44,831 nt of DNA, from assembly GCA_903919455.1 (NCBI GenBank), contig CAIXIJ010000127.1, forward strand, positions 1-44,831, given 5' to 3'. This DNA comes from an uncultured Acidimicrobiaceae bacterium (lineage in GTDB: Bacteria; Actinomycetota; Acidimicrobiia; Acidimicrobiales; Ilumatobacteraceae). The position numbers and the translations under genes are program-made. This document shows positions 1 through 44,831 of this stretch, in pieces (the stretch's first letter is position 1; every line of letters begins with the position of its first letter). The notes under the pieces were generated by a model, which saw only the letters and a list, made by a program, of their open reading frames with translations, was not told the DNA's origin and ran no database searches.

Positions 1-1
1 A

Positions 2-409
2 GCCGGGGTGCAGATCGACCTCATCACCCGAGGCATCTGCTGCCTACGCCCCGGCGTGCCCGGGCTCAGCGAGACCATCCGTGTGCGCAGCATCCTGGGC
101 CGCTATCTCGAGCATTCGCGCATCATCCGCTTCGAGCACGGCGAGAACGACGAGCCACTGTTCCTCATCGGCAGCGCCGACTGGATGGGCCGCAACCTCG
201 ATCGCCGCATCGAAGTGATGGTGCCGGTCGTGCACCCCAAACACCGGGCCTGGATGGATCAGGTGTTGGAGTTCGACCTCGCCGACGACATCGTTCGCCA
301 GGAGCTCGACGGTGATGGAACCTGGCACCGCCGGGGGCCTGCCGAGTTTGCGGTGGGTGACGCCCAGGAACGGTTGTACCGCTGGGTGAACGAACGCCAA
401 CGCGTCTGA
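2..409 (+). CDS. ppk: Polyphosphate kinase 1, C-terminal end (partial)
   Basis: This is the last 135 residues of a polyphosphate kinase, which makes polyphosphate from ATP reversibly; the gene starts before the window. The frame is open from base 2. Family hallmarks visible are the RGICCLRPGVPGLSE segment near the start, followed by the IRVRSILGRYLEHSRI stretch and the SADWMGRNLDRRIEVMVPV stretch, all typical of the C-terminal phospholipase-D-like catalytic domain. The GTG at base 8 falls inside this conserved segment and is not a real start. It lies directly upstream of the phosphate-uptake operon, so polyphosphate storage and phosphate import sit together. Identification is firm; only the N-terminus is missing. 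Confidence 0.95.
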   Translation, partial: AGVQIDLITRGICCLRPGVPGLSETIRVRSILGRYLEHSRIIRFEHGENDEPLFLIGSADWMGRNLDRRIEVMVPVVHPKHRAWMDQVLEFDLADDIVRQELDGDGTWHRRGPAEFAVGDAQERLYRWVNERQRV

Positions 410-425
410 CCAGGTGCCTTTCTTT

Positions 426-458
426 CCAGTCATCTGTTAGTCATCGTACGTTCATCAA
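426..458 (+). promoter_or_regulatory. PHO box: three 11-nt direct repeats upstream of pstS
   Basis: Three consecutive 11-nt units, 426-436, 437-447 and 448-458, each carry TCATC at the same position (430, 441 and 452). The last two units carry TTAGTCATC and ACGTTCATC. Direct repeats of about 11 nt are the known arrangement for PhoB/PhoP-family operators in bacteria. The array sits 75-107 nt before the pstS start, and a PhoB-like regulator is encoded at the end of the same operon, so autoregulation is likely. The repeat spacing is seen directly; the protein that binds it is inferred. Confidence 0.75.
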
Positions 459-532
459 AACGAGAGCGTCTCGTCACTCAAGTTGTTTACCTTCGCGCGC
501 GTAGTTCCATCCATACTCAAGGAGAACGACGC

Positions 533-1639
533 ATGCACACCATCACCCGTCGCCGAGCATTTATCGGCATCATGTCCCTCGCTCTGTTGGCCTCGGCTTG
601 CGGCAGCGATAGCTCGTCGGCCACCACTACGGCCGGCGGCGCCACCGCAACCACCGCAGCTGACGGCAGCTCAGACCTTTCCGCAACGTTGAACGCATCC
701 GGCGCGACGTTCCCCAAGACGTTCTACGAAGAAGCAATCGCCGGCTTCACCGAAGCGAACACCGGCGTCACCATCAACTACGCCGGTGGCGGCTCGGGCA
801 AGGGCCGTCAGGACCTCGCCGATCAGATCGTCGACTTCGCCGGCACCGACGGCACCATCAAGGACGCAGACCTGCCCGGCTTCAAGGGTGGCGACGTGCT
901 GTACTTCCCGACGGTCGTGGCCCCCATCACCGTGAGCTACAACCTCGGCGTAGATGGTCTGCAGCTCAGCCCGGCAACTATCGCCAAGATCTTCCAACGC
1001 GAGATCACCAACTGGAATGATGCGGCGATCGCTGCGGAGAACCCGGAAGCCACGCTGCCCGATCAGGCCATCACCGTGGTCCACCGCAGTGACTCCAGCG
1101 GCACCACGGGCAACTTCACCAAGTTCCTCGACAAGAGCGTCGGGCCCGACAACGGGGGCATCTGGAAGCTCGGCACCGACAGCACCGTCGAATGGTCGGC
1201 CGATACCCAAGCAGGCGACGGCAACGGAGGTGTGGCCGACGTGGTCGCTTCCACCAAGGGCGCCATTGGCTACGTCGACCTCGCCGACGCAACCGACGCG
1301 GGCCTGAAGTTCGCCGCCATCCAGAACAAGGCCGGCAAGTTCGTGGAGGCCACCCTCGAGGGTGCGTCCAGCGCAGCCGCAGGAGCCGAGATCAAGGACA
1401 ACCTCACCTACAGCGCGATTTGGGCTGAGGGCGACGCCTCGTATCCGATCACGGCTCAGACCTGGATCATCGCCTACGCGAAGCAGACCGACGCTGCCAA
1501 GGCTGACGCGTTGAAGGCGTTCATCAAGTACGTCCTCACCGATGGCCAGACGCTGGCACCCACGGTGGATTACGCACCGCTTCCGGCTGATCTGGCCACC
1601 AAGGCAATCGCCCAGCTCGACTCGCTCGTGGTCGGCTGA
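533..1639 (+). CDS. pstS: Phosphate ABC transporter substrate-binding lipoprotein PstS
   Basis: PstS captures phosphate outside the membrane and hands it to PstCA. The 368-residue product starts with an Arg-rich signal peptide and a lipobox ending LASAC, with Cys23 or so as the lipidated residue. A Ser/Thr/Ala-rich linker of about 35 residues follows. The mature domain opens with ASGATFPKTFYEEAI and contains YAGGGSGKGRQDL and HRSDSSGTTGNF, the family's phosphate-contacting segments. A good ribosome site (AAGGAG, 519-524) lies 8 nt before the ATG. It is the first gene of the pst-pho run and is preceded by a PHO box, so it should be induced by phosphate limitation. Identification is firm. Confidence 0.97.
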   Translation: MHTITRRRAFIGIMSLALLASACGSDSSSATTTAGGATATTAADGSSDLSATLNASGATFPKTFYEEAIAGFTEANTGVTINYAGGGSGKGRQDLADQIVDFAGTDGTIKDADLPGFKGGDVLYFPTVVAPITVSYNLGVDGLQLSPATIAKIFQREITNWNDAAIAAENPEATLPDQAITVVHRSDSSGTTGNFTKFLDKSVGPDNGGIWKLGTDSTVEWSADTQAGDGNGGVADVVASTKGAIGYVDLADATDAGLKFAAIQNKAGKFVEATLEGASSAAAGAEIKDNLTYSAIWAEGDASYPITAQTWIIAYAKQTDAAKADALKAFIKYVLTDGQTLAPTVDYAPLPADLATKAIAQLDSLVVG

Positions 1640-1659
1640 TCCTCTATCACCCTGCAGCG

Positions 1660-1702
1660 CTGTCCGGGCGGCTGGCCCTTCGGGGCCGGGTCGCCCGGAC
1701 AG
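1660..1702 (+). terminator. Strong hairpin between pstS and pstC
   Basis: A perfect 11-bp stem (CTGTCCGGGCG at 1660-1670 with its complement at 1692-1702) encloses a second 5-bp stem GGCCC/GGGCC (1674-1678 and 1683-1687) closed by a TTCG loop. There is no T-tract. It most likely acts as a partial terminator or a 3' stabiliser that keeps pstS mRNA above the rest of the operon, as is common for binding-protein genes. The structure is seen; the role is inferred. Confidence 0.65.
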
Positions 1703-1724
1703 TACTGTGTCGTTCGGTGCTTCC

Positions 1725-2717
1725 ATGACTGCCACCCTGCCTGGTTCCCCTCCGCAGCACCCCGACGACCTCGCGCACCAACTCGAGGGTTCGGGGGACG
1801 TTGCTGACCGCTCATTCCGATCGCTCGCCTATGTGGCGGGCGGTCTGGTGCTCGTCGTGCTCGGTCTCATCACCTGGACGATGGCAAGTCGGAGCTCCGA
1901 CGCCCTGTCGCACATGGGGCTCGACTTTTTCACGACGAAGCGATGGAGCCCGCCCAACCGGGTGTACGGCATCCTGTCGTTCATCTGGGGCACGGTCTAC
2001 ACCTCGGTCATCGCCCTGACGCTCGCCGTTCCGATCTCGCTCGGGATCGCCCTCTACATCACTCAGGTCGCGCCGCTGTGGCTGAAGCGGTCGATGATCT
2101 ACATCATCGACCTCCTCGCCGTCGTGCCCTCCGTGGTGTTCGGCCTGTGGGGTGTCCTGGTGCTGTCGCGGCACATCACCGGGTTCTACGGCTGGCTGTC
2201 GAGCACGTTCGACGGCTGGCCGGTACTCGGCACCATCTTCGGATCCAACCCGCAGGGGCGCTCGTTCTTCACCGCCGGCCTCATCCTCTCGGTGATGATC
2301 ACGCCGATCGTCGTGTCGTTGGCACGAGAGGTGATCGAGACCACGCCGCAGACCGAGAAGGAAGCGGCCCTCGCCCTCGGCGCCACTCGTTGGGAAATGA
2401 TCCGCGGGGCCATCATTCCTCACAGCAAGGGCGGGCTCGTCGGAGCGGTGATGCTCGGGCTCGGTAGAGCGATGGGCGAGACCATCGCCGTTGCGTTGGT
2501 GATCGGTAGTGCCACCGGGCAGATCACCCTCAACGCGTTGGCGCCGGGCAACTCGATGCCGGCGGTGATCACTGCCGAGTGGGGTGAAGCCGACACGCTG
2601 AAGAAGAGCGCCCTGATTGCCATGGCGATGACGCTGTTCGTGATGACCATCGTCGTGAACATGATCGCCACCACGGTGGTGAATCGGTCGATGAAGAAAT
2701 CTCGGGGCGGCGCATGA
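1725..2717 (+). CDS. pstC: Phosphate ABC transporter permease PstC
   Basis: One of the two membrane channel subunits of the high-affinity phosphate importer. The 330-residue product has a hydrophilic N-terminal tail of about 30 residues and then around six hydrophobic segments. The cytoplasmic EAA loop that docks on the ATPase is clear: [20 protein letters not shown] followed by [15 protein letters not shown], both typical of PstC. I chose the ATG at 1725; an in-frame GTG at 1707 would add six residues but lies against the end of the pstS-pstC hairpin. The open frame runs back to 1542 inside pstS, which is only a shadow. The stop overlaps the pstA start (ATGA). Identification is firm. Confidence 0.95.
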
Positions 2718-3595
2718 GCCTGACGGTCGATCTTCACGGCAAGCGCTCGTGGCGCATGATGAAGAGCCACTTCATGGTGGGCCTGATGTTCCTTGCGTTT
2801 CTGGTCATCCTGGTGCCGCTCGTGGCGGTCATCGGCACCGTCGTGGCCAAGGGCGCCGGCATCGTGTTCCGCGACTTTCCGGATTGGTTCACCAAGTCCA
2901 TCCCCATTCGCTCGCGTGCGAAGGGTCCCGGCATGGGGCCGGCCATCGTGGGTACCGTGGTGATCACGGCTGCGGCGTCGCTACTGGCCATTCCGCTCGG
3001 AATTCTCGGCGCGGTGTACCTCCACGAGTACGGGCAGCAGTCGAAGCCCGCCCGCGTGATCCGCTTCCTTGCCAACGTGATGACCGGTGTGCCGTCCATC
3101 GTGATGGGATTGTTCATCTATGTCGTGTTCACCCTCCGTTTCGGATTGTCGGGCTTGGGTGGTGCCCTGGCACTCGCCTGCTTGATGCTGCCGGTAGTCA
3201 TCCGCTCAACCGAGGAGATGTTGCGGTTGGTGCCGGGCCATCTGCGCGAGGCGAGCTATGCCCTAGGTACACGCAAGGGCCGCACCATCCTGACGGTGGT
3301 GTTACCGGCTGCACTTCCGGGAGTGGTGAGCGGTTGCCTGCTGGCCATTGCCCGCGCAGCGGGCGAGACGGCGCCCCTGCTGTTCACCATCGGCATTGTG
3401 AACAGCACGAACTGGAACGTGTTCTCCGGCCCGAACACGAGCCTCTCGTATCAGATCTTTCGCAACGCCACCGACCCTCGGGCCGGAGCACAGGAGCGTG
3501 GCTGGGGTGCGGCCTTCACGCTCGTGGCCATTACCTTCCTCTTCACGGTGCTCGCTCGTGTCATCACGGCCCGCTATCAGCGGCGACGCGGGTGA
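2714..3595 (+). CDS. pstA: Phosphate ABC transporter permease PstA
   Basis: The second channel subunit of the phosphate importer. The 293-residue product begins with a short cytoplasmic tail ([10 protein letters not shown]) and a strong membrane segment, and has further hydrophobic segments. Family signatures include [35 protein letters not shown] and the EAA-loop region [20 protein letters not shown] followed by [13 protein letters not shown]. It overlaps pstC by 4 nt, indicating translational coupling, and is followed by pstB after 35 nt. Length and motifs are normal for the family. Confidence 0.95.
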
Positions 3596-3630
3596 CCTTC
3601 GTGCGCACCGACCACACCCAGGAGACACCG

Positions 3631-4473
3631 ATGCCGGTCGACACTGACTCACAGCAACCACACGATGTTTCGCCGTCTACGCACTCCAGCGACGAAGTGT
3701 TCCAGTTGAAGGATCTCGAGGTGCACTACGGCAAGTTCCGAGCGGTGCGCGACGTGAACATGGTGTTGCGTAAACACGAAATCACGGCGTTCATCGGGCC
3801 ATCTGGCTGCGGTAAGACCACCGTGCTGCGCTGCTTGAACCGGATGAACGATGTGATCGATTCGGCGAAGGTGGGAGGCCAGGTGCTCTACCACGGCGTC
3901 GATCTCTATGGCTCGTCGGTCTCCGCCACCGAGGTCCGTCGTCGCATCGGCATGGTGTTCCAGCGTCCGAACCCGTTTCCGAAGAGCATCTACGAGAATG
4001 TCGCGTTCGGACCCAAGGTGAACGGTGTCCGAAGCAAGAGTGAACTCGACGGAATCGTGGAGGAATCCCTCAAATCAGCGGCATTGTGGGATGAAGTGAA
4101 GACTCGTCTGAAGAGTTCGGCATTGGGGATGTCGGGTGGTCAGCAGCAGCGTCTGTGTATCGCCCGCGCCATTGCGGTGCAGCCGGAAGTCATTCTCATG
4201 GACGAGCCCTGTTCAGCGTTGGATCCGGTGGCGACTGCTCGCATCGAGGACCTGATGCAGGGGATCAAGGACCGCTACACCATCGTCATCGTCACGCACA
4301 ACATGCAGCAGGCCGGCCGCGTGAGTGATCGCACCGGTTTCTTCACCACTGAGGTGAACCCCGACAGCGACCGTAGAACGGGCATGCTGGTGGAGTTCGA
4401 TCGCACCCCGGTGATCTTCTCGTCGCCGCGCGACAAGCGCACGGAGGCCTATGTGACGGGGAGGTTCGGCTGA
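3631..4473 (+). CDS. pstB: Phosphate ABC transporter ATP-binding protein PstB
   Basis: The ATPase that drives phosphate import. The 280-residue product carries a Walker A motif GPSGCGKTT (residues 56-64), a Q-loop segment [13 protein letters not shown], the ABC signature MSGGQQQRL and a Walker B motif [13 protein letters not shown] followed by the switch His in VTHNMQQA. The QRPNPFP segment is characteristic of PstB. The ATG at 3631 has a ribosome site AGGAGA (3620-3625). The open frame extends back through pstA, but that part is an out-of-frame shadow. The stop codon overlaps the phoU start (TGATG). Identification is firm. Confidence 0.97.
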
Positions 4474-5210
4474 TGGACGAGCTTCGCAAGAGCTTCCACC
4501 ACGATCTCGAGAAGGCTCGTGGCGACCTCGCCCTGTTGGCCGCTCGGGTCGTCGAGATCATTCCTCGCGCCACTTCGGTGCTACTGGACGGCGACCTTGA
4601 GGGTGCCGAACTGGTGATCCGCGGCGACGCCGAGATCGATGCCCACGCCGTTGATGTGGAAGAGCGCTGCATTCAGATTTTGGCGCTACAGGCGCCGGTG
4701 GCCAGCGATCTGCGCCAGGTGGTGGCGCTGCTGAAGATGATCGCCGAGATCGAGCGCAGCGGCGACCTCGCTGCCAACATCTGCAAGGCAACTCGTCGCA
4801 TCTACGGGCACGAACTCGACCCGAAGTTGCGCGGCATCATCGGGCGCATGGGCGAGCAGGCTGCATCGCTGTATGCGGCGGCCATCGAGGCGTTCCGGGA
4901 AAATGACGCTGCCAAGGCCGCTGCTGTTGACGACATGGATGCGTACCTCGATGCCCTGCAGAAGCAGTTCATTGCGGCGATTTTCGAGTCGCAGGCCGCG
5001 GGGCACATCGACCTGCAGGTAGCGGTGCAGCTTGCGATGGTCGCCCGCTTCTACGAGCGAATCGGCGACCATGCGGTGAATATGGCCGAGCGCGTCACGT
5101 ACATCGTCACCGGCAAGGTCCCCGACCATAAGAAGCCGAAGCGGCCGCAGGTGAACATCGACAGCATCGATGACCTGGGCGCCGCACCGGGGTCAGCTGA
5201 GGCGACGTGA
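4473..5210 (+). CDS. phoU: Phosphate signalling regulator PhoU
   Basis: PhoU links the transporter to the phosphate two-component system and restrains uptake when phosphate is plentiful. The 245-residue product is all-helical in character, with two repeats each carrying the metal-cluster motif E-R-x-x-D: IAEIERSGDLAANI (about residues 90-103) and FYERIGDHAVNMAERV (about 195-210). After the second repeat there is a short charged tail rich in Lys and Pro. It overlaps pstB by one base and the kinase gene by 4 nt, so PstB, PhoU and PhoR are made together. Because the kinase lacks membrane segments, PhoU is the most likely carrier of the phosphate signal (inference). Confidence 0.96.
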   Translation: MDELRKSFHHDLEKARGDLALLAARVVEIIPRATSVLLDGDLEGAELVIRGDAEIDAHAVDVEERCIQILALQAPVASDLRQVVALLKMIAEIERSGDLAANICKATRRIYGHELDPKLRGIIGRMGEQAASLYAAAIEAFRENDAAKAAAVDDMDAYLDALQKQFIAAIFESQAAGHIDLQVAVQLAMVARFYERIGDHAVNMAERVTYIVTGKVPDHKKPKRPQVNIDSIDDLGAAPGSAEAT

Positions 5211-6262
5211 ACCGGTTTTCCCGCACCGACGACAGTCGGTTCCGGCAGGAACTCGATGATGCCCTGCAAGCTTCAGCGACTGCTGCTGCGGAGGCGCAAC
5301 GGCTACGGTCGGCCCTCGACGCTGTCCAGGCTGGCATTATCATCGTCGACGCCAAGGGTGTGGTGGTGGTTCGCAATCATGCTGCGGTGCTCGGCGGGCA
5401 TGCGGATCTGTTGGTGAACGACGTGGTGGGTCGACTCGTCGAGAAAGCTCGTGCTGGTGAAGCCGCTGAGGAGCGGCTGAACCTATTCGGGCCGCCGATT
5501 CGTGTGCTGTCGGTGCGGGCTGTGCCGTTGCCTGATGGTGGGATTCTTGCGACCATCGACGATCTCAGCGAGCGGGCACGACTGGATGCGGTTCGAACCG
5601 ACTTCGTGTCGAACATCAGCCACGAACTGAAAACGCCTGTTGGCGCATTGGCGTTGCTCGCCGAGACCATCATGGACAGCGACGACCTCGAGATGCACCA
5701 GCGTCTTGCATCGAAGATGGTGGACGAAGCGCATCGAGCCGCAGGCACCATCGACGATCTCCTCGAGTTGTCTCGTATCGAACTCGGGGGTCAGGGTGAA
5801 CGCGACGACGTGAGCATCACCGCGGTGCTCCGCGATGCCGCTGCCCGCCAAGGCCTCACTGCCGAGAGTTTCGGCGTGGCCGTCGAGGTCAGCGAAGCGA
5901 ACGGGCTGATGGTGAAGGGCAACCGACTGCAGTTGGTGTCGGCCGTGAGCAACCTCATCGACAACGCAGTGAAGTACAGCAACCGAGGTGGTGTCGTCCG
6001 AGTGGCCGCTGGCAGCTCGGATGGCGCTGTCGAGATCTCGGTTGCCGATCGAGGAGTGGGCATTCCTGCTCGCGACATCGATCGCATCTTCGAGCGCTTC
6101 TATCGCGTGGACCGTGCACGAAGCCGAGATACCGGTGGCACCGGACTCGGCCTCGCTATCGTGCGGCACATTGCGACCAACCACGGCGGCGACGTCGCGG
6201 TTCGTTCTCGCGAGGGCGAGGGCAGCACTTTCACACTCCGAATTCCTATCGAGGAGCATTAA
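5207..6262 (+). CDS. phoR: Phosphate-sensing histidine kinase, PhoR/SenX3-like, without membrane segments
   Basis: A 351-residue sensor kinase expected to phosphorylate the neighbouring PhoB-like regulator. Residues 1-35 are a helical, Ala-rich lead; residues 36-120 resemble a small PAS domain (AGIIIVDAKGVVVVRN). The H-box FVSNISHELKTP places the phospho-accepting His at residue 139. It is followed by the N-box LIDNAVKYS, the G1 box VADRGVGIP and the FYRVDRARSRDTGGTGLGLA segment. I see no hydrophobic stretch long enough to cross the membrane, unlike PhoR of Escherichia coli or SenX3 of mycobacteria. The GTG start overlaps the phoU stop (GTGA). Kinase identity is firm; the phosphate role rests on context. 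Confidence 0.92.
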   Translation: MNRFSRTDDSRFRQELDDALQASATAAAEAQRLRSALDAVQAGIIIVDAKGVVVVRNHAAVLGGHADLLVNDVVGRLVEKARAGEAAEERLNLFGPPIRVLSVRAVPLPDGGILATIDDLSERARLDAVRTDFVSNISHELKTPVGALALLAETIMDSDDLEMHQRLASKMVDEAHRAAGTIDDLLELSRIELGGQGERDDVSITAVLRDAAARQGLTAESFGVAVEVSEANGLMVKGNRLQLVSAVSNLIDNAVKYSNRGGVVRVAAGSSDGAVEISVADRGVGIPARDIDRIFERFYRVDRARSRDTGGTGLGLAIVRHIATNHGGDVAVRSREGEGSTFTLRIPIEEH

Positions 6263-6265
6263 CCG

Positions 6266-6985
6266 ATGGCACCCCAAGGACGCCCCACTGTGCTGGTGGT
6301 GGAGGACGAAGCGAGTTATGTGGAGGCCCTCACCATCGGGCTCACCCGCGAAGGCTTCAACGTCGAAGTGGCAACCGATGGCGCCGAGGCGCTGTTGCGA
6401 TTCGAGGACGTAATGCCCGACCTCGTGCTGCTCGACGTGATGCTGCCGAAGATGAGTGGTATCGACGTGTGCCGACTCATCCGCAAGCGGTCGCAGGTGC
6501 CGATCATCATGGTGACCGCCAAGGGCGCCGAGATCGACACCGTGGTGGGCCTGGAAGTTGGTGCCGATGATTATGTGGCCAAGCCGTACCGCATGCGCGA
6601 ACTCGTGGCTCGCATGCGAGCAGTGATGCGGCGGCACGGCACCGGCACCGTGTCCGACATGCCCGAGATCTCGGCCGGAACGCTCAACGTCGGGCCCCTG
6701 TCGCTCGACCCGGAAGAACACCGGGTGTTGCTCGAGGGCGTGGAAGTGGCGCTGCCGCTGAAGGAGTTCGAGTTGCTCCACCTGCTGATGGCCAACGCAG
6801 GTCGAGTGCTCACCCGCGATGTGCTCATCGACCGTGTGTGGGGCAGCGACTACGTGGGCGACACCAAGACGCTCGACGTGCACGTGAAGCGACTCCGCGC
6901 CAAGGTGGAGCCCGACCCGGCGAACCCGACGCGCATCACAACGATCCGCGGCCTGGGTTACAAGCTCGAGCGTCCGAAGGCCTGA
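6266..6985 (+). CDS. phoB: OmpR-family response regulator PhoB/RegX3
   Basis: A 239-residue DNA-binding response regulator. The receiver domain (residues 1-125) has the acidic pair at residues 13-15 (VVEDE), the phospho-acceptor Asp57 in DLVLLDVMLPK, the Thr of VTAKGAE and the Lys of VAKPYRM. The C-terminal winged helix (about 140-239) includes LKEFELLHLLMANAGRVLTR and DVHVKRLRAKVE, typical of the OmpR/PhoB class. It starts three bases after the kinase stop. Its target is expected to be the 11-nt repeats upstream of pstS, closing a positive loop. The family is firm and the phosphate role strongly implied by the operon. Confidence 0.94.
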   Translation: MAPQGRPTVLVVEDEASYVEALTIGLTREGFNVEVATDGAEALLRFEDVMPDLVLLDVMLPKMSGIDVCRLIRKRSQVPIIMVTAKGAEIDTVVGLEVGADDYVAKPYRMRELVARMRAVMRRHGTGTVSDMPEISAGTLNVGPLSLDPEEHRVLLEGVEVALPLKEFELLHLLMANAGRVLTRDVLIDRVWGSDYVGDTKTLDVHVKRLRAKVEPDPANPTRITTIRGLGYKLERPKA

Positions 6986-6998
6986 CGCTCCCGAGCCC

Positions 6999-7004
6999 TA
7001 CGAT
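6999..7004 (+). promoter_or_regulatory. Candidate -10 box (TACGAT) for a leaderless MFS transcript
   Basis: TACGAT lies 6 nt before the GTG start at 7011, the spacing expected if transcription starts at the start codon. No convincing -35 box or ribosome site is present. Confidence 0.5.
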
Positions 7005-7010
7005 GCGGGC

Positions 7011-8258
7011 GTGAGCCAATCGCGCCCATCGGCCGCACGAGCCGTATCGCCCTTCCAGCGACTGGCGCGTACCCATGTGTTGATGGCCATCGGCGACTCC
7101 GCAATGTACGGAGCACTCGCCGGCTCCTTCCTGCTCGGGCTGAGCCCCGACGCGCAACGGCCGAAGGTGTTGCTGTACCTCTTGGTCAGCGCAGCGCCGT
7201 TCGCCGTGGTGGGGCCAATGATCGGGCCCACAGTGGATCGCATTCCCGGTGGTCGCCGCATGGTGATGCAGATCACGGCCGTCGTTCGGGCGTTGGTCTA
7301 CGTGTTGATGATTCCGCATGTCGACGATCTCCTCCTCTATCCGTTCGTCTTCGTCGCGCTGGTGATGCAGAAGACCTACTCGGTGTCGAGGAGCGCGTTG
7401 GTGCCGATGGTGGTTCGGAATGACAACGAGTTGGTGGAAGCGAACTCGAAGCTCGGCCTCATCTCCGGCATCATCGGGGCCATCGTCATCGGTCCGCTGA
7501 CACTGCTCGGCAAGCTCAGCAGCACCGTGCCGTTGGTGCTGGGCGTGGCGGTGTTCGGTCTCGCCGCCGTGGCAGCGCGACAGCTTCCACGCGACCCTGT
7601 GGCCACGCAGCCCGCTGCACGCGACGAGAAACTGGAGTTGGCCTCCGGTGCCATCCGTTCAGCGAGCGTGGCGATCATGTTCATTCGCGCCTGCATCGGG
7701 TTTCTCACGTTCCATCTGCTGTTCTGGCTACGCCAAGACTTCGGACTCGCCGCGTTTGGTCTTGCCGCTGGTGCCAGCCTCGTGGGTTCGGTGTGCGGCA
7801 ACCTTCTGGCACCGACGCTGCGCCGACGGCTGCAGGAACGCCGCATGCTGATCGGAGCGTTGGGCGTCATCTCGCTTGCGGGCCTGCTGGCAGCGCTCAC
7901 CGGCGGCCTCGCTACTGCGGTGGTCCTGGCGTTCGTCGTGAACTTCTCGAGTTCCATCGGACGATTGGCCTTCGACTCGATCGTGCAGCGCGATGCCCCC
8001 GACGCCAATCAGGGCCGAGCGTTCGCCCAGTTCGAGACTCGCTTCCAGTTGGCCTGGGTGATGGCCGGTCTGCCCGCGGTGGCGTTCACGCTTCCCGGCC
8101 AGGTTGGGTTCCTGCTCGTGGGGCTCGCGGCCGCCACTGCGTTGGTGCTCTTCCTGCGTGGGATGAACCCTCGTGGACGACCTACAGCTCCAGGCGGGCG
8201 ATCCAGAGGCCCGGCGCCTCGATCTCGGCCGGGGTGGGCAGCGCCGACGGTTTCGTGA
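7011..8258 (+). CDS. MFS transporter
   Basis: A 415-residue membrane protein of the major facilitator superfamily, with about 10-12 hydrophobic segments. The loop between segments 2 and 3 reads PTVDRIPGGRRMVM, a degenerate form of the DRxGRR motif typical of efflux members. A second half begins near residue 220 (SVAIMFIRACIGFLTFHLLFW). The substrate cannot be told. The GTG start has no ribosome site but sits 6 nt after a TACGAT box, consistent with a leaderless mRNA. The last 25 or so codons run antisense into the convergent gene, giving a Pro/Arg/Gly-rich tail that probably has no function of its own. Confidence 0.85.
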   Translation: MSQSRPSAARAVSPFQRLARTHVLMAIGDSAMYGALAGSFLLGLSPDAQRPKVLLYLLVSAAPFAVVGPMIGPTVDRIPGGRRMVMQITAVVRALVYVLMIPHVDDLLLYPFVFVALVMQKTYSVSRSALVPMVVRNDNELVEANSKLGLISGIIGAIVIGPLTLLGKLSSTVPLVLGVAVFGLAAVAARQLPRDPVATQPAARDEKLELASGAIRSASVAIMFIRACIGFLTFHLLFWLRQDFGLAAFGLAAGASLVGSVCGNLLAPTLRRRLQERRMLIGALGVISLAGLLAALTGGLATAVVLAFVVNFSSSIGRLAFDSIVQRDAPDANQGRAFAQFETRFQLAWVMAGLPAVAFTLPGQVGFLLVGLAAATALVLFLRGMNPRGRPTAPGGRSRGPAPRSRPGWAAPTVS

Positions 8259-9369
8259 AGAGCTGGGTGAGGCCCGCTTCGCCAACGCGATCCACCACGC
8301 CGCCGGCGAAGGCCTTGCCGCGCTGCACCTGTTCGTTGGTGAGGTGCAGGCCCAGCAGCCGCTCGACGAACACGTCGTCGGGCGACACCTCAACGCGTCG
8401 GCGTCGTACGGCCTCGGCGATGCGCAGTGCATCGCCGCCGATCACCCGGACAGCCACGGAATCCACGAGATAGTCGACGTAGCCGACAACCGCGGCAACC
8501 GCTGCGTCGAGCGATGGAGCGAGCGACTGCTGCTCGGGACCCTGCACGGCACCGAGCAATACAGCCGGGTCGCCGAGCAGTTGCTGCAACGCCTGGGCGG
8601 GGTCGCCGATGCCGTCGGTTTCGAACTCGGAGAGACGCTCGGCCACGGCCGACGGGTCGGGCTGGAACGCACCGACGTAGCGGCGCACCATGCCGGCGAG
8701 CTGGTCGCGCAGCGACGTGATGGAGAACAGCGTGTGCCCGGTGAGTTCTTGGGCCAGCACCCACAGGCGCATCTCATCCACCGGCAGACTCCAGTCGGCG
8801 GCGAACGAGTCGATGTTCGCGGGCACCACCAGCAGGGTGCTGTCGCTGCGCGGGATCGGCAGGTCGTACTGCCCGAACGTACGCGCCGCCATGCGGCCCA
8901 CCATCGAGCCCACTGCCATGCCCATCATCGAGGGGCCCATCATCTGGCTCAGGCCAGCCATCATCGCCATCATCGGGTCGGCGTCGCCGTCGTCGGCCGT
9001 CGGGCGCTTGCCCAGCGACGTGGCCAGTTCGTTGAAGAGTGGCCGGTAGGCATCGAGCGTGCGTTGCGCCCATACGCCGCGGCTGACGGGGCTGATCTCG
9101 GGGAATGCCGTGTCGAGACCAGTGAGGTCGTGCACGTGCAGTTCGAGGATGCGGGCCAACTCGGTGAGTTGGATGCGCACGGTGGGGTCCACGTTCGGTT
9201 CGCTGGCACCATTGGAACTGGCCAGTGAGGCGAACTGCCGGGCCGCGTCCCAGTTCAGCGGGCCCTGCCCGGCCAACATCTTGGCGAACTCGCCGAACAT
9301 GGGCACGTTGGCGAACGGGTTGTCGCCGGACGAGTCGCCGAATGGGGCCGGGGTGTCACCGTCTGCCAT
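8182..9369 (-). CDS. DUF2342/zincin-like protein with degenerate metal site
   Basis: A 395-residue protein resembling the actinobacterial DUF2342 (zincin-like metallopeptidase type 2) family. A Gly/Asp/Pro-rich head is followed by the conserved QFASLASSNG and LTELARILELHVHDLTGL segments and a Gly/Met-rich hydrophobic stretch (GPSMMGMAVGSMVGRMAA). Where family members carry a zinc-binding H-E-x-x-H, this protein reads LAQELTGHTLF, so both expected His positions are replaced (Q and G). It may be a non-catalytic relative, or the family's motif may vary more than I recall. It overlaps the MFS gene tail-to-tail by 77 nt and has its own -10 box just upstream. Family assignment is good; lack of activity is inferred. 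Confidence 0.82.
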   Translation of the reverse strand: MADGDTPAPFGDSSGDNPFANVPMFGEFAKMLAGQGPLNWDAARQFASLASSNGASEPNVDPTVRIQLTELARILELHVHDLTGLDTAFPEISPVSRGVWAQRTLDAYRPLFNELATSLGKRPTADDGDADPMMAMMAGLSQMMGPSMMGMAVGSMVGRMAARTFGQYDLPIPRSDSTLLVVPANIDSFAADWSLPVDEMRLWVLAQELTGHTLFSITSLRDQLAGMVRRYVGAFQPDPSAVAERLSEFETDGIGDPAQALQQLLGDPAVLLGAVQGPEQQSLAPSLDAAVAAVVGYVDYLVDSVAVRVIGGDALRIAEAVRRRRVEVSPDDVFVERLLGLHLTNEQVQRGKAFAGGVVDRVGEAGLTQLFTKPSALPTPAEIEAPGLWIARLEL

Positions 9370-9375
9370 GGCCGA

Positions 9376-9381
9376 AGCCTA
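9376..9381 (-). promoter_or_regulatory. Candidate -10 box (TAGGCT) for the DUF2342 gene
   Basis: Reading the minus strand, TAGGCT is followed by 6 nt and then the ATG at 9369, which suits a leaderless transcript. It stands 16 nt from the divergent -10 at 9398, so the two promoters are packed back to back. Confidence 0.5.
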
Positions 9382-9397
9382 CGGCTGCAGAAGGGGC

Positions 9398-9403
9398 TAG
9401 CGT
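9398..9403 (+). promoter_or_regulatory. Candidate -10 box (TAGCGT) for the SDR-like gene
   Basis: TAGCGT lies exactly 6 nt before the GTG at 9410, matching the leaderless arrangement seen repeatedly in this window. No -35 box is evident. Confidence 0.55.
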
Positions 9404-9409
9404 CAGCAG

Positions 9410-10384
9410 GTGATGGCGACGATGACGAGCACCATCCCCGTGTGGGTGAATGACGGCACCAGTGGTCTCGGGTCGCGCGTGCTCCGACTGCTGCTGGCCA
9501 GCGATCAGGCCCGCGCTGTCGACGCCACCGAATGCGAGGTGCTGGTGTGGCTGAGCGCCCACGATGCCGATGCCCGGGCGAGTCGTCGAGAGAGTGCGCT
9601 GGAAGGTCTGAGCGCAGCGCTGCTCGAATGCCCCCAGCTCCGACATGTGGTGCTGGTCAGCTCCGCGATGGTCTATGGCGCGTGGGCCAACAATCCGGTG
9701 CCGCTCACGGAAGACGCTGCGATGCGTCCCGACGTGGAATTCGCCTACGCCCGCCAGTTGGGTGCGGTGGAGCAAATGGTCGACGAGTGGCGTCTTGCCG
9801 ACGCGCAGCGAACCGTCACGGTGCTGCGGCCCGTCATCAGCATGGCGGCCGACGGCACCAGTGGCATCGCCAGCGCACTTGCGGCGGGTATGGGCCAGCG
9901 GATGGGCGAGGACGATCCGCCGGCGCAGTTCCTGCACCTCGACGACCTGGCCACCGCTGTGGTGCTGGCCGCCGAGCAGCGGCTCGACGGTGTGTTCAAC
10001 GTGGCCCCGGATGGGTGGGTGGCCGGCGAGCGGGTCCGCGCGCTTGCCGGTGCAGTGCCACGGGTGAAGCTGCCCGAACGGGTGAGCGAAGTGGTCACCA
10101 ACCTGCGCTGGCGCTTCCAGCGCGGACCCATCCCGCCCGGCCTTCGGAGCTACACGAAGTCGCCGTGGCTCGTGGCAAACGACCGCTTGAAGGCCGTTGG
10201 GTGGCAGCCGTCGGTCACGAACGAGCAGGCGTACGTGGAAGGTACCGAGGCGAAGTGGTGGACGCTGATCTCGCCGAAGCGACGGCAAGAGATTTCGCTG
10301 GGCGGTCTCGTTGCCGGCGTCGTCGCAGGGTTGGTCGTGACCGCGAAGATCGTGCGACGCGTGCAACGTCGCCGCAAGGGCTGA
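9410..10384 (+). CDS. NAD(P)-dependent epimerase/dehydratase-like protein with C-terminal anchor
   Basis: A 324-residue relative of extended short-chain dehydrogenases. The core fold is recognisable from SSAMVYGAWANNPVPLTED and FAYARQLGAVEQMVDEWR, equivalent to the SSxxVYG and YxxxK regions of sugar-nucleotide epimerases. The N-terminal cofactor loop is degraded: NDGTSGLGSRVLRLLL stands where GxxGxxG is expected, and the catalytic Lys of YxxxK is replaced (YARQL). The C-terminus has one hydrophobic segment (GGLVAGVVAGLVVTAKIV) followed by a basic tail, suggesting membrane attachment. Function is unknown; it could be an inactive or altered dehydrogenase. The GTG start is followed at once by ATG, and either could serve. 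Confidence 0.75.
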   Translation: MMATMTSTIPVWVNDGTSGLGSRVLRLLLASDQARAVDATECEVLVWLSAHDADARASRRESALEGLSAALLECPQLRHVVLVSSAMVYGAWANNPVPLTEDAAMRPDVEFAYARQLGAVEQMVDEWRLADAQRTVTVLRPVISMAADGTSGIASALAAGMGQRMGEDDPPAQFLHLDDLATAVVLAAEQRLDGVFNVAPDGWVAGERVRALAGAVPRVKLPERVSEVVTNLRWRFQRGPIPPGLRSYTKSPWLVANDRLKAVGWQPSVTNEQAYVEGTEAKWWTLISPKRRQEISLGGLVAGVVAGLVVTAKIVRRVQRRRKG

Positions 10385-10387
10385 GTT

Positions 10388-11587
10388 CTACAGGTTGGTT
10401 TGGGCCTGCGCCAGCGTGACGTCGAACTGCAGATCGACGCCAGCACGGACCACCGTGAGACGAACGACATCGCCCGGATGGTGCAAAGAGAGCGCAGCAC
10501 CGATGGCGAGGATGTCCATCACGTCCACGTTGTCCACCGACCTGATGATGTCGCCCTGCTGCAGACCCGCAGAGGCAGCCGGACCGGTGGGGTCCAGCGC
10601 CGAGATGTTGAGGCTGTCGCCGAGACGGTCGAGCACCACTCCCATCCAGACATCACGGTCGGCGACGGGCTCGCTCAGCGCCTTGCGTAACGAGTCGAGG
10701 TGTTGCAGCGACACGAGTACGGGTTCACCGTCGAGGTGCGAACACAGGGCAACGAGTTCGCCGCGTTGGTTCACCACCGGGGTGCCTTCGGGCAGTTCGC
10801 CCACTGGAGCGCCGGGGTCGGTGGTGATGGTCTCGATGGTGCCGTCTTCCTGCACCGTGGCACTCATCCCGCCAGCGCTGTAGAAGCTCAGTTCGTCGCC
10901 CGGCTGGATGGACGCAGCGATGGTGAACGACTCGATGCCGGCGGACGGATCGTGAGCGAGCACCGCAAACCCCGAACGCTGATCCACCAGCATCACGGAC
11001 GCCGATTCGATGGTGCCGTCGGGCAGTCTGAGTTCCACCGTGTTGTCCTTGCGGACTGCTGCTGCAGTGGTGATGACCAAGGAACCGTTGCCGACAGCCA
11101 CCGCCACGGCCACCTGCGGCGTGGTGGCACCTGCAGCCACGGCGTACGTTGGCAGCGGCGCGGACTTCGATGGCAGCGTGGTGGTGGTTGTGAGTGTGGA
11201 GGACGGCGGGGTCGTGGACGGCCCGACCGTGCCGGTGGACAGCGTGGTTGCGGGCGCGGCAATGCTGGTGGGCGACGGTGTACTGGCCCCCGGTGTGGTG
11301 CTGGCAGTAGCGCCACCTGGCGTGGCGGTGTTGGCGACGGTGGAGCGAACGCTCACCACCGCAGAGCGTCCGGCATGCGTGGGCAGCATTGTCCAGAGCA
11401 CGGCCAGCGCAAGCACGCCACCAATGAGTCCGGTGGTGGCGGTGAGCCCTCGACCGATGGCGATCGGCGGCTCGGTGGTTGCCCAGGCGTGTGCGCCGAT
11501 TTCGCTCGGGTGTCGCCAGGCGCGCTCGTGAGGAGGCATTGGCGCGCTGGGATACAGCTCGTCGTCGTTTCCCTCACTCCGGTCCAC
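10388..11587 (-). CDS. Membrane-anchored PDZ protein with protease-like, non-catalytic domain
   Basis: A 399-residue HtrA-like protein. After a cytoplasmic head that includes a conserved-looking HERAWRHPSEIG segment, one membrane segment lies near residues 50-70, followed by a Thr/Ser/Pro-rich linker of about 75 residues. A trypsin-like fold follows (about 155-300), then a clear PDZ domain (ALDPTGPAASAGLQQGDIIR, to the end). The Ser-protease catalytic motifs are missing: no TAxH-type motif, and VVNQRGELVAL stands where GNSGGP is expected. It therefore probably binds or senses envelope proteins rather than cutting them (inference). The GTG start is preceded at 9 nt by TAACCT (11597-11602, minus strand), a possible -10. 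Confidence 0.8.
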   Translation of the reverse strand: MDRSEGNDDELYPSAPMPPHERAWRHPSEIGAHAWATTEPPIAIGRGLTATTGLIGGVLALAVLWTMLPTHAGRSAVVSVRSTVANTATPGGATASTTPGASTPSPTSIAAPATTLSTGTVGPSTTPPSSTLTTTTTLPSKSAPLPTYAVAAGATTPQVAVAVAVGNGSLVITTAAAVRKDNTVELRLPDGTIESASVMLVDQRSGFAVLAHDPSAGIESFTIAASIQPGDELSFYSAGGMSATVQEDGTIETITTDPGAPVGELPEGTPVVNQRGELVALCSHLDGEPVLVSLQHLDSLRKALSEPVADRDVWMGVVLDRLGDSLNISALDPTGPAASAGLQQGDIIRSVDNVDVMDILAIGAALSLHHPGDVVRLTVVRAGVDLQFDVTLAQAQTNL

Positions 11588-11680
11588 GAATGGGGCAGGT
11601 TAGTGATGCAGCGGGCCGAGGGGGCATCGCGCGGCGCAGCTTCGCGAACGCGCCATCGTGGCAGTAGGTGCGTGGACGGC

Positions 11681-11686
11681 TACCAT
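11681..11686 (+). promoter_or_regulatory. Candidate -10 box (TACCAT) for moaE
   Basis: TACCAT ends 8 nt before the GTG at 11695, consistent with transcription starting at or beside that codon. The divergent PDZ gene starts about 100 nt away. Confidence 0.45.
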
Positions 11687-11694
11687 GCGGCATT

Positions 11695-12198
11695 GTGATG
11701 GCTCCCGTCGATGGCAACTCGTGGTTCGGTCTCACCGAACAGGTGCTGCCGGTGGGCGACGTGTACGAGTGGTGCCTGCAGCCGCAGTGCGGTGCGGTGG
11801 TGCTGTTCAGCGGCACCGTGCGCGACCACGCGAAGGATGAAACCGGCGTGATGCGCGACGATGTGCAGTACCTCACCTACGAGGCGTACGAGTCGCAGGT
11901 GGTGCCGTTGTTCGAAGCGATCGAGCGCGAGTTGCGGACCCGCTGGCCCCACACCGGCCGAGTGGCGTTGTTGCATCGTGTCGGTCGTTTGGAGTTGATG
12001 GAGAGTTCGGTGCTCGCCTGTGTCAGTTCACCGCATCGTCCGGACGCCTTCGAGGCGGCCCGTTACGCAATCGATGCGTTGAAGGCGAGCGCACCGATCT
12101 GGAAGCACGAAGTGTGGGCCGACGGTGCCGATTGGGGTACCGGAGCGCATGCTCCCGTAGCGCCCACGGCCGTGCCCAGCGCGGGCAGCGGTTCATGA
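11695..12198 (+). CDS. moaE: Molybdopterin synthase catalytic subunit MoaE
   Basis: MoaE, the large subunit of molybdopterin synthase, adds the dithiolene sulfurs to precursor Z using thiocarboxylated MoaD. The product of about 167 residues shows the family core: CGAVVLFSGTVRDHAK, then LTYEAYESQVVPLFEAIERE, then VALLHRVGRLELMESSVLAC, ending with the Lys-bearing APIWKHEVW segment that contributes to catalysis. I took the GTG at 11695 because a -10-like box sits 8 nt upstream; the next codon but none is ATG at 11698, an equally possible start. No moaD or other cofactor gene is nearby. The C-terminal tail is Ala/Pro-rich and carries no known motif. Confidence 0.9.
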   Translation: MMAPVDGNSWFGLTEQVLPVGDVYEWCLQPQCGAVVLFSGTVRDHAKDETGVMRDDVQYLTYEAYESQVVPLFEAIERELRTRWPHTGRVALLHRVGRLELMESSVLACVSSPHRPDAFEAARYAIDALKASAPIWKHEVWADGADWGTGAHAPVAPTAVPSAGSGS

Positions 12199-12422
12199 TC
12201 TGGGTCCTCATCGTCATCGCCGCGGTGGCCATCGTCGGCGTGTGGTTCGCCATCACCCGCCGCCCCCACCAGGAGTCCGGTGTGGAGAGTTTCCGTCGGC
12301 ACATCGACGCGCTGTCTCCCGAGGCTCGCCGCGAAGTAATGGACCGCGTCCGCCCCCCTCAAGAGGGCGATGCGAACCGCAAACACAACCCCAAGGACAA
12401 CACCGAAGGCCCGGAGCACTGA
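12195..12422 (+). CDS. Small single-pass membrane protein, unknown
   Basis: A 75-residue protein whose first 20 residues (IWVLIVIAAVAIVGVWFAIT) form a membrane segment. A charged, soluble tail follows with RRHIDALSPEARREVMDRV, a probable short amphipathic helix, and a hydrophilic Asn/Lys-rich end. I do not recognise a family. It overlaps moaE by 4 nt (ATGA) and ends 3 nt before mreB, so it is translated with both. A role near the MreB cytoskeleton is conceivable from position alone. The longer open frame starting at 12114 only reads through moaE and is not the gene. Confidence 0.75.
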   Translation: MIWVLIVIAAVAIVGVWFAITRRPHQESGVESFRRHIDALSPEARREVMDRVRPPQEGDANRKHNPKDNTEGPEH

Positions 12423-12425
12423 CCC

Positions 12426-13433
12426 ATGGCACGTGACCTCGCGATCGACCTCGGCACGGCGAACACGCTCGTGTACATGAAGGGTCGCGGCATCGTGTTG
12501 AACGAGCCGTCCGTCATCGCCTTGAACCGACAGACCGGCGAGGTGCTCGCCACCGGTCGTGAGGCGTGGCAGATGATCGGCCGCACGCCGGGCTACATCG
12601 TCGCGGTCCGCCCACTTCGGGGCGGTGCCATCACCGACTTCGAGATCACCGAGCGCATGATCCGCCTGCTGCTGCAGCGTGTCGGCGTCAGTCGTTTCAC
12701 ACGGCCGAAGGTGGTCATCTGTGTGCCGTCGGCCATCACCGAGGTGGAGCGCCGCGCCGTCACCGACGCTGCCCGCCGCGCCGGCGCGGCCGATGCTCAA
12801 CTCATCGAGCAGCCGATGGCAGCGGCCATCGGCGCCGATCTGCCCATCGACGAACCCGTTGGCAACATGGTCATCGACATCGGTGGCGGAACCAGCGAGA
12901 CCGCAGTCATCAGCCTTGGCGGTGTGGTGGCGTTGGAGGCCGTGCGGGTGGGCAGCTTCGACATCGACGCCGCCATCCAGGCCTACGTGCGACGAGAGCA
13001 TGGCATCGCCATCGGCGAGCGCACGGCAGAAGAAGTGAAGATGGCCATCGGCTCGGCAGCGCCAACCGATGATGAGAGCCAGGCGGAAGTTCGTGGCCGC
13101 GACTTGATGACCGGCCTACCGAAGACCGTGGTGCTCACCCCGGAGGAAATTCGCTTCGCCATCGAAGACGTGGTGTCCAGCATCATCGCTTCGGTCATCC
13201 GTTGTCTTGCCAAGGCGCCGCCGGAACTGGCGCAAGACTTCCTCGTGCGCGGCATGTACCTCGTCGGTGGCGGCGGCTTGCTGCGCGGCTTGGCCCAGCG
13301 CATCGAGCGAGAGACCCAGGTGCCGGTGAAGATGTCGAACATGCCGTTGGAGGCAGTGGTGATGGGTGCGGGTCACTGCATCGAGCACTACGACGCTCTC
13401 AAGAACATGTTCATGGGTGCCCGCCGCACGTGA
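12426..13433 (+). CDS. mreB: Rod shape-determining actin homologue MreB
   Basis: A 335-residue bacterial actin that forms membrane-bound filaments guiding wall growth. Phosphate-binding and nucleotide motifs are clear: AIDLGTANTLVYMKGRGIVL at the N-terminus, VPSAITEVERRAV, LIEQPMAAAIGADLPI, VIDIGGGTSETAVISLGG and YLVGGGGLLRGL. Length and motifs are normal for MreB. The ribosome site GGAG (12413-12416) lies 9 nt before the ATG. The usual mreC and mreD partners are not adjacent; instead the gene sits between a small membrane protein and an RNB nuclease, whose GTG start overlaps its stop. It may be one of several MreB paralogues. Identity is firm. Confidence 0.95.
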   Translation: MARDLAIDLGTANTLVYMKGRGIVLNEPSVIALNRQTGEVLATGREAWQMIGRTPGYIVAVRPLRGGAITDFEITERMIRLLLQRVGVSRFTRPKVVICVPSAITEVERRAVTDAARRAGAADAQLIEQPMAAAIGADLPIDEPVGNMVIDIGGGTSETAVISLGGVVALEAVRVGSFDIDAAIQAYVRREHGIAIGERTAEEVKMAIGSAAPTDDESQAEVRGRDLMTGLPKTVVLTPEEIRFAIEDVVSSIIASVIRCLAKAPPELAQDFLVRGMYLVGGGGLLRGLAQRIERETQVPVKMSNMPLEAVVMGAGHCIEHYDALKNMFMGARRT

Positions 13434-14812
13434 AGTCGCTGCGCGACACCACGCACGCGCTGGATGTCGGCTTGGCCGAGATCCGTCAACAGTTCGAAGT
13501 ACCGGAGGCATTCCCCCACGAGGTGCTGTTTGCCGCTGCCAATTCGGCGCGCCGAGAACCCGACGAACACATCGACCGCACCGAGGTGCCGTTCGTGACC
13601 CTCGACCCTGCGTCGAGCACCGATCTCGACCAGGCGTTCACCATCACCGCATCGGGCGACGACTTGGTGCTGCAGTACGCCATCGCCGACGTGGCGTGGT
13701 TCGTGAGCGATGGCGACGTGCTCGACACTCAGGCATGGCAGCGCGGCACCACCATCTATCTGCCCGATGGCAAGTCGGGTCTGTACCCGTCGGTGCTGTC
13801 GGAGGCCGCGGCCAGCCTGCTGCCAGACGGGCCGCGTCCGGCGGTGGTGTTCCACGTGCGGTTGTCGCCCGAAGGCACCCCGACGCTCGATGGTGCCGAA
13901 CGTGCACTCGTGCGCACCCGCGCCAAGCTCGCCTACGACACGGTGAGTCCTGCGGAACTGCCCGCCGGGTTCGAGGAGTTCGCCAGGCGAATGGCGGCCG
14001 CCTCGCTGGCGCGAGGTGCGGGCCCCGTGGACCCACCCGAGCAGTTGGTGGAGCGCAACTCGCACGGCTATCGCCTGTCGTTCCGCCCCCGTCTGGCGAG
14101 CGAGTCGGCGAACGCGGCCTTGTCGCTGGCCACGAACATCGCCGTGGCGGAAGCCATGTTGCAGGCCCATGTAGGACTGTTCCGTGTGATGCCATCGCCC
14201 GATGACGGTGCTGTTCGACGATTGCGTCACACGGCCACCGCGTTCGGGCTGCACTGGCCCAAGGAGCAGAGCCTCGACGACTTCGCGCGGACCCTCGACG
14301 CGAACGACGCCAAGCAGGCAGCGTTCATGTTGGCCGTTCGGAGAGCCGGCGGTGGCGCCTCGTACACCACATACGAAGACGGTGTGGTTCCCTGGCATGC
14401 TGCGATGGCGTCCTCATACGCGCACGCCACGGCTCCGCTACGGCGCTTGGCCGATCGTTACGTGGTGCAGACCGTGTTGGCGGTGGCGAACGGACGAGAG
14501 GTGCCCTCAGCCGTTGCCGAGGCGTTACCGCGTTTGCCGACTGCGATGGCGCGGGCTGCGGCGAAGGGCGGCCAGATCGACCGCGCCGTGATCGACTTGG
14601 CCGAGGCGGTGTTACTCGAGGGTCATGAGGGCCAGACGTTCCTGGCCGTCGTGATCGACGACGACCCCGAGTTCAGCCGCATTCAACTGCGCGACATCGC
14701 GGTGGTCGCCAAGGTGAAGGCGAAGGGGCTTCGTCCCGGCGACGAGTGCCGAGTGAAGTTGTTGGGTGTGGACACAGCTGCCCGCACCGTGCACTTCGAA
14801 CGGGTGGCCTGA
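13430..14812 (+). CDS. RNB-domain ribonuclease (RNase II/R family)
   Basis: A 460-residue 3'-5' exoribonuclease-like protein. The RNB catalytic core is clear: FVTLDPASSTDLDQAFTI supplies the metal-binding aspartates, followed by YAIADVAWFV, TTIYLPDGKSGLYPSVLSE and, later, YTTYEDGVVPWHAAMASSYA and ATAPLRRLADRYV, which correspond to conserved catalytic segments. Unlike full RNase R there are no clear cold-shock domains at the N-terminus and only a short C-terminal beta region, a compact form common in Actinobacteria. The GTG start overlaps the mreB stop (GTGA), so the real N-terminus is MKSLRDTTHALD; the longer frame from 13202 is a shadow over mreB. Substrate is not known. Confidence 0.9.
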   Translation: MKSLRDTTHALDVGLAEIRQQFEVPEAFPHEVLFAAANSARREPDEHIDRTEVPFVTLDPASSTDLDQAFTITASGDDLVLQYAIADVAWFVSDGDVLDTQAWQRGTTIYLPDGKSGLYPSVLSEAAASLLPDGPRPAVVFHVRLSPEGTPTLDGAERALVRTRAKLAYDTVSPAELPAGFEEFARRMAAASLARGAGPVDPPEQLVERNSHGYRLSFRPRLASESANAALSLATNIAVAEAMLQAHVGLFRVMPSPDDGAVRRLRHTATAFGLHWPKEQSLDDFARTLDANDAKQAAFMLAVRRAGGGASYTTYEDGVVPWHAAMASSYAHATAPLRRLADRYVVQTVLAVANGREVPSAVAEALPRLPTAMARAAAKGGQIDRAVIDLAEAVLLEGHEGQTFLAVVIDDDPEFSRIQLRDIAVVAKVKAKGLRPGDECRVKLLGVDTAARTVHFERVA

Positions 14813-14816
14813 TCCG

Positions 14817-16118
14817 TTAGGGGCGACTGATGCGACGGATGGTGCCGTCGGAAACGCCCAGCACGTACATCTCGCCGTCGGGGGTATCCACCACGGCGCT
14901 CGGGTTGGGAACCACGCCGATCTGGAGCGAACGGTTGATGGTGTTGCCCGGGCCGGGTTGCAGCGCCCAGACCTTTCCACTGCAGTAGTCGGCGACGACG
15001 TACCAACCGACGAGCGACGGCATGTTGGAGCCGCGATACACCGCGCCGCCGGATACCGAGCACCCGTCGTCGCCGTGCTGGTACTCCCAGATCGGGGCCT
15101 GAGGGTCGCCGGCGGGTTGGTCCTTGTTGTAGCGGTGCGAACCCTCCCATGCGCTCCAACCGAAGTTGGCAGCCTTGCCGCCGCCATCGACTGCGCGAGC
15201 AAGGTCCACTTCCTCCCACTGGTTCTGGCCCACATCGGCGATCCAGAGATCGCCGGTGACACTGTCGAAATCGAAGCGCCATGGGTTGCGCAGGCCGCTG
15301 GCCCAGATCTCGGGGAGTGCGCCCTCGAGATCGACGTAGGGGTTGTCGGGCGGCACGGTGTACGGCCTGTCGCCGCTGCGCAACGGGTCGATGCGCAGGA
15401 TCTTGGCCAGCATCGTGGCCAGGCTGAGTCCGTTGCGGTTCGGATCGTCGGCGGCCCCGCCGTCACCGAAGCCGATGTACAGCATGCCGTCGGGACCAAA
15501 GGTGACCTTGCCGCCGTTGTGGTTCGGGAAGGGTTGCTTCACGCCGAGCACCACTCGGGCGGACGCTGCATCGAAGGTGCCGTCGGCGTTCACCCGATAC
15601 TCGGCGATGATCGAGTCGCCGATCGGGTTCGTGTAATCGATATAGGCAAAGGGCTCGGTGGGATGGAAGGCCAGACCCAGCAGTCCCTGCTCGTTGCCGG
15701 TGGAGATCTGAGTGCCGATGTCGAGCACCGCCGGCCCGGGTGCACCATTGCGGACGGGGATGATCTTGCCGTCCTGCTGCACGACGAACAGCGTGGAGTC
15801 GTCGGCGCGGGTGGCAATGTCGACCGGCTTGGTCAGGCCCGACACGAAGGGCCCGATCACGACCATGTTCTGCGTGAGTGGGTCGGTGTTGGGTGGTGCG
15901 GTGGATGCCACCGTGGTGGTGGCTGCGGCGGTGGTAGCGGTGGCCGCCAATGTGGTGTCGGGCGAGGTGTCGCCGGTGTCGCCGGTGTCGGTGGTTGCCG
16001 CCGTCGTGGTGGTAGCCGCACCGGAGGTGGAGGTGTTGGGATTGGTGGTGGTGTCGCTGGAGCACGCTGCGAACGTGAACAGACCGACCAGCACGCTGGC
16101 GGTGATGACGTTCCTCAT
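14817..16118 (-). CDS. Secreted PQQ-dependent sugar (glucose/sorbosone) dehydrogenase-like lipoprotein
   Basis: A 433-residue beta-propeller protein of the soluble glucose/sorbosone dehydrogenase family, likely oxidising aldoses or related sugars outside the membrane with PQQ. A signal peptide ends in the lipobox FTFAAC, followed by a Thr/Ser-rich linker of about 70 residues. The propeller contains GLLGLAFHPTEPFAYIDYT, NHNGGKVTFGPDGMLYIGFG and WASGLRNPWRFDFDSVTGDL, with the His and Arg positions typical of the family. The ATG at 16118 overlaps the tesB stop by 4 nt. The open frame extending to 16439 is a shadow across tesB. Substrate and true cofactor are not shown by sequence. Confidence 0.88.
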   Translation of the reverse strand: MRNVITASVLVGLFTFAACSSDTTTNPNTSTSGAATTTTAATTDTGDTGDTSPDTTLAATATTAAATTTVASTAPPNTDPLTQNMVVIGPFVSGLTKPVDIATRADDSTLFVVQQDGKIIPVRNGAPGPAVLDIGTQISTGNEQGLLGLAFHPTEPFAYIDYTNPIGDSIIAEYRVNADGTFDAASARVVLGVKQPFPNHNGGKVTFGPDGMLYIGFGDGGAADDPNRNGLSLATMLAKILRIDPLRSGDRPYTVPPDNPYVDLEGALPEIWASGLRNPWRFDFDSVTGDLWIADVGQNQWEEVDLARAVDGGGKAANFGWSAWEGSHRYNKDQPAGDPQAPIWEYQHGDDGCSVSGGAVYRGSNMPSLVGWYVVADYCSGKVWALQPGPGNTINRSLQIGVVPNPSAVVDTPDGEMYVLGVSDGTIRRISRP

Positions 16119-16966
16119 GGGTTGCCCACCCGCACAAGACCCTCCTGCACCACGCTGACCGCCAGGTGGCCATCGGCGGTGTAGATGGCGCCGCCGGCCA
16201 GGCCGCGAGCGCCACCCGTGGAGATGGGGTGTTGGTCGTAGAGCAGCCAGTCGTCGGCGCGGAAGGGGCGGTGGAACCACATGGCATGATCGAGGCTGGC
16301 CATCTGCATGCCGGGTGTCTCCCACGACATGCCGAACGGCAGCACCGTGGTATCCAGCAGTGTCATGTCGCTGGCGTAGGTGACGATGCATGCGTGCAGC
16401 GTGGGGTCGTCGGGCAGGGTGCCGTCGGCGCGCAGCCATGCCTTCTGGCTGTAGCTCACCTTGCCCTGGCGATGAAACGGATCTGCGTCAACGTGGCGCA
16501 GGTCGATCGGGCGCGGCCGGTCGTACCACTCGCCCATCTTGTCTTTGTAGGGCGCCATCAGCGTCTTGAAGTCGGGCAGGCTTTCGGCAGGTGGCACATT
16601 CAGCGGCATGGGCGGCTGGTAGTCGGGGCCGGGTTCCACCACGTGGAAGCTGGCCTGCAGGTTGAAGATTGCCTTGCCGTGCTGGATGGCCACCACGCGG
16701 CGGGTGGTGAAGCTTTTGCCGTCGCGGATGCGGTCCACCTCGTAGAGGATCGGCACGGTCGGGTCGCCGGGCCGGAGGAAGTACGCGTGCAGCGAGTGGA
16801 CGAAGCGCCCCGGTTCCACCGTGCGCGTGGCCGCCACTAGGGCTTGGCCTGCCACCTGGCCACCGAAGACACGCTGGCGGTTCTCGTCGGGGGAGACGCC
16901 GCGGAAGAGGTTGACCTCGATGGCTTCGAGGTCGAGGAGATTCACGAGTTCGTCGAGAGCAGTCAT
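16115..16966 (-). CDS. tesB: Acyl-CoA thioesterase II (TesB)
   Basis: A 283-residue double-hotdog thioesterase that releases fatty acids from acyl-CoA. Diagnostic segments are RVFGGQVAGQALVAATRTV, RFVHSLHAYFLRPGDP, DGKSFTTRRVVAIQHGKAIF, the Asp-bearing MASLDHAMWFHRPF and the C-terminal GLAGGAIYTADGHLAVSVVQ EGLVR, where the Asp and Gln match catalytic positions known from Escherichia coli TesB. The ATG follows AAGGA by 3 nt. It is the upstream partner of the sugar dehydrogenase gene, with a 4-nt overlap, although no shared pathway is obvious. Identity is firm. Confidence 0.95.
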   Translation of the reverse strand: MTALDELVNLLDLEAIEVNLFRGVSPDENRQRVFGGQVAGQALVAATRTVEPGRFVHSLHAYFLRPGDPTVPILYEVDRIRDGKSFTTRRVVAIQHGKAIFNLQASFHVVEPGPDYQPPMPLNVPPAESLPDFKTLMAPYKDKMGEWYDRPRPIDLRHVDADPFHRQGKVSYSQKAWLRADGTLPDDPTLHACIVTYASDMTLLDTTVLPFGMSWETPGMQMASLDHAMWFHRPFRADDWLLYDQHPISTGGARGLAGGAIYTADGHLAVSVVQEGLVRVGNP

Positions 16967-16987
16967 GCGTCCTTGATTCTCGCAGGC

Positions 16988-18508
16988 TCAGGGGGCGGGT
17001 GCCTCGCCGATGCGCCAGAGAACCCACGATGGGTCCTGCCACACGAGCGTCCAGCCCAGCGCTTCGCCCTCGGGCACGGTGACCAGTGGCTGCCCCCGGT
17101 CCATGCCCTTGCGCATGAGGTAGTAGTCGGCACGTTGTTGCACGATCTCGAGATCGCTGGACTGCACGCCCCGTCGATCCGTGTAGAGCGTGAGGGCACG
17201 CACCTTGAAAAAGGCGATCACATCGTCCTGGTGGGTGTGAGTGCGCAGCGCGTCCCAACCTGCTTGCGCATAGGGCGACTCCGGCCCATCGGCGACCGCG
17301 CCACCGCGTTCACGGGCGTCGTCCATCTGCCGGATCTGGTTGCTCACGCTGGGGAGGTGCCATGCGGTGAGCAGAGCGAGCGCACCTGTGGCCACCCATT
17401 TGCCGGAGTGTCGGGGGAGTGGAATGGCGGCGAGTGCTTGTGCCCCGAAGTACACGGCGAACGGACTGGCACCCATCAGGTATCGGCCGGAGATGGCCGG
17501 AATCATGCCGGCGATGGTCATCGAGCCGATGGCGAAGATGGCCCACGGGGCGTCGAGGGCGGGTGCTTTCACCATGCGCACCACCACGCCTGCCACAACG
17601 AGGAGGAAGATGGCGAGCAATGCCAATCCGTGCAGCCCGTGTAGGCCCAACTGATCGCCGAACGAGATGCGGAACGGCCCCTGCAGCTTCTTCCACGTCT
17701 GATGCAGGCCGGCATCCACGTACGAGGGGGCCAGGGCGCTGGGCAGCAGTAACTGGAACACCACGACGCCGACGAGGAACGTGACGTACGGGGTCGCTAC
17801 GCGACGGCGATCGGCCACGTTCCATCGGCCGCGTAGATCGAGCAATTGAACAGCCACCACCGCAGGCAGCAGTGCCAGGCCTTCTCGACGGATGTTGAAC
17901 ACCAACACCATCAGCAGGCCGAGCACGATCAGTTGGTTGCGGGTGGCCATGTGGAGGCGGTGATGCATGGCGCGGCACCGGTCGAGCCACCAGAACGTGG
18001 TGGCCACGGCGAGGAGGTAGGGGAACTCGCTGAGCAGATGGTCGGTGTGCACGAGGAAGGAGAGCGTGGTGCCGATGACCGCCACCACACCGAACGCCAT
18101 CCATCGGTTTGAACGGCGCCGCACCAGATCGTGGAACACCCACAGGAACCCGCAGAAGCAGGCCACCTCCACCAACTTCAGGCGCGCGTAGTCCAGTCCG
18201 AATGCACGCACGAACGGGCTCAGCAACAGCGGCCATCCCCACGGATACACGTAGGGGCTGAAGCCGGGCTTGGCCGCGTTGTCCACGTTGAAGTGGTTGT
18301 CGGCGATGACCTGGCCGATGTTGCCGTCGAAGATGCTCTTGGCCTGCCGCACGTAGAGAGCGAAGTCGTCGCCCCACGAGTGGCCGATGGTGTGCTGCTG
18401 CACGGCCATCCACCACACGATGGGCAAGAACAGCATCATCGGCCCGTGCCATCGCACGAAGGCAAGCACCCGTTGCTGCACGGTGGGTTGCCCTTCGCGT
18501 TCGGTCAC
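16988..18508 (-). CDS. Polytopic membrane protein, probable GT-C-type glycosyltransferase
   Basis: A 506-residue integral membrane protein with about ten hydrophobic segments and a soluble C-terminal domain of about 110 residues. The first large outer loop carries HTIGHSWGDDFALYVRQAKS; a paired Asp just after the first membrane segment is the hallmark of GT-C enzymes (PMT/ArnT type) that use lipid-linked sugars. A later stretch VYPWGWPLLLSPFVRAFG is also typical. The sugar and acceptor are unknown. I chose the GTG at 18508 (VTEREGQPTVQ); an ATG at 18532 would overlap the divergent gene. The frame continues upstream to 18727 only as a shadow of the nitroreductase gene. Confidence 0.75.
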   Translation of the reverse strand: MTEREGQPTVQQRVLAFVRWHGPMMLFLPIVWWMAVQQHTIGHSWGDDFALYVRQAKSIFDGNIGQVIADNHFNVDNAAKPGFSPYVYPWGWPLLLSPFVRAFGLDYARLKLVEVACFCGFLWVFHDLVRRRSNRWMAFGVVAVIGTTLSFLVHTDHLLSEFPYLLAVATTFWWLDRCRAMHHRLHMATRNQLIVLGLLMVLVFNIRREGLALLPAVVAVQLLDLRGRWNVADRRRVATPYVTFLVGVVVFQLLLPSALAPSYVDAGLHQTWKKLQGPFRISFGDQLGLHGLHGLALLAIFLLVVAGVVVRMVKAPALDAPWAIFAIGSMTIAGMIPAISGRYLMGASPFAVYFGAQALAAIPLPRHSGKWVATGALALLTAWHLPSVSNQIRQMDDARERGGAVADGPESPYAQAGWDALRTHTHQDDVIAFFKVRALTLYTDRRGVQSSDLEIVQQRADYYLMRKGMDRGQPLVTVPEGEALGWTLVWQDPSWVLWRIGEAPAP

Positions 18509-18517
18509 AACGGAAAG

Positions 18518-18523
18518 TATGGT
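18518..18523 (+). promoter_or_regulatory. Candidate -10 box (TATGGT) for the nitroreductase gene
   Basis: TATGGT ends 7 nt before the ATG at 18531, fitting a leaderless transcript. The two divergent genes are only about 22 nt apart, so their promoters must overlap each other's coding ends. Confidence 0.5.
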
Positions 18524-18530
18524 GCCCCGC

Positions 18531-19190
18531 ATGTCGCTCCTGCCGCTCACCCCTGACGAACTGCTCTCCACCACGCGGGCGGTGCGCAAGCGCCTCGACT
18601 TCGATCGCCCCGTGCCCGACGATCTCATTCGCGAGTGCGTGCAGTTGTCGATGCAGTCGCCCAGTGGCTCGAACGACCCCACCATGCAATTCGTGGTGGT
18701 ACGCGACCCTGCCAAGAAGGCGGCCATCGGCGAGATCTACCAACAGTGCTTTGGTATGTACAAGAACTGGGACGGCGTGTACATCGGCAGCATCGACAAG
18801 GGCTCCGACGACGCCAACGCACAGCAGGCGCGCAGCGCAGCATCGGCCGATTACCTCGGCGAGCGCATGGGCGATGCGCCGGCACTGATCATCGCCTGCA
18901 ACACCGGCGGTCGCGCCGACGGCTTGCCGGGCTCGATGTCGGCGAACATCTTCGGCAACATCCTTCCGGCCATGTGGAGCTTCATGCTCGCCGCACGTGC
19001 CCGCGGCATGGGTACGTGCTGGACCACGCTGCACCTGTTTCAGGAGCAGGCCGTGGCCGACGTGCTGGGGATCCCGTTCGATCAGGTGCAGCAGGCGTGT
19101 CTGTCGCCGCTCGCCTTCACCGTGGGCACCGACTTCAAGCCCGCCGCGCGACCCGACGCCGACAGCATCATCCACTGGGACCAGTGGTGA
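18531..19190 (+). CDS. Nitroreductase-family protein
   Basis: A 219-residue flavin-dependent oxidoreductase of the nitroreductase superfamily. The N-terminal TRAVRKRLDFDRPVPDDLI resembles the FMN-binding RxSxRxF segment of the family; SPSGSNDPTMQFVVVRD and the C-terminal GMGTCWTTLHLFQEQAVADV complete the FMN site. Such enzymes reduce nitro compounds, quinones or related electrophiles; the natural substrate is not evident. An upstream ATG at 18519 would overlap the -10 box, so the ATG at 18531 is preferred. It shares a 4-nt overlap (GTGA) with the next gene, a methyltransferase. Confidence 0.88.
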   Translation: MSLLPLTPDELLSTTRAVRKRLDFDRPVPDDLIRECVQLSMQSPSGSNDPTMQFVVVRDPAKKAAIGEIYQQCFGMYKNWDGVYIGSIDKGSDDANAQQARSAASADYLGERMGDAPALIIACNTGGRADGLPGSMSANIFGNILPAMWSFMLAARARGMGTCWTTLHLFQEQAVADVLGIPFDQVQQACLSPLAFTVGTDFKPAARPDADSIIHWDQW

Positions 19191-19825
19191 GCCTCGATCC
19201 CGCGCTGCGGGCACATGCGCTCGCGGCGAAGGGCTTCATGCCTCCCGATGAGGGCGACGCGTTGTACGACGCTGCCGTTGCGGCTGGCGCATCGGTGCCG
19301 GGCCTGCCGTTCCTCGAGGTCGGTTCGTACTGCGGTCGCTCCACCGTGTGGTTGGGCGGCGCGGCGCGAGCGTGCGGCACCGTGCTGTTCGCCGTCGACC
19401 ATCACCGAGGCAGCGAAGAGAACCAGGCCGGTTGGGAGCACCACGACACTTCGGTGGTCGATGCCCGCATCGGCAAGATGGACACGCTGCCGTTCTTCCG
19501 GGCCACCATCCATGATGCCGGTCTGGAAGACGTGGTGTACGCAGTGGTGGGGCAGTCGCCGCTCGTTGCCGCGCACCTCGCTACGCCCTTGGCCTTCGTG
19601 TTCATCGACGGTGGTCATGGCGACGAGCCGGCCCGCCTCGACTACGAGCGCTGGGTGCCGCACGTGGTGATGGGCGGCACGCTGGCCATTCACGACGTGT
19701 TTCCCGATCCTGCCGACGGTGGTCGCCCGCCGTACGAACAGATCTTCCGGCCGGCGATGGAGAGCGGCCGGTTCCGCCTGGTCAGCGCCACCGGCTCGCT
19801 ACGGGTGCTGCAACGCATCGACTGA
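19187..19825 (+). CDS. Class I SAM-dependent methyltransferase
   Basis: A 212-residue methyltransferase with the SAM-binding loop FLEVGSYCGRSTVWLG (about residues 39-54), the acidic end of strand 2 in LFAVDHHRGSEENQ and a second acidic motif FVFIDGGHGDEPARLDYERW resembling the metal-dependent or macrocin O-methyltransferase-like group. A final IHDVFPDPADGG segment fits the same family. The substrate is unknown. The GTG start overlaps the nitroreductase stop (GTGA), so the two are coupled. The longer open frame from 18635 is a shadow. After it there are 68 nt before the next gene, with no clear terminator. Confidence 0.85.
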   Translation: MSLDPALRAHALAAKGFMPPDEGDALYDAAVAAGASVPGLPFLEVGSYCGRSTVWLGGAARACGTVLFAVDHHRGSEENQAGWEHHDTSVVDARIGKMDTLPFFRATIHDAGLEDVVYAVVGQSPLVAAHLATPLAFVFIDGGHGDEPARLDYERWVPHVVMGGTLAIHDVFPDPADGGRPPYEQIFRPAMESGRFRLVSATGSLRVLQRID

Positions 19826-19893
19826 CACCCGAGCAAACGGAAGGGTCATTCGGCCCTGATCTCCGGTTGGAACAAACGTGCCAGACTGGTGGC

Positions 19894-20958
19894 ATGGCAT
19901 TCGAACGGGTCGCAGTGTTGGGGCTGGGCAAGGTGGGGTTGTTGGCAGCCACGCTCTTGCACGAGGCCGGCTTCCAGGTGGTGGGCATCGACACGCGTCC
20001 GTCGCGGCACGAGGTGCCGTTCCCCACCCGGGTTGCCGACATGGCCTCGGCCGGCGAGGTGCGCGGGGTACTGGGCGATGCCCAAGCCGTGCTGTCGTGT
20101 CTGCCCTACCACTTGAACCTGGCACTGGCGGAAATTGCCCACGAATTGGGGCTGCACTACTTCGACCTCACCGAAGACGTGCCTACCACCAAGGCCATCA
20201 TCGAGATGAGCGCCACGGCCAAGGGCGTCATGGCGCCGCAGTGCGGACTAGCACCGGGCTTCGTGGGCATCGTGGCAGCCAGCCAGATCGCCAGCTTCGA
20301 TCACTGCCGCTCGTCGCGTCTACGTGTCGGTGCCCTGCCCCAACACCCCACCGGGCTGCTGGGTTACGCCTTCAACTGGTCGCCCGAGGGAGTGGTGAAC
20401 GAGTACCTCAACGACTGTGAAGTCATCGAGGGCGGCGTGCGTAAGACCGTCAGTTCGATGGAGTGGAAGGAAACGCTCATCATCGACGGGCGGCAACTCG
20501 AAGCGTTCACCACCAGTGGCGGCCTTGGTTCGATGTGCGAGACGTACCACGGCGTGGTCGACAACATCGACTACAAGACCATCCGATACCCGGGCCACAT
20601 GGACCTGATGAACTTCTTCTTCCACGAACTATTGCTGCGCGACCGCCGGGCGTTGGCGGGCGAGATCCTCACCCACGCCAAGCCACCGGTGGATGACGAC
20701 GTGGTGTACGTACACGTCGCGTCGGAGGGTCTGGTCGCTGGTCAGTTACGCCGCCACGAGTATGTGCGCGCGTTCCGGCCCATCGAGATCGCCGGGGTGC
20801 GCCGCACCGCGATCGCGTGGACCACAGCTGGCTCTGTGGCCGCCGTCATCGAGATGGTGCGCGCCGGTTCGCTGCCTCGGCAGGGCTTCTTGAAGCAGGA
20901 GCAGATTCCGCTCGACGCGTTCCTCGACACGCCCACCGGTCGGCTGTTCGCGAACTGA
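19894..20958 (+). CDS. Saccharopine dehydrogenase-family protein
   Basis: A 354-residue NAD(P)-dependent enzyme. The Rossmann motif VLGLGKVGLLAATLLHEAGF is followed by VVGIDTRPSRHEVPF, SCLPYHLNLALAEIA, and a central CGLAPGFVGIVAASQI segment, all typical of saccharopine dehydrogenases, which split or form the Lys-glutamate adduct saccharopine. The C-terminal half has GGLGSMCETYHGVVDNIDY and TIRYPGHMDLMNFFF, also family features. The ATG at 19894 gives the natural N-terminus MAFERVAVLG; a TTG further upstream is unneeded. It converges on an ALDH7-type dehydrogenase 15 nt away, supporting a role in lysine breakdown (inference). Confidence 0.85.
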   Translation: MAFERVAVLGLGKVGLLAATLLHEAGFQVVGIDTRPSRHEVPFPTRVADMASAGEVRGVLGDAQAVLSCLPYHLNLALAEIAHELGLHYFDLTEDVPTTKAIIEMSATAKGVMAPQCGLAPGFVGIVAASQIASFDHCRSSRLRVGALPQHPTGLLGYAFNWSPEGVVNEYLNDCEVIEGGVRKTVSSMEWKETLIIDGRQLEAFTTSGGLGSMCETYHGVVDNIDYKTIRYPGHMDLMNFFFHELLLRDRRALAGEILTHAKPPVDDDVVYVHVASEGLVAGQLRRHEYVRAFRPIEIAGVRRTAIAWTTAGSVAAVIEMVRAGSLPRQGFLKQEQIPLDAFLDTPTGRLFAN

Positions 20959-20973
20959 CCGTGGAGGGTTGGA

Positions 20974-22488
20974 TCAGCCGAACTCCACGCCCTGAGCCAG
21001 TGGCAGTGAGTTCGAGTAGTTGATGGTGTTCGTAGCGCGACGCATGTAGCCCTTCCACGCATCGCTGCCGCTCTCACGCCCGCCGCCGGTGGTCTTCTCT
21101 CCGCCGAAGGCGCCACCGATCTCTGCGCCGCTGGGGCCGATGTTCACGTTGGCGATGCCGCAATCGCTACCGGCTGCGCTCATGAACTTCTCGGCCTCGC
21201 GCAGGTCGGTGGTGAAGATGCTGCTGGCCAGGCCCTGCGGCACGCCGTTCTGCAGCGCGACGGCCTCGTCGAACTCGTCGTAGGTGAGCACGTAGAGGAT
21301 GGGAGCGAACGTCTCCTCGGCCACGATGGCGGTCTGCGACGGCATGGTCACGATGGCGGGCCGCACGTACGCGGCGTCGGGCGCTACGTCGGTGAGCTCG
21401 CGTGTGCCGCCTACCACGACGCTGCCGCCGTCGGCGGTGCCGGTGGCGATTGCCGCGAGCATGCGGTCGAGCGACGCCGCGGTGACGAGCGGGCCGACGA
21501 GCGTGGAGTGCTCGAGTGGGCTTCCCACGGGCAGGCTGGCGTACGCCGTGGACAGGCGGCCGACCACTTCATCGAGGCGCGACCGATGGGTGATGAGGCG
21601 ACGCAGCGACGTGCAGCGTTGGCCTGCGGTGCCCGCGGCGGCGAATGTGACGCCGCGTACCACCAGCTCGATGTCGGCGCTGGGCGCCACGATGGCGGCG
21701 TTGTTGCCGCCGAGTTCGAGGATGCTGCGGCCGAATCGCGCGGCCACCACGGGGCCCACCTTGCGACCCATCGCCGTGGAGCCCGTGGCGCTGACGATGG
21801 CGACGCCGTCGTGGGCCACTAGTTCTGCGCCCACGCTGCCGTCACCCAGCACCACCTGGCTGAGGTTCGCCGGCACGTCCATGCCGGCGGCAGCCTTCTG
21901 GAACAGCGCATTAGACGCCAAGGCCGTGAGCGGGGTGAGTTCGCTGGACTTCCAGATCACCGGGTTGCCGCACACGATGGCGAGCGCCGTGTTCCAGCTC
22001 CAGACGGCCACGGGGAAGTTGAAGGCCGTGATCACCAGCGTGGGGCCCAGCGGGTGCCACGTCTCCATCAGGCGGTGGCCGGGGCGCTCGCTCGCGATGG
22101 TGAGACCGGTGAGCTGACGCGACAGGCCGACGGCGAAGTCGCAGATGTCGATCATCTCCTGCACTTCGCCGAGTGCCTCGCTCTCGATCTTGCCTGCTTC
22201 GAGCTGCACGAGGCGGGCGAGATCGGCCTTGTGGAGTCGCAGTTGCTCGCCGAGACGACGGATGAGTTCGCCGCGCACGGGTGCGGGCGTGGTGCGCCAC
22301 ACCGTGAAGGCGTCAGCCGAACGCTGCACCGCAGTGGCGGCGTCCACCGTGGCGGCCACGCCACCGATGGTGTGGCCCGTGATGGGCGAGCGCGCGGCGT
22401 GGGGTCCGTTCCCCAGCGGCGCGGCCCCGCATGCGGCGAGGGCGTCGTTGGCGATGGCGGCGAGGGTGTCGGCGGTGGGGAAGCTCAC
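20974..22488 (-). CDS. ALDH7-type dehydrogenase, probable alpha-aminoadipate semialdehyde dehydrogenase
   Basis: A 504-residue aldehyde dehydrogenase most like antiquitin (ALDH7), which oxidises alpha-aminoadipate semialdehyde from lysine. Catalytic features are the Asn of ITAFNFPVAVWSWN, the Glu in ILELGGNNAAIV and the nucleophilic Cys in TAGQRCTSLRRLI. The C-terminal signature SGAEIGGAFGGEKTTGGGR and the segment SDAWKGYMRRATNTINYS are characteristic of this subfamily. The GTG start at 22488 has a purine-rich GAGGGGG just before it and gives the expected N-terminal length; the open frame upstream reads into the repeat region. Its neighbour is a saccharopine dehydrogenase, completing two steps of one pathway. 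Confidence 0.92.
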   Translation of the reverse strand: MSFPTADTLAAIANDALAACGAAPLGNGPHAARSPITGHTIGGVAATVDAATAVQRSADAFTVWRTTPAPVRGELIRRLGEQLRLHKADLARLVQLEAGKIESEALGEVQEMIDICDFAVGLSRQLTGLTIASERPGHRLMETWHPLGPTLVITAFNFPVAVWSWNTALAIVCGNPVIWKSSELTPLTALASNALFQKAAAGMDVPANLSQVVLGDGSVGAELVAHDGVAIVSATGSTAMGRKVGPVVAARFGRSILELGGNNAAIVAPSADIELVVRGVTFAAAGTAGQRCTSLRRLITHRSRLDEVVGRLSTAYASLPVGSPLEHSTLVGPLVTAASLDRMLAAIATGTADGGSVVVGGTRELTDVAPDAAYVRPAIVTMPSQTAIVAEETFAPILYVLTYDEFDEAVALQNGVPQGLASSIFTTDLREAEKFMSAAGSDCGIANVNIGPSGAEIGGAFGGEKTTGGGRESGSDAWKGYMRRATNTINYSNSLPLAQGVEFG

Positions 22489-22547
22489 CCCCTCATGCTG
22501 CCACGCCGCCACCTGCAGCCCCACACGACCGCGCCGCGCCGCGGCCG

Positions 22548-22628
22548 ATCCGAGTGGGGACTCGCACCCCGTATGCGAGTCCGCACTCGGATGGGGCCGT
22601 GCGACTCGGATGGGGCCGTGCGACTCGG
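22548..22628. repeat. Palindrome plus tandem 19-nt GACTCGG units (copy A)
   Basis: An inverted repeat with 19-nt arms (22548-22566 and 22574-22592, one mismatch, 7-nt loop) is followed by two identical 19-nt units (22591-22609 and 22610-22628) each ending in GACTCGG. The array fills the space between the divergent ALDH and MFS genes. The same design occurs at 28266-28437. The 19-nt period is not a multiple of three, so it is not coding. Function is unknown. Confidence 0.85.
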
Positions 22629-22655
22629 ATCCGGTGTGGGGGCGTGGGGGATGGG

Positions 22656-22661
22656 TAGCGT
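22656..22661 (+). promoter_or_regulatory. Candidate -10 box (TAGCGT) for the MFS exporter gene
   Basis: TAGCGT lies 11 nt before the ATG at 22673, giving a 5' leader of only a few bases. It is the same hexamer that precedes several other genes here. Confidence 0.45.
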
Positions 22662-22672
22662 CGGCGGACGGG

Positions 22673-23917
22673 ATGGCGTCGACAGGAGTGCTCACAGGTG
22701 CGAAGCACCGATCGCTGGGCGCCGACTTCCGTGCGGTGTGGGCCTCGGTGGTCGTCTCCAGCACCGGCGACGGCATGTTCATCACCGCCCTGCCCTTGCT
22801 GGCGGCATTGCTGACCAAGGACCCGGTGCTCATCGCCGGCATCACCATCGCCCAGCGCTTGCCGTGGCTGCTCTTCTCATTGTTCACCGGGGCCATCGCC
22901 GACCGTATGGATCGACGGCGGTTGATGATCGGCGCCGACCTCGCTTGCTTCGTCGTGGTGGGTCTGCTGGGCCTTGCCATCGTGTTCGACGTGGCGAACA
23001 TCTGGATGCTCTATGCCTGCGCCTTTCTGCTGGGCATTGGCGAGACCCTGCATGTGAATGCTGCGCAGGCGCTCGTACCCAGCATCGTGAGCGACGACGA
23101 TCTGCTGCAGGCGAACGCCCGATTCGGTACTGCGCAGATCGCGTCGGCGCAGTTCATCGGCCCGCCGCTCGGTGTGGCGATGTTCAGTGCCGCCATCTCG
23201 CTGCCGTTCATCGCCGATGCGGTCTCCTTCGCCGGCTCCGCGGTGCTGGTGAATTCTCTGCCCGACGTGCACGCCACCGAGCCGCCCAGCACGCGCATTC
23301 GCGACGACGTGATGGAAGGCTTGCAGTTCATGTGGCGCAACCTCGCGTTACGCCACATCACGCTGATCCTGGCTGCGATCAACTTCTTCTACTTCGCCGC
23401 CACCTCGCTGCTGGTGTTGTACAACGAGCAACTGCTGCATGGTGGCACCACCGCCTACACGCTGCTGTTTGTAGCGGGTGCCACGGGCACGGTGGCGGCT
23501 CGCTTCTTCGTGTCGCCGCTGACCCTGCGACTCGGCACCGTGCGTACCCTGGTGGTCGCGGTCTGGTGTTGGGCGACAGCCATCGTGGGCATGTCGATCA
23601 CCAGCACGTCGTGGGTGGCGGTGCCGATGTACGGGATGTTGGGCGTTGGTACAGGGTTGTGGTGGGCCGTGAACACCACCATTCGCCAGCAGGTGACGCC
23701 AACTCGATTGCGGGGCCGCATGAACGCCGCCTACCGCACCGTGTCGTGGGGCGTGGTGCCGCTCGGTGCGTTGTTCGGCGGGTGGACGGCGCGCCTGTTC
23801 GGTCTGCGTGCACCGTTCATCGTCGCCGCTGTGGCGATGGTGATGATCGCGCTGAGCGCATCGACGTTCCTGCGACCGGTTCGCGATGCGATGGACGCCT
23901 TGGCGGCCGAGGACTGA
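22673..23917 (+). CDS. MFS transporter, enterobactin-exporter-like
   Basis: A 414-residue, twelve-segment transporter of the MFS_3 type. The first segment pair reads VVVSSTGDGMFITALPLLAA, and the conserved loop is TGAIADRMDRRRLMIGADL, the family DRxxRR motif. LVPSIVSDDDLLQANARFGT in the middle and RQQVTPTRLRGRMNAAYRT in the second half are also hallmarks of this group. Members export siderophores, macrolides or other small molecules; the substrate here cannot be told. The ATG at 22673 is chosen because the frame upstream is repeat DNA. It ends 3 nt from the convergent toroid-protein gene. Confidence 0.88.
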   Translation: MASTGVLTGAKHRSLGADFRAVWASVVVSSTGDGMFITALPLLAALLTKDPVLIAGITIAQRLPWLLFSLFTGAIADRMDRRRLMIGADLACFVVVGLLGLAIVFDVANIWMLYACAFLLGIGETLHVNAAQALVPSIVSDDDLLQANARFGTAQIASAQFIGPPLGVAMFSAAISLPFIADAVSFAGSAVLVNSLPDVHATEPPSTRIRDDVMEGLQFMWRNLALRHITLILAAINFFYFAATSLLVLYNEQLLHGGTTAYTLLFVAGATGTVAARFFVSPLTLRLGTVRTLVVAVWCWATAIVGMSITSTSWVAVPMYGMLGVGTGLWWAVNTTIRQQVTPTRLRGRMNAAYRTVSWGVVPLGALFGGWTARLFGLRAPFIVAAVAMVMIALSASTFLRPVRDAMDALAAED

Positions 23918-23920
23918 CGC

Positions 23921-24946
23921 TCAGTCGAGCGAACGGGGCACGAACACGTTCGCTGCGGGGCTGGCGCCGGTGATGGCGTCAGCGGCCAGGATGACCGCCG
24001 CACCGGTGTAGGCACTGGTCTCGGCGGGCGGGAAGCTCTCGAGCGACGGATACACGATGCCGGTGAGATAGGCGCCGTCGTCGCGACGGTGGGGCCGGGT
24101 CCAGAGCAGCAGATCGGATGCCGTCGACATGTCGCCGATGACAGCGTGGGCGATGCTGGCTTCGGCCGTCTCGCTGGCCGTGATCCAGGGCTCGTCGCTG
24201 ACGCAGCGGATGCCCTTGCCCTCCATCGCGAACGTCGGCCAGCCTTCAGCCAGGCGAGCCTTGGCCGATTCGCCGGTGAGGCAGCCTGCGAGCACCGGGT
24301 AGTACCAGTCCATTGCCCAGCGTTCCTTGGGTTCGAACGCATCGGGCTGAGTGGCCACCACGTGCGCCAGCACGTCGCCGGCCGCCACCCAGTCGGGGCG
24401 CGGTTCGTTGATGAGTTCGGCCAGGCGCGCCCCGCAGTGCAATGCGTGGGCGATGCTGGACGAACCGGTGAGCAGCGCGTAGTCCCACGGCGCATCCTCG
24501 GCGTTGCGGGCCCACAGCGGCGTGCCGTTGGGCTTGCGCATGCTGAGCACCCAGTCGAGCGAACGCTGCACGGTGGGCCACAGGTGATCCACGAACCCGC
24601 GGTCCCAGGTGCAAAGCCAGTGGTGCCACACGCCGGTGGCGATGTAGGCGCACACGTTCGTGTCGAGCTTGGCTTCCTCCACCGACCCATCGGGCAGGTA
24701 GTAGTTCCACCAACTGCCGTTCTCGAGCTGGATGTCCATCAGCCATTCGTAGGCACGTTCGGCCGGCTCGTGGAGGCCGGCTACGTCGAGCGCCATGGCG
24801 GTCTCCACGTGGTTCCAGGGGTCGCAGTGACCGTCGGGGAACCACGGGATCATGCCCGTGGGCAATTGCAGCGCGGCGATGGACTCGGCGGTCTGCACCA
24901 CCTCGTCGGCGGTGAGTACTCCCTCGATGTGAGGAAGGTTGGTCAT
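23921..24946 (-). CDS. Alpha-toroid (prenyltransferase/squalene-cyclase-like) protein, unknown function
   Basis: A 341-residue protein built from repeated helical hairpins with aromatic and acidic consensus, such as HVETAMALDVAGLHEPAERA, AYEWLMDIQLENGSWWNYYL and DTNVCAYIATGVWHHWLCTW. This is the pattern of (alpha/alpha)6 toroids, shared by terpene cyclases, prenyltransferase beta subunits and some glycoside hydrolases. There is no DDxD-type squalene-cyclase motif that I can see. It follows a methyltransferase (4-nt overlap) and a glycosyltransferase, so it probably acts in the same pathway, perhaps on a glycan or glycolipid. The function is unassigned. Confidence 0.7.
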   Translation of the reverse strand: MTNLPHIEGVLTADEVVQTAESIAALQLPTGMIPWFPDGHCDPWNHVETAMALDVAGLHEPAERAYEWLMDIQLENGSWWNYYLPDGSVEEAKLDTNVCAYIATGVWHHWLCTWDRGFVDHLWPTVQRSLDWVLSMRKPNGTPLWARNAEDAPWDYALLTGSSSIAHALHCGARLAELINEPRPDWVAAGDVLAHVVATQPDAFEPKERWAMDWYYPVLAGCLTGESAKARLAEGWPTFAMEGKGIRCVSDEPWITASETAEASIAHAVIGDMSTASDLLLWTRPHRRDDGAYLTGIVYPSLESFPPAETSAYTGAAVILAADAITGASPAANVFVPRSLD

Positions 24947-25659
24947 GCCTTCACTCCATAGACGATGAAGCTCTTGCCCATCACGGGCGCCAGTGCGCGC
25001 TCGAGCACCTTCATCGAACCCGGCTGCTCGGTGATCTCCCACTCCAGCAGCTTGCGGTACTTGGTGACCAACGGGTGGTCGTTGTTGCGCGGGCCCACAG
25101 CGCACTTCAGCCACCAGTAGGGCGAGTGCAACGCGTGCGCGTGATGGCTACCGGTGACGCGCAAACCTGCCGTGCGCATCTTCGCCTTCAGCTCGGTGGC
25201 CGAATAGATGCGCACGTGCCCGCCCACCGACTTCGGTGCGTGGTACTCGTCGCTGAGCAACCAGTTGATCTTCTCCGGGTACCACGTGGGCACGGTGCAG
25301 GCGAAGGTGCCGCCGGGCCGCAACACGCGCACGAGTTCGCCGATGGCGGCTACGTCGTCCTGGATGTGCTCGAGCACCTCGCTGGTGATCACCCGGTCGA
25401 ACGAGTTGTCGTCGAACGGCAAGCGAGTGGCATCGCCCTGCAACGCGCCGACGTAGCGGGCTTCGGGGATCTGGCCGGCAGCCACCATGGCACCGAACGT
25501 GCCCCGGGTGGTGACGACCTCATCGGCCATGTAGTCCAGTGCGACCACGTTGGCGCCCAGGCGGGCGAGTTCGAACGCGTGACGTCCGAAACCGGCGCCT
25601 GCATCGAGCACGAGGTCGCCGGGCTGGACGCCAAGTTTCGGGAATCGAATGGTCAGCAA
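24943..25659 (-). CDS. Class I SAM-dependent methyltransferase
   Basis: A 238-residue methyltransferase (type 11-like). SAM-binding motif I is LVLDAGAGFGRHAFELARLG, the strand-2 acidic residue lies in VVALDYMADEV, and motifs in LPFDDNSFDRVITSEVLEHI and LRVLRPGGTF-type text (VRVLRPGGTFACTVPTWYP) complete the fold. The C-terminal half contains HALHSPYWWLKCAVG, which may shape a substrate pocket. The apparent start is TTG at 25659, 3 nt after the glycosyltransferase stop; a weak start suggests its translation depends on the upstream gene. The substrate is unknown; position in the cassette suggests a sugar or lipid. Confidence 0.85.
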   Translation of the reverse strand: MLTIRFPKLGVQPGDLVLDAGAGFGRHAFELARLGANVVALDYMADEVVTTRGTFGAMVAAGQIPEARYVGALQGDATRLPFDDNSFDRVITSEVLEHIQDDVAAIGELVRVLRPGGTFACTVPTWYPEKINWLLSDEYHAPKSVGGHVRIYSATELKAKMRTAGLRVTGSHHAHALHSPYWWLKCAVGPRNNDHPLVTKYRKLLEWEITEQPGSMKVLERALAPVMGKSFIVYGVKA

Positions 25660-25662
25660 GGC

Positions 25663-26976
25663 TCAGATCCGACCGTTGGTGCGGAGCTTCTCCACGTTGG
25701 CGGGCATGGCAAGCACCTCGCGGTATTGGTCGACGGTGAGCTGCGCACAGTGCTTCCAACTCCAGCGCTCCACCACGCGGGTGCGGCCGGCCTGACCGAC
25801 GCGCTCGCGCAGGGCCGGGTCGTCGAGGCCGCGACGAATGGCGGTGACGAGTGCATCGACATCGCCCGCCTTGCACTGCAGCACCGTGTCGCCGTCGCGT
25901 CCGGTCACTTCGGGAAGCGCACCGCCGTCGGTGGCCACGAGGCAGATGCCGGTACTCATCGCCTCGATGGCGGGAAGGCTGAAACCCTCGTAGAGGCTGG
26001 GCACCACGGCCAGCTCGGCTTCGGCGTAGAGCTCGACGATGCGCTCGTCGCTGACGCCCGACACGAATTCGATGTGCGGACGCAGGCCGAGCTTGTCGAT
26101 GAGGTCGGCGCTCGCACCCTCGCGGGGCTTGCCGATGATGGTGAGGGTGACGTCGCGCTCGGTGCGCAGCTTGGCCATGGCCTCCAGCAGATAGCTGAGA
26201 CCCTTCAACGCCACATCGGCGGACGCGGTGGTGATGAGGCGGCCGGGTCGACGTGTCACGTGCGGCATGGGGAGGAACAACTCGGGGTCGACGCCCACGG
26301 GCACGAGGCGCATGCGGTCGAGCGACACGCCCATGTCGGAGTGGATGTCTTTGATGCTGTTCTCGCTCACCACGACGACGCGCGGCATACGGCTGGCGAC
26401 GCGGCCCTGCATCTTCACGAAGCTGTACCAGCGGCCGATGGCCCGCTTGCGCTTCTTGGCTTGGGCGTGCTCCATCTCCAGCGCGCGGTCGCGGGTGATG
26501 GGGTGGTGCAGCGTGACGATCGTGGGCATCATCTTCTCGATGCCGAGGATGCCGTAGCCAAGACACTGGTTGTCGTGCACCAGGTCGAAGTCGCGCTTGC
26601 GCTTCTTCAGTTCGTCGTACACGCGAACGCTGAAGCCCATGGGCTCGCCGAACGTGCCCTTCATGTGCGTGAGGGTCTCGATGACGTCGCCCTTCGACTT
26701 GATCTCCCAATACGCCGGGAAACGGCCGGGATACGCGTCGTTCCACAGGTCCAGGCTGGGCAGCTTGTGCATCGTGATGCGCGGGTCGAGCACCGGGTAC
26801 GGCTGGCCGCTGAACACTTCAACGCTGTGGCCGAGGTCGACGAGCGCCTTGGTGAGGTGGCGGGTGTATACACCCTGGCCACCCACGTGGGGCTTGCCGC
26901 GATAGGTGAGATAGGCGAGCTTCAGCGGCGCATCGGGGTCGAGGCCCCGAGCACCAGCCGGGTTGACGGCAGACAT
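25663..26976 (-). CDS. Glycosyltransferase family 4-type protein
   Basis: A 437-residue GT-B-fold glycosyltransferase. The N-terminal domain has LAYLTYRGKPHVGGQGVYTR (nucleotide-sugar fold entry), and the C-terminal domain has VALKGLSYLLEAMAKL, TLTIIGKPREG and the E-x7-E motif region VPSLYEGFSLPAIEAMSTGI, typical of retaining GT4 enzymes. It is the first gene of a three-gene cassette with a methyltransferase and a toroid protein. The ATG at 26976 is supported by a TAGCGT box 8 nt upstream; the open frame to 27267 is a shadow over galM. Donor and acceptor are unknown. Confidence 0.92.
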   Translation of the reverse strand: MSAVNPAGARGLDPDAPLKLAYLTYRGKPHVGGQGVYTRHLTKALVDLGHSVEVFSGQPYPVLDPRITMHKLPSLDLWNDAYPGRFPAYWEIKSKGDVIETLTHMKGTFGEPMGFSVRVYDELKKRKRDFDLVHDNQCLGYGILGIEKMMPTIVTLHHPITRDRALEMEHAQAKKRKRAIGRWYSFVKMQGRVASRMPRVVVVSENSIKDIHSDMGVSLDRMRLVPVGVDPELFLPMPHVTRRPGRLITTASADVALKGLSYLLEAMAKLRTERDVTLTIIGKPREGASADLIDKLGLRPHIEFVSGVSDERIVELYAEAELAVVPSLYEGFSLPAIEAMSTGICLVATDGGALPEVTGRDGDTVLQCKAGDVDALVTAIRRGLDDPALRERVGQAGRTRVVERWSWKHCAQLTVDQYREVLAMPANVEKLRTNGRI

Positions 26977-26984
26977 GGGTGGCA

Positions 26985-26990
26985 ACGCTA
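26985..26990 (-). promoter_or_regulatory. Candidate -10 box (TAGCGT) for the glycosyltransferase cassette
   Basis: On the minus strand TAGCGT is followed by 8 nt and then the ATG at 26976. It would drive the GT/methyltransferase/toroid operon as a leaderless mRNA. Confidence 0.55.
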
Positions 26991-27035
26991 TCGGGAGGTG
27001 GTTACCGGCGGGTACGCGAACCGTGTCACCGCAGG

Positions 27036-27800
27036 TCAGGCACCCCAGCGAATGGTCATGCGGCGCTGCAGCAGTTCCCCCGGCTCCAGCCGGGTGGACC
27101 CGCCGATGGTGAACCCATCGGGAGGTGCGCTCTGGGGCTCTACGCAGGTGACGTCGTCGGGTTCGTCGTAGACCACCCAGTGATCGCAATCGGACTCGAT
27201 GGTGAGCGTGAGCCCGGGGAAGTGCAAGCGCAGCGGAGCGATCGGTCGCACGAAACAGTCGTCCCAAGGATGTGGCTTCGGTTCGACCAACACCGGGATC
27301 GCCATGCCGGCATCGTCGCGCACGTACATGCGCTCGAACTCGAGGTCGGCCAACAGTGGTTTACGGAAGCACGGGTGCCATCCGATGGTGGCCGGCATGG
27401 CCTGCTGCACGGCATACACCGTGAGCATGCACGTGAGCCCGTTCGGGTGCAGCGCAAGGTGCTGGTGCGCGGTGCCGCCGAACTCCCAGTCGAGTGCGAC
27501 GCGCATCTCGCAGTAGTCGCGGCCGGCGTCGATCACCTCCCACGGTGCGGTGAACGCTGTGCCGTGGATGGAATGCGGGGGAAGGTTCACCGGTAGCTGT
27601 CGCTGGACGTCGTCGAACTCGAACCGGCCGTGCCGAACGCGCCCAGCCCAGGGAGCCATTGGAAAGCTGCCCCAGGTCATCGGCCCGCCGGTGCGATCGC
27701 TCTTCAAGAGGTCGAGTTCACCGACGCGAATCTGCGCGACTCGACCACCGGCATTCGGATCCACCTCGACGCGTGCGTCGCCCGCTTCCAACTCGATCAT
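27036..27800 (-). CDS. galM: Aldose 1-epimerase-like protein
   Basis: A 254-residue (if started at 27800) mutarotase that interconverts alpha and beta anomers of aldoses. Recognisable segments are [35 protein letters not shown] with its Arg, [14 protein letters not shown] containing a conserved His, and [11 protein letters not shown] holding the second catalytic His; the Glu of [14 protein letters not shown] matches the general base. The ATG at 27800 is preferred because GAGAAT lies 6 nt before it; an ATG at 27818 would add six residues. It is shorter than classical GalM, as seen in many actinobacterial members. It is divergent from dtd. Confidence 0.87.
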
Positions 27801-27806
27801 CGAGCC

Positions 27807-27818
27807 ATTCTCTAGCAT
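27807..27818. promoter_or_regulatory. Back-to-back -10 boxes for galM (minus) and dtd (plus)
   Basis: TAGCAT at 27813-27818 precedes the dtd ATG by 8 nt on the plus strand. GAGAAT (27807-27812, minus strand) precedes the galM ATG at 27800 by 6 nt. The two hexamers abut, so the divergent promoters share at most a few bases and the polymerases would compete. Confidence 0.5.
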
Positions 27819-27826
27819 GCGGTCCC

Positions 27827-28264
27827 ATGCGAGGCTTGGTGCAGCGGGTGAAGAGCGCGAACGTGACGGTGGCGGGCGAGCAGGTGGGCGCCATCGGCCA
27901 GGGGTTGTGTGTGCTGGTGGGTGTCACCCACGACGACACGGCTGATCACGCCCGCAAGATGGCCGAGAAGATCTGGCACCTGCGCGTGATGGACGACGAG
28001 ACCGGGGTGATGAACAAGAGCGTCGCCGACACCACCCGCGAGGTGTTGGTAGTGAGTCAGTTCACGCTGTACGGCGACACGAACGGCGGCCGTCGACCGA
28101 GTTGGATCGCAGCGGCTCGGCCGGAGCACGCCGAGCCGTTGGTGCAGGCCGTAGTGGATCATCTGCGTTCGCTCGGGGCCACGGTGGCCACCGGCAGGTT
28201 CCGCACCGAGATGTTGGTGGACATCCGCAACGACGGCCCCGTCACCGTCCTCCTCGAACTCTGA
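27827..28264 (+). CDS. dtd: D-aminoacyl-tRNA deacylase
   Basis: A 145-residue proofreading enzyme that removes D-amino acids, and glycine from tRNA-Ala, after mischarging. All family hallmarks are present: [18 protein letters not shown] at the N-terminus, [20 protein letters not shown], the [17 protein letters not shown] segment with the conserved SQxT motif, and the NxGPVT motif ([12 protein letters not shown]) near the end. Length is normal. The ATG at 27827 is the only start that fits; the long open frame upstream is antisense to galM. A large repeat region with a strong palindrome begins 2 nt after the stop and could end its transcript. Confidence 0.96.
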
Positions 28265-28265
28265 C

Positions 28266-28437
28266 CCCATCCGAGTCCCCGGCGCCCAATCGAGTCCCTG
28301 GCGCTCACCGGCCCCAGTGGCGCCCATCCGAGTCGGGACTCGCACCCCGGGTGCGAGTCCCGACTCGGTTGGTGGTGTAGGACTCGGTTGGTGGTGTGGG
28401 ACTCGGTTGGTGGTGTGGGACTCGGATGGTGGCGGCG
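28266..28437. repeat. Mirrored 19-nt repeat array around a 41-nt palindrome (copy B)
   Basis: Four 19-nt units run from 28266 (starts at 28266, 28285, 28304 and 28323), the first two and the fourth carrying CGAGTC. A near-perfect palindrome follows, with 20-nt arms (28328-28347 and 28349-28368) around one base. Four more 19-nt units (28362, 28381, 28400 and 28419) then carry GACTCGG in the opposite orientation; two of these are identical. The array therefore mirrors itself about the palindrome. It resembles copy A at 22548-22628. It lies between dtd and the aminotransferase gene. Confidence 0.88.
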
Positions 28438-28499
28438 GGTGGCGGCGGGGTGAGAACGTTCCACCATGTGGGCCGGTTCCGTGATGCGGGACAGTTTGC

Positions 28500-28505
28500 T
28501 ATTGT
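28500..28505 (+). promoter_or_regulatory. Candidate -10 box (TATTGT) for the aminotransferase operon
   Basis: TATTGT with a poor TTCCGT-like -35 (28477-28482, 17-nt spacing) would give a leader of about 40 nt containing the AGGAG ribosome site at 28544-28548. The stretch 28491-28520 is unusually AT-rich for this window. Confidence 0.4.
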
Positions 28506-28550
28506 TTCCTTAACTTTTTGTACACCCCTGGTGGGGGGAAAGCAGGAGCA

Positions 28551-29747
28551 ATGGCGCTCGCAGAACGGCTCACCAATCTCGGTACGGAGACCGCATTCGC
28601 GGTGTCGTTGGCCGCCGCCGATTGGGCGTCGAAGGGGAACCGGGTGTACCCGTTCCACCTCGGCGATATCAACCTCCCCACGCCCTCGAACATGGTGGAA
28701 GCCATGAACAGGGCCATCGCCGAGGGCAAGACCGGGTACTGCCCGGCTGCCGGCATCATGCCGTTGCGCGAGGCACTCGCCGCCGATACGGCACGTCGTC
28801 GTGGGCTCCACTACACGGCCGCCAACGTGGTGGTGCAGCCCGGTGGCAAGCCGGTGATCGGCAAGTTCATCCAGACGGTGATGAACCCGGGCGAGGGTGT
28901 GCTGTACCCGAACCCCGGCTACCCGATCTACGAAAGCATGATCGAGTACTACGGCGGCCAGAGCCTGGCCTACCGCTATGTGCAGACCGATACTGGCTTT
29001 GCCATCGACCTCGACCACCTCCGCTCGCTGATCACGCCCGCCACCACAGCCATTATCTACAACAACCTGCAGAACCCACTTGGTTGCGAGAGCACACCGG
29101 AGGAGATGCAAGCCATCGCCGACATCGCCATTGAGCACGACCTCACGGTGCTGGCCGACGAGGCCTACTTCGAGATGCGCTACTCGGGCGAGAGCCACTC
29201 CATCGCATCGCTGCCCGGCATGGCCGAGCGCACGGTCATCCTCTACACGTTCTCCAAGAAGTTCGCGATGACCGGCTGGCGCCTGGGCGCAGCGATCGCG
29301 CCGCAGCCCATCGCCGAGAGCATCGCCAAGCTGAACACCAACGATGAAAGCTGCACCACGCACTTCGTGCAGGCAGCCGGCGTGGAAGGCATCAACGGCG
29401 ACCAGTCGGGTCCGCAGGCAATCCTCGCCGAACTGCAGCGCCGTCGCGACGCCGCCTGGAGCGAACTTGCCCAGATCGACGGTCTCGTGTGCCCGAAGCC
29501 GGAAGCCACCTTCTATCTGTTCCCGAAGGTGACCGATCTGATGGCTCGCATGGGCTTCGACGAGGTGGGTGCGTTCGCCACCGCGGCGCTGCATCACACC
29601 GGCGTGTCGTTCTGCACGCGTAAGCATTTCGGCCGCCCGCAGCCTGGCGAGCAGGACCACTTCGTGCGCTTCGCCTACTCGGGGCTTTCGGTCGACGACA
29701 TCCATGAAGGCCTGTCGGGTCTGCGTCGCTGGATCGAGAGCGTCTGA
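28551..29747 (+). CDS. Pyridoxal-phosphate aminotransferase, class I/II
   Basis: A 398-residue fold-type I aminotransferase. The PLP-binding Lys lies in YTFSKKFAMTGWRLGA, the cofactor ring is held by the Asp/Tyr of LTVLADEAYFEMRYSG, and NNLQNPLGCEST supplies the Asn motif. The substrate-carboxylate Arg is in the C-terminal HFVRFAYSGL segment. The amino donor is not settled by sequence. The ATG at 28551 follows AGGAG (28544-28548) by 2 nt; a TTG at 28518 is in frame but has no support. It overlaps the following dehydrogenase start (TGATG), which suggests the two enzymes act in sequence, for example on a 2-oxo acid such as hydroxypyruvate or glyoxylate (inference). Confidence 0.92.
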   Translation: MALAERLTNLGTETAFAVSLAAADWASKGNRVYPFHLGDINLPTPSNMVEAMNRAIAEGKTGYCPAAGIMPLREALAADTARRRGLHYTAANVVVQPGGKPVIGKFIQTVMNPGEGVLYPNPGYPIYESMIEYYGGQSLAYRYVQTDTGFAIDLDHLRSLITPATTAIIYNNLQNPLGCESTPEEMQAIADIAIEHDLTVLADEAYFEMRYSGESHSIASLPGMAERTVILYTFSKKFAMTGWRLGAAIAPQPIAESIAKLNTNDESCTTHFVQAAGVEGINGDQSGPQAILAELQRRRDAAWSELAQIDGLVCPKPEATFYLFPKVTDLMARMGFDEVGAFATAALHHTGVSFCTRKHFGRPQPGEQDHFVRFAYSGLSVDDIHEGLSGLRRWIESV

Positions 29748-30724
29748 TGGCCGCGCCGCGTATCGCCGTCACCGGTCGGATCCCCGACGCCGGGTTCGAA
29801 CTGCTGCATGAGGCGGGCGACGTGGTGGCGTGGGATTCACTCGAGGTGCCGACGGTCGAACAGGTGCACGAGATGGTGGCGGGTGCCGATGCCGTGCTCA
29901 CGTTGCTCACCACCAAGGTTGACGACGCATTCCTCGATGCGGCCGGCCCGCAGTTGAAGGTGGTCGCCAATGTCGCGGTTGGCTACAACAACATCGACGT
30001 CGCCGCCTGCTCCCGCCGTGGCGTGGTCTGCACCAACACTCCCGGTGTGCTCACCGAGGCCACCGCCGACATCGCGATGGCGCTGGTGCTCATGTCCACC
30101 CGCCGTCTCGGCGAGGGCGAGCGGGTCATCCGTAGCAACACACCGTGGCAGTGGGGCATGTTCTACATGCTCGGCTCCGGCATTCAAGGTCGTCGTCTCG
30201 GCATCGTGGGCATGGGCGACATCGGCCAGGCACTCGCTCGCCGGGCGCGTGCATTCGGCATGACCATCGCGTACTCGAACCGTAAGCCGGTGGCCCCCGC
30301 CATCGAGACCGAACTGGGTGCCGAGTTCATGAGCATGGACGAGTTGCTCACCACCAGCGATGTAGTGAGCATCAACTGCCCGTACTCGCCAGCCACGCAC
30401 CACCTCATCAGCAGCAGCGAGCTGGGCATGATGAAGTCGTCTGCCTATCTCATCAACACTGCGCGCGGTCCCATCGTGGACGAAGCGGCGTTGGTGGACG
30501 CGCTCCGTTCCGGTGAGATCGCGGGCGCCGGGCTCGATGTGTTCGAAGCCGAACCCACGGTGCACCCCGGTCTGCTGGAGTGCGAGAACGCGGTGCTGGT
30601 GCCGCACCTCGGTTCGGCCACGGTGGAGACCCGGTCAGCAATGGCTCGCCTCGCGGCGCACAACGCTGTGAACGTGCTGAGCGGTGTGGAACCGCCTACG
30701 CCGATTCCGGTGCCGGCGAGCTGA
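29747..30724 (+). CDS. D-2-hydroxyacid dehydrogenase (glyoxylate/hydroxypyruvate reductase type)
   Basis: A 325-residue NAD(P)H-dependent reductase of D-2-hydroxyacid type. The nucleotide motif is LGIVGMGDIGQALARRARAF, and the catalytic set is complete: Arg in INTARGPIVDEAAL, Glu in LDVFEAEPTVHP and His in VLVPHLGSATVETR. NVAVGYNNIDVAAC is also typical of the glyoxylate reductase/glycerate dehydrogenase branch. Its start overlaps the aminotransferase stop by one base, so the pair probably runs 2-oxo acid to hydroxy acid after transamination. The gene ends inside the end of the convergent lnt gene (29-nt overlap). Confidence 0.92.
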   Translation: MAAPRIAVTGRIPDAGFELLHEAGDVVAWDSLEVPTVEQVHEMVAGADAVLTLLTTKVDDAFLDAAGPQLKVVANVAVGYNNIDVAACSRRGVVCTNTPGVLTEATADIAMALVLMSTRRLGEGERVIRSNTPWQWGMFYMLGSGIQGRRLGIVGMGDIGQALARRARAFGMTIAYSNRKPVAPAIETELGAEFMSMDELLTTSDVVSINCPYSPATHHLISSSELGMMKSSAYLINTARGPIVDEAALVDALRSGEIAGAGLDVFEAEPTVHPGLLECENAVLVPHLGSATVETRSAMARLAAHNAVNVLSGVEPPTPIPVPAS

Positions 30725-32261
30725 TCCTCGGTCGCCCACGCCACCAGGCAACGGCGAACACCGCGGCCATCATCAGCACCCATGGCAGGTTGCCGATGAG
30801 CGAGTACCAGGTGCGCCCCGAGCGACGCTCGATGGGCTGGCTGACGACCGCCCTGGCGCAGGGCTGGCCGGTTTCGGCATCAGACACCGAGCACTGGCTG
30901 ACAGATGTGCGTTGCAGCACATCGCCATCGGGTGACACGAACGCGCTGAACCCGGTGGGTGCTGCCTGAACGACCCACCTTCCCTGCTCCACCGCCCGCA
31001 GTTGCGACGATGCGACCTGCTGGGTCTGCAGCACGGTCCAGGTGTAACTGCTGCCGTTGGTGGGGTTGATGATGAACTCGCCGCCATGCACCACACCATC
31101 GTTGGCGCGACCGCCGAAGAAGACCTCCCACGAGATGACCACGCCCATCGTCGTGCCACTCGGCAGCGTGAGCACCGCCGGGCCGGTGCCGGCGATGGCG
31201 TCGTGGGGCACCAGATCGGTGGGGGCGCCTACGGCGTGCAAGAGCCCGCGCATCGGCATGTATTCGCCGAACGGCACCCGGCGGACCTTCTCGTACCGGT
31301 CGTACACATCGCCCTCTGGTGTGACCACCACCTGCGCGTTGATGAAGCGGTCATCGCCGGCGTCCTCGGTGATGCCGACGGCGAGCGGCGCGCCGATGCG
31401 GGCCGCCTGCTCGGCGATGGCGGCGAGTTCGGTGCTGCCCTCGAACGTGGGCACGTCGATCACGTTCTCGGGCCACAGAACAAGGTCGGCCGAACCGGAA
31501 GCGATGGTGCTGGTGGCGTCGAGGTGGCGCTGGAACACGGCCTCGTGTCCGGTGTTCACAGCGTGCGTACCCTGGGGCCCGCCGCCCTGCACCACCGTCA
31601 CTCGGAGCGGAGCAGCATCGGCAATGGCGTGGGTGCCATCGGCCAACGGACTGACCGCCCACACTGCCAGCGCGGCGACGAATGCGACGACGCCGTGCCA
31701 TTCACCCTTTGCGGTGACGCCTCGTTGCCGGGCGAGCGCGGGCACCACGGGTGACGGCCCCGCTAACGCAAAGCCGATCTGGAACGTGAACCACGTGAGC
31801 AGCAGTACACCTCCGACGCGCGCCATGCCGAGGAACGGGCCGCCCGCCTGCCCGATGGCCAGCGTGGCCAGCGGCACGCCGCCGAAGGGGAAGCACAGCC
31901 GCAAGGCTTCGGCAAGTGTGTGCGCAGCGGGTCGACCGATGACGCGCCACGGCCCTCGCGGTGCACTGAGCGCTGCAAGGCCATGAAACAAGGCGAACAG
32001 CAGGGTGGCGAGTACGTAACCGGGAGCGGTGAGGAACCACATCCACGCCATTCCGGGGCCGAGCCAACCGAATCCGAACACCATGCCCAGCGTGAGGCGC
32101 TGTCGACCGGTTTCAGCCTGCTGCAGGCTGGTCTCGAACAGTGCGATGCCCACGAAGGCCAATGGCCACCACCCCCACGGTGGGAGCGACATCGCCACCA
32201 GGAAACCTCCGAGCAGGGCATACGCCGAATGGCGGGTGGGGCGAAGGCGAGGGCGAATCAC
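30696..32261 (-). CDS. lnt: Apolipoprotein N-acyltransferase-like protein with Ser at the catalytic Cys site
   Basis: A 521-residue protein of the Lnt/nitrilase family, which adds the third acyl chain to lipoproteins. The N-terminal half has about six hydrophobic segments (GGFLVAMSLPPWGWWPLAFV onward); the periplasmic nitrilase domain starts near residue 230. The catalytic Glu is in LVLWPENVIDVPTFEG and the Lys in YDRYEKVRRVPFGEYMPMRG. Where the catalytic Cys of Lnt (C-Y/F-E) is expected, the codon is TCG: VVISWEVFFGG. This could mean a lost or altered acyl transfer. A final membrane segment lies near the C-terminus. The GTG start at 32261 has a TAGCGT box 9 nt upstream. Confidence 0.85.
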   Translation of the reverse strand: MIRPRLRPTRHSAYALLGGFLVAMSLPPWGWWPLAFVGIALFETSLQQAETGRQRLTLGMVFGFGWLGPGMAWMWFLTAPGYVLATLLFALFHGLAALSAPRGPWRVIGRPAAHTLAEALRLCFPFGGVPLATLAIGQAGGPFLGMARVGGVLLLTWFTFQIGFALAGPSPVVPALARQRGVTAKGEWHGVVAFVAALAVWAVSPLADGTHAIADAAPLRVTVVQGGGPQGTHAVNTGHEAVFQRHLDATSTIASGSADLVLWPENVIDVPTFEGSTELAAIAEQAARIGAPLAVGITEDAGDDRFINAQVVVTPEGDVYDRYEKVRRVPFGEYMPMRGLLHAVGAPTDLVPHDAIAGTGPAVLTLPSGTTMGVVISWEVFFGGRANDGVVHGGEFIINPTNGSSYTWTVLQTQQVASSQLRAVEQGRWVVQAAPTGFSAFVSPDGDVLQRTSVSQCSVSDAETGQPCARAVVSQPIERRSGRTWYSLIGNLPWVLMMAAVFAVAWWRGRPRISSPAPESA

Positions 32262-32270
32262 TGAATGGCG

Positions 32271-32276
32271 ACGCTA
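32271..32276 (-). promoter_or_regulatory. Candidate -10 box (TAGCGT) for lnt
   Basis: On the minus strand TAGCGT is followed by 9 nt and then the GTG at 32261, close to leaderless spacing. It matches the hexamer found before several other genes in this window. Confidence 0.5.
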
Positions 32277-32360
32277 GTCGGCGGCCTCCGTCGTGGTCGC
32301 ACGACGCAGATACGACCACGCTTCGTCCGGTCCCTTGCCAGTTTCTTGATAGTTTCCATC

Positions 32361-32389
32361 TTGTTCGACACGGATTTCTCACCTAACGT
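32361..32389 (+). promoter_or_regulatory. Candidate promoter for the surface-protein gene
   Basis: TTGTTC (32361-32366) and TAACGT (32384-32389) are separated by 17 nt, so transcription would begin near 32396. The protein start lies about 130 nt further on, leaving a long leader. The -35 matches only half of the usual consensus. Confidence 0.5.
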
Positions 32390-32395
32390 GACACT

Positions 32396-32510
32396 GTGTC
32401 TTTTTGGACACGACGGGACGTATTGATCCGCTGGCTGCAATTGGTCGCTTCGCCGGCGGGGAGCGAGCAGCGAACCCACCCCATACAAGGTCGAGACGGG
32501 AATCTCGACC
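32396..32510 (+). ncRNA. Structured 5' leader of the surface-protein mRNA
   Basis: Three inverted repeats lie in this leader: GTGTC/GACAC (32396-32411, 6-nt loop), an imperfect stem GGTCGCT with AGCGAACC (32443-32476) and a clean 8-bp stem GGTCGAGA/TCTCGACC with a 6-nt loop (32489-32510). The ribosome site GGAGGT (32519-32524) follows 8 nt later, before the ATG at 32529. I do not match it to a known riboswitch. Structure is seen; regulatory function is inferred. Confidence 0.5.
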
Positions 32511-32528
32511 CTCTATTCGGAGGTTGGG

Positions 32529-35500
32529 ATGTCACAGGTTCGCGGAGCGTTCCGAAGCGGAATCGGTCGATTGGCCATGGCAGTCATGCTGCTGCTTGGC
32601 CTGTTCACGGTCGCTCCGATGCTGTCGGGCACGGCCAGTGCCCAAATGGCGCATCTCGAGGCATCGGTCTCGTGCGACGGCACCGTCGACTGGAGTGCCA
32701 CGTCGTGGTCGAAGGACGACCAGGGCAGCAACGACGATGTGCGCGTGCATCGCAGTTCCGATGGGGGCGCCGACGACGAGATCGGTCACGGTTCCTTCAG
32801 CGGCGACAACGGGTACACGTTCTCGGGCCAGTTCACCTGGCCCGAAGGCGTCACCACGATGGCCGTCTCCACGCATCCGCAGGGTGGTTGGGGTAGCGGC
32901 GACGACTCGAACGACGACGAGGGCCACGACTCGGTCGAGCTGTCGAAGCCCGACTGCGATGCCGAAGGGCATGTGGAGCACCAACTGCAGTGCGAGAACT
33001 CGGCGCCGGGTTACGGCGACGGCGACGCTTCCGTGGAGCTCACCAACCCGTCTGGGCCGTTCGGGCATGATGCCGAATTCGATGTCTACGAACCCGACCA
33101 GAGCGAGCACTACACCACCTATACGGTGCATGCAGGCGAGCGCCATAAGGTCGATTTCCACGGCCTCGAAGAAGGCCGCCATCACATCAAGATCTCCGAG
33201 GGTGGTCACGACCACTCCACCTACGTCGAGGTGAACTGCGATCAGGCAGTCCCCTCGGTGAGTTCCTCACAGGCGTGCATCAATGGCGCAGGCTCGATCA
33301 CGGTGAATCTGTTCAACACCGGCGGCGAGACTGCAACGTTCTCGGTGGAGGACCCCTCCACCCATGTCGCCGAGACGGTGGAAGTAGCACCGAACGAATC
33401 GCAGAGCCGCACGTTCGCCGGTCTCGACGATGGCGAGTACACGGTGAAGGTGATGTCGGGTGAGGCCGACCTGTCGCAGTACTTCGAAGTGCACTGCGCT
33501 CCCGTAGTGGAGCCCCCGCATCCGCCGGCCTGCGAGATCAACGAAGGTGAAGGTGGCTACTACAACAGCACCAGCACATCGATGGAGACCGAGTCGAGCG
33601 TTGAGAACACCACCGGTGAGAGCACCGAGACCAGCGTGGAGAACACCACCGGTGGCAGCACCGAGACCAGCTCGTCGGGTTCTCGTCCCACCTACGGCGT
33701 GATGCATTCCGCCTCCTCGTCGTCCTCGTCCAGCAGTTCGTCGGTGAAGCCCAGCTCGTCCTCGTCGAGTTCGTCGGTGAAGCCGAGTTCGTCGTCGTCG
33801 AGTTCGTCGGTGAAGCCGAGCTCGTCCTCCACGAGCAGCACCGTGAAGGGTGAGAAACCCAGCTCGTCCAGCAGTTCGTCGGTGAAGCCGGGCTCGTCGT
33901 CCAGCAGTTCGTCGTCGAGTTCGTCGGTGGCTGGCGAGTATGAGTCGTCGTCATCGAGTTCGTCGGTGGCTGGCGAGTATGAGTCGTCGTCGTCCAGTTC
34001 TTCGGTCGCCGGAGAGTACGACTCGTCCACCAGCACCTCGATGGAAGGCGGCAATGGCGGAGAGTACGACTCGTCCACCAGCACCTCGATGGAAGGCGGC
34101 AATGGCGGCGAGTACGAGGTCGACCCCTGCAAGCCGCCCGAGGAGCATGCTCAGGGCAAGATCACCGTGGTGAAGGCGTGTGCCGACCACGATGGCCAGG
34201 TCACCATCACGCTCACCACTGTGGGCGGCTACGACGAAGTGGAATTCATCGTGGAAGGCACCACCTACAAGGTGGAGCCGGGTTACAGCATCAACGTCGT
34301 GATCGGTGGCCTCACCGATGGCACGCACCACATCAGCGTCCAAGCCGGATATCAGGATCTGTCCTTCGATGTCGAGATTGCGTGCGACCTGCCGCCGCGG
34401 GTGAGCGTGACGAAGGAATGCAAGGCGTTCGACGGCAGCGTGTCGATTCTTCTGGAGAATCTGGGCGACGACACCGATGCCACCTTCACGGTGGATGGTG
34501 TCGACCACATCGTGGCGCCGGGGGGTTCCACCACGGTGGTCATCGATGGCCTGCCGGATGGCGTGAATGCCATCCCGTTGGCGATCAACGGTGTACCGCA
34601 GCCCGATCTCACTGTGCTGATCAAGTGCAATCCCGTCATCGACGTGGTGGCCGAGTGCAACACGGTCTCGAACCTCGGTGAGGTCGACAGTTACTGGTTC
34701 ACGGTCACCAACACCGAAGCAACCGACATCGAGATTGTCTGGGAAGGCGGCTCGACGATCGTTGCCGGTGGCACCACCGTGCGGATCCAGTCGGCGACGT
34801 CAGCCTTGACGATCAAGCAGAAGAACGGCGAAGTCATCAAGGCAGCGCCGTCGAGCAACGTGGTCTGCCGTCGCGATGTGGTGGTGGAGAAGTTGCTGAT
34901 CGGTGCTCCTCTCACACCTGAGACCTACACCGTGATGGTGTCTCGCTGGGTGAACGGCGCCTACGTGCCGGAGCTGAGCTTCCAGGTGCAGCCTGGCAGC
35001 CCCGTGACGGTGCAGCTGCCCTCCACGCTCGATCCGGCCGGCATTCAGTACCGCATCGACGAGACGAACAAGGGCACAGCAGAGGACAGCGTGGTCACCC
35101 CCGATCAGTTCCTGTTGACCGGTCACCTGGGCGACGTCGTGCGGGTGAGCGTCACCAACCGCTTCGCGCCGCCGCCCACCACCACCACGGTGGTGGTGAC
35201 TACGACCACGACGCCGGTGGCGGAAACCACGACCACCACCCCGGTGGTGGAGCCGACGACCACAACGACGCCGGTGGGCGAGACCACGACGACTACGACG
35301 CCGGTTGGTCCTACGGTTCCTCCGACGACGGAGCCGCCGGTTGGTCCGACCGTTCCTCCGACGACGGAGCCGCCGGTTGGTCCGACGGTGCCGCCGACGA
35401 CCGTTCCTCCGACGACGGTTCCGCCGACGACCGTTCCTCCGACGACGGTTCCGCCGACCGTTCCCCCGACGACGGAGCCGCCGGTTGGTCCGACTGTTCC

Positions 35501-35981
35501 GCCGACGACCGTTCCTCCGACGACGGAGCCGCCGGTTGGTCCGACCGTTCCTCCGACCGTTCCTCCGACGGTTCCGCCGACGACGGAGCCGCCGGTTGGT
35601 CCGACGGTTCCGCCGACGACCACGACCACGCCGGTGGTGGCCACGACGACGACGATTGTTGACACGGGTGGGCCGACGACCACGACGGATCCGGGTGCTC
35701 CGACCACGACGGATCCGGGTGCTTCGACCACGACGGATCCGGGTGCTTCGACCACGACGACGATCGTTGAGGTCGGGGGGCCGACGACGGTCCCGACGCC
35801 CTGTTGCGACCCGGTACCCACCACGGATCCGAACACGAGTGTGTCGGTGGAGCCGCCGGTTCCGCCCATCACCGACCCGCTGCCCGTCACCGGTGGTAGC
35901 AACCCGCTGCCGCTGATGCTGATCGCCTTCGGGATCGCATGCATCGGTGGCTCGATGGTGCTGGTTCGCCGCCGGGCCTGA
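32529..35981 (+). CDS. LPVTG-anchored surface protein with Cys-bounded Ig-like modules and Ser/Thr/Pro stalks
   Basis: An 1150-residue cell-wall protein. Residues 1-38 are a signal peptide (cleavage likely after SGTASA). Residues 39-380 and 535-830 hold about five modules of 70-110 residues, each opening at a Cys (for example KACADHDGQVTITLTTVGGY and KECKAFDGSVSILLENLG) and closing at a Cys (EVHC, EIAC, LIKC), so each may be disulfide-locked. Between them lies a Ser-rich stalk (about 393-530) with GEY-type spacers. A Thr/Pro stalk (about 881-1117) leads to LPVTG (1118-1122), a hydrophobic segment and RRRA, a classical sortase sorting signal. Its ATG follows GGAGGT. A sortase gene faces it 200 nt away. 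Probably an adhesin, filament or coat component; no exact homologue is recognised. Confidence 0.88.
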   Translation: MSQVRGAFRSGIGRLAMAVMLLLGLFTVAPMLSGTASAQMAHLEASVSCDGTVDWSATSWSKDDQGSNDDVRVHRSSDGGADDEIGHGSFSGDNGYTFSGQFTWPEGVTTMAVSTHPQGGWGSGDDSNDDEGHDSVELSKPDCDAEGHVEHQLQCENSAPGYGDGDASVELTNPSGPFGHDAEFDVYEPDQSEHYTTYTVHAGERHKVDFHGLEEGRHHIKISEGGHDHSTYVEVNCDQAVPSVSSSQACINGAGSITVNLFNTGGETATFSVEDPSTHVAETVEVAPNESQSRTFAGLDDGEYTVKVMSGEADLSQYFEVHCAPVVEPPHPPACEINEGEGGYYNSTSTSMETESSVENTTGESTETSVENTTGGSTETSSSGSRPTYGVMHSASSSSSSSSSSVKPSSSSSSSSVKPSSSSSSSSVKPSSSSTSSTVKGEKPSSSSSSSVKPGSSSSSSSSSSSVAGEYESSSSSSSVAGEYESSSSSSSVAGEYDSSTSTSMEGGNGGEYDSSTSTSMEGGNGGEYEVDPCKPPEEHAQGKITVVKACADHDGQVTITLTTVGGYDEVEFIVEGTTYKVEPGYSINVVIGGLTDGTHHISVQAGYQDLSFDVEIACDLPPRVSVTKECKAFDGSVSILLENLGDDTDATFTVDGVDHIVAPGGSTTVVIDGLPDGVNAIPLAINGVPQPDLTVLIKCNPVIDVVAECNTVSNLGEVDSYWFTVTNTEATDIEIVWEGGSTIVAGGTTVRIQSATSALTIKQKNGEVIKAAPSSNVVCRRDVVVEKLLIGAPLTPETYTVMVSRWVNGAYVPELSFQVQPGSPVTVQLPSTLDPAGIQYRIDETNKGTAEDSVVTPDQFLLTGHLGDVVRVSVTNRFAPPPTTTTVVVTTTTTPVAETTTTTPVVEPTTTTTPVGETTTTTTPVGPTVPPTTEPPVGPTVPPTTEPPVGPTVPPTTVPPTTVPPTTVPPTTVPPTVPPTTEPPVGPTVPPTTVPPTTEPPVGPTVPPTVPPTVPPTTEPPVGPTVPPTTTTTPVVATTTTIVDTGGPTTTTDPGAPTTTDPGASTTTDPGASTTTTIVEVGGPTTVPTPCCDPVPTTDPNTSVSVEPPVPPITDPLPVTGGSNPLPLMLIAFGIACIGGSMVLVRRRA
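33709..34010 (+). repeat. Ser-rich tandem repeats within the surface-protein gene
   Basis: Repeating TCGTCG-type codons encode runs of Ser broken by VKPS and VAGEYES blocks. Two near-identical blocks carry TCGTCGGTGGCTGGCGAGTA. Such tracts are prone to slippage, so stalk length may vary between strains. Confidence 0.85.
34011..34106 (+). repeat. Two tandem 48-bp repeats
   Basis: Units 34011-34058 and 34059-34106 are essentially identical and each encodes the 16-residue unit GEYDSSTSTSMEGGNG (phase approximate). They look like a recent in-frame duplication at the end of the Ser-rich stalk. Confidence 0.9.
35300..35620 (+). repeat. Thr/Pro-rich stalk repeats (TVPPTTEPPVGP type)
   Basis: Blocks encoding TVPPTTEPPVGP and TVPPT recur at least eight times, with DNA units built on CCGACGACGGAGCCGCC. 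The tract precedes the LPVTG signal and probably holds the protein off the wall. The imperfect copies suggest expansion and contraction. Confidence 0.85.
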
Positions 35982-36008
35982 GGTCACGCCGACATGTGAT
36001 GCTGGTCA

Positions 36009-36040
36009 GGCGCTGATCTGGAGTGATCCAGGTCGGCGCC
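36009..36040. terminator. Hairpin between the convergent surface-protein and sortase genes
   Basis: A 14-bp stem (36009-36022 with 36027-36040), including two G-T wobble pairs on the plus strand, closes on a GTGA loop. It lies 28 nt after the surface-protein stop. There is no T-tract; it may serve as a terminator for that gene, or for both directions. The remaining gap up to 36193 shows no gene or clear signal. Confidence 0.6.
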
Positions 36041-36193
36041 TCACCTCATCGGCGTTCTCGGCACCGTGAGCGCATGCTTCTTGTCGCGACCCCATCACTA
36101 TCCCTGGTGGCCAAGCCGCGACAAGAACGAGGTTCGACGCGCCTGGGGGGGGCACTACCGGCTACTCGACTCGCCAGCCCAGATGACACGCTC

Positions 36194-36838
36194 TCAGGCA
36201 GTGGTGAGTTGCAAGTGCACCACGATGCGCTGGCGCGTGCTGCCCGGCGGGTGGCAGGCGAACAGTGTGGCGGTGAAGCCATCGCTCTGATCGATGATGA
36301 ACAGAGCGTTGGGGCGCACGACTTCGGTGCCGGTGACGGCGTACACGAAGCGGCCCTCCATCGTGGTGAAGATCACCTGGTCACCGGGAAGCAATTGATC
36401 GATGTTGCGGAACGGCCGATCGTGGCTGGTGCGGTGCCCCGCGATGACGGAGTTACCGCGGTGCCCCGGCTTCGCTGTGCCCGGCCAGTGACCGGGCCCA
36501 CTGTCGAGCACCGTCAGCGAAACACCTTCGTACATGTTCTTGGTGACCCCGATCTTGGGAATCTCCAATGTGCCGATCTGCACCACCGCCACGTTGGCGT
36601 GCGGCGCCGGTGGCGGCTCGGGGATGGGCAGCGCCTCGGTGGTCGTGGTGGTGCTGGAGGTGGAACTCGTCGAGGTGGATGACGAAGTGGTGCTGGAGGT
36701 GGAACTGGTGGTGGTTGCTGCGGTGGTGGCCACCGTGTCGTCGAGTGTGGCCGCGGTGGGGCCATTGTTGCCGCTGCATGCGCCAATCGATAGCGCAGCG
36801 GCTGTGAGGAGCACCGTGCGTCGAATCATCGGTTTCAT
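36194..36838 (-). CDS. Sortase, class E/D-like, made as a lipoprotein
   Basis: A 214-residue transpeptidase expected to cut LPxTG-type signals and link the protein to the wall. Residues 1-20 are a signal peptide ending IGAC, so Cys21 is probably lipidated, unlike usual sortases that keep a membrane helix. A Thr/Ser linker (about 35-68) follows. The catalytic domain has IGTLEIPKIGVTKNMYEGV, the His in SVIAGHRTSHDRPFRNID (H135), the Cys in ATLFACHPPGS (C195) and Arg at 202 or 204 (TRQRIVVHL). The ATG overlaps the hemY stop by 4 nt. Its likely client is the LPVTG protein facing it (inference). Confidence 0.92.
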   Translation of the reverse strand: MKPMIRRTVLLTAAALSIGACSGNNGPTAATLDDTVATTAATTTSSTSSTTSSSTSTSSTSSTTTTTEALPIPEPPPAPHANVAVVQIGTLEIPKIGVTKNMYEGVSLTVLDSGPGHWPGTAKPGHRGNSVIAGHRTSHDRPFRNIDQLLPGDQVIFTTMEGRFVYAVTGTEVVRPNALFIIDQSDGFTATLFACHPPGSTRQRIVVHLQLTTA

Positions 36839-38181
36839 TGTGCCAGCCGCGCTGCTGCTTTGCCCGCGGAGTTGATGCACGCAGGCACGCCGATGCCGTG
36901 ATAGCTGGCACCGGCAAGGGCGAGGCCAGCCGGAAGCGCGGCCTCGAGGTCGGCCACCCGTTTCGCGTGGTGTGGTCGGTACTGCGGAAACGCGCCGGAC
37001 CACCGCGTGATGCGATGCGCGGACGGCGCCAAGCTGAGACCGAGATGGCGGCCGACTTCGTCGACTGCGGCGGCGAGCAGTTGGTCGTCGCCGAGGTGCA
37101 GCACGGGCAGTCCGTCGCGACCCAGCGAGATCCGAAGGATGACGCTGGATGCAGATGCCCAGTGTGACCACTTCTGAGAGCCGAACGAGACAGCGGTCAC
37201 CAGCCGTTGCACCGGCTTGGGCACCAGGTAGCCGCTGAGCGCGGTGAGGTGTGCCGGCCAATCGGCTGCGGGGATAGCGAGTGTCACCATCGCCACATCG
37301 GCGGTGGGAATGGAGGCCAGCGTGCGTGCAGCGTCCGGCAGCATCGATTCGAGCAACGTGGCCGAGGCCGCTGCCGGGCACGCCAGCGCAACCCCATCGA
37401 ACAACTCGCCGTTCACGCGCCATGCACTGCCGTCAGAGGCAAGTTCGCTGATACCGACCCCGCAGCGCAGTTCGGCTCCGGCTCCCTGTGCAGCCTCGGC
37501 GGTGCGCATGGCAAGGTCGCCCATGCCGCCCTGGGGGGCGTAGAACACAGGGCCGGCATTGGCTGACGGTGCGGGCATCGTTCGGCCCGCCATCAGGATG
37601 CTGCGCGCCTTGCCCGCAAGGTCGGCGATCTGCGGCACGGCGGCGAGACTGAAGTGGTCGGTGTCGGCGGCGTAGATGCTGCCCACAAGGGGATCGACGA
37701 GCCGCACGTGCACTTCGTTGCCGAACCGCGCACGCACGAAGCCACCGAGCGAATCGGGTTCCAGATTGGTGCGCCGCCGGAACGGTTCGGTGGCAGCGCG
37801 CAGCTTGCCTGCCCATGGGATGAGCTTGCTCTTCGCCAACGCCATCACGTCGGTGGGCATGCCGAGCAGCAGGCCTTGGGGGATGTCGTGCAGTTGATCC
37901 CACCAGACGGCGGCCTTTCCTGCGCTCGGCGACACGAGTTCGCTGCCAAGGCCAACCGCCTGCGCAAGACCGGTGCCCCACGGCAGCCTGGCAAGGAAGG
38001 CATCGGGTCCTTCATCGATGCCTGCGTGACCGGCAAACGGAGTCGTGAGGATCTTGCCTCCGAGCCGATGGTCGCGTTCGAACAGCACCACATCGATGCC
38101 CTGCTGCGCAAGGGCGTGGGCTGTGGCCAGACCGGCGATCCCTCCGCCGACCACGGCGATGCGGCGAGTACCGGCGGTCAT
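36835..38181 (-). CDS. hemY: FAD-dependent protoporphyrinogen/coproporphyrinogen oxidase
   Basis: A 448-residue flavoprotein that oxidises a porphyrinogen in heme synthesis. The FAD motif AVVGGGIAGLATAHALAQQG is at the N-terminus, followed by RDHRLGGKILTTPFAG and the DEGPDAFLARLPWGTGLA segment; MGDLAMRTAEAAQGAGAELR and the C-terminal GIGVPACINSAGKAAARL are also family features. In Actinobacteria this HemY type often oxidises coproporphyrinogen (CgoX) in the coproporphyrin route; sequence alone does not decide. It lies 3 nt after hemH and overlaps the sortase gene. Confidence 0.93.
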   Translation of the reverse strand: MTAGTRRIAVVGGGIAGLATAHALAQQGIDVVLFERDHRLGGKILTTPFAGHAGIDEGPDAFLARLPWGTGLAQAVGLGSELVSPSAGKAAVWWDQLHDIPQGLLLGMPTDVMALAKSKLIPWAGKLRAATEPFRRRTNLEPDSLGGFVRARFGNEVHVRLVDPLVGSIYAADTDHFSLAAVPQIADLAGKARSILMAGRTMPAPSANAGPVFYAPQGGMGDLAMRTAEAAQGAGAELRCGVGISELASDGSAWRVNGELFDGVALACPAAASATLLESMLPDAARTLASIPTADVAMVTLAIPAADWPAHLTALSGYLVPKPVQRLVTAVSFGSQKWSHWASASSVILRISLGRDGLPVLHLGDDQLLAAAVDEVGRHLGLSLAPSAHRITRWSGAFPQYRPHHAKRVADLEAALPAGLALAGASYHGIGVPACINSAGKAAARLAQ

Positions 38182-38184
38182 GGG

Positions 38185-39117
38185 TCAGACCGCTGCGATC
38201 ACTCGCTGGGCAAGAGCAGCCATGACGGCGGGGTTGTCGTTCACGCACGCGGTGCGAGCGAATGCCATGCCGAGCCCGGCTGCACGAGCCGCGGCCTCAA
38301 TGTCGAGGTCGTACAACACCTCGAGGTGGTCGGCCACGAAACCGACAGCGCTGATCAGCACGCCGCGTTGGTGATCGGCATCGTTCTCCGCGGCAGCGAG
38401 ATCGTCGATGACCGTGAGGATGTCGGGACCCAACCACGGTTCGGGGGTGCGACCAGCGCTCTGCCAGGCGATCGACCAGTTGCTCCATTGCGAAAGGCCC
38501 ACCTTCTCGGCGACGGCCACGGCGGTGCTGCGGAGTTCATCGGGATACGGATCGCCGGCATCGACGATGCGCTGCGGAAGCGAATGAGCCGTGAAGAGCA
38601 CCTTGGTGTCGGCCGGCATGGTGTCGAGCTTCGCCTTCAGGTCGTCGGCGATGAACTGCACGTACGCCGGCTCGGTGGCCCAACTCTCGATACCGCTTAC
38701 CGTGATGCCGTGCGGTTCTGCGGCGGCCTTCGCCCGGTCGAGGTACTGGCCGATGGAGTACGACGAGTAGTGCGGAGCGAGCACCAGGCCCACGATGTGT
38801 CGGAAGCCCTGGGCGGCGATGGCATCGACCGCAGCTTCGATCTTCGGATCGGCGTGCTTCAGGCCGAGGCTCACCTCATACTGACCGGGTGCTGCGGCAT
38901 CGAGGGCGTGTTGCAGCGCGGCGCGCTGTGCCTCGGTGCGTGCGGCCAACGGGCTGGTGCCACCGAGCGCGTCGTAGCGGGCGATGAGGTCGGCCAGCGC
39001 TTCCTCGGTGGGCGGACGGCCGCGGCGGATGTCGGTGTAGTACGGCAGGATTTCTTCCGGAGTGCGGGGCGTGCCGTAGGCCATCAGCAGTACGGCGGTT
39101 CGGTCGGCGTTGGTCAT
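38185..39117 (-). CDS. hemH: Ferrochelatase
   Basis: A 310-residue enzyme that inserts iron into protoporphyrin or coproporphyrin. Family segments are LLMAYGTPRTPEEILPYYTD at the start, LKHADPKIEAAVDAIAAQGF, VLFTAHSLPQRIVDAGDPY with the catalytic His, and a conserved Glu in VGFVADHLEVLYDLD. The length is on the short side and close to the actinobacterial form, which usually works on coproporphyrin (CpfC) with a later HemQ step; no hemQ lies in the window. Its ATG overlaps the hemE stop by 4 nt. Confidence 0.95.
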   Translation of the reverse strand: MTNADRTAVLLMAYGTPRTPEEILPYYTDIRRGRPPTEEALADLIARYDALGGTSPLAARTEAQRAALQHALDAAAPGQYEVSLGLKHADPKIEAAVDAIAAQGFRHIVGLVLAPHYSSYSIGQYLDRAKAAAEPHGITVSGIESWATEPAYVQFIADDLKAKLDTMPADTKVLFTAHSLPQRIVDAGDPYPDELRSTAVAVAEKVGLSQWSNWSIAWQSAGRTPEPWLGPDILTVIDDLAAAENDADHQRGVLISAVGFVADHLEVLYDLDIEAAARAAGLGMAFARTACVNDNPAVMAALAQRVIAAV

Positions 39118-40154
39118 CGTGCGGTCCGTTCGTGCACGCGTGCCGCAACTGCGGTCAACACGTCGGGGTTGGTGGGCGGGTGGACCCCGTGGCCGAGGTT
39201 GAAGATGTGGCCCGGGTGGCCGTCGTTATCGGCCAGTACGGCATCGGTGCCGGCAAGCGCCGCTTCGATGCCCGCCAGCGCCAGTACCGGGTCGAGGTTG
39301 CCCTGCACCACGAGGTCGGCACCCATACGAGCACGAGCCTGCTGGATGGGGGTACGCCAGTCGAGCCCGAGGATGCTCGGGCCCGCGGCGCGCATGCTCT
39401 CCAGCAGGTGGTCGCAACCCACGCCGTAGTGAATACCGGGTGCATCGGGATGCAGCTCGCGCAGTGCCGAGAACACGGCCCGCGAATGTGGCAACACGAA
39501 GCGGTCGTAATCGATGCGGCTCAGCGTTCCGGCCCAACTGTCGAACAATTGAAAGGCCCGGCCACCGTTCGAGAGCTGGCTGGAGATCGAGGCCACGGCG
39601 TGCTGCACCAGTCGTTCCATCAGCGCCTGCCACAACTCGGGAGCGGTGTGCATCATCCGCTTGGTGTGTTCGTAGGTGCGGCTAGGCCGCCCCTCGATGA
39701 GGTAGCTCGCCACGGTGAACGGGGCGCCGGCGAACGCCAGCAACGGCACGGCAGGCGACAGTTCGTTCGCCAGAGTGCGCACCGTGTCGAGCACATACGG
39801 GGTGTCGGACTCGGGTTCGAACTCACGCAGTCGCGCCAGATCGTCGATGCTGCGGAACGGCTGGGAGCAGACCGGGCCGGTGCCGGGCGCGACATCGATG
39901 CCGAAGCCCACCGCGTGAGCTGGCACCACGATGTCGCTGTAGAGCACGGCAGCGTCGACGCCGTAGCGGCGCACCGGCTGCAGCGTGAGTTCCACCGACA
40001 GGTCGACCTGCTTGATCGCGTCGAGGATGCTGCCCTCGCCGCGCAGAGCGCGGTATTCCGGCAGGCTGCGGCCCGCCTGCCGCATGAACCACACGGGTGT
40101 GTGAGCGGCGGGGCGACCGGCCGCGGCATCGAGGAACGGCACGCTGGACGACAT
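39114..40154 (-). CDS. hemE: Uroporphyrinogen decarboxylase
   Basis: A 346-residue enzyme that decarboxylates uroporphyrinogen III to coproporphyrinogen III. The signature TPVWFMRQAGRSLPEYR near the N-terminus, the catalytic Asp in AAVLYSDIVVPAHAVGF, and GCDHLLESMRAAGPSILGLD and NLGHGVHPPTNPDVL near the end are diagnostic. The ATG at 40154 is preceded at 8 nt by TAGCGT on the minus strand. It heads a four-gene run hemE-hemH-hemY-sortase. The longer open frame to 40712 runs antisense through the next gene and is a shadow. Confidence 0.96.
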   Translation of the reverse strand: MSSSVPFLDAAAGRPAAHTPVWFMRQAGRSLPEYRALRGEGSILDAIKQVDLSVELTLQPVRRYGVDAAVLYSDIVVPAHAVGFGIDVAPGTGPVCSQPFRSIDDLARLREFEPESDTPYVLDTVRTLANELSPAVPLLAFAGAPFTVASYLIEGRPSRTYEHTKRMMHTAPELWQALMERLVQHAVASISSQLSNGGRAFQLFDSWAGTLSRIDYDRFVLPHSRAVFSALRELHPDAPGIHYGVGCDHLLESMRAAGPSILGLDWRTPIQQARARMGADLVVQGNLDPVLALAGIEAALAGTDAVLADNDGHPGHIFNLGHGVHPPTNPDVLTAVAARVHERTAR

Positions 40155-40162
40155 CGTCCGGC

Positions 40163-40168
40163 ACGCTA
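40163..40168 (-). promoter_or_regulatory. Candidate -10 box (TAGCGT) for the heme-sortase operon
   Basis: On the minus strand TAGCGT is followed by 8 nt and then the hemE ATG at 40154, fitting a leaderless transcript. It is the best example here of one promoter serving both heme enzymes and the sortase. Confidence 0.55.
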
Positions 40169-40186
40169 TCTGAGGACGCCGTAGAG

Positions 40187-40192
40187 CAGGAT
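40187..40192 (+). promoter_or_regulatory. Candidate -10 box (CAGGAT) for the SDR gene
   Basis: CAGGAT ends 7 nt before the ATG at 40200. It matches the TAnnnT pattern only at two positions, but the spacing agrees with the neighbouring leaderless genes. The same bases also include an AGG that could be a weak ribosome site. Confidence 0.35.
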
Positions 40193-40199
40193 GTCGGCC

Positions 40200-40970
40200 A
40201 TGACTGAACTGTTCTCTCTCCAGGGCAAGACCGCACTCGTCACGGGCGGCAGCCGCGGTATCGGCTTCATGATTGCCACCGGCCTCCTGCAGGCCGGCGC
40301 CAGTGTGGTGATCAGTGCGCGCAAGCAGCACGAACTCGACGACGCCAAGGCGGCGCTGAGCCAGTTCGGTGATGTGCACGCCGTCCGCGCCGATGTGAGC
40401 ACGCTGGAAGGCGTGGAGGCACTGGCCGCTGAAGTGAGTGCCCATTTCCCGGTGCTGAACATTCTGGTCAACAACGCCGGCGCCACCTGGGGTATGCCGC
40501 TCGACGACTTCGACGAGAACGCCTGGGACAAGGTGATGGACACGAACGTGAAGGGTGTGTTCTTCCTCACCCAGAAGCTGCTGGCGAACCTTCGCGCGGG
40601 GGCATCGCACGAGGACCCGGCCCGCGTCATCAACATCGGCTCGATCGATGGTTTGCACGTGAACCCGATGGACACCTATAGCTACGCCGCCAGTAAGGCG
40701 GGGGTGCACCACCTCACCCGCGCGCTCGCTCGCAAATTGGGCCCGGAGTTCATCACGGTGAACGCTGTGGCCCCCGGCCCGTTCGAGAGCAAGATGATGG
40801 CCGCCACGCTGAAGTCGTTCGGCGACAACATCGCCGCCTCGGCGCCGTTGCGTCGCATCGGCCGACCCGACGACATGGCCGGTGTGGCGGTGTTTCTCTC
40901 CAGCCGGGCTGGCAGTTACATCACGGGTGCGGTCATCCCGGTGGATGGCGGCATCGGCACCACGGTCTGA
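40200..40970 (+). CDS. SDR-family oxidoreductase
   Basis: A 256-residue classical short-chain dehydrogenase. The cofactor loop GGSRGIGFMI, the NNAG motif, the catalytic Ser in INIGSIDGL and the YxxxK motif YAASK are all intact, as is the C-terminal ITGAVIPVDGGIGTT. This points to an active NAD(P)H-dependent ketone/alcohol enzyme, perhaps of the 3-oxoacyl-ACP reductase or glucose dehydrogenase type; the substrate is unknown. I prefer the ATG at 40200 (MTELFSLQGK) because of the upstream spacing; an ATG at 40191 would add three residues. It is divergent from hemE. Confidence 0.92.
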   Translation: MTELFSLQGKTALVTGGSRGIGFMIATGLLQAGASVVISARKQHELDDAKAALSQFGDVHAVRADVSTLEGVEALAAEVSAHFPVLNILVNNAGATWGMPLDDFDENAWDKVMDTNVKGVFFLTQKLLANLRAGASHEDPARVINIGSIDGLHVNPMDTYSYAASKAGVHHLTRALARKLGPEFITVNAVAPGPFESKMMAATLKSFGDNIAASAPLRRIGRPDDMAGVAVFLSSRAGSYITGAVIPVDGGIGTTV

Positions 40971-41016
40971 TCAGGTCGGGGAAAACCGTCTGAGTGGTGG
41001 GCGGAAGCGGCGCCGA

Positions 41017-41022
41017 TAGAGT
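41017..41022 (+). promoter_or_regulatory. Candidate -10 box (TAGAGT) for the helicase gene
   Basis: TAGAGT would start a transcript near 41030, giving a leader of about 42 nt that contains the hairpin at 41032-41059. No clear -35 was found. Confidence 0.4.
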
Positions 41023-41031
41023 TCCGAGTTG

Positions 41032-41059
41032 CTTGTTTTCGGGTCTTCGCCCGAACAAG
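41032..41059 (+). promoter_or_regulatory. Leader hairpin before the helicase gene
   Basis: CTTGTTTTCGGG pairs with CCCGAACAAG around a TCTTCG loop, with a 2-nt bulge. It sits 13-40 nt before the start codon and could be an attenuator or a ribosome-access control. There is no ribosome site of standard strength after it. Confidence 0.45.
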
Positions 41060-41071
41060 GTCCATTTTCTC

Positions 41072-43201
41072 ATGTCGCAGCATCACCCCGATCTTCCCGC
41101 TGAGCAGGAGTTCATCGACTTCGCGTACCGTTGTCTCGAACAGAGCAAGGCCGACGCGTGGAAGATGCGCGGACTCCACGAGGGCACCCTTGGCGGCACG
41201 TTCCAGGCGCGCTACGAGCGCGATGTCTTCGATGAGGCCGTGTTCAACCGCCTCACACAACTCGACCTCGGCAACATGGCCCTGGTCTTCGGTCGGATCG
41301 ACCGAGGCACGGAGCAGCCCGATGTATTCGAGAGCTTCCACATCGGCCGCCTGGCCGTGGCCGACGAACACGCCGACCCAGTGGTGGTGGACTGGCGGGC
41401 GCCCATCGCCGAACCGTTCTATCGCGCCACCGGGCGCGAATCGCTGGGTCTGGCTCGCCGCCGCCACTTCCATGTGCAAGGCCGCCAGTTGCTCGGTATC
41501 GAGGACGAACTCTTTGGTGCCGGTCACCTCGGCATCGGTGCCGAAGGCGACAGCGCGACGCAAGCCTCCCCGGACGGCATTCGTGGCTACAGCACGCTGC
41601 TCGCGGTGCTGTCGCGCGGCCGCACCGGCCAACTCGGCGACATCGTGGCCACCATCCAGGGGGAGCAGGACGAGATCATTCGCTCGCCGCAGGCCGGTGT
41701 GCTGGTGGTGCAGGGTGGTCCGGGTACCGGCAAGACCGTGGTGGCACTCCACCGTGCCGCCTATCTGCTGTACACGTACCGCTTCCCGCTGGAAGACCAG
41801 GGCGTGTTGGTCATCGGGCCAAACCGAGTGTTCCTGCGCTACATCGAACGCGTCTTGCCGTCGCTCGGCGAAGCGGGTGTGGAGCAGGCGGTGTTGGCCG
41901 ATCTGGTCTCCGATGTCACCTGGGCGCGCTACGGCATCGACCCTGCCGATTCGCCGCTGGCTGGAAGGGTGAAGGGCGACATGCGTATGGGTCTGGTCAT
42001 CGACCAGGCCGTCACCGACCGCGAGCGGCCGCTGCGCGACGACCTCGTGGTGCCATTCCGCACCGGCTATCTCCGGCTTCGGGCCGACGAAAGCCAGCGC
42101 ATCGTGCGTGCGGCGCAGCGGCGTTTCCGCCGCCACAATGCGGCGCGTCGTTGGGTGGAGGGCGAGATCTGGGCCGCGATGGCGGCGTCGTCGCGAGTTG
42201 CGGAGGTCACCCCGAACGAGGTGCGCGACGCAATCCGTTCGCTCCCCGAGGTCCGCCAGGCGCTGGAACGCATGTGGCCGGTGCTCACCCCTGCGCAATT
42301 GCTGCACGACCTGTTTGGTAGCAAAGCACTGTTGAAGCTGGCGGGCCACAAGCACCTCAGCGAGACCGAGTACCTGTCGCTGTACCGACCGCGGGCCGCC
42401 GATGTGCAGGATGTTCGCTGGACCGAGAACGATGTGGCGCTGCTCGACGAAGCGCGTAGCTATCTCGGCACCAGGCCCAGCAAGAACAAGACCGAAGAGC
42501 ACGATGAGATCCGCACCTACGGCCACATCGTGGTGGATGAAGTACAAGACCTTACGCCGATGCAGCTGCACATGGTGGCCCGTCGCTCATTGAACGGCAG
42601 CATGACGGTGGTGGGCGATCTGGCGCAGGCCACGGGTGCACTTGCGCCCAACGATTGGGACGATGTGCTGCGCTTCCTGCCCACGCAGAAGGGCTCGCGG
42701 GTCATCGGCCTCAGCGTGGGCTATCGAATCCCCGGCCAGATCATGGAACTGGCGAACCGGGTGATGATGGCAGCAACGCCCACATTGCGAGCTCCCAGCA
42801 GCGTGCGCGAGGGCGATGAGCACCCCGAGTTCGTGAGGGTGGCGTCCTCGGAATTGTTGGCGTCCGTGGTGGCTGCCACCAAGGAGATGGACACCGACAT
42901 CGGCGACGGCAACATCGCGGTCGTCGTGCCCGACTCGCTGTTCGAGTCGGTTGCAGCGGCATTGAGCGCAGCCGGGATCGAGCATGGCGAAGCCACGCGG
43001 TCGGGTCTCGAGATGGGCATCACCGTGGTGCCCGTCAGCGTGGTGAAGGGCCTGGAACTCGACGGCGTGATCGTGGTGGAGCCGGCCCGCATCGTGAGCG
43101 ACCAGGTACAGGGCCTGCGTGCCCTGTATGTGGCGCTCACGCGCAGCACCAAGCGGCTCACCATTGTGCATGCCGAGGAGCTACCCGACGCGATGCGCTG
43201 A
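41072..43201 (+). CDS. helD: HelD-like superfamily 1 helicase (RNA polymerase recycling type)
   Basis: A 709-residue UvrD-like ATPase of the HelD/HelR group, which frees stalled RNA polymerase. The N-terminal region has ALVFGRIDRG, the FHIGRLAVADEHADPVVVDW segment and RAPIAEPFYRATGRESLGLA, diagnostic of HelD. The Walker A motif is VVQGGPGTGKTVVALH (around residue 215); the DExQ box is HIVVDEVQDLTPMQLHMVAR; a third motif is MTVVGDLAQATGA; and the C-terminal VYVALTRSTKRLTIV-like segment (LYVALTRSTKRLTIVH) ends the fold. Some actinobacterial relatives give rifamycin tolerance. The ATG at 41072 is chosen; an earlier in-frame codon at 40994 lies before the promoter. Confidence 0.88.
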   Translation: MSQHHPDLPAEQEFIDFAYRCLEQSKADAWKMRGLHEGTLGGTFQARYERDVFDEAVFNRLTQLDLGNMALVFGRIDRGTEQPDVFESFHIGRLAVADEHADPVVVDWRAPIAEPFYRATGRESLGLARRRHFHVQGRQLLGIEDELFGAGHLGIGAEGDSATQASPDGIRGYSTLLAVLSRGRTGQLGDIVATIQGEQDEIIRSPQAGVLVVQGGPGTGKTVVALHRAAYLLYTYRFPLEDQGVLVIGPNRVFLRYIERVLPSLGEAGVEQAVLADLVSDVTWARYGIDPADSPLAGRVKGDMRMGLVIDQAVTDRERPLRDDLVVPFRTGYLRLRADESQRIVRAAQRRFRRHNAARRWVEGEIWAAMAASSRVAEVTPNEVRDAIRSLPEVRQALERMWPVLTPAQLLHDLFGSKALLKLAGHKHLSETEYLSLYRPRAADVQDVRWTENDVALLDEARSYLGTRPSKNKTEEHDEIRTYGHIVVDEVQDLTPMQLHMVARRSLNGSMTVVGDLAQATGALAPNDWDDVLRFLPTQKGSRVIGLSVGYRIPGQIMELANRVMMAATPTLRAPSSVREGDEHPEFVRVASSELLASVVAATKEMDTDIGDGNIAVVVPDSLFESVAAALSAAGIEHGEATRSGLEMGITVVPVSVVKGLELDGVIVVEPARIVSDQVQGLRALYVALTRSTKRLTIVHAEELPDAMR

Positions 43202-43233
43202 GCTCGGGGCCGTCGGCGGGGTGTGCGGCTGCT

Positions 43234-43239
43234 TATGCT
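43234..43239 (+). promoter_or_regulatory. Candidate -10 box (TATGCT) for the hydrolase gene
   Basis: TATGCT is followed by 7 nt and then the GTG at 43247, the typical leaderless spacing. The box overlaps an ATG at 43235, which argues against that ATG being the true start. Confidence 0.55.
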
Positions 43240-43246
43240 CGGCCAC

Positions 43247-44080
43247 GTGATCGCCTCGCTTGCTCGTCAGTTCTCGGTGGATGGTGTTTCCCTGGCATGG
43301 GATCGTTGGGGTTCGGATGGCGGTGATGCTCCGTTCGTGCTGTGTCACGGCTTCTCCGGTTCGTCGCACGACTTCGCGCTGACCATCGAGGACCTCGCTG
43401 TCAAGCGCCCCGTGATGGCCATCGACCACCGCGGGCACGGTCGATCCGAGAAGCTCGGCGCCGTGGACAGCTACTCCATCGACCGTTTGGCCGCCGATCT
43501 CACGGCGTTCATCGAGGCCGAAGGCCAAGGACCTGTTGACCTCCTCGGACACTCGATGGGCGGTGCCATCAGCCTGCGGCTCACGCTGGCTCGCCCCGAC
43601 CTGGTTCGGTCGCTCATCCTCATGGACACCAGTGCATGGTCGTTCGTGCCGCCGGATCCGGCCATCGCCGCGCTGATGGCCGGGTTCATTGCATCGTTCG
43701 ATCCGTCACGAGGCCTGCCGGATCTGGCGGCCATGGGTGGTCCGGAACAAGATCTCATTGCCACCGCCACGTCGGCGGAGTGGCAGGCGGTGAAGGAAGC
43801 GATGGCGTCCTCATTCGACCCGTATGCGATGAAGGCGCTGGGCACCGAGTTGTTCAGCGGCAGCCTCGAGGCTGTCCGCCCTCGGCTCGGCGAGATCTCC
43901 TGCCCCGTCAGCGTGATCGTCGGTGAACATGATCATCCGTTCGTCGATCAGGCTGCCGACCTGACCGCAGCGGTCGGCGATGGTCGGCTCTCGGTGATCG
44001 CCGGTGCGTACCACTCCCCGCAATTGACGCATCGAGCGGAGTGGATGGCGGCGGTCGAAGGCCACCTGGCGAGAGTCTGA
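43247..44080 (+). CDS. Alpha/beta-fold hydrolase
   Basis: A 277-residue alpha/beta hydrolase. The oxyanion region is VLCHGFSGSSHDF, the nucleophile elbow is LLGHSMGGAIS, the acid is in VSVIVGEHDHPFVDQA and the catalytic His in VIAGAYHSPQLTHRAEW, so the triad is complete. A DHRGHGRSEKLG segment before the elbow is typical of the epoxide-hydrolase and haloperoxidase-like group. The substrate is unknown. The GTG at 43247 follows TATGCT by 7 nt; starts at 43223 and 43235 are less likely. It ends 5 nt before a convergent lipoprotein gene. Confidence 0.88.
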   Translation: MIASLARQFSVDGVSLAWDRWGSDGGDAPFVLCHGFSGSSHDFALTIEDLAVKRPVMAIDHRGHGRSEKLGAVDSYSIDRLAADLTAFIEAEGQGPVDLLGHSMGGAISLRLTLARPDLVRSLILMDTSAWSFVPPDPAIAALMAGFIASFDPSRGLPDLAAMGGPEQDLIATATSAEWQAVKEAMASSFDPYAMKALGTELFSGSLEAVRPRLGEISCPVSVIVGEHDHPFVDQAADLTAAVGDGRLSVIAGAYHSPQLTHRAEWMAAVEGHLARV

Positions 44081-44085
44081 GCCGC

Positions 44086-44487
44086 TCAGCTGAGCAAGGA
44101 GTCGGCCAGCGACTGAATGTTGCGGTAGGCGCGGTCGGCGTCGGCAGGGCGGCTTCGGTCGGCGGCTTGGCGGCAGCGGCGTACCACGAACTCGAACGAC
44201 GGGACGAGGTCGGTGTTGATCGAGGTGATCTCCGGCCGCATGGCAGCCCACAGTTGCTCGATGTAGGTGGCGCTCTGGTCGTCGCCCTGGTTCGCCGCCA
44301 CCTTCTCGCTCAGCGCCTTCACCTCGGCCACCATCAGCGGCAGCAACTCCTCGACGGTGCCCACCGGCAAGGTGGTAGCGGGGACAACCGTGCTGGTGGT
44401 GGCCTGCAAGCTCGAGTCGAAGGTGGTGGCACTGCAGCCGGACAGCACCACGGTGAGCGTGGTGGCGGCGACCAGTCGGCGGTTCAC
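44086..44487 (-). CDS. Small lipoprotein, unknown function
   Basis: A 133-residue secreted protein: signal peptide with the lipobox VLSGCSATTF (Cys about residue 16), then a short Thr/Val-rich linker and a helical region with LLPLMVAEVKALSEKVAANQ and YIEQLWAAMRPEITSI. The C-terminal part has many Arg and Asp residues and ends YRNIQSLADSLL. I recognise no family. The GTG start overlaps the stop of the DtxR-type regulator upstream (GTGA), so it is likely co-expressed with a metal-responsive regulator. The open frame extending to 44766 is a shadow over that regulator. Confidence 0.75.
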   Translation of the reverse strand: MNRRLVAATTLTVVLSGCSATTFDSSLQATTSTVVPATTLPVGTVEELLPLMVAEVKALSEKVAANQGDDQSATYIEQLWAAMRPEITSINTDLVPSFEFVVRRCRQAADRSRPADADRAYRNIQSLADSLLS

Positions 44488-44831
44488 GCAAGCACCAGGA
44501 TGCGGGCGCTGGCGAAGGAACCCACGCCGATGTGGCGGCCTTCGATCTCGATGGTGACCGTGCCATCCGGTGATGCCGCCGTGATGAGGCCGGTGTGGCC
44601 GGGCAGGATGTTGCTGTCTTCGAGGAAGTCGAGCAACCCGGGCGTGAACTCCAACTCTTCGGGAATCCGCGACACGGTGAACGAGCCGCCAACGGCGATG
44701 TCGGCGAGCGGCACCATGTTCGGGGCATCGTCCGATGACCCTGGGATGGGGTTGCCGTGCGGGCACGTGGTGGGGTTGCCGAGCACCCGATCCATGGCTG
44801 CTTCCACGGCGTCGCTCATCACGTGTTCCCA
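44484..44831 (-). CDS. DtxR-family metal-dependent repressor, C-terminal part (truncated)
   Basis: The last 115 residues of an iron/manganese-responsive repressor; the gene begins beyond the window. The frame is open to the edge, reading WEHVMSDAVEAAMDRVLG, then CPHGNPIPGSSDDAPN, both diagnostic of DtxR, IdeR and MntR proteins where the His, Glu and Cys/His residues bind metal. A C-terminal FeoA/SH3-like domain follows (VPLADIAVGGSFTVSRIPEE to the end). The GTG at 44822 lies inside a conserved stretch and is not the real start. It may control metal uptake or the linked lipoprotein gene. Confidence 0.9.
   Translation of the reverse strand, partial: WEHVMSDAVEAAMDRVLGNPTTCPHGNPIPGSSDDAPNMVPLADIAVGGSFTVSRIPEELEFTPGLLDFLEDSNILPGHTGLITAASPDGTVTIEIEGRHIGVGSFASARILVLA

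Follow-up and report, generated by a model that had tools for sequence, protein, structure and literature searches.

The window (the whole 44,831-nucleotide stretch of DNA analyzed here) encodes a sortase that, judging from its sequence, is probably a lipoprotein, and we consider it likely that this enzyme is a lipid-tethered general LPxTG sortase of the Ilumatobacteraceae, for which the LPVTG surface protein encoded next to it is one client of several. More tentatively, and with slightly less than even confidence, we extend this reading to the family: a lineage of lipoprotein general LPxTG sortases encoded beside lnt, in which lipid and helix anchors have been swapped several times and a Trp in place of a Tyr marks a switch from LAxTG to LPxTG signals. 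If such a conserved lipobox lineage is real, the anchor of a sortase is exchangeable and sortase function is placed under lipoprotein processing. The Tyr-to-Trp change in this subfamily also serves as a natural test of selection between LAxTG and LPxTG by class E-like enzymes.

Anatomy of the sortase and the surface protein

The sortase gene (36,194 to 36,838, reverse strand) encodes 214 residues of a class E-like subfamily with HWPGT and FACHPPGS motifs, and its PF04203 score of 97.5 bits in a Pfam profile search (cut-off 26.6) places it in the sortase superfamily. Alignment, an AlphaFold2 model (mean pLDDT 82; catalytic part mostly >90), and Foldseek, which ranks class D, C, E, and A sortases highest, agree on a sortase fold with catalytic His, Cys, and Arg. 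The first-pass annotation had called the enzyme complete, and we concur: His135 (36,434 to 36,436), the nucleophile Cys195 (36,254 to 36,256), and Arg204 (36,227 to 36,229) are invariant in 36 of 36 aligned orthologs. The catalytic Arg had been given as Arg202/204; the second position holds, and Arg202 varies. The list of open reading frames gives this frame as 36,194 to 37,423 (409 residues) because it remains open upstream, within the hemG-type gene; the ATG at 36,838 is the plausible start.

The surface protein (1,150 residues; 32,529 to 35,981, forward strand) has the architecture first described for it, as seen in its open reading frame: a signal peptide (residues 1 to 38, by eye; 32,529 to 32,642) with N-termini alike in all six syntenic inserts, Cys-containing all-beta Ig-like modules (34,158 to 35,171; alignment, model, and Foldseek), Ser-rich and Thr/Pro-rich stretches, and a cell wall sorting signal (35,880 to 35,978) composed of LPVTG, a hydrophobic stretch, and RRRA, the protein ending DPLPVTG-GSNPLPLMLIAFGIACIGGSMVLVRRRA. 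By sequence, its signal peptide, C-terminal LPxTG, hydrophobic stretch, and basic tail are those of an LPxTG wall protein, and we see no basic difference from such proteins of Gram-positive bacteria, with which it shares a signal peptide, beta modules, a stalk rich in Ser and in Thr/Pro, LPVTG, a hydrophobic stretch, and RRRA. The module region is predicted to be all-beta (model pLDDT 86), with Foldseek matching multi-domain beta proteins at low TM-score only; a search confined to the genus finds it in 6 of 15 genomes, its own included. The sorting-signal model NF058582 gives the protein 18.4 bits, below its cut-off of 27, and no anchor model is among the Pfam matches listed.

Class, active site, and candidate clients

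A class-specific profile search, suggested at first pass, favors class E insofar as the NCBIfam class E model NF033747 scores best, and all 36 orthologs match that model at E <=0.001, but the window sortase reaches only 107.4 bits against a cut-off of 160. The class E enzymes SrtE1 of Streptomyces coelicolor (5cuw) and SrtE of S. avermitilis (5go5) have the same fold and His/Cys/Arg and are likewise actinobacterial. According to PMC5148588, Tyr229 of SrtE1 comes right after the strand V226-H228, the conserved class E Tyr in the beta3/beta4 loop is proposed to read the Ala of LAxTG, and the loop before the Cys strand has 26 residues, versus about 13 in our model. The likely counterpart of Tyr229 in the window sortase is Trp118 (GHWPGT; codon 36,485 to 36,487, reverse strand), which lines up with GHY in the class E chain from S. 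avermitilis. All 36 aligned orthologs have Trp here in place of the conserved Tyr; by regular expression, a GHWPGT-type Trp occurs in 79 of 81 loci, with Trp also in L105 (GWWPDT) and Leu in L124. Trp is unable to accept the hydrogen bond proposed for the class E Tyr. With Trp118 in that place, LPxTG clients fit the enzyme, so the active site suits a client of the kind singled out at first pass, LPxTG rather than LAxTG. The non-class E SrtA of A. oris (5utt) also has Tyr at this position (GHY), so the motif cannot be deduced from this residue alone.

Plain membership of class E was rejected on the cut-off, the Tyr, and the loop length together. Among solved structures, both sequence comparison and Foldseek match the window sortase best to the class D sortase of Clostridium perfringens (4d70; 37% identity in the Foldseek alignment), and class D models score it lower than the class E model does.

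Besides the lipobox sortase and the LPVTG signal, the genome has three genes with a sortase domain and eight candidate sorting signals. NF058582 matches alone were rejected as evidence for such signals: control genomes match too (13/14 at E <=10, 11/14 at E <=1), and signals were sought instead with a model derived from sorting tails of the genus. The LPVTG tail is the strongest match of this model in its genome, being itself a row of the model. Across 44 family genomes, 6 of which supplied rows to the model, sorting signals and sortases are absent together: signals occur in 27 of the 30 sortase-bearing genomes versus 1 of the 14 that lack a sortase (Fisher p 1.4e-7), and, among genomes <=2.2 Mb, in 7/9 versus 1/13 (p 0.0015). 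This test pools all sortases and so cannot assign clients. Among the matches listed, all 27 genus sorting tails are LPxTG or LPxSG; the tail pattern allowed LAxTG, and none of these 27 has it.

A different enzyme may serve the LPxTG clients instead. C148, an unlinked, membrane-bound, class E-like sortase of the same genome, has a Pfam score above that of the lipobox sortase and hydrophobic segments at both its N and C termini, and each of the 15 genus genomes has a sortase match of at least 103 bits besides the lipobox-sortase ortholog (the 13 read are of the C148 type, as is one further). C148 would then process the LPVTG protein and other LPxTG proteins, leaving the lipobox sortase another role or narrower clients. 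The C148-type genus proteins read, however, have Phe where class E has Tyr, and these data support assignment of clients to neither enzyme; we regard this alternative as unlikely and favor the lipobox sortase as the enzyme that would act on the LPVTG protein.

Lipobox and membrane anchoring

We identified a lipobox, L-S-I-G-A-C, near the N terminus of the sortase (I-G-A-C, 36,776 to 36,787, reverse strand), with Cys21 as the candidate for lipidation. Under the general lipobox rule for bacterial lipoproteins, the n-region, short h-region, and lipobox with Cys, MKPMIRRTVLLTAAALSIGAC, fit the lipoprotein pattern in a pattern test. The first-pass annotation had noted this lipobox in place of the usual membrane helix, and its orthologs bear the observation out: a lipobox is present in 61 of the 78 with readable N-termini (81 loci minus L093, L121, and L125, whose N-termini are cut off), compared with a mean of 10.7 and a maximum of 20 in shuffles. 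None of the 13 read N-termini of class E-like paralogs in the genus has one, L138 having been removed from this control as an ortholog of the lipobox sortase. The trait appears to be inherited, as it clusters on the ortholog tree, with 9 changes versus 38.8 in shuffles (126 rows, nine of them unlabelled because the N-terminus is unreadable; L246 set to lipobox by hand, its LQGC having been missed by the regular expression; L235, with VGAC, doubtful; L050, whose sortase is cut by a contig end, omitted here and from the insert label).

Alternatively, the N terminus could form a membrane helix that stays uncleaved, with the Cys incidental. The window sortase has a short h-region with modest hydropathy (2.12), so Cys21 might be there by chance in this protein, and 17 of the 78 orthologs have a hydrophobic segment without a Cys motif instead of a lipobox, so a helix can substitute and a lipid anchor is not essential. 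Against this, the lipobox-bearing orthologs keep the motif at the end of the h-region while the rest of the N terminus diverges, their +2 residue is G, S, A, or T only, and they group together on the tree, which together make an incidental Cys quite improbable.

On the preferred reading, a lipoprotein sortase, the enzyme would be exported by Sec and processed by the usual lipidation steps, in which lipid is transferred to the Cys before signal peptidase II cleaves: diacylglycerol would be added to Cys21, cleavage would follow, and Lnt, whose gene comes next in the row, would perhaps N-acylate the product. Anchored by its lipid on the outer side of the membrane, the sortase would carry its catalytic domain at a distance on a linker rich in Ser and Thr, about 64 residues long (36,584 to 36,775, reverse strand; mostly of low confidence and without secondary structure in the model). 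Cys195, His135, and Arg204 would then cleave LPxTG signals between Thr and Gly and attach the cleaved proteins to a precursor of the wall.

PMC5148588 and PMC13251363 describe a transmembrane segment as what binds sortases to the membrane, and, in the first of these, SrtE1 has a membrane helix and a cytoplasmic extension, both absent from the lipobox-bearing window sortase. Searches of the open-access literature showed no account of a lipoprotein sortase among the papers listed and the passages covered, an absence that, given this scope, is not proof of novelty; open-access searches on T. fusca sortase E and on sortase with Lnt gave nothing of use. Actinobacterial class F sortases can likewise carry a lipobox: of 30 loci from the phylum, 6 were unreadable, and by eye a lipobox stands at the end of 6 of the 24 N-termini read. 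The regular expression counted 8, but its matches in L383 and L397 seem to be false, and L398 could be a misread frame. The class F model gives the window sortase only 25.7 bits against a cut-off of 166, marking it as a different class.

Gene order around the sortase

The ATG of the sortase overlaps the TGA of a hemG-type oxidase gene by 4 nt (ATGA), in keeping with the earlier remark that it overlaps a heme gene. This oxidase gene (36,835 to 38,181; Pfam Amino_oxidase, the hemG name coming from its place beside hemH) has upstream of it hemH, for ferrochelatase (38,185 to 39,117; PF00762), and a hemE-type ORF for uroporphyrinogen decarboxylase (39,114 to 40,712; true start further in, named by eye, row kept in relatives), and on the other side lies lnt, for apolipoprotein N-acyltransferase (30,696 to 32,261; PF00795 and PF20154), all on the reverse strand. 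The surface-protein and sortase genes stand tail to tail with 212 nt between their stop codons, close to the 200 nt first reported. A promoter and terminator scan of 32,200 to 36,250 returned 0 promoters, and 2 terminators versus 1.9 in shuffles.

We read gene order in the window and in 80 related loci, the best outside the window (to E 4.5e-46; a second match in G183 excluded) from an ortholog search that matched 141 of 200 genomes. Outside the family, 204 of 296 genomes matched and 40 loci were taken, 4 of which (L266, L267, L271, and L272) hold class E-like paralogs, not orthologs. The conserved row in relatives is hemE-hemH-hemG-sortase-lnt, with hemG directly upstream of the sortase in 68/71 testable loci and lnt directly downstream, with no LPxTG gene between, in 67/75.

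The first-pass annotation had suggested a dedicated display system and proposed comparing gene neighborhoods, and this comparison tells against it: sortase and LPxTG genes are neighbors in 6 of the 75 testable loci, and these six belong to a single genus, in which the LPxTG gene sits as an insert in the sortase-lnt interval. Seven other genomes of the genus (G149, G131, G141, G049, G063, G010, and G075; G149 is 74% and G141 79% complete) have the sortase alone beside lnt, and the module region has no match in their assemblies at E 1e-4. One genome (G157; 78% complete, lnt at a contig edge) has two surface-protein homologs and no match to the sortase ortholog, and in this incomplete genome the stretches with the homologs match neither sortase nor lnt. 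A private display system made up of this sortase and the LPVTG protein is very improbable in view of these loci, even though the genes adjoin in six genomes from two separate clades of the genus, the six inserts share orientation and similar N-termini, five of the six share the module region, and the slot is kept beside the sortase; as an exclusive pair, the two genes were rejected, gene order largely refuting such a pairing. On the reading we prefer, a general sortase, the LPVTG protein would occupy this slot in part of one genus and would not be the reason for the sortase's existence.

The bacterial family that carries this sortase is one of mostly uncultured actinobacteria. Among seven relatives picked for an absent or weak sortase match, three have hemG-lnt gaps of 27, 15, and 0 nt, and two carry broken sortase remnants.

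A sortase within the hem-lnt gene row

The main interest of the locus lies in a lineage of apparently lipid-tethered, Trp-type sortases within a hem-lnt row, rather than in a gene pair. The sortase gene (36194-36838, reverse strand, 214 residues) lies tail to tail with that of an LPVTG surface protein (32529-35981, forward strand, 1150 residues), 212 nt apart, and both are present as the first-pass annotation had described them. The sortase scores 97.5 bits against Pfam PF04203 (cut-off 26.6), its structure model has pLDDT above 90 across most of the catalytic part, and its PDB matches fall in sortase classes D, C, E, and A. Of the catalytic residues proposed earlier, His135, Cys195, and Arg204 show no variation among 36 aligned orthologs, while the alternative Arg202 varies. 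In 80 full-length loci, the catalytic Cys and Arg were found by regular expression together with the His in 74, and by inspection of the sequence ends in the other 6.

A family search of 200 genomes matched 141, and we compared neighbors in 80 of the best places (L048-L127), with the window as an extra locus. hemG lies directly upstream of the sortase in 68 of the 71 loci with at least 1.5 kb upstream (exceptions: L105, L112, and L120), and lnt directly downstream in 67 of the 75 with at least 1.5 kb downstream; an insert separates the two in six, and lnt was not found downstream in two (L120 and L125). The sortase starts -4 to +7 nt from the hemG stop in 63/74 loci, a distance biased toward small values by taking the nearest possible start codon; in the window the two overlap as ATGA. 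In loci from beyond the family, the sortase is flanked by matches to hemG and lnt in 4/40 (L242, L243, L250, and L252), all four from the same taxonomic order, and diverged neighbors were possibly missed.

Seven relatives were picked for an absent or weak sortase match, six without a match at E 1e-10 and G009 with a weak one (E 7.2e-12). In three (L366, L367, and L370), hemG and lnt matches are 27, 15, and 0 nt apart; in L364 (G034) and L365 (G001), broken sortase remnants lie between them, and profile searches of both genomes gave no Pfam sortase match and no sorting-signal match; in L368 and L369, no hemG match was found within the fetched stretch beside lnt. The kept hemG/lnt order, together with relatives whose sortase is missing or broken, indicates that the sortase is a dispensable member of a stable gene row.

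Across the family, lnt, encoding the last lipoprotein-maturation enzyme, is the regular neighbor of the lipobox sortase; since orthologs without a lipobox, such as L076, also keep it, the adjacency may be functional or may reflect shared transcription only.

Membrane anchor and class of the sortase

In 61/78 readable orthologs, the most hydrophobic segment of the N-terminus ends in a lipobox pattern, versus a mean of 10.7 and a maximum of 20 in 500 shuffles; among class E-like paralogs of the genus, 0/13 have one. By sequence, these counts make it likely that the window sortase (I-G-A-C, candidate Cys21) is a lipoprotein, as had been suggested. The +2 residue is G in 32, S in 18, A in 10, and T in 1, and in 60 of the 61 an available start codon would make the signal peptide 14 to 42 residues long. 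On the sortase tree (126 rows, 117 labelled; few columns, with many forks open), the lipobox label changes 9 times versus 38.8 when shuffled, at least 4 of the changes being forced by starred branches; the predicted lipobox is an inherited trait of the orthologs. Since 17/78 lack the lipobox Cys, lipid and other anchors seem to have been exchanged among them.

Outside the family, a lipobox is found in L252, L246, and L259 and is doubtful in L235 and L258. Among actinobacterial class F sortases (30 loci examined), it appears by regular expression in 8/24 readable loci and is convincing by eye in six (L376, L378, L379, L380, L382, and L387, from other Actinomycetota), so that lipobox sortases recur and the window example is not the only one of its type; lipid anchoring of sortases probably has more than one origin. 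The open-access literature searched yielded no paper on a sortase with Acidimicrobiia and, in the portions available, no account of a lipoprotein sortase: in these portions, "lipoprotein sortases" are sortases attaching lipoproteins (PMC1586193), a lipidated laboratory SrtA is only cited (PMC9928477), a lipobox belongs to a non-sortase protein (PMC10924467), sortases are termed membrane-bound (PMC13251363), and the sole paper found pairing sortase with Ilumatobacter has the word only within a reference title (PMC3910706).

Of the NCBIfam class models, class E scores highest on the window sortase (107.4 bits, cut-off 160); it is matched by 36/36 aligned orthologs at E ≤0.001, with the lowest best E-value among the class models, a comparison that carries no per-member score. 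For Streptomyces coelicolor SrtE1, recognition of the Ala in LAxTG has been attributed, as a proposal, to Tyr229 in the beta3/beta4 loop (PMC5148588); the loop before the Cys strand has 26 residues there versus about 13 in the model of the window sortase. The putative counterpart of Tyr229, Trp118 (GHWPGT), is invariant in the 36 aligned orthologs, and Trp is found there in 79/81 loci by regular expression; of the remaining two, L105 likewise carries Trp and L124 carries Leu. The position is Phe in the genus paralogs inspected and Tyr in four class E-like sequences from outside the family. A. oris SrtA (5utt) also has Tyr there, so the residue by itself does not decide the motif. Trp may favor LPxTG.

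The LPxTG insert

Read from sequence, the surface protein has the features attributed to it: it starts with a signal peptide, includes Cys-containing modules and stretches rich in Ser and in Thr/Pro, and ends in LPVTG-hydrophobic-RRRA. Its module region (34158-35171) is predicted to be all-beta (pLDDT 86), with low TM-score Foldseek matches to multi-domain beta proteins, including pilins and one adhesin; the label "Ig-like" is thus fair, although these matches name no family. Pfam places PF05506 on residues 252-310.

The proposal of a dedicated display pair is not supported. The hem-sortase-lnt order is kept in relatives, and the LPxTG gene lies between sortase and lnt in 6/75 testable loci, all in the window's genus, the sortase adjoining lnt without it in 67/75. 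The six inserts, ending in LPVTG (window), LPVSG (L048), LPRTG (L049 and L062), LPSTG (L064), and LPKSG (L073), are alike in N-terminus and orientation, and five share the module region. A tree built from five concatenated proteins (21 rows, 20 labelled) requires two changes for the insert and rejects a single clade (p 4.5e-8). Because the inserts are homologous and occupy the same slot, we infer that a single gain followed by at least three losses, or else transfer between clades, is more likely than two independent insertions.

The module region is present in 6/15 genus genomes; in G149, G131, G141, G049, G063, G010, and G075, it is unmatched and the sortase adjoins lnt. G157 (78% complete, lnt cut at a contig end) has two homologs with LPETG ends (L225 and L231) in fetched stretches without a sortase or lnt match, and the sortase search of this genome matched only the class E-like paralog. 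L225, on contig C330, is a 1636-residue open frame with an LPETG tail and several module-region matches. It exceeds the six inserts in length, and module number seems to grow within this protein family.

Sortases and sorting signals across genomes

The window's own genome (3.55 Mb, 150 contigs) has four sortase-domain genes. Besides the window gene, C148 carries one for a membrane-bound class E-like sortase, C116 one whose product lacks the catalytic Cys, and C51 one whose sortase domain closes a 592-residue protein. Nine sorting signals, including that of the LPVTG protein, are found there by a model made from 22 tails of the genus; tails inspected read LPVTG, LPSTG, LPRTG, LPATG, and LPWTG, plus LPATG in C123, and 27/27 genus tails among the matches listed have LP.

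In 44 family genomes, signals occur in 27/30 with a sortase versus 1/14 without (Fisher p 1.4e-7), in a test whose genomes were chosen by sortase matches, six of them having given model rows and thus part of their matches by construction, and for which the genus outcome of a looser signal search was known beforehand. At ≤2.2 Mb the counts are 7/9 versus 1/13 (p 0.0015). All 21 genomes with an ortholog of the window sortase have at least one signal, as do 6/9 with weaker sortase matches; diverged orthologs may be present in some of these nine. Sortases are counted jointly here, so the test says nothing on which serves which client; a general enzyme, rather than a private partner, would fit the window sortase better.

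The C116 protein (L003:324-1220) and L154, from two genus genomes, have a sortase domain with catalytic Cys and Arg replaced (VTSEGG...QIVV), by sequence a conserved sortase-like pseudoenzyme. The neighbor of each is a protein that lacks LPxTG and has a membrane segment and RRKLAS at its end, and L003 also adjoins a frame resembling, by eye, a substrate-binding protein.
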